Of a stretch of DNA of 64,000 bases, positions 1 to 64,000 are shown piece after piece. The position numbers were made by a program, and so were the translations under genes. Below the pieces are notes generated by a model. That model searched no databases, was not told the origin of the DNA, and saw nothing but the letters and a program-made list of their open reading frames with translations. Origin of the DNA: Leifsonia shinshuensis (GTDB taxonomy: Bacteria; Actinomycetota; Actinomycetes; Actinomycetales; Microbacteriaceae); NCBI RefSeq assembly GCF_031456835.1, contig NZ_JAVDVK010000001.1:1240001-1304000 (forward strand), read 5' to 3'. The stretch's first letter is position 1; every line of letters begins with the position of its first letter.

Positions 1-174
1 GGGCGGGTCCGTAACGACGTAGGTCGACTCGGCGAGCACCAGCCCGAAGCCGCGGGGGCGCCACTGACGCGCGAAGACCCGCACCAGGTCGAGCACGAAG
101 CGCGCCCAGAGGACGAAGAAGTAGATGAGCAGCGCGTAATAGAGGACAGTCGCGACAAGGGAGACGACGAACAC
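1..174 (-). CDS. YggT family membrane protein (partial, C-terminus beyond left edge)
   Basis: Reading leftward from a GTG at 174, the frame stays open to the window edge and gives a hydrophobic segment (VFVVSLVATVLYYALLIYFF) followed by WARFVLDLVR and RPRGF, the pattern of YggT-family integral membrane proteins. The start is fixed because an in-frame TAG lies directly before the GTG. YggT follows sepF in Gram-positive dcw clusters, and this gene sits 74 bp after sepF on the same strand. Its biochemical role is unknown; YggT proteins are linked to osmotic tolerance and division by context only. Confidence 0.8.
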   Translation of the reverse strand, partial: MFVVSLVATVLYYALLIYFFVLWARFVLDLVRVFARQWRPRGFGLVLAESTYVVTDPP

Positions 175-248
175 CTACCCAGTATGGACGAAAGCGCACC
201 GGCTCCCCTGTGAGGGTGCCGATGCGCTTCGAGCGTCGGATGCTGGGG

Positions 249-776
249 TCAGGCCTGCGCGAAGAAGGACGCGTCGACCTCGGCGTCCTGTCCGCCGTGC
301 TCGCCGGAGACGACGACGTGGCTCGGGGAGAGCAGGAACACCTTGGGGGTGACCCGCTCGATCTTGCCGTAGAGGCCCTGTGAGAGGCCGCTCGCGAAGT
401 CGATGAGCCGGCGCGCGTCGCCCTCGCTCATCTGCGAGAGGTTGATGATCACCGGGATCCCCTCGCGGAAGGACTCGGCGATCGCCTGCGCGTCGCGGTA
501 CTGGCGGGGGTGGACCGTGAGGATCTCGTTCATTTCCTGTACCGATGCATTCCGTGCGGTGGACGACTTGCGCAGCGGCGTGACCGGAGCGCGGCCGGCC
601 GCGGGGGCGACCGGAGCGGGATGGGGGACGGCCTGGACCGGCGACGCGGCCGGGGTGTGCACCGGGGTCTCGCGGCGGGGCTGGCTGTGCGCCTGCTCCT
701 GCGGCTGCTCCTCGTACTCCAGCTCCTCGTCGGCGAGGCCCAGGTAGACCATCGTCTTTTTCAGCGGGTTGGCCAT
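249..776 (-). CDS. sepF: Cell division protein SepF
   Basis: 175 aa. The N-terminus [18 protein letters not shown] is the amphipathic membrane-binding helix of SepF. A proline/alanine-rich linker follows (about residues 25-75), then the SepF fold at about 83-155 ([20 protein letters not shown], then IPVIINLS). SepF anchors FtsZ filaments to the membrane; Actinobacteria lack FtsA and rely on it. The ATG at 776 has a strong GGAGGAA Shine-Dalgarno 5 nt upstream, so the much longer open frame upstream is not used. It is the third gene after ftsZ in the same transcript, the usual place. Confidence 0.95.
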
Positions 777-840
777 CGCTTCCTCCGTACAGACCTGCGC
801 GCCGACGCCTCGCCACGCGTTTCGAACTCTTGCTTCGAGA

Positions 841-1542
841 TTAACGAAGCTCCGGCCGATTCCCGGTAATGGCGGTCCCGATGCGAAGGTGTGTCGCGCC
901 CGCCGCGATCGCCTCGCGGTAGTCCTGCGACATCCCGGCCGAGATCGCCGTCGCGCCGGGCGCGAGCGCACGGACGCGGTCGGACGCCGCGCGCACGCGC
1001 TCGAAGGCGCGCGCGGGCTCCTCGCCCAGCGGAGCGACGGCCATGACGCCGAGGAGGCGGAGGCCGGGCGTCTCCAGGACGTGCTCGACCAGTGCTTCGA
1101 GGTCGCGGTCGGCGACTCCCCCGCGCCCGGGGTCGTCGGTGAGGTTGAGCTGGACGAACGCGTCGACGTCGGACTCGTCGGAGGCCAGCGCATCCACCAG
1201 CGACGTGCGGTCGACGGAGTGGATGACGGAGGCGTACCGGCGCGCCTGCCGGGCCTTCTTGCTCTGCAGCTGGCCGACGAAGTGCCAGGTCAGGTCGAGG
1301 TCGGCCAGCTCGGCCGCCTTCTCCTGCGCCTCCTGGTGGCGGTTCTCCCCCACGTCGCGGACGCCGAGCGAGGCCAGCTCGCGTACCAGCGACGCCGGGT
1401 GGAACTTCGTCACGACGATGGTGGTGAGCTCCTCCGGGCGACGGCCCGCGGCCCGGGAGGCGTCGGCGACGCCCTCCCGGACCGCGGCGAGCCGCTCGGC
1501 CAGACCGTTACTTGAGGAAGTCGGGGATGTCGAGGTCGTCAT
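841..1542 (-). CDS. yggS: YggS/PLPBP family pyridoxal-phosphate homeostasis protein
   Basis: 233 aa, the typical length of the PLP-binding alanine-racemase-like barrel family (YggS/PROSC/YlmE). Lys46 in [10 protein letters not shown] is the expected Schiff-base lysine, and the C-terminal RIGTAITG motif binds the PLP phosphate. The family binds PLP and balances B6 vitamers; no racemase activity is expected. The ATG at 1542 lies inside the end of ftsZ, giving a 35-bp overlap, and no later ATG or GTG keeps the conserved N-terminus. It lies between ftsZ and sepF, as in many Gram-positive bacteria. Confidence 0.93.
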
Positions 1543-2686
1543 TCTCGTCGTCGAACGCCGGGTCCTTCTGCGGTGCGGTCTCGGCGACCGGGTTCTCGCC
1601 GGTCTGCCAGGTCTCCGTCGCCGGGGCCGGGATCTCGCCCGCCTCGACCTCGGCGGAGGACTGCACCTGGGACTGCTCGGAGCCGGCCTCCACGAAGCTC
1701 GCCCGGCGCGCGTCGACCGCCGCCGGCCGCGAGTTCGGCTCGCCGCCGTCGAACCCGGCCGCGATGACCGTCACGCGCACCTCGTCGCCGAGGGTGTCGT
1801 CGATGACGGCGCCGAAGATGATGTTCGCCTCCGGGTGCACCGCCTCCTGCACCAGCCGGGCGGCGTCGTTGATCTCGAAGATGCCGAGGTTCGATCCACC
1901 CTGGATGGACAGCAGCACGCCGTGCGCGCCGTCGATCGAGGCCTCGAGCAGCGGGGACGCGACGGCCAGCTCGGCCGCCTTGATGGCGCGGTCGGCGCCG
2001 CGCGACGAGCCGATGCCCATGAGCGCGGAGCCCGCGCCCTGCATGACCGACTTGACGTCGGCGAAGTCGAGGTTGATCAGGCCCGGCGTGGTGATCAGGT
2101 CCGTGATGCCCTGGACACCGGCGAGGAGCACCTGGTCGGCGGTGGAGAACGCCTCCAGCATGCTGATGCCGCGGTCGCTGATCTCCAGCAGCCGGTCGTT
2201 CGGCACCACGATGAGGGTGTCGACCTCTTCCTTCAGGCGCTGGACGCCCGCCTCGGCCTGCTGCTGCCGGCGCTTGCCCTCGAAGGAGAACGGCTTGGTG
2301 ACGACACCGATGGTCAGCGCGCCGATCGACTTGGCGATGCGCGCCACCACGGGCGCGCCGCCGGTGCCGGTGCCGCCGCCCTCGCCCGCCGTGACGAAGA
2401 CCATGTCGGCGCCCGCGAGCGCCTCCTCGATCTCCTCGGCGTGGTCCTCGGCCGCGCGGCGTCCGACCTCCGGGTCGGCGCCTGCGCCGAGACCGCGGGT
2501 GATCTCACGGCCGACGTCGAGCTTGACGTCGGCGTCGCTCATGAGCAGCGCCTGCGCGTCCGTGTTGATGGCGATGAACTCGACGCCGCGGAGGCCGAGC
2601 TCGATCATGCGGTTGACGGCGTTGACGCCGCCTCCGCCGATGCCGACGACCTTGATCACGGCGAGGTAGTTCTGTTGTGCTGTCAC
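1508..2686 (-). CDS. ftsZ: Cell division GTPase FtsZ
   Basis: 392 aa tubulin homologue that polymerises into the Z-ring. The GTP-binding signature GGGTGTGG is at about residues 103-110, the NTDAQAL region near 41, and the synergy-loop region [11 protein letters not shown] follows. An acidic, variable linker (about 316-380) leads to the conserved C-terminal peptide DIPDFLK, which binds SepF and other partners. The GTG start at 2686 has a GGAGG Shine-Dalgarno 7 nt upstream. ftsZ is followed by yggS, which overlaps it. It has its own upstream region with a palindrome (2712-2724), so extra transcription from a local promoter is likely. Confidence 0.98.
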
Positions 2687-2704
2687 GTCCGGCCTCCACG
2701 GGAA

Positions 2705-2724
2705 CCCTCAACCTCAAGTTGAGG
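2705..2724 (-). promoter_or_regulatory. Candidate operator upstream of ftsZ (palindrome with TTGAGG repeats)
   Basis: On the minus strand this reads CCTCAACTTGAGGTTGAGGG. Its first 13 nt form a palindrome with 6-nt arms (CCTCAA/TTGAGG, 2712-2724), and the TTGAGG half-site is repeated directly. It lies 18-38 nt before the ftsZ start. The window also encodes an FtsR-like MerR activator (37165-37854), whose Corynebacterium homologue acts on ftsZ. That this is its binding site is inference. Confidence 0.45.
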
Positions 2725-2829
2725 CTTAAAGTCTTGCTGAGTATGCAATTCTCGATCCGACGTTAGGTGCGCGCACGCCCCGCCCGGGGAACCCGGGCCG
2801 CGTGTCGGAAAAGTCCGGCCCAAACGCGC

Positions 2830-3876
2830 CTATCCCGTCGTCACGCTGTGCGGCGAGGAGACGTCGTAACGGGACGATCCCTTCGCGCTCTTCAGCAGCG
2901 CCTCGAGGTCCGCGGCCTTGAGGCCCGAGTCCTCGGCGCTGCCCCAGACCACTGTCGCACCGCTCCCCCGCAGGGTGAAGCTCACGTCGTCCTTCGTCTT
3001 CGCCGAGATCGTGTCCACCTGCGCGAGCACCGCAGGAGGCAGGGCGCTGAGCACCCCGGCGGCCGCGGCGAAGCCGGAGTCCGCATCCACGTCGGCCGCG
3101 CCGCCTCCGGCCGCGATGAGCGGGAACCCGTCCGGTCGCTTCTCGCTGCTCGAGATCGGCACCTTGGCCGCATCCACCAGGGTGAAGGCTCCGCCGCGCT
3201 GGATGACGCCGACCGGCTGCCGCTCGACCACGCGCACGACGATCGAGTCCGGCGGGTGGCTCTCGACCGTGTAGCTGCGGATGAGCGGGAACGCGGCCAG
3301 GTCGCTGGAGATGCCCGCCTGGTCGAGCAGCGGGAGCGGGGTGCCCAGCTGGTCGGAGAGCTTCTTCTCCACCGTGGTCGCATCCAGCCGGGACGTGCCG
3401 ACGACCTGGATGTGCCGGAGCGCCAGGAGCGGCGAGTACGCCACGAGCACGACCGCCAGCACGAGCGCGGCGACAACGCCCGCCGCGGCCAGCCAGGCGA
3501 GCCTGCGGCGACGCGAACGCTTCGTGAACCGACGCACCTCGCCGCGCTCCACGCGCTTGCGCTCCCGCCGGGCGGCACGGAGGGCCTTGTCGATCTCGCG
3601 GTTGCTGGGCAGGCGCGAGTACGGGGATGTGTCGGGGCGACCGGTGGACTCGGGCCGACCGGCCGTGTCCGGCCGCGGGCCGCTGTCGCTGCGCGCGCTG
3701 GTGTGCCCGGCTCCCGTCGGCGGCGCGAGCACCGGGATGGGCTCGGTCACCGTCCCGACCGGCCGTCGGGACGCGCGCTCAGGCCGCGCGGACCCATCGC
3801 CGGACTCGCGCCGCGCAGCGGGCGCGGCCGGCGCGGCCGGAACGGCCGTCCGGTCGTGACCCTGGGGACGCTTCAC
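2830..3876 (-). CDS. ftsQ: Cell division protein FtsQ/DivIB
   Basis: 348 aa bitopic membrane protein. A long, disordered, proline/arginine-rich cytoplasmic region (1-125) is followed by one transmembrane helix at about 126-147. A POTRA domain (about 152-220; LRHIQVVGTSRLDATTV start) and an FtsQ-type beta domain complete it. FtsQ scaffolds FtsL and FtsB in the divisome. The GTG at 3876 follows the murC stop by 13 bp and is the only start that keeps the tail in frame. The cytoplasmic region is longer than in E. coli, as usual for Actinobacteria. Its place between murC and ftsZ is the canonical one. Confidence 0.93.
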   Translation of the reverse strand: MKRPQGHDRTAVPAAPAAPAARRESGDGSARPERASRRPVGTVTEPIPVLAPPTGAGHTSARSDSGPRPDTAGRPESTGRPDTSPYSRLPSNREIDKALRAARRERKRVERGEVRRFTKRSRRRRLAWLAAAGVVAALVLAVVLVAYSPLLALRHIQVVGTSRLDATTVEKKLSDQLGTPLPLLDQAGISSDLAAFPLIRSYTVESHPPDSIVVRVVERQPVGVIQRGGAFTLVDAAKVPISSSEKRPDGFPLIAAGGGAADVDADSGFAAAAGVLSALPPAVLAQVDTISAKTKDDVSFTLRGSGATVVWGSAEDSGLKAADLEALLKSAKGSSRYDVSSPHSVTTG

Positions 3877-3889
3877 CGATGGGTCCCCG

Positions 3890-5335
3890 TCACTCCGCGC
3901 GGGCGGCCGACGCGGCGGCGTTCTCCGGGTGCTCGCGCCGCAGGGCGTCGAGCAGCTGAGGCACGATGCGGTACACGTCGCCGCAGCCGAGGGTGATGAC
4001 GTAGTCGCCCTCGCGCGCGATCTGAGCCGTGTGGTCCGCCGCCTGCTGCCAGTCGGCGATGAACGCGACGTGCTCGGGATGCTCGAAGCGGTCGGCGACC
4101 AGTGCGCCGGTCACGCCGGGCTCCGGGTCCTCGCGCGCGCCGTACACATCGAGCACGACGGTCTCGTCGGCGTAGCGCTCCAGCGTCTCGGCGAACTCCT
4201 TCGCGAAGAGGCGCGTGCGGCTGTACAGGTGGGGCTGGTGCACCGCGATGATCCGCCCGTCGCCGACGACCGTGCGAGCGGCGGACAGGGCGGCGGCGAC
4301 CTCGGTCGGGTGGTGCGCGTAGTCGTCGTAGACGCTCACACCGCCGACCGTTCCGTGCAGCTCGAAGCGACGCTCGGTGCCGCCGAACTCGGCGATCGCC
4401 GCGAGGGCCGCGGCGGGCTCGAAGCCCAGACCCGTCAGCACGGCGAAGGCGCCGCCCGCGTTGATGGCGTTGTGCCGGCCGGGCACCCGCAGCCGGGCGG
4501 AGTAGTCCGCGCCCTGGTAGCGGAGCGTGAAGGCGACAGGGCCGTCGGTGACGATCGAGTGGACGCGGACCTCCGCATCCTCCGCCTCGCCGAACGTGAC
4601 GATGCGCTTCTCCGGCGCCTGCTCCCGCAACCGGTTGGTGACGTGGACGGCGCCGGGGTCGTCGGACGACACCACGACGAACTCGTCGGCCTCGCGCGCG
4701 AAAGTGACGAACGCGTCCTCGAAGGCCTCGAGCGAGCCGTAGTGGTCGAGGTGGTCGGGGTCCACGTTGGTGATCAGCGCGACCGCGGTGTCGTAGAGCA
4801 GGAACGAGCCGTCCGACTCGTCGGCCTCCACGACGAACAGCTCGCCGGTGCCGGTCTGCGAGCTCTTCCCGAGGGAGGCGATGACGCCGCCGTTCACGAA
4901 GCTCGGGTCCTCGCCGAGGCCGAGCAGCCCGGTGATGATCATGCCGGTGGAGGTGGTCTTGCCGTGCGCGCCGGCGACGGCGACCAACCGCGAGCGGTTG
5001 ATCAGCCAGGCGAGCGCCTGCGACCGGTGCAGCACCGGGAGGCCCTTCGCCAGGGCCAGCTGGTACTCGGGGTTGTCCTGCCACAGGGCGCCGGTGACGA
5101 CGAGCGTGTCGGCGTCACCGACATTGGCCGCGTCGTGGCCGATCGCGACGGTGGCGCCGAGCCCGCGCAGCATGTCGATGTTGGCGGAGTGGCGCACGTC
5201 CGAGCCGGTCACCGTGTATCCGGACTCGAGGAACAGCCGGGCGATGCCGCTCATCCCGGAGCCGCCGATTCCGACGAAGTGGAGCTTTCCGAGCTCCTCC
5301 GGGAGGGCGAGGGTGAGGTCGGGTTTGATCGTCAC
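3890..5335 (-). CDS. murC: UDP-N-acetylmuramate--L-alanine ligase MurC
   Basis: 481 aa cytoplasmic ATP-dependent ligase that adds L-Ala to UDP-MurNAc. An N-terminal nucleotide-sugar domain ([12 protein letters not shown] at 21-32) is followed by the ATP-binding central domain with GAHGKTTS (122-129) and DESDGSF. The C-terminal Mur ligase domain carries YDDYAHHP. The length is normal for the family. The GTG at 5335 gives the expected N-terminus. It lies between murG and ftsQ in the dcw operon; murG ends 66 bp upstream. Confidence 0.97.
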
Positions 5336-5401
5336 GGGTGCAGCTTTCGGTTACGCGAGAAGGACTCCATCAAGTATGAGGCTACGCGGTCGAGGCGCGG
5401 A

Positions 5402-6472
5402 TCAGCCGAGGGCGCTCCGGACGAGCGCGACCATGCGGTCCGACCCGTCCCGGACCCCGGCGGATGCCGCACGGCGGCCCATGTCGGCCACACGCTCACG
5501 ATCGGCGAGCAGCGGGAGCAGTTCCGCATCCACCCACGGGGGCTGGAAGTCGGCGTCGTCCACGAGCATCCCGCCGCCCGCGGCGATGACGCCGGCGGCG
5601 TTGTAGCGCTGCTCGCCGTTGCCGATGGGGAACGGCACGTACACGGCGGGGACGCCGAGCGCGGCGAACTCGGACACAGTGGCGGCGCCCGCGCGCGCCA
5701 CGGCCAGGTCGGCGATGGCGAGCGCCAGATCCATCCGGTCGCAGTACTCGAGCAGGCGGTAGCCGGCGATGCCGGGGTCGGCGATCTCGCCGCGGCCGCC
5801 CTGGATGTGCAGCACCTGCCATCCCGCGGCGGTCAGCTCGGCAGCGCGCGCGGCGATGGTCTGGTTGATGCGACGGGCGCCGAGCGAGCCGCCGGTCACG
5901 AGCAGGGTCGGCCGGTCGGCGGAGAGCCCGAACTCGGCGGCCGCCGCGGGACGCGCCGCGGCTCGGTCGAGCTGCTCGATCTCGACCCGCAGCGGCATCC
6001 CGACGAAGCGGGCGTGCGGAAGCGGCGTGCCTCCGAACGCGACGCCCACCCACGGCGTGTAGCGCGCGCCGAGGCGGTTGGCCAGGCCGGGCCGCGCGTT
6101 CGCCTCGTGCAGGACGAGCGGGACGCCCTCCTTGCGCGCGGCGGAGTAGGCGGGAGCAGCGGCGTACCCGCCGAAGCCCACGACGGCGTCGATCGAGCGA
6201 TCGCGGATCAGGTCGCGCACGGTACCGATGGCGCGCCGGTACTCACCGGGGAAGCGCAGTGCGGCGGCGTTCGGGCGGCGCGGGAACGGCAGCTTCGGGA
6301 TGGTCGCGAGCTCGTAGCCGCGCTGGGGCACCAGCCGCGCCTCCAGACCCTCCTTCGTGCCGAGCACGAGCACCTCGGCGTCGGGGTCATCGCGGCGGAG
6401 CCGGTCGGCGACCGCGAGCAGCGGATTGACGTGGCCCGCGGTCCCACCGCCGGCCAGCAGGTAGCGCGTCAC
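5402..6472 (-). CDS. murG: UDP-GlcNAc:lipid I GlcNAc transferase MurG
   Basis: 356 aa GT28-type peripheral membrane glycosyltransferase that makes lipid II from lipid I. It has the N-terminal G-loop GGGTAGHVNP (8-17), FGGYAAAPAY, HEANARPGLANR and the C-terminal donor-site segments GGSLGARRIN and ARAGAATVSEFAALGVPA. The GTG start at 6472 overlaps the ftsW stop by 4 bp (GTGA), which marks translational coupling. The open frame continues far upstream but that part is antisense shadow. Confidence 0.97.
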   Translation of the reverse strand: MTRYLLAGGGTAGHVNPLLAVADRLRRDDPDAEVLVLGTKEGLEARLVPQRGYELATIPKLPFPRRPNAAALRFPGEYRRAIGTVRDLIRDRSIDAVVGFGGYAAAPAYSAARKEGVPLVLHEANARPGLANRLGARYTPWVGVAFGGTPLPHARFVGMPLRVEIEQLDRAAARPAAAAEFGLSADRPTLLVTGGSLGARRINQTIAARAAELTAAGWQVLHIQGGRGEIADPGIAGYRLLEYCDRMDLALAIADLAVARAGAATVSEFAALGVPAVYVPFPIGNGEQRYNAAGVIAAGGGMLVDDADFQPPWVDAELLPLLADRERVADMGRRAASAGVRDGSDRMVALVRSALG

Positions 6473-7749
6473 CGGCGGGCACCCGCCCGGTCGGCATCCT
6501 GGGTGGCGAGCGAGTCGCGGTGCGACTGGCGCGCGAACGACAGCACGATTCCGATGGCGATCATGGAACTGATCATCGCAGTCCCACCCGCAGAGATCAG
6601 TGGGAGCGGTACGCCGAGCACGGGGATCACGCCCAGCACCACCGCGATGTTGACGAACGCCTGGCCGATCAGCCACACCATGATCGCCGCCGTCGTGACC
6701 CGCGCGAACGGGTCGGTGGACGCGTGGATGATCCGCAGGAACACGACCGCGAGCAGCACGAACAGCAGCAGCACGACGACCGCGCCGATCAGCCCCAGCT
6801 CCTCGCCGATGATGGCGAAGATGAAGTCGGTATCGGCCGCCGGCAGCCACGACCACTTCGAGTGCGAGTTGCCGAGGCCCACCCCGAACACGCCGCCGGA
6901 GGCGAGCGCGTAGAAGCCGTTGTCGATCTGCCAGTTGACGTCCGGGTTGGCCGCGCTGGAGCCGCCGAAGAGCGCGGCGATGCGCCCGAGCCGGCTGGCG
7001 CTCGACATGGCGACGATGACGGCCGCGATGGCGACGAACACGACGCCGGTCGCCAGGTAGCGCAGCCGCACCCCGGCGAAGAAGAGGGCGCCCAGGATGA
7101 GGGCCGCCATGATCATGGTCGTGCCGAGGTCGCCGCCGAGGGTCACCAGGGCGACTGCTCCACCGGCCACCGGGACCACGGGGATGGCGACGTGCTTCCA
7201 CTGGTCGAGCACGTCCCGCTTGCGGGCCAGCACGACGCCCAGCCAGACGACGAGCGCCAGCTTGATCGCCTCCGACGGCTGCACCGTGAGGGAGCCGATC
7301 TTGAGCCAGTTGCGGTTGCCGCCGATCTCCATGCCGAGCGGCGTGAGCAGCACCAGCACCTGAAGGAAGCAGGCCGCCGCGAGGAAGAACCAGATCGACT
7401 TCTTCCAGAACGTGCGTGGGATGCGGGACACCACGAACATCAGCGGCAGGCCGACCAGCGCGTAGGCGCCCTGCGACCAGAAGCGCGAGAAGAAGTTGTC
7501 GCTGTCGTTGTGCGACTCCACGGCCGACGACGACAGGACCATGACGAGACCGAAGACCACCATGAAGAGGGTGACGCCCAGCAGCAGGAAGTAGTTCGCC
7601 GACTCCGACGTCATCGACCGGCCGAGCTGGATGCGCGTGGTGAGCGCGCCCAGGCGGGTCGGGGTCTCGGGACGCGCGGTGCTGTGAGGCCGGCCGGTGC
7701 TGGGGGTCCGGTCAGTCCTGCCCGGAGCGCGAGGCGGGCTCGTCGTCAT
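6469..7749 (-). CDS. ftsW: Septal peptidoglycan polymerase FtsW (SEDS family)
   Basis: 426 aa polytopic membrane protein with about ten hydrophobic segments beginning near residue 50. Characteristic SEDS stretches are LTVQPSEAIKLALVVWL, NPDVNWQIDNGFYALASGG and GVPLPLISAGGTAM. FtsW polymerises glycan strands together with FtsI. The ATG at 7749 has GGGAGG 8 nt upstream; a GTG 9 nt earlier is a weaker alternative. The start overlaps the murD end by 38 bp, and the murG start overlaps its stop by 4 bp. The N-terminal 45 residues are a disordered, charged cytoplasmic tail. Confidence 0.96.
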   Translation of the reverse strand: MTTSPPRAPGRTDRTPSTGRPHSTARPETPTRLGALTTRIQLGRSMTSESANYFLLLGVTLFMVVFGLVMVLSSSAVESHNDSDNFFSRFWSQGAYALVGLPLMFVVSRIPRTFWKKSIWFFLAAACFLQVLVLLTPLGMEIGGNRNWLKIGSLTVQPSEAIKLALVVWLGVVLARKRDVLDQWKHVAIPVVPVAGGAVALVTLGGDLGTTMIMAALILGALFFAGVRLRYLATGVVFVAIAAVIVAMSSASRLGRIAALFGGSSAANPDVNWQIDNGFYALASGGVFGVGLGNSHSKWSWLPAADTDFIFAIIGEELGLIGAVVVLLLFVLLAVVFLRIIHASTDPFARVTTAAIMVWLIGQAFVNIAVVLGVIPVLGVPLPLISAGGTAMISSMIAIGIVLSFARQSHRDSLATQDADRAGARR

Positions 7750-9277
7750 CCGCCTCACCTCCCAAGTACTCGTGGACGGCCGTCTGGAACAGGCGGCCGC
7801 GTTCTGCGTAGTCCGCGAACTGGTCCATCGACGCCGCCGCCGGAGCCAGCAGCACGGTGTCGCCCTCGCGGGCGAGACCGCCGGCCAGCCGCACCGCCGT
7901 CGGCATGACTTGATCAGTCTCGTCGGCCTCCACCTCCAGCACGGGAAGGTCCGGCGCGTGTCGCCGGAATGCCGCGCGCAGCGGCTCCCGGTCGACGCCG
8001 ATCAGCACCGCGCCACGCAGGCGGCCGACGTGCTTGCCGACGAGGTCGTCGACGTCCACGCCCTTGAGCAGACCGCCCACCAGCCAGACGACCGACGGGT
8101 ACGCCCGGAGGGACGCATCCGCCGCGTGCGGGTTGGTGGCCTTGGAGTCGTCGACCCAGTTCACTCCCGCCTGCGCCCGCACCAGCTCGATGCGGTGCGC
8201 ATCCAGCCGGAACGCCGTCAGGACGTCGCGGATGGTCTGCGGTTCCACGCCCCACGAGCGGGCCAGCGCACTGGCGGCCAGGATGTTGGCCACGACGTGC
8301 GGCGCGGCGAGCCCCGCCTCGTTCAGCTCGTCGAGCGTGGTCAGCTCGATCGCGGTGTTGCGGCGCTCCTCCAGGAACGCGCGGTCGCACAGGATGCCGT
8401 CGACGATCCCGAAGTCGCTGGGGCCGGGCACGCCGAGGCCGAAGCCGATCGCACGCGCGCCCTCGATGACCTCGGCCTCCTCGACCATCCGCAGGGTGGT
8501 GGCGTCGGCCTTGTTGTAGACGCAGGCGACCTGCGTGTTGTCGTACACCTTTGCCTTCGCCGCGATGTACGCCTCGAGGGAACCGTGCCAGTCGAGGTGG
8601 TCGTCGGCGATGTTGAGGCAGGCGGCCGAGAAGGGGGACAGCTCTCCCCCGGCGTTTCGGTTCACCCAGTGCAGCTGGTAGCTGGACAGCTCCACGACCA
8701 GCACGTCGAACCCTTCCGGGTCGCGGATGGCGTCGAGCACGGGGACGCCGATGTTGCCGCACGGCGCAACGCGGTTGCCGCCCGCCAGGATCATCGTGGC
8801 GGTCAGCTGCACCGTCGTGGTCTTGCCGTTCGTGCCGGTGACGCAGATCCAGTCCGCCGGGCCCTCGGCGCCGTCGGGGCGCGCGACCTTGTCGCGCAGC
8901 CGCCACGCCAGCTCGATGTCGCCCCAGACGGCGGTGCCGCGCTGCTGCGCCCAGAGGAGGAGCGGGTGGTCCCAGTGGAAGCCGGGCGAGGCGATGACGA
9001 GCTCCGGGTCGAACTCCGCGAGCCGTGCGGGCGGAGCGCTCAGGTCGGCCTGCTCGACCAGTTCGGCGCCGATGACCTCCAGCAGCATCCGCGGCTCCTC
9101 GTCGGCCGAGGACGCCACGACGAGCACCTCCGCGCCGAGCTCGGCGAGGGTGTCCGCCACCGAGAACCCGGTGACGCCGAGGCCGTACACGGCGACCCGG
9201 AGGCCGGTCCAGTCGGAGTACCAGCTGGTGAGTCCCGTCAGCCGCTGCTGCAGCGCGTCGTTGCCGGTGTCGCTCAT
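7712..9277 (-). CDS. murD: UDP-N-acetylmuramoyl-L-alanine--D-glutamate ligase MurD
   Basis: 521 aa ATP-dependent ligase adding D-Glu to UDP-MurNAc-L-Ala. It has the Rossmann-like N-terminal motif [11 protein letters not shown] (31-41), the ATP loop [10 protein letters not shown] (146-155), and the C-terminal [11 protein letters not shown] segment typical of MurD. It is longer than the E. coli enzyme (438 aa), mainly through insertions in the N-terminal and last domains, which is usual in Actinobacteria. The ATG at 9277 overlaps the mraY stop (ATGA). Confidence 0.97.
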
Positions 9278-10389
9278 GTGGCCAGCCACTCCAGGTAGAA
9301 GGAGCCCACACCGGCGGCGACGAGCAGGCCGCCGATGATCCAGAACCGGACGACGACCGTCACCTCGGCCCACCCCTTCAGCTCGAAGTGGTGGTGGATG
9401 GGGCTCATCAGGAAGATGCGGCGGCCGTGCGTCAGCTTGAAGTACGCCCGCTGGACGATCACCGACCCGGCCTCGATGACGAAGATGCCGCCGATGAGCA
9501 CCAGCAGGAGCTCGGTGCGGCTCAGGATGGCGAGGGCGGCGACCGCGCCGCCGAGCGCCAGGGAGCCGGTGTCCCCGAGGAAGATCTGCGCCGGCGAGGT
9601 GTTCCACCACAGGAAGCCGACCACGGCGCCGACGATGGCGGTCGCCACGATGGCGAGGTCGAAGGGGTCGCGCACGTCGTAGCACTTGGCGACGTTCTCG
9701 ACGCTCAGCTTGACGTTCGCGCACGACTGGATCGACTGCCAGAAGCCGATGATGATGTAGGCGCCGATGGCGAGGATCGAGGCGCCCGACGCGAGCCCGT
9801 CGAGGCCGTCCGTGACGTTCACGCCGTTCGAGGTCGCCGCGACCAGGAAGTTGATCCAGATCAGGTAGAGCCCGTAGCCGACGAGCACGCCGATGACGCC
9901 GAACTTGGTGATCGAGCCGAAGTCGATCGCGGGCAGGTCGCGGATGAACGACACCGTCATCGTCGCCGGCGTGTAGCCGTTGCCGTTCGGGAAGCGGATC
10001 GCGAGGAACGCCCACACGGTCGCGACGATGACCTGGCCGGCCACCTTCGCCCAGCCGGTGAGCCCCAAGCTCCGCTCGCGACGGGTCTTGAGGAAGTCGT
10101 CGATGAAGCCGACCACGCCGAGGCCCACCATGAGGAACAGCACCAGCAACGAGGACACACTGGTCCCGTCGCCGGTGAGCAGGAGCGCGGTGAAGTAGCC
10201 GAACAGCGTGCCCAGGATGACGACGATGCCGCCCATCGTGGCGGTGCCGCGCTTCGCGTGGTGGCTCTGCGGGCCGTCGTCGCGGATGAACTGGCCCCAC
10301 TGCAGGCGGCGGAACAGCCGGATGAACAGCGGCGTCAGGAACAGCGTGAACGCCATGGACAGCGCACCGGAGGTCAGCAGGGCTTTCAC
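9274..10389 (-). CDS. mraY: Phospho-MurNAc-pentapeptide transferase MraY
   Basis: 371 aa polytopic membrane enzyme that transfers phospho-MurNAc-pentapeptide to undecaprenyl phosphate (lipid I synthesis). Signature stretches present are [11 protein letters not shown], the aspartate pair in [32 protein letters not shown] and the HHHFELKGW motif near the C-terminus. The GTG at 10389 overlaps the murF stop by 4 bp, and its own stop overlaps murD. All catalytic aspartates and histidines are present. Confidence 0.97.
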
Positions 10390-11828
10390 GAGAAGGATTC
10401 TCCCAGTCGGTCGCCGAGGAAGCGGAGCCCGGCCGAGTTGGACGACTTCACCAGCACGGTGTCGCCCGGACGGAGCGCACCGGACAGGTGCTCGAAGGCG
10501 TCGTCCTGGGTCTCGAAGTACAGCGATTCGCCGTCCCACGAGCCCTCGTTGATCGCGGTGATGTGCATGCGGCGGGCCTCGGGGCCGACGATGACGAGCT
10601 GGTTGATGCCCAGCCGGACCGCGAGCAGGCCGATGCGGTCGTGCTCCTCGCCCGAGAACTCGCCCAGCTCGCTCATCTCGCCGAGGACGGCGATCGTCCG
10701 GCCGGACGGCTCGGCGATCTGCGCCAGCGTCTTGAGCGCGGCGGCCATCGAGTCGGGGCTGGCGTTGTAGGCGTCGTTGATGACCGTCACGTCGCTGTTG
10801 CCCAGCACCTCCATCCGCCACCGCTCCGCCGTCTTCACGGTCTGGAGCGCGGCGACGATCGTGTCGATGTCGACGTCGAGCACGTGCGCCGAGGCCGCTG
10901 CGGCGAGGGCGTTCATGACGTGGTGCTCGCCGAGCACCTGGAAGCGCACCGGGCGCGAGGCGCCCTCTCCCCCGTCGCGCGGCGGGAGGTGCAGCGTGAA
11001 GGAGGTGCCCCGGCGATCGGACACGATGTCGGTGGCGCGCACGTCGGCGCGCTCGTCCAGTCCGAACCACAGCACCCGCGCGACGGTCTTGCCGGCCATC
11101 GTGGCGACGCGGGGGTCGTCGATGTTCAGCACCGCGACGTCGGAGTCGAGCAGGTCCATGACCATCTCGGTCTTCGCCTGGAGCGTCTTCTCGATGCCGC
11201 CGAACTCGCCGGCGTGGGCGAGGCCCACCTTGAGCACGACGCCGACGTCCGGGCGGGCCATGCGCACCAGGCGCGCGATCTCGCCGATGCCGCTGGCGCC
11301 CATCTCGGCGACCAGGAACTGGGTCTCCTCGGTCACCTGGATCATCGTCACCGGGGCGCCGACCTCGTTGTTGAACGAGGCGCGGGGCGCGATGGTCGGT
11401 CCGACCTGCTCCAGCACGGCGCGCAGCAGGTTCTTGGTCGTGGTCTTGCCGTTGGAGCCGGTGATGCCCACGATCTTCAGGAGTCCGAGCGCGCGGACGC
11501 GGGCGATGACCTCGGTCGCGAGGTCGCCGAGCGCGACCACCGTGTCCTCCACGAGCAGCTGCGGCACCGGGAGGTCGAGAGCGTGGTCGACGACGACCAG
11601 CGCCGCGCCGGCCTCCACGGCCTGCGGGGCGAAGAGGTGGCCGTCGGTCACCTCTCCGGGCTTGGCGAAGAACACCGTGCCGGGCACGACCTCGCGGGAG
11701 TCGGTGGTGGAGAGCCCGGTGATGACGGTCTCCGGGGTCGCGGGGGTGCCATCGGGCAGCACGACGCCGTCGAGCAGCAGCGTGCCGCGCGTGGCCGCGG
11801 CGATCTCGGCCAGAGTCAGGGCGATCAT
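10386..11828 (-). CDS. murF: UDP-MurNAc-tripeptide--D-alanyl-D-alanine ligase MurF
   Basis: 480 aa Mur ligase adding D-Ala-D-Ala. The ATP loop [14 protein letters not shown] is at about 121-134; [15 protein letters not shown] and [11 protein letters not shown] are typical of MurF. Its ATG directly abuts the murE stop codon (TAGATG), and its stop overlaps mraY. No ddl gene is present in the window, so the dipeptide substrate is made elsewhere. Confidence 0.97.
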
Positions 11829-13382
11829 CTACAGCCACCCGGCCTCTCGCAGGGCGAGACGCACATCCTCGCGGGCGGAGTACGGCAGCCGCTGACCGGC
11901 GACCTCCTGATAGTCCTCGTGGCCGGGGCCGGCGTACAGCACGACGTCGCCCTCGCCGGCGAGCGAGAGCGCGGTGCGGAAGGCGGCACGCGGGTCCGGC
12001 ACCTCGTAGAGCTCCAGGTCGGGCACGGCGGTGCGGGCGCCGTCGAGCAGCGCGGCGCGGATCGTGGCCGGATCCTCCCAGCGCGGGTGGAAGTCCGTGA
12101 TCACCACGGCGTCCGAACCGCGCGCGGCGATCGCGCCCATGTCGGTGCGCTTGGTGGTGTCGCGGTCGCCGTCGGCGCCGAAGACCATGACGATCCGGCC
12201 GTCGGTCACCTTGCGCAGCGCGCTGAGCATCGAGAGGAAGGCGTCGGGGCTGTGGCCGTAGTCGATGAAGACGACCGGTCCGCGGTCACCGGAGAGGCGC
12301 TCCGCGCGACCCGGGATGTACGCGTCGATCCCGCCGTCGCGCTCCAGCGCGGCACCGATCGCGTCGAGGTCGTAGCCCGACTCGACGAGCATGACGATGG
12401 CGAGCGCGGCGTTGGACGCGTTGTAGGCGCCGAGCAGCGGGATGCTCGTCTCGAGGCGGCGGCCGTCCGGGCCTTCGAGCGCGAAGGCGGTGCGGGTGAG
12501 CGTCTCCTCCGTGACGGTCAGCATCCACTCGGCGTCGGAGCCTGGGGAGCTGGACAGCGTGGCGACGGGGATGCGCGAGCGCTCCACCAGCTGACGGCCC
12601 CAGTCGGAGTCGACGGTGACGACGCCGCGGCGGGCGCGGTCCGGCTGGAAGAGCTCGAGCTTCGCGGCGAAGTAGTCGTCCATCGCGGCGTAGTCGTCGA
12701 GGTGGTCGTGGCTCAGGTTGGTGAAGCCGACGACGTCGAAGACGATGCCGTCGACGCGGTGACGGCTCAGCGCCTGCGCCGACACCTCGATCGCGGCGGC
12801 GCGGACGCCCTCTTCGCGCATGCGGGCCAGCAGGGCGTGCAGCTCGCTGGCCTCCGGCGTCGTGAGCTTGCTCGTGATGACGGTGTCGCCGATGCGTCGC
12901 TCGGCCGTCGAGCTGAGGCCGGATACGACCCCGAGCTGCCCGAGGATGGCGTTCAGCAGGTACACCACGCTGGTCTTGCCGTTGGTGCCGGTGACGCCGA
13001 AGAGGGTCGCCGAGTTCTCATCGGTGCGGTAGATCCACGCCGAGACGGCGCCGAGCGCCGCACGCGGGTCGGGCGTGACGATGACGGGCAGGCCGGAGTC
13101 GGCCGCGAGCGCCGCGCCCTCCTCGTCGGTGAGCACGGCCACCGCTCCCGCTTCGGCCGCGGCCGCCGCGTAGGTGGCGCCGTGCGCGTTGCGTCCGGGC
13201 ACGCCGACGTAGAGGTCGCCGGGCTCGACGGCGGAGCTCGCCAGCGCAGCACCGGTCACCTCGACGCCGTCGAGGTCGCCGCGGCAATCCAGCCCGAACT
13301 CCGCTACCAGCTGGGCGAGCGGGCGGGCGACGGGATGCTCGGGGCGCAGAGAAGAGGGCGCCGGTCCTGTCACGAGGCTCAC
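11829..13382 (-). CDS. murE: UDP-MurNAc-L-Ala-D-Glu--diamino acid ligase MurE
   Basis: About 517 aa, the expected size. The ATP loop [11 protein letters not shown] is at about 130-140, with YGHSPDAF and the C-terminal GPGHEDYQ motif. MurE adds the third stem-peptide residue. At the position of the specificity motif DNPR, typical of meso-DAP enzymes, this protein reads DFHPRWEDP (D430 onward), so the amino acid added may not be meso-DAP. The start is uncertain: GTG at 13382 lies 18 bp after the ftsI stop, GTG at 13373 is an alternative, and neither has a clear Shine-Dalgarno. Confidence 0.93.
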
Positions 13383-13399
13383 TTTCAGTAGGGGTGTTT

Positions 13400-15142
13400 C
13401 TAGTAGTAGGGCGGATAGCCCGCCGGGCTCGTCGTCGACGGCTTCACCCGGTAGGTCTTCAGCACCTGACTCATGATCGTGTGGAACAGCGGAGCGGCGG
13501 CTGCCGACGAAGTAATGGTAGTCGGGAACCCGAGGTTGACCGAAACGACGTACTGCGGATCGTCCACCGGAGCGACGCCCATCACCGAGACGTAGTACGA
13601 GGGCAGGTACCCGCCTTTGCCGTCCGGCTGCTGGGCCGTTCCGGTCTTGGCGGCGATGCGGTAGCCCGGGATCTGCAGCTGCTTCTTGAGCTCGCCGTCG
13701 GTGACGACCGACTCCATCATCCCGAGCGTCGTGGCGGCCGCCTGGGCCGAGACGACCGGCGTGGGCTTGGTGTTCGGCACGTCCGTGACGGACCCGTCCG
13801 GGTGCTGGCAGCCCTCCACCAGCGACAGCGGGATGCGCGTGCCGCCGTTGGCGAGCGCCTGGTAGGCGTCGACCATCTGCAGCTGGGTCGCCGAGACGCC
13901 CTGGCCGAACATGGTCGCGTACTTGGTCTGGTCGTCCCAGTCCTTCACCGGGTGGAGCTCGCCGGAGGACTCGTTCGGGTACGGGAGGCCGGTGGGATCG
14001 CCGATCCCGAACTTCTTGAGGTAGTCGTAGCGCGTCTGGTCGCTGAGCGCCCGCCCGAGCTGCGACATGCCCGTGTTGGACGACATCATCAGCACGCCCG
14101 TCAGCGTGAGGCGCAGCGGGTCGTGGTACCCGGAGTCGTGCAGGTCGGCCCCGTTGCCCGACTTCCAGGAGTAGGGGGCGAGCACCTGAGATGTGGGCGT
14201 CGCCTTGCCCTGGTCGATCAGCATGGCCGCCGTCAGCGCCTTGAACGTCGAGCCCGGCTCGCGCGGGTCGGTCAGCGACTGCAGGCGCCAGTACGACGGG
14301 TCCGTCGCGTCGATGTTGTTCGGGTCGAGCGCCGGCCACTGCGCGATCGCCTTGATCTTGCCGGTCTTCGCCTCGGCGACGGTCACGAAGCCGAACTTCG
14401 AGCCCGTGGCGCCGACCTGCTGGGCCAGCGTCTGCTCGGCGAACCACTGCAGGTCGCCGTCGATGGTGAGCTTGAGCGTCCCGCCGTCCTTGGCCTGCTT
14501 CTGCACGACCGTGCTGCCCGGGATCGCGACGCCGTCGGCTCCCCGCTGGTACGTCTCCTCGCCGTCCTGTCCCGCGAGGCACCCGTTCTCGCTCTCTTCG
14601 AGACCCGAGTCGCCGCCCTGGGAGAGGAAGCCGATCAGGTTGCCCGCGACGGCGCCGTTGGGGTAGCTGCGCGCCTGCTTCTTCGTGAAGGTGAGCCACG
14701 GGTACGGGAGCTTGTCGAGCTTGTCGAAGGTGGCGACGTCCATCCCCGACTTGATCAGCACGTACTGCGACTTCGGGTTCTCCTTCAGCGCCGCGTCGAT
14801 CAGCGCGACGACCGCGTCGCCGCCCTGCCCGGTGAGGGCGCCGATCTTCGCCGCCGCCTCGACCATCTTCTCCCGGCCGCCGGCAATGGCGTCCTTCGGC
14901 GATGCCGCCGCGGTGTACGTGTAGATGGTCGTGGCGAGCACGGTGCCGTCGCTGTCGACGATGTCGCCGCGGTTGCCGAGCAGCGGGGTCGACACCTCTT
15001 TGGCGTTGACCGACTGCCGCTGCAGCTCGTCCGCCCGGACGACCTGGATGTCGACGAGCTTGGCTCCGAGGATGCCGACGGAGGCCGCGACGGCGAGCAC
15101 CGTCACGGCGGTCCTCCGCCGCAGCATCTTCTTGCTGACCAT
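13400..15142 (-). CDS. ftsI: Septal transpeptidase FtsI (class B PBP)
   Basis: 580 aa. A short cytoplasmic tail and one transmembrane helix (about 11-31) lead to the PBP dimerisation domain. The transpeptidase domain carries the active-site motifs STFK (S298), SSN (354-356) and KTGT (499-502). It cross-links septal peptidoglycan with FtsW. The ATG at 15142 lies 17 bp after the ftsL stop with GGGACGG upstream; the open frame beyond it is not used. It is the target of beta-lactams. The tail ends in a tyrosine-rich PPYY. Confidence 0.95.
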   Translation of the reverse strand: MVSKKMLRRRTAVTVLAVAASVGILGAKLVDIQVVRADELQRQSVNAKEVSTPLLGNRGDIVDSDGTVLATTIYTYTAAASPKDAIAGGREKMVEAAAKIGALTGQGGDAVVALIDAALKENPKSQYVLIKSGMDVATFDKLDKLPYPWLTFTKKQARSYPNGAVAGNLIGFLSQGGDSGLEESENGCLAGQDGEETYQRGADGVAIPGSTVVQKQAKDGGTLKLTIDGDLQWFAEQTLAQQVGATGSKFGFVTVAEAKTGKIKAIAQWPALDPNNIDATDPSYWRLQSLTDPREPGSTFKALTAAMLIDQGKATPTSQVLAPYSWKSGNGADLHDSGYHDPLRLTLTGVLMMSSNTGMSQLGRALSDQTRYDYLKKFGIGDPTGLPYPNESSGELHPVKDWDDQTKYATMFGQGVSATQLQMVDAYQALANGGTRIPLSLVEGCQHPDGSVTDVPNTKPTPVVSAQAAATTLGMMESVVTDGELKKQLQIPGYRIAAKTGTAQQPDGKGGYLPSYYVSVMGVAPVDDPQYVVSVNLGFPTTITSSAAAAPLFHTIMSQVLKTYRVKPSTTSPAGYPPYY

Positions 15143-15159
15143 GCGCGCCCGTCCCGTCG

Positions 15160-15816
15160 TCAGTGCGTCACCGGGGTCGGCAACGCTCCCTGCAACGGTA
15201 CGGTCGGGGCCGTCGTGGGCGCGGTAGCGGCACCCGGAGTCGTGGAATTCGCAGCCTGTCCGGCGGTTGTGGAGGAATTCGCCTGCTGCTGCGCCTGGGT
15301 CACCAGGGGCACCCCGGCGAGCAGCGAGTTCGGCACCAGGTTGCCCTGCGTGCCGGTCACCGTTCCGGCCGCGCCGTTCGCGGGCAGCGGGGCGCCGAGC
15401 ACCGCGCCGTCGGAGAGGCGGAGGTAGGCAGGGTTGCTGTTGGACACCATCCCGAGCGCGTTCGCGTTCGCCGCCAGGTTCTGCGGCGACGAGACCCGGT
15501 TGAGGTCCTCCGAGACCGCCTGGTAGGAGCGCTGCAGCTGGTTCTGTTGGGCCTGCAGTGCGTTCAGCTGGTAGGCGCCCTGCGAGATGCCGATGCTGAG
15601 CAGGAGCTGCGCCACGACGATCACGAGCAGCGTGCCGACCGCGATCGCCGCGTAGAGCGCCCGCGGGCGGGCCCGGCGCTGCGACCGGGTCGGGACCACC
15701 TCGAGGTGGGTGCGCGCCGGCTCCTCGACCGGAGCCGGGAGCGCGCCGCCGTGCCACAGTGCGGCGGGCCGCTTGCGGGCGGGCGCCGGAACGGCCTCTG
15801 CCAGGGTGGTGCTCAC
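15160..15816 (-). CDS. ftsL: FtsL-like cell division protein
   Basis: 218 aa. A basic cytoplasmic region (1-53) precedes one transmembrane helix (about 54-76) and a coiled coil with many glutamines (about 80-115). A threonine/alanine/proline-rich extracytoplasmic tail follows. Size and topology fit FtsL, which pairs with FtsB and FtsQ; sequence conservation in this family is low, so the call rests mainly on position between rsmH and ftsI. The GTG at 15816 overlaps the rsmH stop (GTGA) and has GAGGAGG 6 nt upstream. The low-complexity tail is longer than in E. coli FtsL (121 aa). Confidence 0.85.
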
Positions 15817-16799
15817 GGGCGCCTCCTCGTCTGATCGGTGCTGGTGTTCGCGGGGCGGACCCGCTCGGCGGCGCGCAGCCGCACGGGGGTGGCCCGGGGG
15901 TTGGCGGCCTTCTCGTCGTCGTCCGCGAGCTCGGCCCCGCGGATCAGGAGCTTCAGCTCGGGCCGGTGCTCGGGCAGCTCGACCGGCAGGCCCGCGGGGG
16001 CGCTGGAGGTCGAGCGGGCCTGGAACTCGCGCTTCACGATGCGGTCCTCGAGCGACTGGTACGCCTCCACGACGATCCGTCCGCCGACCGCGAGGGCGTC
16101 GATGGCCGCCGGGATGGCCCGCTGCAGCACCGCGAGCTCCTGGTTGACCTCGATGCGCAGCGCCTGGAAGACGCGCTTGGCCGGGTGCCCCTGACGCTGG
16201 AGAGCGACCGGGGTCGCCTTCACGATGAGATCCACGAGCTGGCCGGAACGCTCCAGCGGCTCGCGCTCGCGCGCCTCCACGATGCGGGCGGCGTAGCGTC
16301 CGGCGAGCTTCTCCTCGCCGTAGTCGCGGAAGATGCGGCGCAGGTCGGCCTCGGAGTACTCGGCCAGGACCGTCTCCGCGGTCAGCTCGCTCGTGCCGTC
16401 CATCCGCATGTCGAGGGGTGCGTCCTTCGAGTACGAGAAGCCGCGCTCCACCCGGTCGAGCTGCAGCGACGACACGCCGAGGTCGAAGAGCACGCCGTCG
16501 ATGGCCTCGAATCCGAGTCCCTCCACGGCCTCGCGGATGCCGTCGTACACGGTGTGGACGAGGTGGACGCGCGGACCGAAGCGCTCCAGCCGCTCCCCCG
16601 CGATGGCCAGGGCCTCGGGGTCGCGGTCGAGGCCGACCAGGGTGGCCTCCGGGAAGCGCTCGAGGATGCCGGCGGAGTGGCCGCCCATCCCGAGCGTCGC
16701 GTCGACGAAGACGGCTCCGGGCTTGGTGAGGGCCGGTGCGAGCAGCTCGATGCAGCGCTCGAGGAGGACCGGGGTGTGGATGCGCTCGTTGTCGTTCAT
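15813..16799 (-). CDS. rsmH: 16S rRNA (cytosine-1402-N4) methyltransferase RsmH/MraW
   Basis: 328 aa. [13 protein letters not shown] and the SAM-binding motif [10 protein letters not shown] are the family hallmarks; [23 protein letters not shown] and [10 protein letters not shown] are also present. It methylates 16S rRNA C1402. The ATG at 16799 places seven residues before HTPVLL as in homologues; an in-frame ATG at 16844 (343 aa) is possible but adds non-conserved sequence. It follows mraZ after about 117 bp and overlaps ftsL. Confidence 0.95.
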
Positions 16800-16916
16800 G
16801 ACGTTTCGGGAGCCGGGGCCCCGCTCCTGGTTCCGGATCCCCATCCATCCCGACCTGACACCGGGGAAGTGGTGTCAGGGCGTATGGCTGGGAGTCCGGC
16901 GTCAGGGACGCGGGCC

Positions 16917-17348
16917 TCAGAAGAGTCCCGGGATCACCTCCTCCTCCGTGCTCGCGAACGCCGCTTCCTGCTCGGCCAGGTAGGTCTCCCAGGCGGTGGC
17001 GTCCCAGATCTCCGCGCGGCTGCCCGCGCCGATCACGACCAGGTCGCGATCCAGTCCCGCATACGAGCGGAGCGCGGCCGGGATGGTCACGCGGTTCTGC
17101 TTGTCGGGGACCTCGGCGCTCGCCCCCGAGAGGAAGACGCGCAGATAGTCCCTGGCCTGCTTGCTCGTCACCGGCGCCTGACGGATCTTCTCGTGGAGCG
17201 ATTCGAACTCGCGCTGCGAGAAGACGTAGACGCAGTGCTCCTGGCCACGGGTGAGGACGAGGCCGGACGCGAGCTCATCCCGGAATTTCGCCGGGAGGAT
17301 GATGCGCCCCTTCTCGTCGAGTTTGGGGGCATGCGTACCGAGGAACAT
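16917..17348 (-). CDS. mraZ: Transcriptional regulator MraZ
   Basis: 143 aa with two AbrB-like halves: [20 protein letters not shown] opens the first, and [13 protein letters not shown] marks the second. MraZ forms ring-shaped oligomers that bind repeats in its own promoter and control the dcw operon. It is the first gene of the cluster, and three GTGGA repeats lie 43-67 bp upstream of its ATG. The length matches the family (about 143-152 aa). Confidence 0.97.
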
Positions 17349-17390
17349 CGGCTGCCACCCCCACTCTCCCGGCCCAGGTTGCGGTGTGCC

Positions 17391-17415
17391 TCCACTTTAC
17401 TCCACTCTCATCCAC
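17391..17415 (-). promoter_or_regulatory. MraZ box (three direct repeats)
   Basis: On the minus strand GTGGA occurs three times with exact 10-bp spacing (17391-17395, 17401-17405, 17411-17415), 43 bp upstream of mraZ. MraZ is known to bind clusters of short direct repeats with 10-bp periodicity in its own promoter. This is the probable autoregulatory site of the dcw operon. Confidence 0.8.
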
Positions 17416-17526
17416 AAAACACTGCTTTGCGGCCAGATTGCCCCGAACTGGGCACGTGGAGCCCCGAAATCACGCGGGAAGACTGGGTGGAGGGAAATGG
17501 AGCGACAGGGATCAGCAGCGGGCATG

Positions 17527-17556
17527 AAAAAAGGGCCGATCCGGAGATCGGCCCTT
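17527..17556 (-). terminator. Rho-independent terminator after the DUF3040 gene
   Basis: A perfect 10-bp stem (AAGGGCCGAT pairing with ATCGGCCCTT, 6-nt loop) is followed on the minus strand by six T residues. It lies about 32 bp after the stop of the DUF3040 gene and separates it from mraZ. Confidence 0.85.
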
Positions 17557-17587
17557 CGTCAGGAAGTCTGTGGAGCGAAGTGGAGGG

Positions 17588-17968
17588 TCAGCCCTCTCCG
17601 CCGTCGTTGCGCTTGTCCCAGCGGTCGTTCATGCGGTCCATGAAGCCCGGCTGGCCGCCGCGCGCCTTCGCGCCCTTCGGCTCGGGAGCGCCCGGCTCGA
17701 CCGCGATGCGCTTGCCCGGGGCGATGGCCACCAGGACGCCGGCGAACATGACGATGAAGCCGAGAATGCCGACGAGCGGCTGCCGGAACCACACGCCGAC
17801 GACGAGGACGACGACGCCCACGACGGCGAGCAGGATGCCGAGCACGATGGACCGGTAGGCGGGGCGAGCCCTCTTGCCTCCGACCTTCGCTACGAAGTCT
17901 GCGTCGTTCTGATAGAGACTGCGTTCCATCTCTTCGAGGAGGCGCTGCTCATGTTCCGAAAGCGGCAT
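17588..17968 (-). CDS. DUF3040 domain membrane protein
   Basis: 126 aa. The N-terminus MPLSEHEQRLLEEMERSLYQ is the conserved start of DUF3040 proteins. Two transmembrane helices follow (about residues 40-61 and 66-83), then a basic, glycine-rich tail. The family is restricted to Actinobacteria and found next to mraZ in mycobacteria, as here. Its function is unknown. The ATG at 17968 has an AGAGGGGGA Shine-Dalgarno. It is a single-gene unit ended by its own terminator and is divergent from the polyprenyl synthase gene. Confidence 0.9.
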   Translation of the reverse strand: MPLSEHEQRLLEEMERSLYQNDADFVAKVGGKRARPAYRSIVLGILLAVVGVVVLVVGVWFRQPLVGILGFIVMFAGVLVAIAPGKRIAVEPGAPEPKGAKARGGQPGFMDRMNDRWDKRNDGGEG

Positions 17969-18034
17969 CCGATTCCCCCTCTTTCTGGCGGGTTCGAGGC
18001 TAAGTGAGCCTGATTCTAGCCTCGCCGGTCTGGC

Positions 18035-18040
18035 TAGGCT
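18035..18040 (+). promoter_or_regulatory. -10 element TAGGCT, leaderless start of the polyprenyl synthase
   Basis: TAGGCT ends 6 nt before the GTG at 18047, so transcription should begin at or next to the start codon. No Shine-Dalgarno is visible. Confidence 0.55.
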
Positions 18041-18046
18041 AGGCGT

Positions 18047-19177
18047 GTGTCTGAAAGCATCCGATTCGTCGACCTCATCCAGTCCAGAATCGATGGATTC
18101 TTCGATGCGCGCGCCTCTATTCTCGTCTCGATCGCCGATGAGCTCTCTCCCGTCGCGGCGTTCTCAAGGGATTTTCTCAGCGGCGGCAAGCGCTTCAGGG
18201 CCCTGTTCTGCTTCTGGGGATGGCAGTCGGTGCGCACCGCGGGCGACGAGCCGGCAGACGGCTCCGACGCGAACGCGGTGACCGCGGGCGGCGCGCTCGA
18301 CGCCGTCGTCTCGGTCGCCAGCTCCCTGGAGCTGTTCCACGCAGCGGCGCTCGTGCACGACGACCTCATCGACAACTCCGACACCCGCCGCGGCGCGCCC
18401 GCCGCGCACAAGCGGTTCGAGGCGCTGCACGACCGCGAGGGGTGGGAAGGATCCGGTCCCGCCTTCGGCACCGGCGCGGCCACCCTCCTCGGCGATCTGC
18501 TGCTCATCCTGAGCGACGAGCTGTTCGACGAGGGCCTCACGCAGCTCGTCAGCGCACCGGCCCGGCGCGCTGCCCGCGCCGAGTTCAACCGGATGCGGCT
18601 GGATGTGACCGCCGGGCAGTACCTCGACATCTTCGAGGAGATCGGGTGGGCCGGCCGCCCCGACTCCGACCAGCTGGCGCGCGCCGAGCGCGTCATCGTC
18701 TACAAGTCGGCCAAGTACTCCATCGAGTCGCCGCTGCTCATCGGTGCGAGCCTCGCCGGGGCGACGATCGGCCAGCTGGACGCGCTGCGCCGCTTCGGGC
18801 TCCCCCTCGGCATCGCCTACCAGCTGCGGGACGACCTGCTCGGTGTGTTCGGGGACGCCGACGTCACCGGCAAGCCGAGCGGCGACGACCTGCGCGAGGG
18901 CAAGCGGACCGTGCTGATCGCGCTCACGCGCCAGGCCATCCCCTCCGGCGCCCGCGCGACGCTGGACGAACTGCTCGGCGACCCGGACCTGACGCCGGAG
19001 CAGATCCGGACGATGCAGCTGACGATCCGGGAGTCCGGCGCCGTCGACATCGTGGAGCGGATGATCGCCCAGAACGTCGACCGGGCGATCGAGGCGCTCG
19101 AGTCGGCGCCGCTCGGCGCATCGGCGAAGGCGCAGCTGCGCGACCTCGCCGTGACCGTCACGCGCCGCAGCGCCTGA
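18047..19177 (+). CDS. Polyprenyl diphosphate synthase (IdsA/GrcC family)
   Basis: 376 aa trans-isoprenyl diphosphate synthase. GGKRFR precedes the first aspartate-rich motif HDDLIDNSDTRRG; the second is YQLRDDLLGVFGD. It condenses isopentenyl diphosphate units; product length (C20 or longer) cannot be read from the sequence. The GTG at 18047 is set by a -10 box 6 nt upstream. In Mycobacterium a homologue (idsA2) also lies beside Rv2175c, pknL and aroG. A second paralogue, crtE, lies in the carotenoid operon at 49797-50930. Confidence 0.93.
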   Translation: MSESIRFVDLIQSRIDGFFDARASILVSIADELSPVAAFSRDFLSGGKRFRALFCFWGWQSVRTAGDEPADGSDANAVTAGGALDAVVSVASSLELFHAAALVHDDLIDNSDTRRGAPAAHKRFEALHDREGWEGSGPAFGTGAATLLGDLLLILSDELFDEGLTQLVSAPARRAARAEFNRMRLDVTAGQYLDIFEEIGWAGRPDSDQLARAERVIVYKSAKYSIESPLLIGASLAGATIGQLDALRRFGLPLGIAYQLRDDLLGVFGDADVTGKPSGDDLREGKRTVLIALTRQAIPSGARATLDELLGDPDLTPEQIRTMQLTIRESGAVDIVERMIAQNVDRAIEALESAPLGASAKAQLRDLAVTVTRRSA

Positions 19178-19192
19178 GGCGGACGAACGCGA

Positions 19193-19534
19193 TCAGGCGA
19201 GCGCCTGGGCCACGCGGCGGACCTCCGCCTTGCGGCCGGCCCGCAGCGCCTCGATCGGCGAGGTGCCCAGGCTCTCCTCCGGCTCGAGCAGCCAGTCGAC
19301 CGCCTCGTCGTCGCTGAAGCCGTCGTCGGCCAGCACGATCAGCGTGCCGTGCAGCTCGCTCAGCGGCTGGCCGTCCTTGAGGAACAGCGCGGGGACCTTG
19401 AGGACCCCGTCGATGCGCTTGGCGCCGAGGTGGCGGTCCTCGATGAGACGACGGACCCGGCTCACGCTCAGGCCCAACTGCTCGACGAGGTCGGGGACGG
19501 TCAACCATTCCGTGGTCTGGACGTGCTCGCTCAC
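19193..19534 (-). CDS. Rv2175c-like winged-helix DNA-binding protein
   Basis: 113 aa. The N-terminal half (WLTVPDLVEQLGLSVSRVRR then LIEDRHLGAKRIDG) is a helix-turn-helix; the C-terminal half is the acidic Rv2175c domain with LVLADDGFSDDEAVDWLLEP-like sequence. In M. tuberculosis Rv2175c binds DNA and is phosphorylated by PknL, whose homologue lies 1.4 kb away. The GTG at 19534 directly follows GGAGGG, an unusually short spacing, so the exact start is uncertain. It converges with the polyprenyl synthase gene. Confidence 0.85.
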   Translation of the reverse strand: MSEHVQTTEWLTVPDLVEQLGLSVSRVRRLIEDRHLGAKRIDGVLKVPALFLKDGQPLSELHGTLIVLADDGFSDDEAVDWLLEPEESLGTSPIEALRAGRKAEVRRVAQALA

Positions 19535-19579
19535 CCCTCCAGCGTGCCATGACTCGTGCCGGCGCGCACGCCGTCCCGA

Positions 19580-19626
19580 TTGTTACGATCATGTGAACTC
19601 GTGTCACATCCGTCACTTCTGTTGAC
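19580..19626 (+). promoter_or_regulatory. Candidate control region of the LysM hydrolase gene
   Basis: The region holds TGTTACG, TGTGAAC, GTGTCACATCC, GTCACTTC and GTTGAC in succession; TGTGA and TCACA (19592-19608) form an inverted pair with a 7-nt spacer, and GTCAC is directly repeated 9 nt apart. Such repeats suggest binding of a regulator (MtrA- or CRP/GlxR-like); this is inference. Confidence 0.3.
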
Positions 19627-19685
19627 TCCTTAACCGTTCCGTGACACCGTGGGTTGTCGTCGTGTCACTCGAACAGGGGGATCCC

Positions 19686-20807
19686 ATGGCTCTGACAGAC
19701 ACCGGCAGGATCCGCGGGATGCTGGGCACCGTGCCGATCGCCGTCGCCAGCTCGCTCGCGGTCACCCTGAACCTCGTCACCCCGGCCCAGGCCGCCGCAC
19801 CGGAGCAGCGCGCCACCGACCATGCCGACGACACCGGCGAGGTCACGGCGCTGCAGCGCTCCACCGTCGTGAGCACGATCGCCCACGACTCCGCGGCCTC
19901 CCCCGCGCGCACCTCCGTCGCCGCCGCGCCCGCCGCGTACCGGGTGCAGTCCGGCGACACCGTCTCCGGCATCGCCGCCCGCTTCGGACTGTCCACGGCG
20001 GCCGTCCTGGCGATGAACGGTCTCAGCTGGAAGAGCCTCATCTTCCCCGGCCAGGTGCTCGCGCTGGCGGGACCGGCGCACGCGGCTCCGGCTCCGGCGC
20101 CGGCAGCCCCCGCGGCTCCGGCCCCCGCTCCCGCCGCCCCGCAGGCGGCCACCACCACGTACACGGTCGCGCGCGGCGACACCGTCAGCGGCATCGCCGG
20201 GCGCTTCGGCGTCACGACCCGGGCCGTGCTCGCCGCCAACGGCCTCAGCGCATCCAGCCTGATCTTCCCCGGTCAGAAGATCCGCATCCCGGGCATGACG
20301 ACGGCGGCGCTGAACACCCCGTCCGCTCCCGCGCCCGTCGCTGCGGCGCCGGTGGTCGCGCCCGCGCCGCTGCCCCAGGCGGCAGCCGGAAAAGTCGTGG
20401 CGCTCAGCGACGAGATGCGCGCGAACGCGCAGCTGATCATCCGGATCGGGCGGCAGCAGGGCGTCCCGGACCAGGGCATCGTCATCGCCCTCGCCGCCGC
20501 CGCGCAGGAGTCCGGCCTGCGCAATGTCCGCTATGGCGACCGCGATTCGCTCGGCCTGTTCCAGCAGCGGCCGAGCACCGGCTGGGGCACGCCCGACCAG
20601 GTGCTCGACCCGACCCGCGCGACGCTCGCCTTCTACGGCGGCCGCGGGAACCCCAACCCCGGGCGCACGCGCGGGCTCCTCGACATCCCGGGCTGGTCCG
20701 GCATGACCGTCACGCAGGCCGCACAGGCCGTGCAGCTCTCCGCCTTCCCCGACGCCTACGCGAAATGGGAGACGTCCGCGCGGGCCTGGCTCGCCCAGCT
20801 CGGCTGA
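19686..20807 (+). CDS. Secreted LysM cell-wall hydrolase with transglycosylase-like domain
   Basis: 373 aa. A signal peptide is visible (hydrophobic PIAVASSLAVTLNLV, cleavage near AQAAA at about 38). Two LysM peptidoglycan-binding domains (about 84-127 and 158-202) are joined by an alanine/proline linker. The C-terminal domain (about 238-373) has AAAQESGLRN and GDRDSLGLFQQRPS, the pattern of actinobacterial lysozyme/transglycosylase-like domains; Glu275 is the likely catalytic acid. It should cleave or remodel peptidoglycan outside the cell. The ATG at 19686 is preceded by CAGGGGG. It lies directly upstream of the PASTA kinase. Confidence 0.85.
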   Translation: MALTDTGRIRGMLGTVPIAVASSLAVTLNLVTPAQAAAPEQRATDHADDTGEVTALQRSTVVSTIAHDSAASPARTSVAAAPAAYRVQSGDTVSGIAARFGLSTAAVLAMNGLSWKSLIFPGQVLALAGPAHAAPAPAPAAPAAPAPAPAAPQAATTTYTVARGDTVSGIAGRFGVTTRAVLAANGLSASSLIFPGQKIRIPGMTTAALNTPSAPAPVAAAPVVAPAPLPQAAAGKVVALSDEMRANAQLIIRIGRQQGVPDQGIVIALAAAAQESGLRNVRYGDRDSLGLFQQRPSTGWGTPDQVLDPTRATLAFYGGRGNPNPGRTRGLLDIPGWSGMTVTQAAQAVQLSAFPDAYAKWETSARAWLAQLG

Positions 20808-20881
20808 GCGCGAATGTCACAGCCGGGTCACAGCCGTCGCGTCCTCCGGTGTTTTGCCGGGTTCCACCTCGGCTCTTTCCC

Positions 20882-20887
20882 TAGACT
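20882..20887 (+). promoter_or_regulatory. -10 element TAGACT, leaderless start of the PASTA kinase
   Basis: TAGACT ends 6 nt before the GTG at 20894, with no Shine-Dalgarno, which indicates a leaderless transcript. Confidence 0.55.
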
Positions 20888-20893
20888 CGATTC

Positions 20894-22795
20894 GTGACCA
20901 CGAGCCAGACCGACCCGATGATCGGCCGTCTCATCGACGGCCGGTATCAGGTGCGCTCGCGGATCGCCCGCGGTGGCATGGCCACCGTCTACCTGGCCAC
21001 CGACCTCCGCCTGGAGCGGCGCGTCGCCATCAAGATCATGCACGGCCACCTGGCCGACGACTCCACCTTCAAGAGCCGCTTCGTGCAGGAGGCGCGCTCG
21101 GCGGCGCGGCTCGCGCATCCCAATGTCGTCAACGTCTTCGACCAGGGCCAGGACTCCGACATGGCGTACCTGGTCATGGAGTACCTGCCCGGCATCACGC
21201 TGCGCGACCTGCTCAAGGACTACGGCAAGCTCACGCCCGAGCAGACCATCGACATCATGGAGGCGGTGCTCTCCGGTCTCGCGGCCGCGCACAAGGCCGG
21301 GATCGTCCACCGCGACCTGAAGCCCGAGAACGTGCTGCTCGCCGACGACGGCCGCATCAAGATCGGCGACTTCGGCCTCGCCCGGGCCGCGAGCGCGAAC
21401 ACCGCGACCGGACAGGCGCTCCTCGGCACGATCGCCTACCTCTCCCCCGAGCTCGTCACGCGCGGCGTCGCCGACGCCCGCAGCGACATCTACGCGCTCG
21501 GCATCATGATGTACGAGATGCTGACCGGCCAGCAGCCCTTCCAGGGCGAGCAGCCGATGCAGATCGCGTACCAGCACGCCAACGACGCGGTCCCGGCGCC
21601 GAGCGCGAAGAACCCGGCCGTCCCCGCCGAGCTCGACGAGCTCGTGCTGTGGGCGACCGAGAAGGACCCGGAGCGCCGGCCGCGCGACGCCCGCGAGATG
21701 CTCGACCGCCTGCTCGAGGCGGAGAAGTCGCTGCGCGGCGTGGCGGTGCTGCAGCCGACCATGGTGCTGCCGCCCGCCCTCGATCTCGACGACGGCGACA
21801 CGCAGATCATCAACCCCGCCATCCGCCAGCAGGTCGCCTCGAGCACGCCCGCGGCCACGGCCACGCTCAGCGCCGCCGCCACCAAGCGCCGCTCGAAGGG
21901 CTGGTGGCTGTTCGCGCTCGTCATCCTGCTCGCCGGGGTCGCCGCCGGCACCGGCTGGTACTTCGGCTCCGGCCCCGGCTCGCTCGTCGCGGTCCCGAAC
22001 GTCGTCAACGCCACGCCCGACGCCGCCACCGCCGAACTGCAGAAGCTGGGCTTCACCGCTGCGCAGGCGCCCGAGTACAGCGTCACCGTCGCCAAGGGGA
22101 TGGTGTCGAGCACCGACCCGGCGGCCGGCATCCCCGCCGCGCGCGGCAGCAAGGTGACGCTCCGCATCTCGCAGGGTCCCAAGCCGATCACCATCCCCGC
22201 TCTCGCCGGTCAGAGCACGGATGCGGCCAAGAGCGCCATCACGGGCGCCGGCGCCAAGGTGGGCGACATCGCGAAGCAGTTCGACGCGAAGGTTCCGGCC
22301 GACACCGTCATCTCAGCGACCCGGGCCGACACCGGTGCGGACATCTCCGGCGGCGGGCAGTACTTCGAGGCGGCCGCGGTCAACCTCGTCGTCTCGGCGG
22401 GCCCCATCCCGGACGTGGCGGGGAAGTCCGTCTCCGACGCCTCCGCCATCCTCGGCAAGGTCGGGCTGCTGACCTCCGCCGGCCCGCAGAGCTACAGCGA
22501 CACGGTCGCCGAGGGCGACGTCATCTCGGCGCAGCCGCAGCACGACCCGGTGCGTCCGGGCGACACGCTGCTGCTGGAGACGTCGAAGGGCCCCGAGCCG
22601 GTCACCGTCCCCGACGTCGTCGGGAAGAGCTGGGCCGACGCCAAGAAGGCGCTGACGGACGCGGGCTTCAAGCTCAAGTACAGCGCGATCGCGGACGTCG
22701 CACCGCCGGCGTTCGTGGTCTCCAAGATCTCGCCCGCCGCCGGGACGCAACAGCCCAAGGGCTCGACCATCACGGTCAACTTCGCCGGGTTCTGA
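20894..22795 (+). CDS. pknL: Ser/Thr protein kinase with PASTA domains (PknL-like)
   Basis: 633 aa bitopic kinase. The kinase domain (about 14-280) has IARGGMATVYLA, Lys47 in VAIK, HRDLKPEN (139-146), DFG (159-161) and SPE in place of APE. A threonine-bearing activation loop (ANTATGQALLGT) is present. One transmembrane helix lies at about 336-356. Four PASTA repeats (about 363-633) face outside and probably sense muropeptides or lipid II. Position next to Rv2175c and aroG identifies it as PknL; M. tuberculosis PknL lacks PASTA domains, so this version is the fuller form. Confidence 0.93.
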   Translation: MTTSQTDPMIGRLIDGRYQVRSRIARGGMATVYLATDLRLERRVAIKIMHGHLADDSTFKSRFVQEARSAARLAHPNVVNVFDQGQDSDMAYLVMEYLPGITLRDLLKDYGKLTPEQTIDIMEAVLSGLAAAHKAGIVHRDLKPENVLLADDGRIKIGDFGLARAASANTATGQALLGTIAYLSPELVTRGVADARSDIYALGIMMYEMLTGQQPFQGEQPMQIAYQHANDAVPAPSAKNPAVPAELDELVLWATEKDPERRPRDAREMLDRLLEAEKSLRGVAVLQPTMVLPPALDLDDGDTQIINPAIRQQVASSTPAATATLSAAATKRRSKGWWLFALVILLAGVAAGTGWYFGSGPGSLVAVPNVVNATPDAATAELQKLGFTAAQAPEYSVTVAKGMVSSTDPAAGIPAARGSKVTLRISQGPKPITIPALAGQSTDAAKSAITGAGAKVGDIAKQFDAKVPADTVISATRADTGADISGGGQYFEAAAVNLVVSAGPIPDVAGKSVSDASAILGKVGLLTSAGPQSYSDTVAEGDVISAQPQHDPVRPGDTLLLETSKGPEPVTVPDVVGKSWADAKKALTDAGFKLKYSAIADVAPPAFVVSKISPAAGTQQPKGSTITVNFAGF

Positions 22796-22837
22796 CCGGT
22801 TCCGGCCGGCGTCCGGCCGGTTCCGACATCCAGGGGA

Positions 22838-22878
22838 CGCAAAACGCCGTTATCCGTGGCGGATAACGGCGTGTTGCG
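22838..22878. terminator. Strong hairpin between the convergent kinase and aroG genes
   Basis: ACGCCGTTATCCG pairs perfectly with CGGATAACGGCGT (13 bp, 3-nt loop), and the outer CGCAA/TTGCG extends the stem with one mismatch. On the minus strand the stem core is followed by TTTT, so it can end aroG transcription and probably serves both genes. Confidence 0.75.
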
Positions 22879-22906
22879 ACCCTTCGATGAGGGCTCGGGC
22901 CAGGGA

Positions 22907-24277
22907 TCAGGCCTGGGACAGCTCCTCGGCGACCAGGAACGCCAGCTCCAGCGACTGCATGTGGTTCAGGCGCGGGTCGCATAGCGACTCGTAGCGCGTC
23001 GCGAGGGTGGCCTCGTCGATGTGCTCGGACCCGCCCAGGCACTCCGTCACGTCGTCGCCGGTGAGCTCGACGTGGATGCCGCCGGGGTTGGTCCCCGCGG
23101 CGCGGTGCGCCTCGAAGAAGCCCTTCACCTCGTCGACGACGTCGTCGAAGCGACGCGTCTTGTAGCCGGTCGGGGTCGTCAGCCCGTTGCCGTGCATCGG
23201 GTCGGTGACCCACAGCGGCTTGGCGTCGGACCGCTTGATCGCCTCGAGCAGCGGGGGCAGCGCATCCCGGATCGTCCCGGCGCCCATGCGCGTGATGAAC
23301 GTCAGGCGGCCGGGCTCGCGCTCCGGGTCGAGCTTGTCGATCAGGCGCAGCATGTCGTCGCGCGACGTGGTCGGGCCGAGCTTCACGCCGATCGGGTTGC
23401 GCACCCGCGACAGGAAGTCGACGTGCGCGCCGTCGAGGTCGCGCGTCCGCTCGCCGATCCAGACGAAGTGCGCGGACGTGTTGTACGGGGTGCCCGTGCG
23501 GGAGTCGATACGGGTCATCGGCCGCTCGTAGTCCATCAGCAGCGCCTCGTGGCTGGAGTAGAACTCCACCCGCTTCAGCTCGTCGAAGTCGGCGCCCGCC
23601 GCCTCCATGAACTTGATGGCACGGTCGATCTCGCGGGCGAGGCCCTCGTAGCGCTGGTTGGCCGGGTTCGCGGCGAAACCCTTGTTCCAGCTGTGCACCT
23701 GGCGCAGGTCGGCGAAACCACCCTGGGTGAAGGCGCGGATGAGGTTCAGCGTTGAGGCGGCGGTGTGGTACCCCTGCACCAGCCGCCGCGGGTCCGCCTG
23801 CCGGGACTCCGGGGTGAAGTCGTAGCCGTTGACGATATCGCCGCGGTACGCGGGAAGGGTGACGCCGTTGCGGGTCTCGGTGTCGCTCGAGCGCGGCTTG
23901 GCGAACTGGCCGGCCATGCGGCCCATCTTGATCACCGGGACGGAGGCGCCGTACGTGAGCACGACCGCCATCTGCAGCACCGTCTTGACGCGGTTGCGGA
24001 TGGCGTCCGCCGTGGCCCCGGCGAAGGTCTCGGCGCAGTCGCCGCCCTGCAGCAGGAACGCCTCGCCCTCGGCGGCGCGCGCCAGCCGGGTGCGGAGCTG
24101 GTCGACCTCGCCCGCGAAGACGAGCGGCGGCAGCGTGGCGATCTCGGCGGACGCGGCGGCGGCCGCCTCCGGGTCCGGCCACGCCGGCTGCTGCTTGATG
24201 GGAAGGGTGCGCCAATACTCCAGGCCCTCGATCACGGACTCGTCAGGTCGCACGACGGGATCGGTGGTCTGTAGCAC
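22907..24277 (-). CDS. aroG: Class II 3-deoxy-D-arabino-heptulosonate 7-phosphate synthase
   Basis: 456 aa, full length for class II DAHP synthase. LLQGGDCAETF, KMGRMAGQFAKPRS, RNPIGVKLGPTTS, DPMHGNG and GGIHVELTGDDVTECLGG carry the phosphoenolpyruvate, erythrose-4-phosphate and metal ligands. It catalyses the first step of the shikimate pathway. The GTG at 24277 has a GGAAG upstream. A homologue lies beside pknL in Mycobacterium. It is the last gene of a minus-strand run from the ROK kinase. Confidence 0.96.
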   Translation of the reverse strand: MLQTTDPVVRPDESVIEGLEYWRTLPIKQQPAWPDPEAAAAASAEIATLPPLVFAGEVDQLRTRLARAAEGEAFLLQGGDCAETFAGATADAIRNRVKTVLQMAVVLTYGASVPVIKMGRMAGQFAKPRSSDTETRNGVTLPAYRGDIVNGYDFTPESRQADPRRLVQGYHTAASTLNLIRAFTQGGFADLRQVHSWNKGFAANPANQRYEGLAREIDRAIKFMEAAGADFDELKRVEFYSSHEALLMDYERPMTRIDSRTGTPYNTSAHFVWIGERTRDLDGAHVDFLSRVRNPIGVKLGPTTSRDDMLRLIDKLDPEREPGRLTFITRMGAGTIRDALPPLLEAIKRSDAKPLWVTDPMHGNGLTTPTGYKTRRFDDVVDEVKGFFEAHRAAGTNPGGIHVELTGDDVTECLGGSEHIDEATLATRYESLCDPRLNHMQSLELAFLVAEELSQA

Positions 24278-24343
24278 TGGGTCTTCCGCTCACTCGGGAT
24301 GGATGGGATATCCGAGCCTACCGCGAAAGCCTTCGGGGCCGTC

Positions 24344-25033
24344 CTACTGTGACAGCGTCGCCCGCTTCTCCTTGACGGTCGTCGCGTACACGTCCACGTA
24401 CTCCTGCTCGCCCAGTCGCTGCAGCTCGTACATGATCTCGTCGGTGACCGAGCGCAGGATGAAGCGGTCGCCCTCCATACCGTCGAACCGGGAGAAGTCG
24501 AGCGGCTCCCCGATGATGATGCCGATGCGGCCGATCTTCGGCAGACGCGTGCCGATCGGCATGATCTTGGCCGTGTCCACCATCGCCACCGGGACGACCG
24601 GGACACCGGCCTCCAGGATCATGCGCGCGACGCCGGTGCGGCCGCGGTAGAGCTTGCCGTCCGGGCTGCGCGTGCCCTCAGGGTAGATGCCGAGGATCTC
24701 GCCGCGGGCCAGCACCGCGAGGCCGGTGTTCAGCGACGCCTCGGAGGCCTTGCCGCCCGAGCGGTCGATGGGCAGCTGGCCGGTGGCGTTCATGAACGCC
24801 TTGGTCGCCCATCCCTTCAACCCGCGGCGGGTGAAGTAGTCGCTCTTCGCGAGGAACGACACGTGCCGGTCGACCTCGAGCGGCAGGAAGATCGAGTCGA
24901 TGAACGAGAGGTGGTTGCTCGCCAGGATGACGGCACCCTCGGCCGGGATGTTCTCCAGCCCCACGACCCACGGCCGGAAGATGCCGCGGAGCAACGGCCC
25001 CACGACCACGTACTTCATCAGCCAGTAGAACAT
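24344..25033 (-). CDS. plsC: 1-acyl-sn-glycerol-3-phosphate acyltransferase (PlsC family)
   Basis: 229 aa membrane-associated acyltransferase. SNHLSFID carries the NHxxxxD catalytic motif, and YPEGTRSPDG the EGTR substrate-binding motif; VPVVPVAMVDT follows. It acylates lysophosphatidic acid (or a related lipid acceptor) in phospholipid synthesis. A TAGGCT box lies 7 nt before the ATG at 25033, so the message may be nearly leaderless. The first 14 residues are a hydrophobic membrane anchor. Confidence 0.9.
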   Translation of the reverse strand: MFYWLMKYVVVGPLLRGIFRPWVVGLENIPAEGAVILASNHLSFIDSIFLPLEVDRHVSFLAKSDYFTRRGLKGWATKAFMNATGQLPIDRSGGKASEASLNTGLAVLARGEILGIYPEGTRSPDGKLYRGRTGVARMILEAGVPVVPVAMVDTAKIMPIGTRLPKIGRIGIIIGEPLDFSRFDGMEGDRFILRSVTDEIMYELQRLGEQEYVDVYATTVKEKRATLSQ

Positions 25034-25060
25034 CGCTCGAAGCCTATCCCCGCCGGGCGC

Positions 25061-26011
25061 TCAGATCGAGGAGGCGTGGAGCCGCGCCAGGTCGGCGGCT
25101 CCCACGACGCCGGCGTCGTTGACGAGCTCGGCGATCGCGAACTCGGGCTCGGGATGGAACCCGCGGGCCGGGAGGTTCTCGAGGTACGCCTGCCGGATCG
25201 GCTCGAGCAGCAGCTCGCCCGCCTGGGCGACGCCGCCGCCGAACACGAACAGCTGCGGGTCGAGGATGGCGCCGAGGCTCGCGCAGGCCTGGCCGAGCCA
25301 GTCCCCCAACTGCCGGAGGGCGGCCAGGGCGCCCGGGTCGCCCGCGGTGATGAGGGCGCTGATGTCGGCGCCCGTCAGGATGCCGGTGCGGGCGCGCACG
25401 TCGGCGAGGCCCTGGCCGATGCCGCCGGCGTCCGCCAGCTCGTTCGCCATCCGCTGCAGCGCGCGTCCCGAGCCGTACTGCTCGATGCAGCCGTGGGCGC
25501 CGCAGCCGCAGGGCAGGCCGCCGGGGACGACGCGCATGTGCCCGATCTCGGCGCCGGCGCCGAAGCCGCCGCGGAACAGCCGGTCGTTGCTGACGATCGC
25601 GCCGCCGACGCCCGTCCCGATGGTGAGGACGACCATGTCGGAGACCAGGCGGCCCGCTCCGTAGCGGAACTCCGCCCATCCGGCCGCGTTCGCGTCGTTC
25701 TCGATCAGCACGGGCAGGTCGATGCGCGCTTCGAGCTTCTCGCGGAAGGGCTCGTGCCGCCAGTTGATGTTCGGGGCGTAGTAGACGGTGGACTGCGCGG
25801 CGTCGATGAAGCCCGCGGCGGCGACGCCCGCACCGGCGATCTCCTCCGGACCGTCGGACAGCCGCTCGATCATCTCGACGACGGCGTTCTCGATCTCCTC
25901 CGGACGGCTGGCGTCGGTCGGGACCCGGTCCTCGCGGACGATCACGCCGAGCTCGTCGACGACGGCCCCCGCGATCTTGGTCCCACCGATGTCGATGCCG
26001 ATCGCGTGCAC
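25061..26011 (-). CDS. ROK family sugar kinase (probable glucokinase)
   Basis: 316 aa. The N-terminal phosphate motif IGIDIGGTKIAGAVVDE, the GTGVGGAIV loop and the ROK zinc signature CGCGAHGCIEQYGSG are present, so it is an active ROK kinase rather than a repressor (no N-terminal helix-turn-helix). Glucokinase is the likeliest activity, but N-acetylhexosamine kinases share these motifs. The GTG at 26011 starts directly at the fold. It is divergent from the acyl-CoA ligase gene. Confidence 0.88.
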   Translation of the reverse strand: MHAIGIDIGGTKIAGAVVDELGVIVREDRVPTDASRPEEIENAVVEMIERLSDGPEEIAGAGVAAAGFIDAAQSTVYYAPNINWRHEPFREKLEARIDLPVLIENDANAAGWAEFRYGAGRLVSDMVVLTIGTGVGGAIVSNDRLFRGGFGAGAEIGHMRVVPGGLPCGCGAHGCIEQYGSGRALQRMANELADAGGIGQGLADVRARTGILTGADISALITAGDPGALAALRQLGDWLGQACASLGAILDPQLFVFGGGVAQAGELLLEPIRQAYLENLPARGFHPEPEFAIAELVNDAGVVGAADLARLHASSI

Positions 26012-26100
26012 GTGGTGCCTTCCTGCGGGATGGGGCGGGGGATGCGGCCCCCGGGGCGCGAGTGGCCCCCGGCAGGACCATCTAGAGTGTAATCAACCCT

Positions 26101-26124
26101 TCCGGCCGAAGCCATTCGGCCGGA
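26101..26124 (+). promoter_or_regulatory. Perfect 10-bp inverted repeat in the 5' region of the acyl-CoA ligase gene
   Basis: TCCGGCCGAA and TTCGGCCGGA are separated by a 4-nt loop, 31 bp upstream of the GTG at 26156. It could be an operator for a fatty-acid-responsive repressor or an RNA hairpin in the leader; the sequence does not decide. Confidence 0.4.
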
Positions 26125-26155
26125 CGCCCGCCCGCCCGGTACCGAGGGAGCTACC

Positions 26156-27979
26156 GTGAATGTGATCGAAACGCCCGTCGTCGTCCCCGCCGACCCGGAG
26201 GCCAACGCCACCGATCTGCTGGTGCAGCGGGTGGCCGAGACCCCGGACCTGCCGCTGTTCGCCCTGCCGGACGGCGACGGCTGGAGGGACGTCACGGCCG
26301 CCGAATTCCACCGCCAGGTGATCGCGCTGGCGAAGGGACTGGTCGCGGCCGGCATCCAGCCCGGCGACAAGATCGGGCTGATGTCGAAGACCCGGTACGA
26401 GTGGACGCTGATCGACTTCGCCACCTGGTTCGCCGGCGCGGTGCTGGTGCCGATCTACGAGACCTCCTCCCCCACGCAGATCCAGTGGAACATGTCCGAC
26501 TCCGGAGCCATCGCGGTGTTCCTGGAGAACGCGGAGATGCACGCGCGCTTCGACGAGGTCCACCCGGAGCTCCCGCTGGTCGGGACCGTGTGGCAGCTGC
26601 ACCTCGGCGACCTCGACAAGCTGGCCGCCGCCGGGGTCGACGTTCCGGACGAGGAGATCGAGCGCCGCCGCCGTATCGCCACGGGCGCCGACATCGGGAC
26701 GCTCATCTACACCTCGGGGTCGACGGGACGCCCGAAGGGATGCGTGCTCACCCACTCCAACTTCGTCGAGCTCTCGCGCAACTCGGCCGAGGCGCTGAAG
26801 GAGGTCGTGCAGGACGGAGCATCCACTCTGCTCTTCATCACCACCGCGCACGTGTTCGCGCGCTTCATCGCCGTGCTGTGCGTCACCGGCGGCGTCAAGG
26901 TCGGCCACCAGGCCGACACCAAGCAGCTGCTGCCCGCGCTCGCGAGCTTCAAGCCGACGTTCCTCCTGGCCGTGCCGCGCGTGTTCGAGAAGGTCTACAA
27001 CTCGGCCGAGCAGAAGGCCGAGGCCGGCGGTCGCGGCAAGATCTTCCGGGCGGCCGCCGAGGTGGCCGTCGAGCACTCGAAGGCCGTCGAGGCCGGCTCG
27101 GTGCCGTTCGGGCTCAAGCTGAAGTTCGCGCTCTACGACCGGCTGGTGTTCTCGAAGCTCCGCGCGGCGCTCGGAGGCCGGGTCAAGTTCGCCGTCTCCG
27201 GCTCCGCCCCACTGGGCTCGCACCTCGGGCACTTCTACCACAGCCTCGGCATCAAGATCCTGGAGGGCTACGGCCTCACCGAGACGACGGCGCCCGCGAC
27301 CGTGAACCGTCCCGACACCTTCAAGATCGGCACCGTCGGCCCCGCGCTGCCGGGCGTCGACCTCCGCCTCGCCGACGACGGCGAGATCCAGGTGCGCGGC
27401 ATCAACGTGTTCAAGGAGTACTGGAAGAACCCGGAGGCGACCGCGGCCGCGTTCGACGACGGCTGGTTCCGCACCGGCGACCTCGGGTCGTTCGACGCGG
27501 ACGGCTTCCTCACGATCACCGGCCGCAAGAAGGAGATCATCGTCACGGCGGGCGGTAAGAACGTCTCCCCCGCCGCGCTTGAGGACCCCATCCGCGCCAA
27601 CCCGCTGGTCTCGCAGGTCATCGTCGTCGGCGACCAGAAGCCGTTCATCTCGGCGCTGGTCACCCTCGACACCGAGATGCTGCCGACCTGGCTGGCGAAC
27701 AACGGCGAGGACAAGGACATGACGCTCGCCGAGGCGTCCGTGAACCCGGCCGTGCACGCGGAGATCCAGCGGGCCATCGACCACGCGAACGCCGGCGTCT
27801 CGCGCGCCGAGAGCGTCCGCAAGTTCGTGGTGCTCGCGACCGAGCTGAGCGAGGCGAGCGGGCACCTGACGCCCAAGCTCAGCATCAAGCGCAACGTCAT
27901 CCTGGCCGACTTCGCCGACGTCATCGACGGCATCTACAGCGACAACCCCCGCACGGAGGGCTTCTCGCTGGCGCACTGA
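26156..27979 (+). CDS. Long-chain fatty acid--CoA ligase (FadD15-like)
   Basis: 607 aa adenylate-forming enzyme. The AMP-binding P-loop YTSGSTGRPKG, the GYGLTETTA motif, and DGWFRTGDLG with the C-terminal lysine region ITGRKKEIIVTAGGKNVSP are all intact. It activates fatty acids to acyl-CoA by way of an acyl-adenylate. A GAGGGAG Shine-Dalgarno lies 7 nt before the GTG at 26156. Mycobacterial fadD15 lies in the same neighbourhood as plsC and aroG, which supports orthology. Confidence 0.93.
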   Translation: MNVIETPVVVPADPEANATDLLVQRVAETPDLPLFALPDGDGWRDVTAAEFHRQVIALAKGLVAAGIQPGDKIGLMSKTRYEWTLIDFATWFAGAVLVPIYETSSPTQIQWNMSDSGAIAVFLENAEMHARFDEVHPELPLVGTVWQLHLGDLDKLAAAGVDVPDEEIERRRRIATGADIGTLIYTSGSTGRPKGCVLTHSNFVELSRNSAEALKEVVQDGASTLLFITTAHVFARFIAVLCVTGGVKVGHQADTKQLLPALASFKPTFLLAVPRVFEKVYNSAEQKAEAGGRGKIFRAAAEVAVEHSKAVEAGSVPFGLKLKFALYDRLVFSKLRAALGGRVKFAVSGSAPLGSHLGHFYHSLGIKILEGYGLTETTAPATVNRPDTFKIGTVGPALPGVDLRLADDGEIQVRGINVFKEYWKNPEATAAAFDDGWFRTGDLGSFDADGFLTITGRKKEIIVTAGGKNVSPAALEDPIRANPLVSQVIVVGDQKPFISALVTLDTEMLPTWLANNGEDKDMTLAEASVNPAVHAEIQRAIDHANAGVSRAESVRKFVVLATELSEASGHLTPKLSIKRNVILADFADVIDGIYSDNPRTEGFSLAH

Positions 27980-27992
27980 GGCACTGCCTGCT

Positions 27993-29000
27993 TCACGATT
28001 TGTGCCAAATCGTGGTTTTGCGCGCCGCATTACCGAGATTTGGCACAAATCGTCGAACGCGTGCGATGAGGGCGTCGCGATCGCGGAAGAGGTCGTCGGC
28101 CGTCACGCGGACGACGCGCCAGCCCGCGGCCTCCAGCAGCTCGTGCCGTCTGATGTCGAGGAACCACTGGCGTCGGTCCACCCGGTGGCCGTCGCCCTCG
28201 TACTCAAACGCGATGCGCTCCGACGGCAGTGCGAGGTCGGGATGGAGGGTCACGGTCCCGCCGTCGAGCACGAGCGGCTGATTGACGGCGAACTCCCCCG
28301 CGCCGAGCTCGTCGAGGAGCAGGCGAAGCAGCGTCTCGGGCCTCGAATCGGCCCCGGAGCGGATGCGCGGAAGAGCCCACGCACGCGCCTTTCCGCCCTT
28401 CGTCCGGTGCACGTCGGCCGAGAGCGCCGACAGCTCCTCCATCGTGACCCGAGCCGGCCGCGAGCGGGCGCCGACAAGGTAGTCGCCCGCGGCGACGAGA
28501 TCCTCGGGCGCGATCATCCCCGAGAGCTGACACCAGACGTGCGCCGGCGCACTGATCGGCAGGCCATCGACGGTGGCCCCGCGGAGCGTCCGCAGGCTGT
28601 GCCCGGTGACTCGCTTGCCCTGCGACGCAGTACGGGGAGAGCGCACCGACACATGCAGGGGATGGCCGTGCGCATCCATCGGAAGAGGAATGCCCGTCAG
28701 AGCGGCCGCGGTGGTGTGACTGAAGTACGCGCCCGCCTGCATCACGGGGAGGTACGCCCGGCAGAGCTCCTGGAGCTCTCCGGGAGCGCTCGACAGGTTG
28801 ACGCCGTGGAACGGATGGTGGATGTCGCGTGCGCGCAGGCGGAGCTCGTCGACGCCATAGCGCCGCGCGTGCGCGACAGTGAACGGGACGCCGACCAGCG
28901 GCCGCGGCAGTGGTTGTGGAGTGCGCTTCCCTCCATGGTGCTGAAGGTGTCGTGCGCTGCGCGGCGTTCCGGCAAACCTGTGGACAAGCGCCCTCTCCAC
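27993..29000 (-). CDS. DUF559/Vsr-like endonuclease-fold protein flanked by palindromes
   Basis: About 335 aa from the GTG at 29000; the start is uncertain because no Shine-Dalgarno is seen and the head shows alternative frames. The N-terminal part resembles AbiEi-like proteins with a winged-helix head (VPFTVAHARRYGVDELRLRA). The C-terminal part (LHPDLALPSERIAFEYEGDG, then AAGWRVVRVTADDLF) is the DUF559/Vsr PD-(D/E)XK nuclease pattern. The last six codons and the stop lie inside the left palindromic repeat, and a second copy lies just upstream of the start. Nuclease activity and mobility are inference; it is probably an accessory, horizontally acquired cassette. Confidence 0.7.
   Translation of the reverse strand: MERALVHRFAGTPRSARHLQHHGGKRTPQPLPRPLVGVPFTVAHARRYGVDELRLRARDIHHPFHGVNLSSAPGELQELCRAYLPVMQAGAYFSHTTAAALTGIPLPMDAHGHPLHVSVRSPRTASQGKRVTGHSLRTLRGATVDGLPISAPAHVWCQLSGMIAPEDLVAAGDYLVGARSRPARVTMEELSALSADVHRTKGGKARAWALPRIRSGADSRPETLLRLLLDELGAGEFAVNQPLVLDGGTVTLHPDLALPSERIAFEYEGDGHRVDRRQWFLDIRRHELLEAAGWRVVRVTADDLFRDRDALIARVRRFVPNLGNAARKTTIWHKS
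27994..28055. repeat. Left copy of a nested palindromic element
   Basis: Arm CACGATTTGTGCCAAATC (from 27994) is matched in inverted orientation by GATTTGGCACAAATCG ending near 28052. The inner part is imperfect (GTGGTTTTGCG against CGCATTACCGA). Each arm is itself a palindrome, CACGATTTG-TGC-CAAATCGTG. It overlaps the 3' end of the DUF559 gene and follows the acyl-CoA ligase stop by 14 bp. Confidence 0.85.
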
Positions 29001-29013
29001 ACCCCCATCAGTC

Positions 29014-29076
29014 GCACGATTTGTGCCAAATCGTGGTTCTGAGCGCGCTATAACCACGATTTGGCACAAATCGTGC
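29014..29076. repeat. Right copy of the nested palindromic element
   Basis: Two perfect 25-bp arms (29014-29038 and 29052-29076) in inverted orientation, beginning GCACGATTTGTGCC, enclose a 13-nt loop. The same arm sequence occurs in the left copy at 27994-28055. It lies between the 5' end of the DUF559 gene and the stop of the epimerase gene. Confidence 0.92.
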
Positions 29077-29100
29077 CCCAGCCCGCCGGCGCGGGGCGGG

Positions 29101-29946
29101 TCAGACCTCGTCGCGCCAGGAGTGCTCGGGGGCGTAGCCGAGGACGCGGCGGGCCTTGTCGATCGAGAGGAGGGTGTCGTTGACGCCGAGGTCGCGCTTC
29201 AGCGGGACGCCGGGGAAGACCTCGGCGACGAGCTCGTCGTTGGGGCGGCTCATCACGGTGTCGGCCGCCGCGATGATGAAGCGGTCGAAGCCGGTCGTGT
29301 CCCACTCCAGGGCGCGGCGGATGGCCTGGGCGCCGTCGCGCGCGTCGATGTAGCCCCACAGGTTCCACTTGCGTGCGCGCGGGTCCTCGTCGAAGGAGGG
29401 GAAGGCGGCGTAGTCCTCCGGGTCCATCACGTTGGAGAAGCGCAGCGCGACGATCTTCAGCGCCGGGTCCCAGCGGACCAGCTCGATCGCCATCTGCTCC
29501 TCGAGGTGCTTCACCAGCGAGTAGGTGCTCTCCGGTCGGGCCGGGTAGTCCTCATCCACCGGGATGTACGGCGGCGGCACGTCGAAGGGCAGGCCCAGGA
29601 CGGTCTCCGACGACGCGTAGACGACGTTGCGGATTCCGGCGCGACGCGCCGCCTGGAAGACGTTGTAGGTGACGCGGATGTTGTTGTGGAACGTCGCGAC
29701 GTCGCTCAGGATGCCCGGCGCCGGGATGGCCGCCAGGTGCACGATCGCGTCGAAGCCGTCGTGCTTGTCGTTCACGCCGAGGATGGCGTCGATCGTCTGG
29801 CCGAAGTCGGTCAGGTCGACCCGGACGAAGCCGGGACCACGCTCCCCCGCCGCATCGAGGGAGATGACCTCGTCCCCTGTCTTCCGCAGCTCGCGCACGA
29901 CAGTGCGTCCGAGCTTGCCCGATCCTCCGGTGACCGCGATTCGCAT
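29101..29946 (-). CDS. NAD(P)-dependent epimerase/dehydratase (extended SDR)
   Basis: 281 aa. The Rossmann motif VTGGSGKLGRT is at 5-15, VYASSETVLG supplies the catalytic serine, and STYSLVKHLEE holds the YxxxK pair. It resembles atypical/extended short-chain dehydrogenases acting on nucleotide sugars or uronates; the substrate is not identifiable. A TAGACT box lies 7 nt before the ATG at 29946. It ends 25 bp before the right palindrome. Confidence 0.85.
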   Translation of the reverse strand: MRIAVTGGSGKLGRTVVRELRKTGDEVISLDAAGERGPGFVRVDLTDFGQTIDAILGVNDKHDGFDAIVHLAAIPAPGILSDVATFHNNIRVTYNVFQAARRAGIRNVVYASSETVLGLPFDVPPPYIPVDEDYPARPESTYSLVKHLEEQMAIELVRWDPALKIVALRFSNVMDPEDYAAFPSFDEDPRARKWNLWGYIDARDGAQAIRRALEWDTTGFDRFIIAAADTVMSRPNDELVAEVFPGVPLKRDLGVNDTLLSIDKARRVLGYAPEHSWRDEV

Positions 29947-29970
29947 ACCGCCCAGTCTAGGCGGACGCGG

Positions 29971-30462
29971 CTAGAACCAGTCGGACTCGCGGACCTGCTT
30001 CATCGCCTCGCGACGACTCTCCTTGTCGAGCCGGTCCAGGTAGAGCACGCCGTCGAGGTGGTCGGTCTCGTGCTGGAGCGCCTGCGCGAGCACGCCGGTG
30101 CCGGACACCTCGATCGGGTTGCCGTCCAGGTCGATGCCCGTCACCCGCGCGAACGGGTAGCGCAGCGTCTTGAACCACAGCCCGGGAACGGACAGGCAGC
30201 CCTCGTCGACCAGCTCCGGCTCCCCCGACACCTCGGCGAGCACGGGGTTGATCACGTAGCCGACCTCGCCGTCCACGTTGTAGCTGAAGGCCCGCTCGTT
30301 CACGCCGATCTGCGGTGCGGCGACGCCGGCGCGTCCCGGAGGGAGCACGCTGTCCACCAGGTCCTCGACCAGTCCGCGCACGCCGTCGTCGATCTCCCCG
30401 ATCGGGTCGGACGGCGTCTTCAGCACGGGGTCGCCGAACAGGCGGATCTGGCGTTCGGTCAC
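29971..30462 (-). CDS. def: Peptide deformylase
   Basis: 163 aa, full length. All three metal-site motifs are present: [16 protein letters not shown] and QHETDHLDG. It removes the formyl group from nascent proteins. The GTG/ATG-type start at 30462 keeps [15 protein letters not shown], the expected N-terminus. It is followed 24 bp later by the epimerase gene on the same strand; upstream lies a short tandem repeat. Confidence 0.96.
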
Positions 30463-30484
30463 GGGTACTCCTCGATGAACGGGC

Positions 30485-30529
30485 GGATGGGCGGGTCAGC
30501 GGATGGGCGGGTCAGCGGATGGGCGGATC
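30485..30529. repeat. 16-bp tandem repeat, about 2.8 copies
   Basis: The unit GGATGGGCGGGTCAGC occurs at 30485-30500 and 30501-30516, followed by a partial third copy to 30529. It lies between the def start and the MinD-like ATPase stop and appears non-coding. Confidence 0.85.
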
Positions 30530-30572
30530 GGTCGGCAGGGCGGAGAGGCAGGTCAACAGTTCGGACGTGTCC

Positions 30573-31934
30573 TCAGTCGCGCTCCGCCGGGAGACCCTCG
30601 ACCACGAGGGCCGCCAGCGTCCGCGCCGAGAGGCGCGTCAGCGGCTTGAGGTCCTTCCACGACACCACGGAACCGGCGGCGAGCTGCGGGTCGTACGGGA
30701 CACGGACGATCTCGCGCACCCGGGACCGGAAGTGCGCCTCGATCTCCTCGAGCTTCACCAGGTTGGTGGCGTGCGTCGCCGTGTTCAGCGCCACGACGGC
30801 GTTGCGCACCAGGTCGCCGTAGCCGTTCGCCTCGAGCCAGGTGAGCGTCTCGGAGGCGAGCCGCGCCTCGTCCACGCTGCCGCCGGAGACGATGACCAGC
30901 GAGTCGGCGCGCTGCAGCGTCGCGCGCATCACGGAGTGGACGATGCCCGTGCCGCAGTCGGTGAGCACGATCGAGTAGAACCGGGCCGAGAGGTCGGCGA
31001 CGACGTTGTAGTCGTTCTCGTCGAACGCCTCGGACAGCATCGGGTCGGTGTCCGACGCGAGGATGTCGAGCCGCGTCTCGTCGCGCGAGACGAGCGAGGA
31101 GAAGTCGGTGAAGCCGCCGATGCTCGCGGCCTTGTGCACCACGTCCCGCACCGTCGACCGCGTCTGCCTCGGAACCCGCTCGGAGAGCGTCCCGCGGTCC
31201 GGGTTGGCGTCGATCGCGATGATGCGGTCCTCGCGGGCGGAGGCCAGCGCCATCCCGAGCAGCGTGGTCACGGTGGTCTTGCCCACGCCGCCCTTGCGGG
31301 TGAGCACCGGCACGAAGCGGGCGCCGCCCTCGAAGTGCTTCTGGATGCGGTGGTCGAGCTCCTTGCGCGCGCGCACCTTGGCCGAGTCGCCCAGGTTCAC
31401 GGTCCGGAAGGTGACGTTGTAGACGAAGCGCTGCCACGGGCCCTCGGGGCCGGGGCGCGTCTTGCGGTTGACCTCGAGCAGGCGGTCGGCGGTCAGCATC
31501 GCGGCGGGCTCCGGCTGCGTGGAGTGCTCGCCGCGCAGGCGGTCGCGGCGGGAGCCGGCGTACGGCTCGCCGGCCGGAAGCGGCGCGGCGTCGGGGCCGT
31601 CCGCGGCGCGGGTCGCGTCCGCGCCGTCGGCGGCCTCGGGCGGGGTGGTCGCCAGGCGCGAGGCGACGATCGCGACCGACATGGTCGTCGGCTCGGTGGG
31701 CGAGGCGACGAAGCCCGGGTCGACCGGGACCTCGTCGATCGCCACGGCGGCCTCGTCCTCCGGGATCTCCGGCGGGGGCGCCGGCGGGAGGTCGACGGCG
31801 ATGCTGAGGGTGGAGTCGACCTCGAGCGACGGGACCGGCTGGAAGGCGTCGGCCGGCGTCAGCTCGTCGTCGGCCGGCACGAGCTCGCGCGGCGAGCGCG
31901 GCTCGGGGGTGTCGGCGTCATGACCATTCGCCAC
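30573..31934 (-). CDS. MinD/ParA-like ATPase with long disordered N-terminus
   Basis: 453 aa. Residues 1-150 are acidic, proline- and alanine-rich and presumably disordered. The ATPase domain starts near 205 with the deviant Walker A RKGGVGKTT (213-221) and has IAIDANPDRG and LTDCGTGIVHS. The linker before it (WQRFVYNVTFRTVNLG) resembles that of EspI-type ATPases associated with type VII secretion, but no such genes lie here, so its partner is unknown. The start is taken as the GTG at 31934 (AAGGAG 12 nt upstream, a long spacing). Confidence 0.8.
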   Translation of the reverse strand: MANGHDADTPEPRSPRELVPADDELTPADAFQPVPSLEVDSTLSIAVDLPPAPPPEIPEDEAAVAIDEVPVDPGFVASPTEPTTMSVAIVASRLATTPPEAADGADATRAADGPDAAPLPAGEPYAGSRRDRLRGEHSTQPEPAAMLTADRLLEVNRKTRPGPEGPWQRFVYNVTFRTVNLGDSAKVRARKELDHRIQKHFEGGARFVPVLTRKGGVGKTTVTTLLGMALASAREDRIIAIDANPDRGTLSERVPRQTRSTVRDVVHKAASIGGFTDFSSLVSRDETRLDILASDTDPMLSEAFDENDYNVVADLSARFYSIVLTDCGTGIVHSVMRATLQRADSLVIVSGGSVDEARLASETLTWLEANGYGDLVRNAVVALNTATHATNLVKLEEIEAHFRSRVREIVRVPYDPQLAAGSVVSWKDLKPLTRLSARTLAALVVEGLPAERD

Positions 31935-31988
31935 GGCGTGCGTTCTCCTTCTGCTGCGGGCGGGTCCCGCGAATCGTCATTGTAGGCC

Positions 31989-32015
31989 GTCCCGCCGCCG
32001 GAGCGGCGGCGGGAC
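31989..32015 (-). terminator. GC-rich hairpin after pyc
   Basis: GTCCCGCCGCCG pairs perfectly with CGGCGGCGGGAC across a 3-nt loop, 29 bp after the pyruvate carboxylase stop. No T-run follows, so it may act with another factor or only protect the 3' end. Confidence 0.55.
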
Positions 32016-32043
32016 GGTCACGGGGCCGGTGGACGGCGCCGTT

Positions 32044-35000
32044 TCAGGAGGGCTGGATGACCACGATCAGGTCGCCCGCATCCACCTGCTGGGTCTTCGG
32101 GATGGCGAGCCGCTCGATGGTTCCGGCGACCGGTGCGGTGATCGCCGCCTCCATCTTCATCGCCTCGATCGAGGCCACCGCCTGGCCGGCGGCGACCGCG
32201 TCGCCGACGTTCACCTGGAGGGTGACCACGCCCGAGAACGGCGCCGCGACCTGCCCGGGCTTGGCCGTGTCCGCTTTCTCGGCCGCTTTCGACTCGACGA
32301 CGATGCTGCGGTCGCGCACGAACACCGGCCGCAGCTGGCCGTTGAGCGTGGTCATGACCGTGCGCATGCCCTTCTCGTCCGCCTCGCCGATGGCCTCCAG
32401 CCCGATGTACAGGCGGACGCCGCGGCTGAACTCGATGACGTGCTCTCCGCCCTGCGCCAGACCGTAGAGGTAGTCGAGCGTGTCGACCACGGAGAGGTCG
32501 CCGAAGAGCTCGCGCATCTGCTCGTAGATCCGGGTCGGGGCGGGGAACAGCAGCCGGTTCAGGGTGGCGCGGCGCTCGGCGCTGTCGCCCTCGAGGGCCG
32601 ACGCGTCGTCCGCCGAGAGGTCCTCGACGCCGACCTTGACCGTCTTGCCCGCCAGCACCTTGGTGCGGAACGGCTCCGGCCATCCACCCGGCAGCTCGCC
32701 CAGCTCGCCGGCCATGAAGCCGACGACCGAGTCGGGGATGTCGTAGTTCTGCGGGTTCTCGGCGAAGTCGTCCGGGTCGGCCTTCACGGCCGCCAGGTGC
32801 AGGGCGAGGTCGCCGACGACCTTCGACGACGGGGTCACCTTGGGGATGCGGCCCAGGATGCGGTTGGCCGCGGCGTACATGTCCTCCACCAGCTCGAAGT
32901 CCTCGGCGAGCCCCAGCGCCTTCGCCTGCTGGCGCAGGTTGGAGAGCTGGCCGCCCGGGATCTCGTGCTTGTAGACGCGGCCGGTGGGACCGGGCAGGCC
33001 CGACTCGAACGGCCGGTAGACCTGGCGGACCGCCTCCCAGTAGGGCTCGAGGTCCTCGACCGCGCTCAGCGAGATGCCGGTGTCGCGCTCGGTGTGGGCG
33101 AGCGCGGCGACGAGGGCGGAGGCGCTGGGCTGGCTGGTGGTGCCGGCCATGGGGGCGCTGGCCACATCCACCGCGTCGGCACCGGCGCGGGACGCCGCGA
33201 GCAGCGTCGCGAGCTGACCGCCCGGGGTGTCGTGCGTGTGCACGTGGACGGGCAGGTCGAACCGCTCGCGGAACGCGGAGACGAGCTTCTCGGCCGCGCT
33301 GGGGCGCAGCAGGCCGGCCATGTCCTTGATGGCGAGGATGTGCGCGCCCGACTCGACGATCTGCTCCGCGAGGCGCAGGTAGTAGTCGAGCGTGTACAGG
33401 TCTTCGGCCGGGTCGAGCAGGTCGCCGGTGTAGCAGACGGCGACCTCGGCGATCGACGAGCCGGTGGCGAGCACGGACTCGATGGCCGGGCGCATCTGCG
33501 ACACGTCGTTGAGCGCGTCGAAGATGCGGAAGATGTCGACACCGGTGGATGCGGCCTCGCGCACGAACGCGTCGGTCACCTGGGTCGGGTACGGGGTGTA
33601 GCCGACGGTGTTGCGGCCGCGCAGCAGCATCTGGATGTTGATGTTCGGCAGGGCCTCGCGCAGCGCGGCCAGGCGCTCCCACGGGTCCTCGCCGAGGAAG
33701 CGGAGGGCGACGTCGTAGGTCGCGCCTCCCCACGCCTCGACCGAGAGCAGCTCCGGCGTCATGCGGGCGACGTACGGCGCGACGGCGAGCAGATCGCGGG
33801 TGCGGACGCGGGTCGCGAGCAGCGACTGGTGGGCGTCGCGGAACGTCGTCTCGGTGACCGCCAGCGACTTCTGGGCGCGCAGCGCCTCGGCGAAGCCGGC
33901 CGGGCCGAGCTCGAGCAGGCGCTGACGCGACCCCGCGGGAGCGGGGACCGAGAGGTCGATCTTCGGGAGCTTCTCGGCCGGGTCGGCGCTCAGCGGGCGC
34001 GGGCCGTTCGGCTGGTTGACCGTGACGTCGGCGAGCCAGTTGAGCACCTTGGTGCCGCGGTCCTTGGAGGCGCGGCCCTTGAACAGCTCGGGACGCTCCT
34101 CGATGAAGGAGGTGGAGACGTTGCCGGCGATGAAGTCCGGGTCCTCCATGACGGCCTGCAGGAACGGGATGTTCGTGGCGACGCCGCGCACGCGGAATTC
34201 GGCCAGCGCGCGGCGGGCGCGCAGCACGGCGGCCGGGAAGTCACGGCCGCGGCAGATCAGCTTCGCGAGCATCGAGTCGAAGTGCGGGCTGATCTGGGCG
34301 CCCGGGTTGATCGTCCCGCCGTCGAGGCGGATGCCGGCGCCGCCCGGCGAGCGGTACGTCGTGATCTTGCCGGTGTCCGGACGGAAGTTCGCCGTCGGGT
34401 CCTCGGTGGTGATGCGGCACTGCAGCGCCGCGCCGCGCATGTGCACGGTCTCCTGGCTGAGGCCGAGGTCGGCGAGCGTCTCGCCGGCGGCGATGCGGAT
34501 CTGCGACTGGACGAGGTCGACGTCGGTGATCTCCTCGGTCACGGTGTGCTCGACCTGGATGCGCGGGTTCATCTCGATGAACACGTGCTGGCCGGCGCGC
34601 TCCCCCGCGGTGTCGAGCAGGAACTCCACGGTCCCGGCGTTCTCGTAATTGATGGAGCGGGCGAAGGCGACCGCGTCGCGGTACAGCGCCTGGCGGATGT
34701 CCTCGGAGAGGTTCGGCGCCGGTGCGATCTCGACGACCTTCTGGTGGCGGCGCTGCACGGAGCAGTCGCGCTCGAACAGGTGCATGGTCTCGCCGGTGCC
34801 GTCGGCGAGGATCTGGACCTCGATGTGACGCGGGCGGAGCACGGCCTGCTCCAGGAACATGGTGGGGTCGCCGAAGGCGCTGTCGGCCTCGCGCATTGCC
34901 TCCTCGAGCGCGGGGCGCAGGTCGGCCTTGGTGGCGACCCGGCGCATCCCGCGACCGCCGCCTCCCGCGACCGCCTTGGCGAAGATCGGGAAACCGATCT

Positions 35001-35448
35001 CGTCGGCGCCGGCGAGCAGCTCCTCGATGTCGCGCGACGGCGGGGTGGACTTCAGCACCGGGACGCCCGCGGCGATCGCGTGCTCCTTGGCGGTCACCTT
35101 GTTGCCGGCCATCTCGAGGACCTCGGCGCGCGGGCCGATGAACGCGATGCCCGCGGCGCGGGCGGCCTCGGCCAGCTCGGGGTTCTCCGAGAGGAAACCG
35201 TAGCCGGGGTAGATGGCGTCGGCGCCCGACTCCTGCGCGACGCGGATGATCTCCTGCACGTCCAGGTAGGCGCGGACGGGGTGGCCCGGCTCGCCGATCT
35301 GGTAGGCCTCGTCCGCCTTCAGCCGGTGCATCGAGTTGCGGTCTTCGTAGGGGAAGACGGCGACCGTGCGAGCACCCAGCTCGTACGCGGCCCGGAAGGC
35401 TCGGATGGCGATTTCACCGCGGTTGGCAACGAGGATCTTTCGGAACAT
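32044..35448 (-). CDS. pyc: Pyruvate carboxylase
   Basis: 1134 aa, single-chain enzyme. The biotin carboxylase domain comes first (about 1-460; MFRKILVANRGEIAIRAFRA, GGGGRGMR, IEMNPRIQVEHTVTE). The carboxyltransferase barrel follows (about 530-810; AWGGATYDVALRFLGEDPWER) and then the biotin carrier domain with EAMKMEA near the C-terminus. It converts pyruvate to oxaloacetate, the main anaplerotic step. The ATG at 35448 has GAAAGG upstream; the open frame beyond it is shadow. GarA, which restrains 2-oxoglutarate metabolism, is 2.4 kb away. Confidence 0.97.
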   Translation of the reverse strand: MFRKILVANRGEIAIRAFRAAYELGARTVAVFPYEDRNSMHRLKADEAYQIGEPGHPVRAYLDVQEIIRVAQESGADAIYPGYGFLSENPELAEAARAAGIAFIGPRAEVLEMAGNKVTAKEHAIAAGVPVLKSTPPSRDIEELLAGADEIGFPIFAKAVAGGGGRGMRRVATKADLRPALEEAMREADSAFGDPTMFLEQAVLRPRHIEVQILADGTGETMHLFERDCSVQRRHQKVVEIAPAPNLSEDIRQALYRDAVAFARSINYENAGTVEFLLDTAGERAGQHVFIEMNPRIQVEHTVTEEITDVDLVQSQIRIAAGETLADLGLSQETVHMRGAALQCRITTEDPTANFRPDTGKITTYRSPGGAGIRLDGGTINPGAQISPHFDSMLAKLICRGRDFPAAVLRARRALAEFRVRGVATNIPFLQAVMEDPDFIAGNVSTSFIEERPELFKGRASKDRGTKVLNWLADVTVNQPNGPRPLSADPAEKLPKIDLSVPAPAGSRQRLLELGPAGFAEALRAQKSLAVTETTFRDAHQSLLATRVRTRDLLAVAPYVARMTPELLSVEAWGGATYDVALRFLGEDPWERLAALREALPNINIQMLLRGRNTVGYTPYPTQVTDAFVREAASTGVDIFRIFDALNDVSQMRPAIESVLATGSSIAEVAVCYTGDLLDPAEDLYTLDYYLRLAEQIVESGAHILAIKDMAGLLRPSAAEKLVSAFRERFDLPVHVHTHDTPGGQLATLLAASRAGADAVDVASAPMAGTTSQPSASALVAALAHTERDTGISLSAVEDLEPYWEAVRQVYRPFESGLPGPTGRVYKHEIPGGQLSNLRQQAKALGLAEDFELVEDMYAAANRILGRIPKVTPSSKVVGDLALHLAAVKADPDDFAENPQNYDIPDSVVGFMAGELGELPGGWPEPFRTKVLAGKTVKVGVEDLSADDASALEGDSAERRATLNRLLFPAPTRIYEQMRELFGDLSVVDTLDYLYGLAQGGEHVIEFSRGVRLYIGLEAIGEADEKGMRTVMTTLNGQLRPVFVRDRSIVVESKAAEKADTAKPGQVAAPFSGVVTLQVNVGDAVAAGQAVASIEAMKMEAAITAPVAGTIERLAIPKTQQVDAGDLIVVIQPS

Positions 35449-35518
35449 GGGGACCTTTCGAGCAGGGGTCGACACCACACAGCAAACGGTTAGGTTCTCT
35501 AAGACTAGTGAAGGTAAC

Positions 35519-36337
35519 GTGGCTCTCGTGCACGTACTCAGCGTTAGCTCCCTCAAGGGCGGTGTCGGAAAGACGACGGTGACGCTCGGGCTGGCGTCGG
35601 CGGCGTTCGCCAAAGGCCTGCGGACGCTGGTGGTCGATCTCGATCCCCAATCCGACGTGTCGACCGGCATGGACATCCAGGTCGCCGGCCACCTCAACGT
35701 CGCGGATGTGCTCGCCTCCCCCAAGGAGAAGATCGTCCGCGCCGCGATCGCCCCGTCCGGCTGGACGAAGGGCCGCAGCGGCACGATCGACGTCATGATC
35801 GGCAGCCCGTCCGCCATCAACTTCGACGGCCCGCACCCGAGCATCCGCGACATCTGGAAGCTCGAGGAGGCGCTCGCCAACGTCGAGCACGACTACGAGC
35901 TCGTGCTCATCGACTGCGCACCGTCGCTCAACGCGCTGACCCGCACGGCCTGGGCGGCCAGCGACCGCGTCGCGGTCGTGACGGAGCCCGGCCTGTTCTC
36001 GGTGGCCGCCGCCGACCGCGCGCTGCGCGCGATCGAGGAGATCCGCCGCGGTCTGTCGCCGCGCCTCCAGCCGCTCGGCATCATCGTGAACCGCGCGCGC
36101 GTCCAGTCGCTGGAGCACCAGTTCCGCATCAAGGAGCTGCGCGACATGTTCGGTCCGCTCGTGCTCTCCCCTCAGCTGCCGGAGCGCACGTCGCTGCAGC
36201 AGGCGCAGGGCGCGGCGAAGCCGCTGCACGTCTGGCCGGGCGAGAGCGCGCAGGAGATGGCGCACAACTTCGACCTGCTGCTGGAGCGCGTGCTGCGCAC
36301 CGCCCGCCTCGGCGAGTACGCGACCGTCCAGTCCTGA
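35519..36337 (+). CDS. ParA family ATPase
   Basis: 272 aa from the GTG at 35519 (GAAGG upstream); a GTG at 35528 is possible. The Walker A motif KGGVGKTT is in VLSVSSLKGGVGKTTVTLGL; VVDLDPQSDVSTGMD and LIDCAPSLNALTRTAW are the other ParA motifs. No parB or parS-like neighbour is present, so it is an orphan ParA whose cargo is unknown. It is divergent from pyc and converges on the ResR-like gene across a long inverted repeat. Confidence 0.88.
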   Translation: MALVHVLSVSSLKGGVGKTTVTLGLASAAFAKGLRTLVVDLDPQSDVSTGMDIQVAGHLNVADVLASPKEKIVRAAIAPSGWTKGRSGTIDVMIGSPSAINFDGPHPSIRDIWKLEEALANVEHDYELVLIDCAPSLNALTRTAWAASDRVAVVTEPGLFSVAAADRALRAIEEIRRGLSPRLQPLGIIVNRARVQSLEHQFRIKELRDMFGPLVLSPQLPERTSLQQAQGAAKPLHVWPGESAQEMAHNFDLLLERVLRTARLGEYATVQS

Positions 36338-36347
36338 GCTCCCCCGC

Positions 36348-36421
36348 CCCACCGTCGAGTACACGAAAAGTGCACGGTTCGACGGCGCGCCGCGTGCACT
36401 TTTCGTGTACTCGACGGTGGG
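36348..36421. repeat. Perfect 29-bp inverted repeat between convergent genes
   Basis: Arms 36348-36376 and 36393-36421 are exact inverted copies (beginning CCCACCGTCGAGTACACG) with a 16-nt loop. Each arm contains an inner near-palindrome GTACAC-GAAAA-GTGCAC. The layout is the same as that of the elements near 28 kb but the sequence is different. It probably also ends transcription of both flanking genes. Confidence 0.93.
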
Positions 36422-36479
36422 CGGAACGCTCAGGAGACCGGAGACCCCGAGAGGGGACGCGCGGGACGCGCGGAGCGCG

Positions 36480-37031
36480 TCAGGAGGCGCGGGTGCGGGC
36501 GGCGCGGCGGGCGGCGAGCTCGTCCATGGCGTCGGACTGGGTGTCCAGCTCGACGAGGCTCGACTCGACCTCGCGGAGGACCTTGCCGACCGCGATGCCG
36601 AAGACGCCCTGGCCGCGGCTGACGAGGTCGATGACCTCGTCGTTGGAGGTGCAGAGGTAGACGCTCGCGCCGTCGCTCATGAGCGTCGTCTGGGCGAGGT
36701 CGCTGACACCCGACTCGCGCAGCTGGTTCACCGCGGTGCGGATCTGCTGCAGCGAGATGCCGGTGTCGAGGAGGCGCTTCACGAGCTTGAGCACGAGGAT
36801 GTCGCGGAAGCCGTACAGGCGCTGCGAGCCGGAGCCGGCGGCGCCGCGGACGGTCGGCTCGACCAGTCCGGTGCGGGCCCAGTAGTCGAGCTGGCGGTAG
36901 GAGATCCCGGCGGCGCGGGCGGCGACCGCTCCGCGGTAGCCGTTCACGTCGTCCATCTCGGGGAGGCCGTCGGTGAACAGGAGTCCGAGGTCGTAGCGGG
37001 CGACACCGTCGTCACGACTCAGTTCGCTCAT
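36480..37031 (-). CDS. MerR family regulator, ResR/McdR (Rv1830)-like
   Basis: 183 aa. The winged helix reads GYRGAVAARAAGISYRQLDY then WARTGLVEP and LYGFRDILVLKLVKRLLDTG, as in MerR proteins that act on cell growth. The C-terminal part carries no cysteines or evident ligand motif. In M. tuberculosis Rv1830 (ResR/McdR) lies close to Rv1828 and garA, the same order as here, and is linked to growth and division. The Rv1829-like nuclease gene between the two is missing. The N-terminal arm of about 30 residues is extended. Confidence 0.88.
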   Translation of the reverse strand: MSELSRDDGVARYDLGLLFTDGLPEMDDVNGYRGAVAARAAGISYRQLDYWARTGLVEPTVRGAAGSGSQRLYGFRDILVLKLVKRLLDTGISLQQIRTAVNQLRESGVSDLAQTTLMSDGASVYLCTSNDEVIDLVSRGQGVFGIAVGKVLREVESSLVELDTQSDAMDELAARRAARTRAS

Positions 37032-37164
37032 GATGTTCGCCTCTCACCCGGGTAGTGGATCGCGCGTCGCAACCGCGCCGCTTCATCCACGGTACCCATG
37101 CGGCGGTCGCCGGGCAACGACATCCGCTCTTTCGGTTCCGGCGTGTCGAGGCCGGGGAGCCGCG

Positions 37165-37854
37165 TCACGGACGCAGCCGTGCGATGGAGGAGCGGATGAT
37201 GCTGCCGCGCACCACATCCAGCTGCGCCGCGATCTCGCGGGCGAGCTCAGCCGTGCGGGCCTTGCTGCTGACGTCGTTCCGGCGCGCGATGGGGACGAGG
37301 GCCGTCTCGATCAGGCCGATCTCGCGCTCCGCGGCCGCGCGGAACCCGCGGAGGTGCCGCGGCTCGATGCCGCTGCGGCGGAGCTCCGCCAGCGCGCGCA
37401 GGACGGTCAGAGCCTCGTCGCCGTACACGTCGGCGGCGGGGAGCAGGGAGGCGCTCACCGCATCCTGGAGCAGCTCGGCGTCGGCGCCGGCCTCGCGCAG
37501 CAGCTCGTCACGACGGTAGTGCCGCGACCCGAGGATGGATCCGGCGGGCACGGTGCCGGGGAACGCCGGGTCGAGCCCCGCATCCAGGTCGGCGAAGTAC
37601 TTCTTGATGACCTTCAGCGGGAGGTAGTGGTCGCGCTGCATGGCGAGCACGGCGCGCAACCGGTCGACGTCGGCCGGGGAGAACTTGCGGTAGCCGGACG
37701 CCGTGCGGGCGGGCGACACCAGGCCCCTCTCTTCGAGGAAGCGCAGCTTCGACGACGACAGGTCGGGGAACTCGGGCGTGAGCCGCGCGAGGACCTGGCC
37801 GATGCTGAGAAGGGCAGGAGCGTCGCCGGCGGCACGCTGTGCCGGCCGGGCCAC
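37165..37854 (-). CDS. ftsR: MerR family regulator FtsR (Rv1828-like)
   Basis: 229 aa. LLSIGQVLARLTPEFPDLSS then SKLRFLEERGLVSPARTASGY is the winged helix of FtsR-type MerR proteins; the C-terminal half is a long helical effector or dimerisation domain. In Corynebacterium glutamicum FtsR activates ftsZ, and an inverted repeat lies upstream of ftsZ in this window (2705-2724). The GTG at 37854 overlaps the garA stop by one base (TAGTG), so the two are translationally coupled, as odhI-ftsR is in Corynebacterium. Confidence 0.9.
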   Translation of the reverse strand: MARPAQRAAGDAPALLSIGQVLARLTPEFPDLSSSKLRFLEERGLVSPARTASGYRKFSPADVDRLRAVLAMQRDHYLPLKVIKKYFADLDAGLDPAFPGTVPAGSILGSRHYRRDELLREAGADAELLQDAVSASLLPAADVYGDEALTVLRALAELRRSGIEPRHLRGFRAAAEREIGLIETALVPIARRNDVSSKARTAELAREIAAQLDVVRGSIIRSSIARLRP

Positions 37855-38360
37855 TAGCCGTTCGCCGCTGCGGCGAGGTCGTGACGCGACGCGTAGAACG
37901 TGAGGCGGAACTTGCCGATCTGCACCTCGGCGGAGTCGGCGAGCTGCGCGCTCTCGATGCGGACGCCGTCGTAGTACGTGCCGTTCAGCGACCCCAGGTC
38001 GCGCACCTCGAAGGCGGTGCCACGGCGCGTGAACTCCGCATGACGACGCGACACGGTCACATCATCGAGGAAGATATCGGCGTTCGGGTGGCGGCCCGCG
38101 GAGGTAACGTCGGCGTCGAGGAGGAACCGCGCGCCCGCGTTGGGGCCGCGCCGCACGATCAGCAGGGCGGAACCGGACGGCAGGGCGGCGATGGCCTCCT
38201 GCTCCTCCGGCGACACCTCGCCCGACGGGTACATCTTCGAGATGAATTCCTCGCCGAACCGCGCGGTCGTGTCTTCGTTGCCCGCCGCGTCCCGCAGGGG
38301 GTTCCGGGCGGCGTCGTCGGCTCCGCCGGCTGCAGCGTTCGGGTCAATGTCTTCAGGCAC
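37854..38360 (-). CDS. garA: FHA-domain metabolic regulator GarA/OdhI
   Basis: 168 aa. An acidic N-terminal tail with the phosphorylation motif EDTT (T31, T32) precedes one FHA domain (about 80-160; RRGPNAGARFLLDADVTSAG then GSLNGTYYDG). In GarA/OdhI, phosphorylation of the tail by PknB/PknG-type kinases makes it fold onto the FHA domain and releases 2-oxoglutarate dehydrogenase. The usual ETTS is EDTTA here. The GTG at 38360 has a perfect AAGGAGG 6 nt upstream and overlaps the preceding gene by 8 bp. Confidence 0.93.
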   Translation of the reverse strand: MPEDIDPNAAAGGADDAARNPLRDAAGNEDTTARFGEEFISKMYPSGEVSPEEQEAIAALPSGSALLIVRRGPNAGARFLLDADVTSAGRHPNADIFLDDVTVSRRHAEFTRRGTAFEVRDLGSLNGTYYDGVRIESAQLADSAEVQIGKFRLTFYASRHDLAAAANG

Positions 38361-38985
38361 CGTCAACCTCCTTGCGGTCCAGCGTATCCGATGGAGCGCC
38401 CCTGTCATCGGCCGGAAGTCGGATGACGCGCGCGGTCTCCCGGATGTAGACCACTCCGGCCCACCAGTAGAGGAAGGCGCCCCACAGCGCGAAGGCCCAG
38501 CCGAGGGGCAGCGAGAACGGCGCGATCGGGGCGAACGCCTCCCCCAGCATCAGCAGCGGGAGGGCCACGAACAGGCAGAACGTGGCCACTTTCCCGAGGT
38601 GGTGCACGGGGAGCGGGCCGAAGCCGTGGTTGGCCAGGATGACACCGAGGACGGCGAGCATCACATCCCGCGCGATGATCACGAGGAACAGCCACCAGGG
38701 GATGACCTCGCGCCAGCAGAGGCCGATCAGGGCCGCGAAGATGTAGAGCCGGTCGGCGGCCGGGTCGAGCAGCTGCCCGAGCCGGGACACCTGGTGCAGC
38801 CGCCGGGCCAGCCAGCCGTCGAGGAAGTCGGTGATGCTGGAGACGACGAGCACGAGCAGGGCGAGCCCGTCCTCCCCCGCCACGATGAGCCACAGGAAGA
38901 CCGGGACCAGTGCGAGGCGGAAGAAGCTGAGGACGTTCGGGACCGTCCAGACCCGCGAACTCACGACCGCGCTGCCACCCTCCAC
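38353..38985 (-). CDS. CDP-alcohol phosphatidyltransferase (PgsA-like)
   Basis: 210 aa membrane enzyme with several transmembrane helices. TDFLDGWLARRLHQVSRLGQ followed by LLDPAADR is the complete DG-AR-G-D-D signature. It joins a CDP-diacylglycerol phosphatidyl group to an alcohol, most likely glycerol-3-phosphate, though cardiolipin or inositol phosphate products cannot be excluded. A TAGACT box lies 6 nt before the GTG at 38985, so the message of pgsA-garA-ftsR probably starts leaderless here. pgsA2 lies near garA in M. tuberculosis. Confidence 0.9.
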   Translation of the reverse strand: MEGGSAVVSSRVWTVPNVLSFFRLALVPVFLWLIVAGEDGLALLVLVVSSITDFLDGWLARRLHQVSRLGQLLDPAADRLYIFAALIGLCWREVIPWWLFLVIIARDVMLAVLGVILANHGFGPLPVHHLGKVATFCLFVALPLLMLGEAFAPIAPFSLPLGWAFALWGAFLYWWAGVVYIRETARVIRLPADDRGAPSDTLDRKEVDGA

Positions 38986-38991
38986 GTTCCG

Positions 38992-38997
38992 AGTCTA
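38992..38997 (-). promoter_or_regulatory. -10 element TAGACT for the pgsA-garA-ftsR operon
   Basis: On the minus strand TAGACT ends 6 nt before the GTG at 38985, and its first three bases are the TAG stop of the upstream DUF72 gene. No Shine-Dalgarno is seen. Confidence 0.5.
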
Positions 38998-39843
38998 GTG
39001 AGCGTCTCCCAGCGCGTGTGGACGGGGCGTCCAGGCGGCGAGCCGGTCGCGCAGTCCCATGGCGTCGTAGGGCGCCCGGACCTTCACGTCGTTGTCGAAG
39101 TAGGCGTAGACGTCCATCCCGTTCTCCAGCACCTCTCCGAGCTCCGCGGCCCAGCGGTCGAGGGACTCGTCGGTGTAGCCGCTGGTGTAGAGCTCCTCGT
39201 CCCCGTGCAGGCGGATGTACGCGAAGTCCGCGGTCAGCGTGCGGATCACGGGATAGCGCCCGGCGGTGTCGGCGAGCACGATCGCGACGCCGTGGCGGCG
39301 GGCGAGCTCGGCGAACTCCGGGACGTCGAAGGAGGTGTGGCGCACCTCGACCGCGTGCCGCAGCGGCCGTTCGGCGCCGGCGGCCGTGTGCGTCCGGTCC
39401 TCGTCGAGGGTGGTCTCCCCGGCCAGCGCCGCGGCCTCGGTGGTGGTGCGCGGCAGCATCCCGAGGAACGCGTCGACCGACTCCGCGTCGAACTGCAGGG
39501 TCGGCGGCAGCTGCCAGAGCAGCGGGCCAAGCTTGGGTCCCAGCGCCAGCACTCCGGACGCGAAGAAGTTGGCGACGGCGGTCCGCGCGTTCTTCAGTCG
39601 CAGGATGTGCGTGATGTAGCGGCCGCCCTTGACCGCGAACACGAACTCCTCGGGGGTGTGCTCGGCCCAGGTGCGGTAGCTGGAGGGGCGCTGCAGCGAG
39701 TAGAAGGAACCGTTGATCTCGATGGAGTCCAGCCGCTCGGATGCGTACTCCAGCTCGAGCCGGTGCGGCAGCTTGGGCGGGTAGAAGACGCCGCGCCACG
39801 GCGCGTACGTCCATCCCGAGATCCCGATGCGCGCGAGCGCCAT
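38995..39843 (-). CDS. DUF72 family protein (YecE-like)
   Basis: 282 aa TIM-barrel-like DUF72 protein: IGISGWTYAPWRGVFYPP at the N-terminus, LDSIEINGSFYSLQRPSSYR, FAVKGGRYITH and YAYFDNDV. The biochemical function of the family is unknown; it has been linked to nucleic-acid metabolism by association only. The ATG at 39843 overlaps the S4 gene stop by one base (TGATG), and the stop abuts the pgsA-like promoter. Confidence 0.9.
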   Translation of the reverse strand: MALARIGISGWTYAPWRGVFYPPKLPHRLELEYASERLDSIEINGSFYSLQRPSSYRTWAEHTPEEFVFAVKGGRYITHILRLKNARTAVANFFASGVLALGPKLGPLLWQLPPTLQFDAESVDAFLGMLPRTTTEAAALAGETTLDEDRTHTAAGAERPLRHAVEVRHTSFDVPEFAELARRHGVAIVLADTAGRYPVIRTLTADFAYIRLHGDEELYTSGYTDESLDRWAAELGEVLENGMDVYAYFDNDVKVRAPYDAMGLRDRLAAWTPRPHALGDAH

Positions 39844-40241
39844 CAGCGGCCCCGGAGCTGGTCCAGCAGCCGGCGTTCCCGCTTGGTGGGCCGGCCGGCG
39901 CCGCGCTCGCGGGTGACGGTCGCCGGGGTCTCGGTGCGCGGCGGCGGAGGCGGGGTGCGGTCCTCGAAGCAGTCCGCCGCGATCGCCGCCCCGACGCGCT
40001 TCACGATGAGGCGCCGCGCGATGTAGATGTGCTCGGTGCCGCCGGCGAAGGCGCGGACCTCGTCGCCGACGCGGACCGGCGTGGCCGGCTTCGCCCGCTC
40101 GCCGTTGACCTTGAGGTGGCCGGCCTTGCACGCATCCGACGCCGCCGACCGCGTCTTGAACAGGCGGACGGCCCACGCCCAGGAGTCGACGCGGACGCTG
40201 GAGCTCGCGCCCTGCGGGCCCGCCGCCGGTGTGCCGGGCAC
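39843..40241 (-). CDS. S4-domain RNA-binding protein (Hsp15-like)
   Basis: 132 aa. VRVDSWAWAVRLFKTRSAAS and DACKAGHLKVNGERAKPATP form the S4 fold; RRLIVKRVG and a basic proline-rich tail follow. Hsp15-type S4 proteins bind 50S subunits carrying stalled nascent chains; that role is inferred from family. The GTG at 40241 lies immediately after the stop of the HEAT/LRV gene, so all three genes form an operon. Confidence 0.87.
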   Translation of the reverse strand: MPGTPAAGPQGASSSVRVDSWAWAVRLFKTRSAASDACKAGHLKVNGERAKPATPVRVGDEVRAFAGGTEHIYIARRLIVKRVGAAIAADCFEDRTPPPPPRTETPATVTRERGAGRPTKRERRLLDQLRGR

Positions 40242-40242
40242 G

Positions 40243-40725
40243 TCAGACCGCCGCGGGGGCCTTCGCCGCGGCAGGCTCCACGGCGTCCTCCGACAGGGAC
40301 GCCTTCCACTTCACCAGGCCGCGGACGGTGCGGCTGCGGTCGTTCGCCAGCTTCTCCATCACATCCGCCGGCACGAAGTAGTTGACCGCCACCCAGCCGC
40401 GCACGGTCTCCGACCGGTCGTCGGCGAGCATCCGCAGGATGTCGCACGGGGTCGCCTCGTTCTTCGCGACGCAGCCGCGGACGCCCTCGTCCGGGTCCCG
40501 AGCGAGCCTGAGGAAGAGGTCCTCCGGGGTGTGGTAGCTGCTCGCGACCGCCTCGCGGATCTTGGGGTTCGGGTCGGCGGCGAGGAGGCGCAGGCGGCGG
40601 AGCTTGCTCTCCGTCATCTCCGGCGCCGGGTGCAGCGCCGCGGCCTCCTCGGCGGTGAGCATCGCCGGCCGCTGGCTGCGCATGGCCTGGCGCTGGGCGG
40701 GGGTGTTGAAGCGGATGCACGACAT
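40243..40725 (-). CDS. HEAT/LRV repeat protein
   Basis: 160 aa with four imperfect ~23-residue repeats between about 45 and 145 (ADPNPKIREAVASSYHTPED; ARDPDEGVRGCVAKNEATPC; ADDRSETVRGWVAVNYFVPA; ANDRSRTVRGLVKWK), the pattern of leucine-rich variant/HEAT alpha solenoids. Such proteins are usually scaffolds; no partner is known. The N-terminus MSCIRFNTPAQRQAM is distinctive. It is first in the HEAT-S4-DUF72 operon and divergent from a membrane-protein gene. Confidence 0.82.
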   Translation of the reverse strand: MSCIRFNTPAQRQAMRSQRPAMLTAEEAAALHPAPEMTESKLRRLRLLAADPNPKIREAVASSYHTPEDLFLRLARDPDEGVRGCVAKNEATPCDILRMLADDRSETVRGWVAVNYFVPADVMEKLANDRSRTVRGLVKWKASLSEDAVEPAAAKAPAAV

Positions 40726-40745
40726 ATTCCCACCGTAGCCCGGGT

Positions 40746-40751
40746 TACCGT
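40746..40751 (+). promoter_or_regulatory. -10 element TACCGT, leaderless start
   Basis: TACCGT ends 6 nt before the ATG at 40758; no Shine-Dalgarno is visible. Confidence 0.45.
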
Positions 40752-40757
40752 GATTGC

Positions 40758-41264
40758 ATGGAAACTCTCCTCGCGCGGCTCGACCGCATCGCGGGAGGCC
40801 GCCACGCCGCCTACACCGTGCCCGACGAGGGCCGCGCGCACCCGCGCACGCGGCGCGCCTTCGCGGTGGTCGGCTGGCTGCTCGCCGCCGAGCTGGTGAT
40901 CGGGCTGTCCGCCGTCGTCGTCGCCGTCGTGCTGACGCTGGACGGGGTGACCGTGGCGTTCCCGGTGTGGATGCGGTCGGTGATCGTGCTCGGGATGACG
41001 GTCACGCTGTTCTACTTCTCGTGGCGGGCGCAGAAGGGCTACTACTGGGCGTACTCGCGCCTCCGGCTGTTCGCCAAGATCTTCCCGGTCGTCACGCTGG
41101 TGATCGCCGCGATCCCGGGCCTGTACCCGCTGTGGATGGTGACCGAGCAGATCGTGTTCAGCCTCATCCTGATCGGCGTGGCCGACTACCTCGACTCGGA
41201 CCACATGCGGGCGGTGTTCCCGCGGCCCGGGAACCAGGGCACCACCGGCGACGTGCGCGCCTGA
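40758..41264 (+). CDS. Small polytopic membrane protein of unknown function
   Basis: 168 aa with about four hydrophobic helices (from about residue 35 onward: VVGWLLAAELVIGLSAVVVAV, SVIVLGMTVTLFYFSW, IFPVVTLVIAAIPGLYPLW, IVFSLILIGVADYL). No family is recognised. The last 79 bp overlap the 3' end of the convergent DUF1295 gene, so the two messages are antisense to each other there. Confidence 0.72.
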   Translation: METLLARLDRIAGGRHAAYTVPDEGRAHPRTRRAFAVVGWLLAAELVIGLSAVVVAVVLTLDGVTVAFPVWMRSVIVLGMTVTLFYFSWRAQKGYYWAYSRLRLFAKIFPVVTLVIAAIPGLYPLWMVTEQIVFSLILIGVADYLDSDHMRAVFPRPGNQGTTGDVRA

Positions 41265-42019
41265 TACTCGGCGTACTCCGGGTACCGGGAGCGCGAGATG
41301 CTCTCGGTGAACACCGTGGAGCCGATGAAGAGCCCGGTGAGCAGCAGCGGGCCGATCACGGTCCACTGCAGCACCGAGCCGGCGGCGGCGCAGCCGAAGA
41401 GGAATACGACCCACCACTGCGCCTGCTCGAAGAAGAAGTTGGGGTGACGGGAGTAGCGGAACAATCCGGTCTGCAGGAAGCGCGGCTCCGGGGTCCGGCC
41501 GGCCGCCGTCTCCGCCTTCTTCCACTGGTGGAACCGCCATTGCTGCTGGTCGGCCACGGTCTCGCCGACGAGAAGGCCGAGGAAGACGACGGCGAGCACG
41601 ATGTCGAGCGCGGACAGCGGCGTGCGGTGCTGGTACGCCGTCCACGCGGGGAGGGCGATCAGCAGCAGCAGGACGTTCTGGTAGATGACGATGAAGAACA
41701 GGTTGAACAGCTGGAAGGCGGCGGGCTTCATCCGGCCGCGCAGCACCTCCCAGCGGTAGTCCTCGCCGCCGGGCGCGTAGCCGCCCTTCCGCGCGAAGTT
41801 GAAGGTGAGGCGCGCACCCCACAGCGTGACGAGCACCGCCATCAGGTCGAGGCGCGCATCCGCGAGCCCCGCCGCTCCGGCGAAGACCCACACGTAGACG
41901 ACCGGCACGATCGACCAGATGCGGTCGACCCAGGAGTGCTCCCCCGTGATGAGCGAGAGCACCCACGTCGCCGCGCAGACGGCGGCGAGGATCCACAGAC
42001 AGACGATGAAGGGCTCCAC
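41186..42019 (-). CDS. DUF1295 / steroid 5-alpha-reductase-like membrane protein
   Basis: 277 aa polytopic protein ending in the isoprenylcysteine methyltransferase/5-alpha-reductase fold: FRYSRHPNFFFEQAQWWVVF and YPEYAEYQARTS match DUF1295. The family includes putative reductases and methyltransferases of lipids; the substrate is unknown. The GTG at 42019 is preferred because a TAGGAT box lies 6 nt upstream; a GTG at 42025 would touch that box. Its 3' end overlaps the neighbouring gene by 79 bp. Confidence 0.85.
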   Translation of the reverse strand: MEPFIVCLWILAAVCAATWVLSLITGEHSWVDRIWSIVPVVYVWVFAGAAGLADARLDLMAVLVTLWGARLTFNFARKGGYAPGGEDYRWEVLRGRMKPAAFQLFNLFFIVIYQNVLLLLIALPAWTAYQHRTPLSALDIVLAVVFLGLLVGETVADQQQWRFHQWKKAETAAGRTPEPRFLQTGLFRYSRHPNFFFEQAQWWVVFLFGCAAAGSVLQWTVIGPLLLTGLFIGSTVFTESISRSRYPEYAEYQARTSPVVPWFPGRGNTARMWSESR

Positions 42020-42103
42020 AGGCACATCCTAGGGCGCTGGGTGTCCGTCGAATGCGCACCGGGGAATTCCCGTATTCCGCTCGACGCGGGTGCGGGAAGC
42101 GCC

Positions 42104-42109
42104 TACCGT
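42104..42109 (+). promoter_or_regulatory. -10 element TACCGT, leaderless start of the 97-aa ORFan
   Basis: TACCGT ends 6 nt before the GTG at 42116, which is the best support for that start. Confidence 0.45.
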
Positions 42110-42115
42110 ACTGAC

Positions 42116-42409
42116 GTGTCCGATTTCCAGGCCCGGACGTTCCGGGCGGTGCTGCTGCGAGACGATGGACAGGTGCCGCGCGTCCTGACGCTGCCGACCG
42201 AAGTGGATGTGCCCCCGAACCGCATCCGCGTGCCCGCCGACTTCGCCGGCGCGTCCGCCTTCGAGGTGTTCGAGCTGGCCGACGAACGCCGATGGCCGGA
42301 GGAGGCCACCTACCGGCTCGTATCGACCATCCCCCGGTCGACCGAGGACGTGTCGGACCCGCGCGGCTCCTCCTGGGACCTCGACGACAGCGACGGATCG
42401 CGCGCCTGA
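42116..42409 (+). CDS. Hypothetical 97-aa soluble protein
   Basis: MSDFQARTFRAVLLRDDGQV and onwards is acidic and compact, with no signal peptide, transmembrane segment or recognised domain. FEVFELADERRWPEEATYRL looks folded; the tail is Asp/Ser rich. The frame is open upstream far beyond the gene, but the coding start is fixed by the leaderless GTG. It converges with a VOC gene 28 bp downstream. Function unknown. Confidence 0.6.
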   Translation: MSDFQARTFRAVLLRDDGQVPRVLTLPTEVDVPPNRIRVPADFAGASAFEVFELADERRWPEEATYRLVSTIPRSTEDVSDPRGSSWDLDDSDGSRA

Positions 42410-42437
42410 TCCCCTGCCGCCGTCTCAAGGGACGGCG

Positions 42438-42827
42438 TCACTCCTGCAGGACCGAGAGCACGTTGCCCGCGGGGTCGCGGAACCAGGCGATGTCGGGGCC
42501 GCGGTTCTGCGACCGGCCGCGGAGCACGCCCTTGGCGTCGGTCGGCAGCGCCGGGTCGTCGTAGATCGCGGTGGCGACGCCCTTCGCGTTGAGGTCGTCC
42601 ACCGCCCGGTCGATGTCGTCGACCACGAGGTTGAGGATCGTGAAGGTCGCGGGCACGTGGTCGTCCTTCGGGTAGATGAACACGAGACCACCGGCGGGGA
42701 GCTCGAGGTCGAGGTTGCCCATGGGGCCGTCGGAGATGCGGAGACCGAGCGTCTCGCCGTAGAAGGACTTCGCCGCGGCGAGGTCGTTCACGCTGAAGCC
42801 GCTGAAGATGTCGAGTGGGGTGACCAT
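42438..42827 (-). CDS. VOC superfamily (glyoxalase/bleomycin resistance-like) protein
   Basis: 129 aa with the two beta-alpha-beta-beta-beta modules of the vicinal oxygen chelate fold: FSGFSVNDLAAAKSFYGETL and FTILNLVVDDIDRAVDDLNA, ending in IAWFRDPAGNVLSVLQE. The ligand and activity are unknown. The ATG at 42827 lacks a strong Shine-Dalgarno; an in-frame GTG lies three codons upstream. Confidence 0.83.
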   Translation of the reverse strand: MVTPLDIFSGFSVNDLAAAKSFYGETLGLRISDGPMGNLDLELPAGGLVFIYPKDDHVPATFTILNLVVDDIDRAVDDLNAKGVATAIYDDPALPTDAKGVLRGRSQNRGPDIAWFRDPAGNVLSVLQE

Positions 42828-42894
42828 GGCGTCCACTCTGCTCGTGCTGGAGCGGCCGCGTCTAGAGGCTGCGCTCCCGTGAGGCTCAGACGAA

Positions 42895-42927
42895 GCAGCC
42901 GCCCGGCGAGATTCGCCGGGCGGCTGC
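42895..42927 (-). terminator. Hairpin after the surface protein gene
   Basis: GCAGCCGCCCGGCGA pairs perfectly with TCGCCGGGCGGCTGC (15 bp, 3-nt loop), 13 bp after the stop of the surface protein gene. No strong T-run follows. Confidence 0.6.
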
Positions 42928-42939
42928 AGAGTGGTGAGA

Positions 42940-43884
42940 TCAGACGGCGGCGGTAGCGGTCGCCGCGCGCCGGCGACGAGCGAGCACGGTGCCACCCACG
43001 ACGGCGCCCGCCAGGGCAAGCACACCCAGAGCCACAGCCGGATTCATGATCGGCAGCGGCTCGGTGTCGTAGGTCACCGGCGTGGAGGTGAGACCGTCCA
43101 ACGTCTGCGTGATCGTCAGCGGAGGCTTCACGGTCGTCGGCAGCTTCCTTTTCCACGTACCATCGGGGTCTACGGGGGTTGTCCACAAAGCGCCGTTGTC
43201 GTCCGTGATGGTCACCGTCGCGCCGGCTTCGCCGGTACCTTCCAGGGTGTACTCGCCGGTCCCGTCCGGACCGGTTGCGTTCAGGTTCTCGACCGGTCCA
43301 GGGGCATCGAAGCTGAAGCTCGCGCTGGGTGCCCCGTTGGAGAGGCCTGCGTATGCCGTGTAGGTGCCGAGTACCTTACCCGACAGCGGGCCGGTGGTGA
43401 CGACCGGAAGGTTGGTTCGCGCCGCTTCAGTGGATGCGCCGGGAGAGAAGTTCGATCCTGGGGTGTCCACCTTGTATCGGTAACTGTGAGTCCAGACCTT
43501 CCTGTCTGGAGACAGGGTGCATGACATGTCGAAGAAGGCGCCCGGCTGGTTGCGCCAGTCGCACGCTGTGGCACCGAATTCGATTCCCGCGGGAAGGGTG
43601 ATCCTCCACGTCTGCGTGTCGCCGACGACGAAATCGACCCGGCCGCCTGGCGACGCTACGTCGTAAGGCCGGAAGGAGAGCGTGCCGAGCGTGCCCGGCT
43701 GGGAGAAATCGGTGGCGGGCGCTGACGGAGTCACCGAAAGCGCCCCGATTCCGCCGGTGGTCGTGCCACCGTTGATCGAGGTCGCGGCGCTGGCAGGGCC
43801 GGCGACACCGATGGCGAGGGCTGCTGCAGCGAGTGTGGCTGCTCCAGCCCCGAGGAGCTTGCGTCGGGTGGGTCTGATGCCCAT
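42940..43884 (-). CDS. Secreted tail-anchored surface protein with Ig-like domain
   Basis: 314 aa. RPTRRKLLGAGAATLAAAAL is a signal peptide with a twin-arginine-like start (RRK) and cleavage after PASAA. A beta-rich ectodomain has one cysteine pair (ATACDW and DMSCTL) and a bacterial Ig-like module (about 200-265; ATVTITDDNGALWTTPVDPD). The C-terminus has a hydrophobic helix and RRRR stop-transfer signal. The position of a sortase motif reads LPIMN, not LPxTG, so it is probably membrane-anchored rather than sortase-linked. GGAAAGGA precedes the ATG. Function unknown. Confidence 0.78.
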   Translation of the reverse strand: MGIRPTRRKLLGAGAATLAAAALAIGVAGPASAATSINGGTTTGGIGALSVTPSAPATDFSQPGTLGTLSFRPYDVASPGGRVDFVVGDTQTWRITLPAGIEFGATACDWRNQPGAFFDMSCTLSPDRKVWTHSYRYKVDTPGSNFSPGASTEAARTNLPVVTTGPLSGKVLGTYTAYAGLSNGAPSASFSFDAPGPVENLNATGPDGTGEYTLEGTGEAGATVTITDDNGALWTTPVDPDGTWKRKLPTTVKPPLTITQTLDGLTSTPVTYDTEPLPIMNPAVALGVLALAGAVVGGTVLARRRRAATATAAV

Positions 43885-44155
43885 GGTGGTTCCTTTCCGG
43901 AGGGCTGGTCAGCGAGAGAGAAGTGGTGCGCTACTCGCGATGACGGGGTAAGGGTTCGTTTCCCTGGGTCGAAGAAGAGCACTCCACCTGGGGGTGCTCG
44001 CACTGTTAGAGACGCGGCCGGGCGGGCGGGATGACGACCGCAAAGGGCTTCCCAGGGAATTCGCACCCGTAGTGCTCACCCATGTGCATCTTGGGTGCCA
44101 GTCGCTGCGAGGTCGCCGCCCAGCAGACGAGCCGAGAGCTGCGCTTCTGCGACGC

Positions 44156-45103
44156 TCAGACGAAGCGCACGGCCTCCTGGAGGCGCACGCGCAGTTCGAA
44201 CGCTCGGTCGACGCTCTCCCGTCCGGCGGCGTTCGCGCCGTCGCGCAGCACGCGCGGCAGCAGCGAGCGGCGGACCACCATGGCGCCGTTCAGCCGGCCG
44301 CGGCGGATGACGTCGAACGGCACGTCGAGGTCGGCGTCCGGCACCACGACGATGAGGCCGGTGAAGCGGACGCCCGCCTGGCGGCCGAAGCTCTTCGCCG
44401 CGTGGTAGAGGTCGTGGAACGGCTCCTCGTCCGGCGCGATGCCGGGGCCGACGAGGTCGCCCTTCGCGAGCTTGACCGGTGCTCCCCAGTCGGCGGAGCG
44501 GACCGCGAACAGCCCGGCCGGCCCGAGCACGATGTGGTCGAGCTTGGCGTCGGTGCTGGGATGCACGGCCACGTCGTTCCAGATCGTGAAGCCGATCCCG
44601 AGCCCGGTGACGGCCCGGGCCGTCGCCTCCTCGGCGAGCGCCTCCGCCAGCAGCCGCCGGATCTCCAGCGGCGCGGAGCGCACGAGCGCCGGGTCGTACG
44701 GATCACGGTCGTCGGTGCCGCGCCCCATCCACTCGCGCATGAGGCCGAGGAAGCGCTCGCGGGCGCGACCGCCCGGGTGCCCGTAGCTGCGGGCGCGCAC
44801 GGACGGTCCGCCCGAGCCGGCGCGGGAGGTGTGCACGGTCGCGCTGAAACCGCCGCCCGCCGAGTCGCCGGCCACCGCATCCACCGTGATGCTCTCGCCG
44901 CGGTCGTACCGGGCGCGGTCCTCGGGGTCGCCGATGAGCTCCCAGGCGTGCTGGACGGCCTGGAACGCGGCGGCGGTGCCGCCGGTGTCCGGGTGCGTCT
45001 CGCGGAGCAGCCGACGGTAGGCACGGCGGAGGTCGTCGTGACTGACGTCCGGGCGCACGCCCAGCACCTCGTACGGGGTGGGCGAGGCCGGTGAGTCGCT
45101 CAT
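44156..45103 (-). CDS. J-domain protein fused to a NERD-like domain
   Basis: 315 aa. The N-terminal J domain (about 8-70) has YEVLGVRPDVSHDDLRRAYR and the HPD motif, so it can stimulate an Hsp70. The C-terminal half (about 150-300) has STDAKLDHIVLGPAGLFAVRS, the NERD-domain pattern, but the expected E-x-K motif reads RSADW, so nuclease activity is doubtful. A glycine/serine linker joins them. The combination suggests a chaperone adaptor with a nucleic-acid-related partner; that is inference. Confidence 0.82.
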   Translation of the reverse strand: MSDSPASPTPYEVLGVRPDVSHDDLRRAYRRLLRETHPDTGGTAAAFQAVQHAWELIGDPEDRARYDRGESITVDAVAGDSAGGGFSATVHTSRAGSGGPSVRARSYGHPGGRARERFLGLMREWMGRGTDDRDPYDPALVRSAPLEIRRLLAEALAEEATARAVTGLGIGFTIWNDVAVHPSTDAKLDHIVLGPAGLFAVRSADWGAPVKLAKGDLVGPGIAPDEEPFHDLYHAAKSFGRQAGVRFTGLIVVVPDADLDVPFDVIRRGRLNGAMVVRRSLLPRVLRDGANAAGRESVDRAFELRVRLQEAVRFV

Positions 45104-45252
45104 CGCGCGGTGATCGCTTTCGGTTCCAGTGGGCCGGTGGGATTTACGACCCTAGCGCGCCGATCCGCGAAATCGCCGAATTCCAATTGCGGCCGGAACC
45201 TGACCGCAAGCGCTCGTAGCCTGGAGTCACACCGAACAGGAAGGCACCGATC

Positions 45253-45633
45253 ATGACCATCAGCGACTGGCGCATCGAGCTCATCATCCTCCCCGTCACC
45301 GACGTCGACCGGGCGAAGGCGTTCTACGTGGACGCGCTCGGCTGGAACGCGGACCACGACCAGCGGGTCTCGCCCGAGCTGCGCTTCGTGCAGGTGACCC
45401 CTCCCGGGTCGGCGTGCTCCATCGCCTTCGGCCAGGGGCTGACCGACATGACCCCGGGCACCATGAAGGGCCTGCAGATCGTGGTCCCGGATGCGGACGC
45501 CGCCCTCGCGCACCTCACCGAGCGCGGCATCGAGGCGCGCGGAGTCGCCGACCTCGCGTGGGGCCGCTTCGTCGACTTCGCCGACCCCGACGGCAACGCC
45601 TGGACGCTGCAGCAGCTTCCGAAGCGCGACTAG
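45253..45633 (+). CDS. VOC superfamily protein
   Basis: 126 aa, glyoxalase fold: IELIILPVTDVDRAKAFYVD opens the first module and LQIVVPDADAALAHLTERGI the second, ending in FADPDGNAWTLQQLP. It is related to but clearly different from the VOC gene at 42438-42827. CAGGAAGG precedes the ATG at 45253. Activity unknown. It converges with crtEb 28 bp away. Confidence 0.85.
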   Translation: MTISDWRIELIILPVTDVDRAKAFYVDALGWNADHDQRVSPELRFVQVTPPGSACSIAFGQGLTDMTPGTMKGLQIVVPDADAALAHLTERGIEARGVADLAWGRFVDFADPDGNAWTLQQLPKRD

Positions 45634-45661
45634 CGCAGCGGCGCGCGCATCCCGGACCGGG

Positions 45662-46540
45662 TCAGCGCAGCGACGCGTACAGGATGAGCAGCAGCGTGAC
45701 GAGGAACCCGCAGGCGTAGTTGATCCAGAGGAAGCGCCGCCAGCCGCGGTTCGCCTCGCTCGCCCGCTCGTCCGGAACCGACCAGAACGGGGCGGCCGTC
45801 GCGATGTAGGGCAGGGCGAGCACCGCGGCCAGCGGGCCCGGCCACGGCGTGAACAGCATCGCGACGCCCGCGAGCGCCCAGGCGGCGATCGCCAGCCGGA
45901 CGGTCGCCGCCGCTCCGATGGCGGTCGCGACGGACGAGATGCCGCCCTCCCGGTCGGGCACGACATCCTGGACCGCACCGAAGGCGTGGCTGCCGATCCC
46001 CCACAGGAAGAACGCGAGCAGCACCAGCCAGAGGCCGGGCGTGAACACGGCGCCGGCGAGCACCAGGCCGTACAGCGCGGGGCTCACGAAGTGGGTGCTG
46101 GAGGTCACCGAGTCGAGGAACGGGATCTCCTTGAACCGCAGGCCCTTCACCGAGTACGCGACGACGGCGAACAGCGAGACGGCGAGCACCAGCCAGGAGA
46201 GCGGCGACCCGACGGCGACGAGGTAGATCACGAAGGGGACCGTGGTGACCACGGCGGCGATCAGCGTCCTCCGGTGGGAGGAGCGGTCGAGCAGTGCGCC
46301 CTCCGCGCCGCCCTTGCGCGGGTTGCGCAGGTCGGACTCATAGTCGAACACGTCGTTGATCCCGTACATCGCCAGGTTGTACGGGATGAGGAAGAACACC
46401 GTGCCGACGACGAAGGTGACATCGATCCGGCCGGTCGTCAGCAGGTACGCGGCGGCGAACGGGAAGGCCGTGTTGATCCAGCTGAGCGGGCGCGAGACCA
46501 GCAGCAGCTGCCGGAACGGGGCCGGAGCCACGGCGGTCAC
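45662..46540 (-). CDS. crtEb: Lycopene elongase / UbiA prenyltransferase CrtEb
   Basis: 292 aa polytopic UbiA-type enzyme. NDVFDYESDLRNPRK is the first aspartate-rich motif and DVVPDREGGISSVAT the second. CrtEb adds C5 units to lycopene, giving flavuxanthin-type C50 carotenoids. The GTG at 46540 overlaps the crtYf stop by 4 bp (GTGA) and has GGGAG upstream; the longer frame to 46573 would overlap crtYf by 37 bp. It is the last gene of the crt operon. Confidence 0.92.
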   Translation of the reverse strand: MTAVAPAPFRQLLLVSRPLSWINTAFPFAAAYLLTTGRIDVTFVVGTVFFLIPYNLAMYGINDVFDYESDLRNPRKGGAEGALLDRSSHRRTLIAAVVTTVPFVIYLVAVGSPLSWLVLAVSLFAVVAYSVKGLRFKEIPFLDSVTSSTHFVSPALYGLVLAGAVFTPGLWLVLLAFFLWGIGSHAFGAVQDVVPDREGGISSVATAIGAAATVRLAIAAWALAGVAMLFTPWPGPLAAVLALPYIATAAPFWSVPDERASEANRGWRRFLWINYACGFLVTLLLILYASLR

Positions 46541-46860
46541 GACCTGCTCCCGCGTCGGCGGGTGAGCAGCCACAGCGCGGGCAGCAGGAGGAGCGCCGCC
46601 AGCGGGTACGCGAAGTCCTCCACCGGGACGAGCCCCAGCTTCACGCCGGCGATGTGCGCATCCGCGTAGGTCATGAATCCGGCCACGATCATGACGTTAT
46701 CGAAGACGGCGGTCAGCACCAGCACGACGACGCCAGCGATGAGGACCGGGGCCCACCAGCGGCGCACCAGCCGGGCGCGGTCCGGCGCCAGGGCGAGCGC
46801 GACGGCCAGCACGGCCGCCGCCACGAGGAGGAAGACCAGGCTGAGCAGGAGGTAGGTCAT
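46537..46860 (-). CDS. crtYf: Carotenoid cyclase subunit CrtYf
   Basis: 107 aa, three-helix membrane subunit of the heterodimeric C50 carotenoid cyclase; DNVMIVAGFMTYADAHIAGV and the FAYPLAALLLLPALWLLTRRR end match CrtYf/CrtYh-type proteins. With CrtYe it cyclises the C50 chain; whether the ring is epsilon or gamma (decaprenoxanthin or sarcinaxanthin type) cannot be read from the sequence. It overlaps crtYe (ATGA) and crtEb by 4 bp each. Confidence 0.9.
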   Translation of the reverse strand: MTYLLLSLVFLLVAAAVLAVALALAPDRARLVRRWWAPVLIAGVVVLVLTAVFDNVMIVAGFMTYADAHIAGVKLGLVPVEDFAYPLAALLLLPALWLLTRRRGSRS

Positions 46861-47228
46861 CCGCCGCTCCCCCGCCGGACGGGCGACGCGTCGACGGCGT
46901 CGGTGCTCCCGGGCGCGGGCCGGTCGAGCAGCCGGCGGACGCCGAAGATCAGCACGAGCGTCAGATAGCAGAGGAAGAGCAGGAAGAAGACCTCCTCGAG
47001 CGGCAGCTCGGGCGCCACGACGATGCCGGTCATGAACCGGGAGCCGCCGCGTTCGAACACGCCGAGGGCGATGCCCGCGACATCCCACGCCAGGAAGAAC
47101 ACCAGGCCCAGCGCCAGCACGATGGTCGCGCGCCGCGCATCCCGCCAGAACACCAGCCGGAACCGCGCGTCGAGCAGCACCATCGCCCCCAGCGCGACCA
47201 GGAGGCACGCCAGGTAGACGATGCTCAC
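46857..47228 (-). CDS. crtYe: Carotenoid cyclase subunit CrtYe
   Basis: 123 aa, the partner of CrtYf. RFRLVFWRDARRATIVLALG and PELPLEEVFFLLFLCYLTLV are typical; the PLEE motif is conserved in lycopene-type cyclase subunits. Three transmembrane helices are predicted by eye. The GTG at 47228 overlaps the crtI stop (GTGA) and the stop overlaps crtYf. Confidence 0.9.
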   Translation of the reverse strand: MSIVYLACLLVALGAMVLLDARFRLVFWRDARRATIVLALGLVFFLAWDVAGIALGVFERGGSRFMTGIVVAPELPLEEVFFLLFLCYLTLVLIFGVRRLLDRPAPGSTDAVDASPVRRGSGG

Positions 47229-48817
47229 GACACGCGCTCCGCCTGGGGCGTCGGGAGCGGCTCGGGCAGCGGGCCGCCGCTGCCGTCCCCGCGGAGCCGC
47301 TTGACCACGAGCTCCGCGCTGATCAGGCACATCGGCAGGCCGATGCCGGGGATGGTCGAGCACCCGGCGTACAGCAGGCCGTCGACCTTCTTCGAGGCGT
47401 TGCCGGGCCGGAAGAAGGCGCTCTGGCGCAGCGTGTGCGCAGGCCCGAGGGCACCGCCGCGCCACGCGTTGAACTCGGAGGCGAAGTCCTCCGGGCCCAC
47501 GGTGCGGCGCAGCACAATGCGGTCGGCGAGGTCCGGGATGCCCGCCCACGCGGAGATCTGCCGGATCGCGGCGTCCGCGGCTCGTTCGATCGCCCGGTCG
47601 CCCGCGCCGTCCATCCCGCCCGCGCCGAGCGAGACATCGGCGGGCACGGGGATGAGCACGAACAGGTTCTCGTACCCCTCCGGGGCGACCTCCGGGTCGG
47701 TCTCGCTCGGCATGCAGACGTACAGGGACGCCGGGTCCGGGATGCCCGGGTCGGGGCCGTAGATCGTCTGGAAGTTGGCCTCCCAGTCGGTGGTGAAGAA
47801 CAGGTTGTGGTGCGTCAGCTGCGGCAGCCGACCGCGCACGCCGAGGTACGCGAGCACGACGCCGGGGCCCGGGTCGCGCCGCTCCCACGCGTTCTCCGGA
47901 TGCGTCCGCAGCGACGGCGGGAGCAACTGGGTCTCGGTGTGGTGCAGGTCGGCGGCGGAGACGACGATGTCGGCGTCGAGCGTGTGCTGCGCGCCCGCCG
48001 CATCCCGGTAGTCCACTCCGCGGGCATGGGCTCGCTTGCCGTCCTGCGCGGTGCGGATAGCCGTGACCCGCGCACCCGTGACGATGCGGGCGCCGGCCTC
48101 CTCGGCCAGTGCCGCGATACGGTCGATCAGCTCGGTGAAGCCGCCCAGCGGGTAGCGGACGCCGTCGTCGAGGTCGAGGTGGCTCATCAGGTGGTACATG
48201 CTCGGCGCCTTGCCGGGCGAGGTGCCCAGGAAGACGGCCGGGTAGCCGAGCACCTGGCGGAGGCGGTTGTCCTGGACGAAGCCCGCCGCGTAGCGGTCGA
48301 GCGGCTCCAGCAGCAGCCGGGCCAGGCGCGGGAGCCGGCGGAGCAGGTCGGGAGCGAACAGCGGGCGCAGGTCCGCGAAGGTCGAGTAGAGGAAGCGGTC
48401 GACCGCCATCCGGTACGTGTCCTCGGCGCCCGCCAGGTAGCGGTCGAGCGCCGCGGCGGCCCCCGGCTCCTCGTTCTCGAACACGGCGCGGTTGGCCACG
48501 CCGTCGGCGCGGATGTCGAGCGGAGGGCGGCCGTCCTCGGAGAAGACGCGATATCCGGGGTCGAGCGTGACCAGGTCGAGCTGCTCGGCGGTCGAGGTGC
48601 CCATCAGCCGGAAGAAGTGGTCGAAGACCTCCGGCATCAGGTACCAGGAGGGCCCTGTGTCGAAGCGGAAGCCGTCGTGCTCCCAGGACCCCGCGCGTCC
48701 ACCCAGCGTGCGGTTCTGCTCCAGCATGGTGACGGCGTAGCCCTCGCGCGCGAGCAGCGCCGCGGTCGCGAGGCCGGCGATGCCGCCGCCGACGACGACG
48801 ACGCGCTGCCCGGTCAT
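47225..48817 (-). CDS. crtI: Phytoene desaturase CrtI
   Basis: 530 aa flavoprotein. The FAD-binding GGGIAGLATAALLAREGY lies at the N-terminus and the C-terminal carotenoid-desaturase motif is GCSTIPGIGLPMCLISAELV. It converts phytoene to lycopene. The ATG at 48817 overlaps the crtB stop by 4 bp. The upstream open frame is a shadow of crtB. Confidence 0.95.
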   Translation of the reverse strand: MTGQRVVVVGGGIAGLATAALLAREGYAVTMLEQNRTLGGRAGSWEHDGFRFDTGPSWYLMPEVFDHFFRLMGTSTAEQLDLVTLDPGYRVFSEDGRPPLDIRADGVANRAVFENEEPGAAAALDRYLAGAEDTYRMAVDRFLYSTFADLRPLFAPDLLRRLPRLARLLLEPLDRYAAGFVQDNRLRQVLGYPAVFLGTSPGKAPSMYHLMSHLDLDDGVRYPLGGFTELIDRIAALAEEAGARIVTGARVTAIRTAQDGKRAHARGVDYRDAAGAQHTLDADIVVSAADLHHTETQLLPPSLRTHPENAWERRDPGPGVVLAYLGVRGRLPQLTHHNLFFTTDWEANFQTIYGPDPGIPDPASLYVCMPSETDPEVAPEGYENLFVLIPVPADVSLGAGGMDGAGDRAIERAADAAIRQISAWAGIPDLADRIVLRRTVGPEDFASEFNAWRGGALGPAHTLRQSAFFRPGNASKKVDGLLYAGCSTIPGIGLPMCLISAELVVKRLRGDGSGGPLPEPLPTPQAERVS

Positions 48818-49800
48818 GATGTCGGCCCGGCGTCGTGCGCCTCCGGCCGGGCGGCCGAGGCGGGGACGATGGCGGCGACGCGTCCCGCCGACGCGGAACC
48901 GCGCGGCACGGCGGCGGCCGCGGTGGCGCGGGCGAGGATGGCCAGCTTGACCCGCGTCGGCACGCTCACCCGGCGGGTGAGCAGCTCGGACGCGGGCGTC
49001 GCGCGGATGCGGTCGCTCAGCTCGGAGAACAGGCCGTGCGCCGCGGTGATCGCGCGCCGGCAGTTGCCCGGCAGCTCCGGGATGACGTCGGCGGCGGCCC
49101 CGAGGTCGCAGTCGATGTCCACGACGAGCGCCAGCTTCTGCCGCTCGGTCAGGCGAGCCGGGTCGATGCCCGGGAAGTAGCTGCGCCCGAGCTCCGACCA
49201 GTCGACCGCGAGGTCGCGCAGGAAGTTGATCTTCTGGAAGGCCGCGCCCAACCGCCGGGCGCCCGCCTCGAGCCGGAGCCGCACGTCGTCCGGGACGGGC
49301 GCGTCGGCGAGGAACACCTTGAGGCACATCAGCCCGATGACCTCGGCGGAGCCGTAGACGTAGTCGCGCAGCTCGTCCGCGCTGAAGTCGACCGGGCTGA
49401 GGTCGCGGCGCATGGAGGCGAAGAACGGACGGGTGAGGTCGACCCCGATGCCCGACGCACGGGCGGTGACGGCGAACGAGTGGACCACGACGTTGGCGCT
49501 GTAACCGGTGCGCATCGCCCGCTCGGTGTCCGCCTCCAGGGCGTCGAGCAGCTCGCGCTGGTCGTCGACGCTGAGGCCGGCTTCGGCCGCGGCGCCGTCG
49601 ACGATCTCGTCGGCGACCCGGACGAGGGCGTAGACGTCCTCGACCTGCGGGCGGATGCGCTGCGAGAGCAGGCGGGTGGCCATCCCGAACGAGGTCGAGT
49701 ACGCGTGGATGATGGTGGCCGCACCGGCGTGCGCCGCACCGGTGTAGGTGGTGAGGTCGGTCGGCGGTGTGCCCGCCGGGGCTTCCGGTGCGCGAGTCAT
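48814..49800 (-). CDS. crtB: Phytoene synthase CrtB
   Basis: 328 aa. The two aspartate-rich regions RVADEIVD and LRDLAVDWSELGRSYFP bind Mg-diphosphate; the SFGMATRLL start is also typical. It couples two geranylgeranyl diphosphates into phytoene. The ATG at 49800 overlaps the crtE stop (ATGA). An alanine-rich tail of about 35 residues follows the fold. Confidence 0.95.
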   Translation of the reverse strand: MTRAPEAPAGTPPTDLTTYTGAAHAGAATIIHAYSTSFGMATRLLSQRIRPQVEDVYALVRVADEIVDGAAAEAGLSVDDQRELLDALEADTERAMRTGYSANVVVHSFAVTARASGIGVDLTRPFFASMRRDLSPVDFSADELRDYVYGSAEVIGLMCLKVFLADAPVPDDVRLRLEAGARRLGAAFQKINFLRDLAVDWSELGRSYFPGIDPARLTERQKLALVVDIDCDLGAAADVIPELPGNCRRAITAAHGLFSELSDRIRATPASELLTRRVSVPTRVKLAILARATAAAAVPRGSASAGRVAAIVPASAARPEAHDAGPTS

Positions 49801-50930
49801 GCGATCCTCCCGATACACGAGCGTGCCACGTCGGTCAGGGGTTGCGATAGCGAGGCCGGGATGGATGGGCTCTGCAGCAGCGCGATGGCGCGGTCGACGT
49901 GGTCGGCCAGCAGGCGCTCGACGAACGCCCGGGCGCCGCACTCCTCGAGCACGGACGCCAGACGCGCGGCCTCGTGCGGGGCGAGGTCGGAGCGGCCGAG
50001 CGACGGGGTGACGTCCTCCCAGCGGGCGGTGCCGCGCGCGAATGCGATGAGCGAGGTCTCCTTGCCCTGGCGCAGGTCGCTGACGATGCTCTTGCCGGTC
50101 ACGTCCTCACTGCCGAAGACGCCGAGCAGGTCGTCGCCGAGCTGGAAGGCGATGCCGACCAGGCGGCCGTACTCGGCGAGCGGCGCCAGGAGGTCCTCGC
50201 CGCCGCCGGCCAGGAGCGCGCCGGTCATGAGCGGTCCGGCGACGGAGTAGGCGGCCGTCTTGTGCTCGGTCATGGCCAGCACGTCGTCCAGCGACGGCGA
50301 CTCCGGCCCCATCCGCTCGGCGAGCGCCACGTCGGCCAGCTCGCCGGCCGCGGTGACGAAGACGCCGTGGTCGAGGATCTCGAGCAGCCGCTCCCGCGTC
50401 CACTCGTCGGCGTCGACGCGCGCGAGAACCGAGGCGGCGGCGTGCAGCAGCAGGTCTCCGGCGAGGATGGCGCCGGCCTCGCCCCAGCGGCGGGCACGGA
50501 CGGATTCCACGCCGCGCGACGTGGCGTCGGAGGCGAACGCGCCGACGACGTTGGGGCGCCCGCGCCGCATGGTGTCGCCGTCGATGACGTCGTCGTGCAG
50601 CAGGAAGGCGGTGTGCAGCAGTTCGTAGGCGACCGCGGCGGTGCAGGCCGCGTCGTCGTCGGTGCCGCCGAGTCCGCGGAAGGCGGTGAGGACGAAGCGG
50701 GGGCGGATGCGCTTGCCGCCGTCGGCCGCGTCGCGCGCGCTCTCCCACAGCGTGCGGTACGCGGGCGCGTATGCGGCGGCGGAGGAGATGCGGGCGGCGA
50801 AGAATCCGGAGAGCCGGGATTCGACCTCGGCGAGCGCCGCGTCGATGGTCGATGCCGCGGCGGGAGTCCGCGCTCCGCGGGCCAGGCCGCGCTCGACGGG
50901 AGTCCGTGTTTCGGGGTGCAGCTGTGTCAT
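49797..50930 (-). CDS. crtE: Geranylgeranyl diphosphate synthase CrtE
   Basis: 377 aa polyprenyl synthase. LLHDDVIDGDTMRRG and FQLGDDLLGVFG are the two aspartate-rich motifs. It supplies GGPP to CrtB and opens the crt operon. AAGGGAG lies 7 nt before the ATG at 50930. It is a paralogue of the polyprenyl synthase at 18047-19177. The divergent MarR gene is its probable regulator. Confidence 0.93.
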   Translation of the reverse strand: MTQLHPETRTPVERGLARGARTPAAASTIDAALAEVESRLSGFFAARISSAAAYAPAYRTLWESARDAADGGKRIRPRFVLTAFRGLGGTDDDAACTAAVAYELLHTAFLLHDDVIDGDTMRRGRPNVVGAFASDATSRGVESVRARRWGEAGAILAGDLLLHAAASVLARVDADEWTRERLLEILDHGVFVTAAGELADVALAERMGPESPSLDDVLAMTEHKTAAYSVAGPLMTGALLAGGGEDLLAPLAEYGRLVGIAFQLGDDLLGVFGSEDVTGKSIVSDLRQGKETSLIAFARGTARWEDVTPSLGRSDLAPHEAARLASVLEECGARAFVERLLADHVDRAIALLQSPSIPASLSQPLTDVARSCIGRIA

Positions 50931-51003
50931 GCCGGGCTCCCTTGTCTAGCTTGGGTAGCAAATAACTTAGCACGCTTCTTACATTCAGGAATAGGATGTC
51001 GGC
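50931..51003. promoter_or_regulatory. Divergent control region between crtE and marR
   Basis: 73 bp serve both promoters. TAGGAT (50992-50997) ends 6 nt before the marR ATG. A repeated TAGCA (50956 and 50968 regions) with AT-rich centre AAATAACTT is the likely operator. That the MarR protein binds here is inference. Confidence 0.5.
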
Positions 51004-51672
51004 ATGACTCCGGCCAGGGACGACGCGCACAGCGACGCTCGACGCATCTCCGCATCCCTCACCGACCCCCGGATCATCGACCCACGCCAGGAGCTCGTCC
51101 GGCACGACGACCTCAGCGAGGAGGAGCTGGCGCAGATCGTGCGGCTGCTCGCCGCGATGCGCGAGTGGCGCGACGCCGACCAGCGGCTGAGCTTCGCCTC
51201 CCGCACGCACATGAAGCTCAACGAGACCGACATGCGGGCGCTGCGCTACATCATCGCGTCGATGAACAGCGGGGTGCCCGTGACTGCCGGAGCGCTGTCC
51301 GACCACCTCCACATCTCCACCGCATCCACCACCAAGCTGCTGGACCGCCTGGAGCGGGCCGGGCACGTCGAGCGCCGGCCGCACCCGACCGACCGCCGCG
51401 CGGTCACCGTCGAGATCACGCCGGAGACGCACCGCGAGGTGCGCCGGACCATGGGCCTGCAGCACGCCCGCCGCTTCGAGGTGGTGCGCTCGCTCAGCCC
51501 GAAGGACCGCGAGACCGTCACCCGCTTCCTCCAGGACCTGAGCGCGACGACGCTGGCCCAAGCCGCGGAACCACTGGCGGCGGAACCGCTGCAGGAGCAG
51601 CCGCTTCCGGCTACGCCGGAGTCGACCGCTCTTCCGGCCGCGGAGACGGCTCCGGACGCGTCACGCGGCTAG
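51004..51672 (+). CDS. MarR family regulator (CrtR-like)
   Basis: 222 aa. The winged helix (MKLNETDMRALRYIIASMNS; ALSDHLHISTASTTKLLDRL; RAGHVERRPHPTDRRAVTVE) is intact. In Corynebacterium glutamicum a MarR protein, CrtR, is divergent from crtE and represses the crt operon until isoprenoid diphosphates accumulate; the arrangement here is the same. The start is leaderless. The 3' end overlaps the convergent reductase gene by 62 bp, and the last 30 residues are a low-complexity tail. Confidence 0.87.
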   Translation: MTPARDDAHSDARRISASLTDPRIIDPRQELVRHDDLSEEELAQIVRLLAAMREWRDADQRLSFASRTHMKLNETDMRALRYIIASMNSGVPVTAGALSDHLHISTASTTKLLDRLERAGHVERRPHPTDRRAVTVEITPETHREVRRTMGLQHARRFEVVRSLSPKDRETVTRFLQDLSATTLAQAAEPLAAEPLQEQPLPATPESTALPAAETAPDASRG

Positions 51673-53140
51673 CCGCCTTCGGGTGCTCCGCCTCGTAGAC
51701 GATGCGGTTGGCCATCCCGTTGAACACGATCCCGTGGAACGGCAGGATCGCGAACCAGTAGAGCCGGCCGGAGAGTCCGCGCGGGAAGAACACCGCGCGC
51801 TGGCGGTACTCCGAGCCGCCGCCCTCCCGCGGCCGCACCGACAGCTCGAGCCACGCGCGCCCGGGCACCCGCATCTCGGCGCGCAGCCGCAGGCTCCTCC
51901 CCCGTTCGATCCGCTCCACGCGCCACCAGTCGAGGGCGTCGCCGGTGTTGAGGTGGTCGGCGTCGCGCCGCCCGCGGCGGAGCCCGACGCCGCCGACCAG
52001 CTTGTCCGCCCAGCCGCGCAGCGCCCAGGCGAGCGGGAAGGAGTACCAGCCGCGTTCGCCGCCGATCCCCTCCACCACCCGCCACAGCAGCTGGGCGTCG
52101 GCCGTGGACTCGCGCTCGCGCAGGTCGGTGTACACCGTGTGCCCCGACCAGTCCGGGTCGCTCGGCAGCGGGTCGCTGGGGGCGCCGGCGACCGAGGCGT
52201 CCTGCCAGCTGGTCTCCACATCGCCGGAGCGCTCCCGCGCCAGAGCGAGCCGGACCGATCGCCGGTAGCCGGTCAGCCCCTCGGGCGGCGGCGGGATGAC
52301 CGCGTCGATGTCGTGGTCGCGCATCACGCAGTCGTACTGCAGCGACTCGATGATCGGCACGGCCAGGCTGCGCGGGATGGGCGTCACCAGGTTCACCCAC
52401 TGCGACGCCAGCCAGGGGGTGAACACCGGGAGGGAGGCGATCGGCCGCTGCGGAAGGCCCGCCTCCAAGGCGTAGGCGTTCATCATCTGCCCGTAGCGCA
52501 GGATGTCCGGGCCGCCGATGTCGAAGACACGCGACACCTCCGGGGGCAGGTCGGCGGCGGCGAGCAGGTAGTGCAGCACGTCGCGGATGGCGATCGGCTG
52601 GATGCGATTCCGCACCCAGCGCGGCGCCGGCATGTAGGGCAGCACCTCGGTGAGGTGCCGGATCATCTCGAACGACGCCGATCCCGAACCGATCACCACG
52701 CCGGCCTGCAGCACGATCGTCGGCACTCCGGAGTCGAGCAGGATGCGTCCCACGGCGACGCGGGAGCGCAGGTGACGCGAGAGCTCGCCGTCGGGATGCA
52801 GCGCGCCGAGGTACACGATCCGCCGGACCCCGGCGGCGCGGGCCGCGCCGGCGACGGTCCGCGCGGCGTCCGCCTCCTCCTCGTCGAAGTCGCCACGCGC
52901 CCGCATCGAGTGCACGAGGTAGTAGACGACGTCGACGTCCGCCACCGCCCGTTCGACGGCGGCGGGATCGTGCAGGTCGCCCTCGACGACCTCCACGTCG
53001 CCCGCCCAGGGCACGTCGGTCAGCTTCTGCGGCGAGCGCGCCAGCACCCTCACCGTGTGGCCGCGGGCCAGCAGCCGCGGCACCAGCCGCCCGCCGATGT
53101 AGCCGGTCGCACCGGTGACCAGGACGCGTGAGGGAGACAT
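51611..53140 (-). CDS. NAD(P)-binding NmrA-like protein with DUF2867 domain
   Basis: 509 aa. The N-terminal half is an atypical SDR (VTGATGYIGGRLVPRLLARG; VYYLVHSM). The C-terminal half (about 330-490) is DUF2867, a START-like beta barrel, with WWRVERIERGRSLRLRAEMR and FHGIVFNGMANRIVYEAE. Substrate unknown. A TAGGGT box lies 6 nt before the ATG at 53140. It overlaps marR by 62 bp at the 3' ends. Confidence 0.87.
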   Translation of the reverse strand: MSPSRVLVTGATGYIGGRLVPRLLARGHTVRVLARSPQKLTDVPWAGDVEVVEGDLHDPAAVERAVADVDVVYYLVHSMRARGDFDEEEADAARTVAGAARAAGVRRIVYLGALHPDGELSRHLRSRVAVGRILLDSGVPTIVLQAGVVIGSGSASFEMIRHLTEVLPYMPAPRWVRNRIQPIAIRDVLHYLLAAADLPPEVSRVFDIGGPDILRYGQMMNAYALEAGLPQRPIASLPVFTPWLASQWVNLVTPIPRSLAVPIIESLQYDCVMRDHDIDAVIPPPPEGLTGYRRSVRLALARERSGDVETSWQDASVAGAPSDPLPSDPDWSGHTVYTDLRERESTADAQLLWRVVEGIGGERGWYSFPLAWALRGWADKLVGGVGLRRGRRDADHLNTGDALDWWRVERIERGRSLRLRAEMRVPGRAWLELSVRPREGGGSEYRQRAVFFPRGLSGRLYWFAILPFHGIVFNGMANRIVYEAEHPKAASRVTRPEPSPRPEERSTPA

Positions 53141-53146
53141 GGCCGT

Positions 53147-53152
53147 ACCCTA
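53147..53152 (-). promoter_or_regulatory. -10 element TAGGGT, leaderless start of the NmrA-like gene
   Basis: On the minus strand TAGGGT ends 6 nt before the ATG at 53140, without a Shine-Dalgarno. Confidence 0.45.
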
Positions 53153-53232
53153 CGCCCGCCTCCCGGCGAAACGGTGTTCGCGCAGCGAACGCCGGTACGG
53201 GGATTCCCTGAACGTCAGGTACGTTTTTCGTC

Positions 53233-53574
53233 ATGGGCAAGCTCATCTACGGCGGGACCACCGAGATCGGTTTCGAGGACCGGGTCCTGGCGCACCTGCA
53301 GATCGTGATCGGGCTGAAGCTCCGTCGCAAGGAGGGGTTCTTCTTCTCCTGGCGCGACGAGCAGAGCGTGGGCGACGGCCGCAGCGCCATCTGGATCGAC
53401 CCGGCCATCCCCCTGCTGTTCCGCTACAGCGGAGGCCGCCCGCCGCGCATCAACAAGGCGTGGCTCGAGCAGCTGACGCTGTCGTCGAACAGCTCGCAGG
53501 GCCTGCAGCTGACCGAGGAGATCGGAGCGCTCGGCGCCGACGAGGTGGATGCGGACTCCGGCGTCGGCCGCTGA
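53233..53574 (+). CDS. DUF7882-type small protein
   Basis: 113 aa. MGKLIYGGTTEIGFEDRVLA and FFFSWRDEQSVGDGRSAIWI are the hallmarks of a small actinobacterial family often mislabelled ATP-dependent DNA ligase; no ligase motif exists here. A TACGTT box lies 7 nt before the ATG. Function unknown; it precedes the sigma factor gene on the opposite strand. Confidence 0.78.
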   Translation: MGKLIYGGTTEIGFEDRVLAHLQIVIGLKLRRKEGFFFSWRDEQSVGDGRSAIWIDPAIPLLFRYSGGRPPRINKAWLEQLTLSSNSSQGLQLTEEIGALGADEVDADSGVGR

Positions 53575-53607
53575 CCGCTGCCGCATCCCGAGACGACCGC
53601 GAACAGA

Positions 53608-53641
53608 GGAAGGCCCCGCACCGTTGGGTGCGGGGCCTTCC
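53608..53641. terminator. Bidirectional hairpin between convergent genes
   Basis: GGAAGGCCCCGCACC pairs perfectly with GGTGCGGGGCCTTCC (15 bp, 4-nt loop). It lies 33 bp after the DUF7882 stop and 20 bp after the sigma factor stop. Confidence 0.8.
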
Positions 53642-53661
53642 CGGTCGTCAGGCTGCCGGTG

Positions 53662-54573
53662 TCAGCGGAGGTACTCCAGCAGCTCCGGGCAGCGCAGGCG
53701 CTTGAGGCTGCGGGTCTCCAGCTGGCGGACGCGCTCGCGGGTGATGCCGTAGACCTCGCCCACCTCGTCGAGCGTCATCGGCTTCTGGCCGTCGAGGCCG
53801 AAGCGCATGCGCACCACCTTGGCGTCGCGGGGCGGCAGCTCGCGGAGGCGCTCCTCGAGGTCGCGGTGGCGGAACTCCACCTCGACGGCCTCCGGCGGGC
53901 CCGGGAAGTCGTCGTCCTCGATCAGGTCGCCGAGCTCGGCGCCCTCGTTCTCGCCGACCGGCACGGCCAGCGAGACCGTCTCGGAGTCGCTCATCTGCAG
54001 CTTGTGCACCTCGGCGGGGTCGAGGTTCGACGCCTCGGCCATCTCCTCCAGGGTGGGCGTGCGGCCGAGCTCTCCGCCGAGGTCGCGGCGGATGCGGTCC
54101 AGCTTGTCGATCTTCTCCACGGTGTGCACCGGGATGCGGATCAGGCGGGCCGTGTCGGCGATGCCGCGCAGGATGGACTGGCGGATCCACCAGGTGGCGT
54201 ACGTGGAGAACTTGTTTCCGGTGCGGTAGTCGAACTTCTCGACCGCGCGCACCAGGCCGAGGTTGCCCTCCTGGATCAGGTCCATCACCGGCAGCCCGCG
54301 GCCGGCGTAGCGCTTGGCGATGCTGACCACCAGGCGCAGGTTGGCCTCGATGAAGCGCTCGAACGCACGCTTGCCGTCATCGGCGAGGTACTGCAGTTCG
54401 CGCTTCTCGCGGGGCGTCAGTCCGGGGCGGACCGCCAGGCGCTCCCCGGCCAGCACTCCCACCTCGATCCGCTTGGCCAGCGCGACTTCCTCGTCGGCGG
54501 TCAGGAGGCGGGTGCGGCCGATCGCGTTCAGGTAGTCGCGTACCGGGTCGTTGGTCACTTCGAGCGTCGTCAT
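53662..54573 (-). CDS. Sigma-70 group 1/2 RNA polymerase sigma factor (SigB-like)
   Basis: 303 aa. Region 1.2 (DPVRDYLNAIGRTRLL), region 2 (MDLIQEGNLGLVRAVEKFDY and FSTYATWWIRQSI), region 3 and region 4.2 (MTLDEVGEVYGITRERVRQL) are complete, and there is no long N-terminal extension, as in SigB rather than the principal SigA. The ATG at 54573 is the likely start; the frame is open 132 bp further upstream. A long non-coding region separates it from the divergent MFS gene. Confidence 0.9.
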   Translation of the reverse strand: MTTLEVTNDPVRDYLNAIGRTRLLTADEEVALAKRIEVGVLAGERLAVRPGLTPREKRELQYLADDGKRAFERFIEANLRLVVSIAKRYAGRGLPVMDLIQEGNLGLVRAVEKFDYRTGNKFSTYATWWIRQSILRGIADTARLIRIPVHTVEKIDKLDRIRRDLGGELGRTPTLEEMAEASNLDPAEVHKLQMSDSETVSLAVPVGENEGAELGDLIEDDDFPGPPEAVEVEFRHRDLEERLRELPPRDAKVVRMRFGLDGQKPMTLDEVGEVYGITRERVRQLETRSLKRLRCPELLEYLR

Positions 54574-54798
54574 CGTGTCATCCCATTCAGCCCGTGTACT
54601 CACGGGCACAGCCGTTGGTGCTCTCAGTTCGGGTGTCCGTTCGGGCTCTTGTGGAGTCCTCCCGGTCGTTAGCCACGATAAGCAATGCCCCCCTCCTCCC
54701 AACAAGGGGTTGACAGTTGCGCATCGCGTAGGCTAGCCGTTCGCAAAGCGCACAAAACCGCGTTTGTCAAGGCTCTATGGGGCGACGCACAGGCCCAA

Positions 54799-54804
54799 TA
54801 CAGT
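54799..54804 (+). promoter_or_regulatory. -10 element TACAGT for the MFS gene
   Basis: TACAGT ends 7 nt before the GTG at 54812 and supports that codon as the start. Confidence 0.45.
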
Positions 54805-54811
54805 CTGCCGA

Positions 54812-56305
54812 GTGAGTGCGCAGACTTCTTCCTCATCGCAGAGCGCATCGTCGCTGAAGACGATCCGCACGACCATCCCGGCGCGGCTGGACCGCCTGCC
54901 GTGGTCGAAGTTCCACTGGCTCGTCGTCGTCGGCCTCGGCACCGTCTGGATCCTCGACGGTCTCGAGGTCACCATCGTCGGCGCCATCGGCAGCCGGCTC
55001 ACCGAACCGGACAGCGGCCTCGGGCTCACCACCGCCCAAGTCGGTCTGGCCGCGGCCATCTACGTGGCCGGCGCCTGTACGGGCGCGCTGGTGTTCGGCT
55101 ACCTGACCGACCGCTTCGGCCGGAAGAAGCTGTTCATCCTGACCCTCGGGCTCTACCTGCTGGCGACGGTGCTGACGGCCTTCTCGGTCACTCCGTGGAT
55201 GTTCTTCGTGTTCCGGTTCTTCACCGGGGCGGGCATCGGCGGCGAGTACGCAGCGATCAACTCGGCGATCGACGAGCTCATCCCGGCACGACGCCGCGGA
55301 CTGGTCGACCTCGCCATCAACGGCTCGTACTGGCTCGGCACCGCCTTCGGCGCCGTGCTGACCGTCTTCCTCCTGAACACCGCGATCTTCCCCCCGAACA
55401 TCGGCTGGCGCATCGCGTTCGGCCTCGGTGCCGTGCTCGGTCTGGTCATCCTCCTGGTGCGCCGCAACGTGCCAGAGTCGCCGCGGTGGATGTTCATCCA
55501 CGGCCGCGACGAGGATGCGGAAGAGCTGGTAGGCACGATCGAGCACGACATCGAGGAGCAGACGCACGAGCGCCTCGCGACCGTGCCGGACGACAAGGGG
55601 ATCACCATCCACCAGCGCCGTTCGACCGGCTTCGGCGAGATCGTGCGCACGGCCGTGACCCGGTATCCGAAGCGGTTCACGCTCGGGCTGTCGCTGTTCA
55701 TCGGCCAGGCGTTCCTGTACAACGCCGTCTTCTTCACCTACTCGCTGGTCCTGACGAAGCTGCTGCATGTGCCGGACGATGTGGCCCCGTGGGCTCTCGT
55801 CCCGATCGCGATCGGCAACTTCCTCGGCCCGCTGCTGCTCGGTCGCCTGTTCGACTCGGTCGGTCGGCGCTTCATGATCACGCTGTCGTACGTGGGCAGC
55901 GGCGTGCTGCTCGTCGGGACCGCGATCATGTTCGACGCGGGCCTGCTCGACGCCTTCTGGCTGACGGCGTGCTGGATGGTCGTGTTCTTTTTCGCGTCGG
56001 CCGGCGCGAGCAGCGCCTACCTGACGGTGAGCGAGATCTTCCCCATGGAGACCCGCGCGATGTCGATCGCCTTCTTCTACGCGATCGGCACCGCGATCGG
56101 TGGCATCACCGGGCCCATCCTGTTCGGCCGCCTCATCGAGAGCGGCAGTCACGCGGTCGCCATCGGGTACTACATCGGCGCCGGACTCATGATCGCCGCG
56201 GGGCTCGTGGAGCTGTTCCTCGGTGTCGACGCGGAAGGCAAGTCGCTCGAGGACATCGCGGCGCCGCTCTCGTCGGAGACCCCCGCCCAGCGGCCCACGC
56301 GCTGA
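54812..56305 (+). CDS. MFS transporter (sugar/metabolite:H+ symporter-like)
   Basis: 497 aa with twelve transmembrane helices by eye. [13 protein letters not shown] and [10 protein letters not shown] are the two DRxGRR-like loops; [20 protein letters not shown] follows helix 6, as in sugar porter and MHS families. A long cytoplasmic loop lies between helices 6 and 7. The substrate is not identifiable. The GTG at 54812 is preferred; the frame is open to a TTG at 54764. Confidence 0.85.
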
Positions 56306-56316
56306 GGCGGGGTCGG

Positions 56317-57288
56317 CTATTCGTCTGCGAGGAGTTCCAGCAGGGCGGGCTCGGGAGCGCGTCCGCCGGAGGTGTCGATGACCTCGCCGTTGCGGTAACG
56401 GTCGAAGATGCGCGGGTCGATGTAACTGTTGCGGGCGATCGCCGGAGTGTTGCCGAGCGCCGCGGCGGCTTCGTTCACCGCCGCACTGACCCGCTTCTTC
56501 CGCTGCGAGTCGCTGCCGGCGACGCCGAGGTCGGCGAGCGCTTCCGCCGCCACGATGGTGCCGTGCAACGTCCGGAAGTCCTTCGCGGTGAACTCGCCAC
56601 GGGTCTGGCGGCGGATGTACTCGTTGAGCGAGGCGGGACGGATCGTGTGCCAGGTGCGGTCCTTCCACGACAGCAACCGCGAGCGCTGACCGCGGAGCGC
56701 CTGGACCTGGCGCAGCAGCTCGGCGAGGTCGGTGTCGCGGATGGTGCTCGTCCACTTCTGCGCCGACTTGGCGGGGAACGTCAGGGTGATGTCGTCGCCG
56801 TCGATGACGGCGTGCCGGCAGAGCAGCGTGGTCAGCCCGCGACTGCCGTTCGCGTGCAGGTACTCCTCGCTGCCGATGCGCACGCTGCCGAGGTCGATGA
56901 TCCGGAAGGCGGCGGCCAGGATGCGGTCGCGGCCGAAGCCCTCCTCGCGCAGGTCCATCGTCACCTTGCGCCGGGCCGACGGCAGGGTCTCGGCGAGCTG
57001 TGCGGCGCGTTCGAACTTGAGGCGGTCCTGGTTGAGGCGCCACGCGTCGTGGTACCGGTACTGGCGCCGTCCGGCCTGGTCGGTGCCGACGGCCTGGATG
57101 TGCCCGCGCGCGTCGGGCGAGATCCACACGTCCTGCCAGGCGGGCGGCAGCACGAGCGAGCGGATGCGCTCCAGCTCGCGCTCGTCGACGATACGGTTGC
57201 CCGCTTCGTCCTCGTACACCGGCCCCTTGTCCGTCATCGTCCGGTGGTAGCCGGGACCGGACGGGTTGCTGCGCTTGAGGCGCGTCAC
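56317..57288 (-). CDS. DNA topoisomerase IB (poxvirus-like)
   Basis: 323 aa, the size of bacterial TopIB. GPVYEDEAGNRIVDERELER, RRQYRYHDAWR, YLHANGSRGLTTLLCRHAVI and the C-terminal NSYIDPRIFDRY with the catalytic tyrosine are present. It relaxes supercoils by transient 3'-phosphotyrosine cleavage. The GTG at 57288 overlaps the ku stop by 4 bp, so it is co-translated with Ku. Confidence 0.92.
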   Translation of the reverse strand: MTRLKRSNPSGPGYHRTMTDKGPVYEDEAGNRIVDERELERIRSLVLPPAWQDVWISPDARGHIQAVGTDQAGRRQYRYHDAWRLNQDRLKFERAAQLAETLPSARRKVTMDLREEGFGRDRILAAAFRIIDLGSVRIGSEEYLHANGSRGLTTLLCRHAVIDGDDITLTFPAKSAQKWTSTIRDTDLAELLRQVQALRGQRSRLLSWKDRTWHTIRPASLNEYIRRQTRGEFTAKDFRTLHGTIVAAEALADLGVAGSDSQRKKRVSAAVNEAAAALGNTPAIARNSYIDPRIFDRYRNGEVIDTSGGRAPEPALLELLADE

Positions 57289-58244
57289 GCGGGCTTCTTC
57301 GCAGACTTCTTGGCCGGGGCCTTACGTGTCGTGGTCGAGGAGCTGGAGGTGGAGGACGTCTTGCGGGCGGCGGGCTTCTTCTCCGACGCGTTCGAGGCGG
57401 ACTTCGACGACGACGACTTCGAGGACGAGGTCTTCGACGACGACGACGACTTCGACGACCGGCTCCGCTCGACGCTGCGCTGCAGCGCCTCCATCAGGTC
57501 GATCACCTCGCCTCCGCCCTTCTTCGCCTCCTCCTCCTCGCCGAAGGTGGCGGCGGTGTCGACGCTGTCGCCCTCCTCGAGCTTCGCGTCGATCAGCTTG
57601 CGGAGCTCCTCCTGGTACTCGTCGCTGAACTTCTCCGGCTCGAAGTCGCCGGCGAAGCTCTCCATCAGGGCGCTGGACAGCTGGAGCTCGCGGTCGGAGA
57701 TGCGCGGCGTCTGGTCGAGCGACGGGAAGTCCGCCTCGCGGATCTCGTCGTGCCACAGGAGCGTCTGCAGCACGAGGACGTTGCCGCGCACCCGCAGTGC
57801 GGCGAGCCGCGTCTTCTGGCGGAGGGCGAACTCGACGATCGCGGTCCGCTCCTCGTCCTCCAGCGTCTTGCGCAGGAGGGCGTACGCCTTCAGCGACTTG
57901 GAGTCGGGCTCCAGGTAGTAGCTGCGGTCGAACATCAGCGGGTCGAGCTGGTCGTTGGGCACGAACTCCACCACGTCGATCTCGCGGCTGCGCTCCGAAG
58001 GGAGCGACGCGAGGTCCTCCGGGGTCAGGATCACCGTCCGCTCGCCGTACTCGTACGCCTTCGCGATGTGCTCGTACGGGATGACCTTGCCGTCGATCTC
58101 GCAGCGTCGCTGGTAGCGGATGCGTCCGCCGTCCTCGTCGTGCACCTGGTGCAGTGGGACGTCGTGATCCTCAGTTGCGCTGTACACCTTCACCGGGACG
58201 TTCACGAGTCCGAAGGTGATGGCGCCCGTCCAAATGGCCCTCAT
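57285..58244 (-). CDS. ku: Non-homologous end-joining protein Ku
   Basis: 319 aa. MRAIWTGAITFGLVNVPVKV starts the Ku bridge domain; EIDGKVIPYEHIAKAYEYGE and YYLEPDSKSLKAYALLRKTL are conserved. The C-terminal about 55 residues are a serine/lysine/alanine low-complexity tail. Ku binds DNA ends and recruits LigD. The ATG at 58244 gives the exact family start. It is co-transcribed with topoisomerase IB and divergent from ligD. Confidence 0.95.
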   Translation of the reverse strand: MRAIWTGAITFGLVNVPVKVYSATEDHDVPLHQVHDEDGGRIRYQRRCEIDGKVIPYEHIAKAYEYGERTVILTPEDLASLPSERSREIDVVEFVPNDQLDPLMFDRSYYLEPDSKSLKAYALLRKTLEDEERTAIVEFALRQKTRLAALRVRGNVLVLQTLLWHDEIREADFPSLDQTPRISDRELQLSSALMESFAGDFEPEKFSDEYQEELRKLIDAKLEEGDSVDTAATFGEEEEAKKGGGEVIDLMEALQRSVERSRSSKSSSSSKTSSSKSSSSKSASNASEKKPAARKTSSTSSSSTTTRKAPAKKSAKKPA

Positions 58245-58320
58245 GAGCCCATCGTGTCCGGGGATCAGCCCCTTTTCAAGCATCGATCAGGGAATGCACC
58301 GGAACCGGGCGCCCCGGGCG

Positions 58321-58326
58321 TACCGT
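58321..58326 (+). promoter_or_regulatory. -10 element TACCGT, leaderless start of ligD
   Basis: TACCGT ends 6 nt before the ATG at 58333. Confidence 0.45.
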
Positions 58327-58332
58327 GTGGCT

Positions 58333-60825
58333 ATGGCCGCCCAGGACTCCGAGGTCGTCGAGATCGACGGCCGCCGCCTCAAGCTGACCAACCTCGACAA
58401 GGTCATGTACCCCGAGACCGGGACGACGAAGGCCGACATCTTCGGGTACTACAACGCCGTCGCCGAGGCGATGATCCCGCACGTGCGGGACCGGATCGCC
58501 ACCCGGAAGCGCTGGGTGCACGGCGTCGGGACGCCGGACGACCCGGCGGAGGTGTTCTTCCAGAAGAACCTGGACCCCGCATCCACCCCGGACTGGGTGA
58601 AGCAGGCGGCCGTCACGCACAAGACGAGCACCAACACCTACCCGCTGGTGAACGACCGCGCGACGCTGATCTGGCTCGCGCAGATCGCGTCCCTCGAGAT
58701 CCACGTGCCGCAGTGGCGCGTCGACCGCCGCGGCGAGCGCGGCAACCCCGACCGGCTGGTGCTCGACCTCGACCCCGGCGAGGGCGTCACCCTCGCGGAC
58801 TCCGCGGAGGTCGCCCGCCTGGCGCGCGCCATCCTCACCGACATGGGGCTGGAGCCGTACCCGGTGACCTCCGGCTCCAAGGGCATCCACCTCTACGCGG
58901 CGCTCGACGGTTCGCAGACCAGCGACCGCATCTCGGCCGTCGCGCACGAGCTGGCGCGGGCGCTGGAGGCGGACCACCCGGACCTCGTCGTGAGCGACAT
59001 GAAGAAGTCGCTGCGGGCCGGCAAGGTGCTCGTGGACTGGAGCCAGAACAACGGGGCCAAGACGACGATCGCGCCGTACTCGCTGCGCGGCCGGTTCCAG
59101 CCGACCGTCGCGGCCCCCCGCACCTGGCGCGAGCTCGCGTCGAAGGATCTGCGGCACCTCGACTACCGCGAGGTCATGCAGCGCGTGAAGCGCCGCGGCG
59201 ACCTCCTGGCCGACCTCGACGCGCACGGCGCGGGCGCGCACGCGTCGGAACCGGACCGGCTCTCCACGTACCGCTCCATGCGCGATGCGGGCAAGACGCC
59301 GGAACCCGTGCCCGCCGAGCGGCCGGCCGCGCGCGACGGACGCTCGTTCGTCATCCAGGAGCACCACGCCCGCCGCCTGCACTGGGACTTCCGGCTCGAG
59401 AACGACGGGGTGCTGGTCAGCTGGGCGCTGCCGAAGGGCACGCCGACCGACACGAAGCAGAACCACCTGGCCGTGCACACCGAGGACCACCCGCTGGAGT
59501 ACGGGAGCTTCGCCGGGGACATCCCGCACGGCGAGTACGGCGCCGGGCACGTCGACATCTGGGACCACGGCGACTACGACCTGGAGAAGTGGCGCGACGA
59601 CGAGGTCATCGCGACGCTGCACGGCCAGCCGGACGGCGGTCTGGGCGGGGTGCCGCAGAAGTTCGCCCTGATCCGCACGGCTCAAGGGGGCGACGACAAG
59701 AACTGGCTGATCCACCGGATGAAGCTCGACGATGCGGAGGCGGCGCAGCCGGAGGCGCCGGCGAAGGCATCGGCGAAGGCGGAGACGCCGGCTAAGGCGA
59801 AGGCGCCCGCGAAGGCGGAGCGCGGCGTCAAGCGCCCGTCCGCGGCCGAGCGCCCCTCCGGCACCCCCGTCTCCCCCATGCTCGCCACCCTGGGCTCCGC
59901 GGCCGACATCTCGGACGAGGACGAGTGGGCGTTCGAGATGAAGTGGGACGGCATCCGGGCGGTGGCGGAGATCCGCGGCGGACAGCTGCGGCTCACGACG
60001 CGCAACGGCAACGACGTGACGGTCACCTACCCCGATCTCGCCGGGCTGGTCGGCCTCGCCGGCGACCACGACCTCGTCCTCGACGGCGAGATCGTCACCC
60101 TCAACCCCAAGGGGCGCCCCGACTTCGGGCTGCTGCAGACGCGGATGGGACTCACCCGTCCGGCCGACGTCCAGTCCGCCCTCAACCGAGCGCCCGCCCA
60201 CTACATGGTGTTCGACGTGCTGGAGGTCGACGGGACGTCGCACACGAAGGACCCGTACGACGAACGCCGTGAGCTGCTCCGGGAGGTGCTGCAGCCGGGC
60301 CGCGGCGACCCGGTGCAGGTGCCGCCCGCGTTCGACGGCGACCTCGCGCACGCGGTCGCCTCCAGCAAGGAGCTGGGGCTCGAAGGGGTGATGGCCAAGC
60401 GCCGCGACAGCACCTACGCGACCGGGCGCCGCTCCCGCTCCTGGATCAAGATCAAGCACCACCTCACGCAGGAGGTCGTGATCGGCGGCTGGACGCCCGG
60501 CAACGGGCGCCGGGCGAACACGATCGGCGCCCTGCTGCTCGGCATCCCGGACGGCGACACACTCCGCTACGTCGGCAAGGTGGGCACCGGCTTCAGCGAC
60601 CGCGCGCTCGACGATCTGACGGCGAAGCTGGCCCGCCACGAGCGGAAGACCAGCCCGCTGGAGGGGGTGCCGTCGGCGGATGCGCGCGGAGCGCACTGGG
60701 TGCGGCCGGACATCGTCGGCGAGGTCGAGTTCGCCGAGTGGACCGGGCCGGGCCGGCTTCGGCAGCCGTCGTGGCGCGGGCTGCGCCCGGACAAGCGGCC
60801 GGACCAGGTCGTGCGCGAGAGCTGA
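58333..60825 (+). CDS. ligD: ATP-dependent DNA ligase D (LigD)
   Basis: 830 aa three-domain enzyme in the order polymerase, phosphoesterase, ligase (the mycobacterial order). The polymerase domain (about 1-290) has DLDP (D145, D147). The phosphoesterase domain (about 335-500) has HHARRLHWDFRLE and HGEYGAGHVDIWDHG. An Ala/Lys/Glu-rich linker (about 475-515) precedes the ligase domain with the nucleotidyl lysine K537 in FEMKWDGIR and LEGVMAKRRDSTY. It repairs double-strand breaks with Ku, encoded 88 bp away on the other strand. Confidence 0.96.
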   Translation: MAAQDSEVVEIDGRRLKLTNLDKVMYPETGTTKADIFGYYNAVAEAMIPHVRDRIATRKRWVHGVGTPDDPAEVFFQKNLDPASTPDWVKQAAVTHKTSTNTYPLVNDRATLIWLAQIASLEIHVPQWRVDRRGERGNPDRLVLDLDPGEGVTLADSAEVARLARAILTDMGLEPYPVTSGSKGIHLYAALDGSQTSDRISAVAHELARALEADHPDLVVSDMKKSLRAGKVLVDWSQNNGAKTTIAPYSLRGRFQPTVAAPRTWRELASKDLRHLDYREVMQRVKRRGDLLADLDAHGAGAHASEPDRLSTYRSMRDAGKTPEPVPAERPAARDGRSFVIQEHHARRLHWDFRLENDGVLVSWALPKGTPTDTKQNHLAVHTEDHPLEYGSFAGDIPHGEYGAGHVDIWDHGDYDLEKWRDDEVIATLHGQPDGGLGGVPQKFALIRTAQGGDDKNWLIHRMKLDDAEAAQPEAPAKASAKAETPAKAKAPAKAERGVKRPSAAERPSGTPVSPMLATLGSAADISDEDEWAFEMKWDGIRAVAEIRGGQLRLTTRNGNDVTVTYPDLAGLVGLAGDHDLVLDGEIVTLNPKGRPDFGLLQTRMGLTRPADVQSALNRAPAHYMVFDVLEVDGTSHTKDPYDERRELLREVLQPGRGDPVQVPPAFDGDLAHAVASSKELGLEGVMAKRRDSTYATGRRSRSWIKIKHHLTQEVVIGGWTPGNGRRANTIGALLLGIPDGDTLRYVGKVGTGFSDRALDDLTAKLARHERKTSPLEGVPSADARGAHWVRPDIVGEVEFAEWTGPGRLRQPSWRGLRPDKRPDQVVRES

Positions 60826-60846
60826 GCGCCGCGGCGCCCACGGGCG

Positions 60847-62130
60847 CTACGGGGTCGGCGCCAGCGCGTCGTACCGGCGGAAGCTGCCCTGCACCCGCAC
60901 GATCACGGCGACGAGCACCACGATCAGCAGCCCTCCGAGCAGCGGCGGGAACCACAGCGCGCCGGTGAGCGCGAGGATGCCGATGTAGAGATCGCCGAGG
61001 CGCGGGCCGCCGGTGACGACGACCGTGAAGACGCCCTGCAGTCGGCCGCGCATCACGTCCGGCGCCGATGCCTGGAGGATCGTCATCCGGAAGATCGAGC
61101 TCACGTTGTCCGCCGCGCCCGAAGCCGCGAGCAGCACGGTCGCGGCCAGCAGAGCCGGGAGGTTCGCCTCTGCGAAGGACGCTCCCCCGCCCGCCGTGCC
61201 GGTCAGCGCGACGACCGCCAGCACCACGCCGAAGCCGAGGATGCTCGCGCCGTAGACGATGATCGCCCGCCCGACCGCGCGCCCCTGCCACCGCACCCCG
61301 CCGAGCCTGCCCGAGAACACGCTCGACAGGAGCGTGCCGACGGCGCCGGCCGCGGTGAGGATGCCCACGGTCAGCGGTCCCCCGCCGATCAGCAGGGCGC
61401 CGACGGCCGGGAACAGCGCGCGCGGCTGGCCGAAGGTCATGGCGATCACGTCGAGCACGAAGGTCATGCTGAGGTTGGGGGCGGTGCGCAGGAAGCGCAG
61501 CCCCTCGAGCACCGAGGCGAGCCCGGCGCCCTGCCGCTCCCCCTCCGGCACGATGGCGGGGAGGGTGAAGATGCCGAGGAACGCGGCGGTGAAGAGCACC
61601 GCATCCACCGTGTAGGTCCAGGGGATGCCGACGGTCGCCGCCAGCAGTCCGGCGAGCGCCGGTCCGACGGTCACCATGACGCCCATGCTGATGCCGCCGA
61701 GCGCGCTGGCGGCCGGGAGCAGCCGCGTCGGCAGCAGCCGCGGAGTGATCGCCTGACGCGTCGCGCCGATCATCACGCCGGCGACGGCGTTGATGGTGGT
61801 GAGCACGTAGAGCGGCCAGACGACCGGGATGTGCGCCCAGGCGAGCAGCGCGAGGCACGCGGTCGAGAGCCACGCGACGACGGCGGTCACCAGAGCCACC
61901 TTGCGGCGGTCGAACGCGTCAGCGAGCACACCGCCGTAGAGCCCGAACACGATCATCGGCACCAGGGCGAAGAGTGCCACCAGCGACACGGCGAGCGTCG
62001 AATGGGTCAGGTCGAAGATGTGCAGGCCGACCGCGACGATCGTCATCTGCGACCCGATGCCCGAGATCGCCCCGCCGATCCACAGCCGGGCGAAAGCCGG
62101 CGACTCGCGCAGCGGCGACAGGTCGACCAT
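60847..62130 (-). CDS. MFS exporter (enterobactin/macrolide exporter-like)
   Basis: 427 aa, twelve transmembrane helices. SPAFARLWIGGAISGIGSQM and GVLADAFDRRKVALVTAVVA match the DHA3-type exporter family; ITPRLLPTRLLPAASALGG follows helix 4. A substrate cannot be named. The ATG at 62130 is used; the frame is open for 40 more codons of Pro/Asp repeats (ADPLAPADPLAPDADP), so the real protein may have a longer N-terminal tail. It converges with ligD. Confidence 0.85.
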   Translation of the reverse strand: MVDLSPLRESPAFARLWIGGAISGIGSQMTIVAVGLHIFDLTHSTLAVSLVALFALVPMIVFGLYGGVLADAFDRRKVALVTAVVAWLSTACLALLAWAHIPVVWPLYVLTTINAVAGVMIGATRQAITPRLLPTRLLPAASALGGISMGVMVTVGPALAGLLAATVGIPWTYTVDAVLFTAAFLGIFTLPAIVPEGERQGAGLASVLEGLRFLRTAPNLSMTFVLDVIAMTFGQPRALFPAVGALLIGGGPLTVGILTAAGAVGTLLSSVFSGRLGGVRWQGRAVGRAIIVYGASILGFGVVLAVVALTGTAGGGASFAEANLPALLAATVLLAASGAADNVSSIFRMTILQASAPDVMRGRLQGVFTVVVTGGPRLGDLYIGILALTGALWFPPLLGGLLIVVLVAVIVRVQGSFRRYDALAPTP

Positions 62131-62249
62131 GTGCCGCCGACGCGCGGGCGGCGCCTCGAGCGGGTCGCGCTGCGCGCTCGGGTCGGCGTCCGGCGCCAGC
62201 GGGTCGGCCGGCGCCAAGGGGTCGGCGGTACGGTCCGCCGGGTCCCCGC

Positions 62250-62693
62250 TCAGAACCGCGGCTGCTTGCTGAGGCGGACGGCCGCGGTGGAGAGCACCAC
62301 GCCCGCCAGCATGATCGTCACCGTGATCGCCTGGAGCAGCACCTGGAAGAAGGGGGTGAACGGCGTGACCGAGACCCAGAGCCAGAGGATGGCGCCGATC
62401 AGCGTGATCACGTAGCTGAACGTGCGGCGGGCGTAGAGCGCGTTGAGCGACACCACGGTGGCCGCGACGGTCACCTGGAAGAACGGGAGGAACGAGTCGG
62501 CGTTGCCGGTCCACGTCGCGACCAGGCTCCAGATGCCGACCACCAGCGACACCAGCACCACGAGGGTGGCGAGGAGGTTGCCGAGCGCGGTCGGCAGGGT
62601 GGTGCTGAGGCTGCGGACGAGCGTGCCCTGCTCGTCGCTTCCGACGACCTCGCGCTGGTGCTCGTTGGGCTGGGAGATGACGTGCGTGCTCAC
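62250..62693 (-). CDS. Small membrane protein of unknown function
   Basis: 147 aa with four hydrophobic helices (LGNLLATLVVLVSLVVGIWS; FFQVTVAATVVSLNALY; VITLIGAILWLWVSVTPF; ITVTIMLAGVVLSTAAV). No family is recognised. The GTG at 62693 follows a TAGGAT box by 7 nt. It precedes the MFS exporter and is divergent from the PAP2 gene. Confidence 0.72.
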   Translation of the reverse strand: MSTHVISQPNEHQREVVGSDEQGTLVRSLSTTLPTALGNLLATLVVLVSLVVGIWSLVATWTGNADSFLPFFQVTVAATVVSLNALYARRTFSYVITLIGAILWLWVSVTPFTPFFQVLLQAITVTIMLAGVVLSTAAVRLSKQPRF

Positions 62694-62700
62694 GCCGTCG

Positions 62701-62706
62701 ATCCTA
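62701..62706 (-). promoter_or_regulatory. -10 element TAGGAT for the small membrane protein gene
   Basis: On the minus strand TAGGAT ends 7 nt before the GTG at 62693. Confidence 0.4.
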
Positions 62707-62749
62707 GCGCAGCGGAGGCGCCCCGGACCCGCGGCGTAGATTGGGCGGC

Positions 62750-64000
62750 ATGGCCGCATCCCGTCGCCGAGCACGCTCTCGGATCCCGCTCCCCGCCCGC
62801 ATCCGGCGCCTGGATGCGCAGGTCGCCGCACGGGTGAACGAACGCACGACGGGCCCCGCGGTCGACGGCTTCTGGCGGGGGCTGACCCGCGCGGCCAACC
62901 ACGGGAAGCTGTGGTTCGCGGTCGCCGCGGTGCTCGTCGCGCTGGGCCGTCCGCGTGCCGCAGCGCGCGGGCTGGCGTCCCTGGGGCTCGCCAGCCTCGT
63001 CGCGAACCTGGTCGGCAAGCGGCTGGTCGGAGGCGAACGCCCGGCGCTCACGTCCATCCCGGTGTCACGCCGCCTGCAGCGGACGCCGACCTCGCCGTCC
63101 TTCCCGTCGGGTCACACCGCGAGCGCCGCCGCCTTCGCCACCGGGGTCGCACTGGAGTGGCCTGCCGCGGGCGCCGCCCTGGCGCCGCTGGCGGCCGGGG
63201 TCGGCTACTCGCGCCTGCACACCGGCGCGCACTGGCTGTCGGATGTCGCGGGCGGCGCGGCCATCGGCGCGGGCGCGGCGCTCGCTCTCAAGGCCGCCGT
63301 GCCGGCGCTCAAGCGCACGGTCCCCCGCGATCCGCCCACCGCGCGGATGGTCGACCTCCCGGCCACCGACACCGGCGAGGGCGTGTTCGTCGTGGTCAAC
63401 CCGGGCTCCGGGCGCGGCCTCGGCCGGCCGGAGGCCGGTCCGCTGCTGCGCGAGAAGCTGCCGCAGGCGCGCATCCACGAGCTTCAGGACGGCGACGACA
63501 TCGCCGAGCTGATCGGCCGCGAGCTCCGCTCCGAGCGGCCGCCCACGGTGCTCGGCGCCTACGGCGGGGACGGGACGGTCTCCGCCGTCGCGCAGCAGGC
63601 GCTGGCGGAGGACCTCCCGCTGGTCGTCTTCCCGGGCGGGACGTTCAACCACTTCGCCAAGGCGGCCCTGCTCGACAGCGTCGACGCGACCCTCTCCGCC
63701 CTCGCGGCAGGACACGGCCGGGAGGTCGACGTCGCCGACCTGCAGTTCGGCGACGGGCACGAGGTCACGGTGCTGAACACCGCCTCCGTCGGCCTCTACC
63801 CGTCGTTCGTCGAGGAGCGCGAGAAGCACGAGAAGCGGCTCGGCAAGCCGATCGCGGCACTGCTGGCGGCGATCCGCGTGATCCGCCGCGGCGACCCGCT
63901 GCAGGTGCGGATCGACGGGGAGCGTCGCGCGGTGTGGTCGGTGTTCGTCGGCGTGGACCGCTACTACCCGGTCGCCGTCGCCCCCATCGAGCGGCGCAGG
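62750..64000 (+). CDS. PAP2 phosphatase-diacylglycerol kinase fusion (partial at the right edge)
   Basis: 417 codons are visible and the frame is open at the window end. The first half (about 1-190) is a PAP2 phosphatase with KRLVGGERP, SFPSGHT and SRLHTGAHWLSDV. The second half (from about 205) is a diacylglycerol/sphingosine kinase catalytic domain with VNPGSGRG, GGDGTVS and VFPGGTFNHFAK. The fusion suggests recycling of undecaprenyl or diacylglycerol phosphate lipids. A TAGATT box lies 7 nt before the ATG. Confidence 0.88.
   Translation, partial: MAASRRRARSRIPLPARIRRLDAQVAARVNERTTGPAVDGFWRGLTRAANHGKLWFAVAAVLVALGRPRAAARGLASLGLASLVANLVGKRLVGGERPALTSIPVSRRLQRTPTSPSFPSGHTASAAAFATGVALEWPAAGAALAPLAAGVGYSRLHTGAHWLSDVAGGAAIGAGAALALKAAVPALKRTVPRDPPTARMVDLPATDTGEGVFVVVNPGSGRGLGRPEAGPLLREKLPQARIHELQDGDDIAELIGRELRSERPPTVLGAYGGDGTVSAVAQQALAEDLPLVVFPGGTFNHFAKAALLDSVDATLSALAAGHGREVDVADLQFGDGHEVTVLNTASVGLYPSFVEEREKHEKRLGKPIAALLAAIRVIRRGDPLQVRIDGERRAVWSVFVGVDRYYPVAVAPIERRR

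Follow-up and report, generated by a model that had tools for sequence, protein, structure and literature searches.

The DUF559 gene of the window and its framing palindromes

The window, i.e., the whole stretch of 64,000 nucleotides of Leifsonia shinshuensis DNA that was analysed, contains a DUF559/MTES_1575 gene placed between two palindromic elements and two neighbouring genes, as well as single elements of two further palindrome families:

22834..22882, strandless: single copy of a third, unrelated family of dispersed palindromes (arms GGGNCGCAACACGCCG), members of which frame a gene in other genomes of the genus
26156..27979, plus strand: AMP-binding gene, a conserved neighbour convergent with the DUF559 gene, marking a fixed locus
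27993..29000, minus strand: DUF559/MTES_1575 gene encoding an AbiEi-like N-terminal part and a Vsr/EDxHD-fold nuclease domain; start codon uncertain
27994..28054, strandless: palindromic element downstream of the gene, made of a pair of 17-nt palindromes whose starts are 40 nt apart
29014..29076, strandless: upstream palindromic element, 25-bp perfect arms and a 13-nt loop
29101..29946, minus strand: NAD-dependent epimerase/dehydratase family gene, the other neighbour
36357..36412, strandless: single copy of a second family of dispersed palindromes (arms GAGTACACGAAAAGTGCACGC), members of which frame a different DUF559 gene at genome positions 3059109-3059936, 1.8 Mb away

The arms of the downstream copy (27995-28022 and 28026-28053) are 86% complementary over 28 nt, and the stop codon of the gene (27993-27995, minus strand) overlaps the edge of this element, and the element supplies the gene's final codons. 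In the upstream copy, the 25-bp arms (29014-29038 and 29052-29076) are 100% complementary. Common to both is CACGATTTGTGCCAAATCGTG, itself a hairpin-type palindrome with a 9-bp stem and a 3-nt centre. The initial annotation had described a gene whose 3' end lies inside a palindromic element, a second copy upstream with perfect 25-bp arms and a 13-nt loop, and a self-palindromic arm sequence shared by the two, and all three points were borne out.

Regarding the protein, the 323-aa reading from 28964 to 27996 comprises an AbiEi-like part (around residues 14-202) followed by a Vsr/EDxHD-fold nuclease domain (around residues 205-309, predicted fold). The predicted structure agreed with both an AbiEi fold and an I-Bth0305I-type nuclease fold, and the only profile matches were PF18741 and PF04480. 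A sequence search of the PDB gave weak matches only, the best being 3hrl (E 0.16). No gene for an AbiEii nucleotidyltransferase toxin was found directly beside the window gene, its two direct neighbours being the AMP-binding and epimerase genes. The start of the gene as first annotated is uncertain, the GTG at 29000 being one candidate: positions 28926-28928 read AAG, where orthologues having this end show ATG (MRTP... or alike), and the start of the window gene may lie further upstream or the gene may be weakening.

Dispersed palindromes in L. shinshuensis and other Leifsonia

Searching the window for the shared 17-mer with up to 3 mismatches gave 7 hits, compared with 0.06 expected from shuffles, corresponding to four sites, three of them matched on both strands. 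With up to 2 mismatches, 90 hits were detected in the window's genome (G000, 3.79 Mb) against none for the reversed control pattern. They represent about 45 elements of around 57 nt with conserved arms and variable centres, each composed of a pair of 17-nt palindromes of the CGATTTG-TGC-CAAATCG type at a distance of 40 nt, the two being inverted in 33 of 46 cases and direct in the other 13. According to a crude gene caller based on codon-position GC, which overlooked the DUF559 gene itself, 44 of the 46 elements examined lay outside called genes, and 25 of the 43 whose two neighbours were both called genes lay between convergent genes, versus 26 of 112 background gaps. None of 45 elements showed identical flanks of at least 4 nt directly outside the 57-nt core, a search that a duplication further out would escape. 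A GTAG or CTAC tag was present in only 3 of 46 elements, even with 6 nt on either side included, and the PF01797 (Y1_Tnp) profile had no match in this genome, although it matched 5 of 14 control genomes.

The gene of the window (locus 1) was found at the same place in 24 of 28 Leifsonia genomes, with matched flanks at a score of at least 17 in 22 of the 24. Its palindrome is species-specific, as exemplified by CGATTTGTGCCAAATCG, AGATTTGCGCCAAATCT, ACATTCGTGCCGAATGT, ACATTCGTCACGAATGT, and CGATTCGTGACGAATCG. Most orthologues translate the first downstream arm in frame, as RFVPN or RFVTN, so that the P/T residue change tracks the palindrome centre. A degenerate pattern covering the locus-1 forms detected 14 to 387 copies in each of the 23 genomes whose gene has palindromes next to it (G005 and G017, where these are broken, are counted among them), and 0 to 1 in G003, G011, G013, and G027, from which the gene is absent, and in G004, where it is divergent and unframed. 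The reversed control gave 0 in 27 of the 28 genomes and 1 in G018, and in other genera of the family the pattern itself was found 0 to 3 times in 292 of 293 genomes and 6 times in the remaining one. Separately, eight locus-1 orthologues (L069-L076) lack the first 45 or so residues, belonging to the AbiEi-like head, and retain their palindromes, which counts against the interpretation that we prefer below.

Dispersed copies were also found for three further palindrome families of Leifsonia. The arm of the locus labelled #1 in the window's genome (GAGTACACGAAAAGTGCACGC) showed 88 hits there, 5 to 17 in each of seven other genomes, and none in the remaining twenty. That of locus #3 (GGGNCGCAACACGCCG) was detected 8 to 74 times in 12 of the 19 genomes with its gene and 0 to 6 times in the other 7, near the 0 to 4 of the reversed control, some of these carrying variant arms; in the nine genomes without the gene it gave 0 to 5 hits, except for 30 in the window's genome, in which no gene of the kind framed by these arms was found. 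Finally, one arm of locus #2 was present 4 to 27 times in the six genomes whose gene it frames, 5 to 16 times in G008, G015, G016, and G020, where it frames no gene found there, and 0 to 1 times in the other eighteen. These locus #3 counts in the window's genome and locus #2 counts in the latter four indicate that elements can occur without a gene of matching specificity; such gene-less elements are perhaps relics.

A 20-kb alignment of nine syntenic Leifsonia loci revealed no clean empty site. In L. poae (L095) the gene at the syntenic locus is unframed and 52% identical, and no junction could be read there because the flanks are too diverged; neither the comparison of L241 with its relatives nor indel scans of 19 locus pairs gave a clean junction. 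Two 200-kb stretches were compared between the closest pair, G019 and G021, which are 96% identical over a 4-kb stretch at locus 1. In one of them, locus-1-type elements occupied the same sites in both genomes. Across the two stretches, two presence/absence differences were seen, both in elements of other families and neither with a clean junction. Since no clean empty site was seen and most genes lie at fixed loci, a mobile gene cassette is unsupported on this timescale. As a side observation, the upstream array of L092 (positions 9673-9927) is longer than that of its close relative L091, with several extra palindromes at steps of about 40 nt.

Framing and private palindromes across loci and genera

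The analysis of framing was carried out on 105 relatives from the 28 Leifsonia genomes, namely 103 genes (from 107 matches) plus two further PF18741 genes of the window's genome, with gene ends taken from the search matches and not from full gene models. Matched palindrome flanks were found in 87 of the 105 at a score of at least 17 and in 80 at a score of at least 20, compared with 7 and 3, respectively, of 552 control ORFs scored in the same windows, two of these 7 and one of these 3 being DUF559 genes included by oversight (L271, L296). The controls were simple ORFs of at least 150 aa from 44 stretches of three genomes (G001, G019, G021), two of them near relatives. The 'unframed' status of the two additional PF18741 genes (L234, L235) is unreliable, as their ends were guessed and the frame of L234 contains four stops. 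Palindromes thus lie beside other DUF559 homologues, orthologues and paralogues alike, the opposite of what would have counted against the initial annotation. Upstream elements, where found, mostly precede the start of the match by about 25-150 nt, and most genes have a second element at the 3' end.

Framed genes number one to six per genome in 26 of the 28 genomes (three in the window's genome, six in G004), and most genes reside at four main fixed loci, occupied in 24, 23, 21, and 19 of the 28, with smaller loci besides. The likeness of palindromes was compared for the 61 of 105 genes at which both flanks yielded a hairpin; the four main loci account for 57 of these. Within one genome, palindromes of different main loci were no more alike (0.14, 88 comparisons) than shuffled ones (0.13), whereas the two palindromes of one gene reached 0.57-0.68. 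Same-side palindromes of orthologues gave 0.19-0.34 below 75% protein identity, 0.66-0.72 between 75 and 90%, and 0.78-0.98 above. Because the two copies of one gene are more alike than the same-side copies of diverged orthologues, the two palindromes of a gene change together as species diverge.

A de novo hairpin search was also performed around the genes of 80 public loci from within and beyond Leifsonia. It revealed that other palindromes frame the gene in Microterricola, Herbiconiux, Pseudolysinimonas, Subtercola, Microbacterium, Rathayibacter, and Galactobacter, and in Pseudonocardia (L163) by reading of the hairpin output only, the element lying outside the scored windows. Strictly matched hairpins were detected at 27 of 72 loci, Leifsonia included, versus 1 of 683 control ORFs (8 of the 80 loci were excluded for proximity to contig ends), and flank scores of at least 20 at 44 of 75 (5 excluded for the same reason) versus 6 of 716, with 33 of 61 versus 4 of 588 for genera other than Leifsonia. 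A Subtercola arm gave 42, 50, 58, and 85 hits in four genomes, none in a fifth Subtercola, and 0 to 7 in nine others. In Subtercola G321, a nucleoside-hydrolase-like gene and another non-DUF559 gene, as read from the sequence, lie between element pairs (L299, L300); the extra Subtercola pairs were rejected as further DUF559 cassettes, given the other genes inside, and they count against the interpretation preferred below.

In a protein tree of 165 rows obtained by a quick method, framed and unframed genes were mixed. Excluded from this tree were short rows, those containing two or more stops, the Leifsonia duplicates L086-L096, and L234/L235, L098, L115, and L117. The labels changed 30 times, compared with 36.7 for shuffled labels, and only 1 of 500 shuffles was as low. 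This mixing of labels implies that framing has often been gained or lost, or was overlooked by the score.

Interpretation and comparison with known systems

The association between gene and palindromes is established, and so are the framing, its recurrence, the locus-specific sequences, their dispersal, the likeness of the two copies, and the predicted fold. In our view, the probable basis of the association is that the window gene, inherited vertically, encodes the enzyme that partners the dispersed ~57-nt palindromes, the framing copies being members of the family, in a REP/RAYT-like arrangement where an unrelated nuclease would bind, cut, and promote the copying of the elements. Its AbiEi-like part presumably binds DNA, and a dimer most likely recognises the double palindrome as duplex DNA, with one protomer per arm. 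This is a natural model because a review describes dimerisation of I-Bth0305I on a target almost 60 bp long (PMC3943268). The nuclease would then nick or cut palindromic sites or related half-sites, and repair templated by an element elsewhere could give rise to new intergenic copies and longer arrays and homogenise the framing copies. If cuts were repaired from another copy, spread without target duplications, array growth, and the likeness of the framing copies would all follow. AbiEi proteins bind inverted repeats, and for this reason the upstream element probably also mediates control of the gene by its own product. Against the enzyme-partner interpretation weigh the lack of a clean empty site in the comparisons made, the occurrence of elements in genomes where no matching gene was found, the near-control counts of the locus #3 arm in 7 of the 19 genomes that have its gene, one clade in which all 7 of 7 genes stayed under the framing score, the palindromes of orthologues with at least 75% protein identity, whose likeness (0.66-0.98) matches that of a single gene's two copies, and the absence of compensatory base changes in 45 elements of the window's genome, which speaks mildly against processing of the palindrome as a single strand.

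This absence, with the arms conserved, fits duplex binding by an AbiEi-type repressor. Its operators would be the framing palindromes, while the dispersed ones would mark a regulon or serve as nucleoid-binding sites, with no spread by cutting. The AbiEi fold and the usual position of the upstream element agree with such a role, but a second element at the 3' end of most genes, the location of 25 of 43 elements between convergent genes (26 of 112 in the background), where operators are unexpected, and the presence of conserved residues in the nuclease domain make a pure repressor unlikely. Two-sided framing together with dispersal would also be expected if the whole palindrome-gene-palindrome unit were a transposable cassette and the dispersed copies its non-autonomous derivatives; we hold this to be decidedly improbable, as the genes lie mainly at four fixed loci, each in 19 to 24 of 28 genomes, no clean empty cassette site was seen, and identical flanks of at least 4 nt directly outside the core were found in 0 of 45 elements. 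We give very little credence to the view that an unrelated enzyme moves the palindromes as ordinary REP/MITE-like repeats, with DUF559 genes as merely tolerant places: elements do exist without a matching gene, and some non-DUF559 genes also lie between elements, but each main locus has its private palindrome within the same genome, framing affects 87 of 105 relatives versus 7 of 552 controls, and the counts are genus-restricted and gene-linked. Finally, that the elements are RNA hairpins (terminators or mRNA ends) kept for that role is hardly credible, since the frequent position between convergent genes (25 of 43) is offset by the lack of compensatory changes, and private sequences per paralogue and the likeness of framing copies are left unaccounted for.

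Returning to the enzyme-partner interpretation, it proposes an enzyme for the dispersed palindromes of a genome in which the search for a Y1 transposase domain gave no match, it predicts testable enzyme-site pairs in several genera, and it bears on the apparent absence of a transposase for some REP families. Framed paralogues with unrelated sites would constitute a naturally occurring set of orthogonal proteins that bind or cut DNA at long sites, and a system for watching the co-change of protein and site. On a broader scale, we judge the chances evenly balanced that nucleases of the AbiEi-Vsr type drive a class of self-spreading palindromes in Actinobacteria, with several mutually independent pairs per genome in many genomes and ~60-bp double-palindrome specificities co-changing over short evolutionary times, which would represent a second independent invention of the REP/RAYT lifestyle with homing-endonuclease chemistry.

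Among known systems, EDxHD homing endonucleases such as I-Bth0305I differ in that the Leifsonia gene sits between two genes and not in an intron or intein, and is framed by palindromes with many dispersed target-like copies (PMC3943268). In contrast to the AbiEi antitoxins of abortive infection (AbiE), a nuclease domain is fused and no AbiEii toxin gene directly adjoins the window gene, and unlike classical IS or MITE elements, the elements showed no target-site duplication of at least 4 nt directly outside the core (0 of 45). The Caulobacter DUF559 protein VsrA belongs to the Vsr-like proteins tied to T:G mismatch repair, and the main text of its report contains no word beginning with 'palindrom' (PMC12907096). 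No description of this nuclease-palindrome association appeared among the papers listed in searches of the open-access journal literature, one of these listings showing 20 of 464 papers. CGTC-tagged REPs, apparently without a dedicated transposase, resemble the Leifsonia elements as dispersed palindromes and differ in their tag (PMC3733652).

The closest parallel is the REP/RAYT system. RAYTs are described as single-copy genes beside their own REPs, distinctive when several occur (PMC3116915). As in these REPtrons, the Leifsonia enzyme gene is framed by the genome's own dispersed palindromes, with several distinct pairs per genome, and the palindromes are extragenic (44 of 46), mostly in inverted pairs (33 of 46), and show largely vertical inheritance with co-divergence (PMC3116915, PMC3733652). 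The resemblance to REP-associated transposases with a different enzyme, noted in the initial annotation, is therefore well supported as a comparison, with dispersed, mostly extragenic, and mostly paired palindromes framing DUF559 genes. Unlike REPtrons, the elements have no constant GTAG tag (3 of 46), and the enzyme combines a Vsr/EDxHD-fold nuclease with an AbiEi-like part, with no Y1/HUH match in the window's genome. This enzyme class is unrelated to the RAYTs, and its lifestyle looks convergent with theirs.
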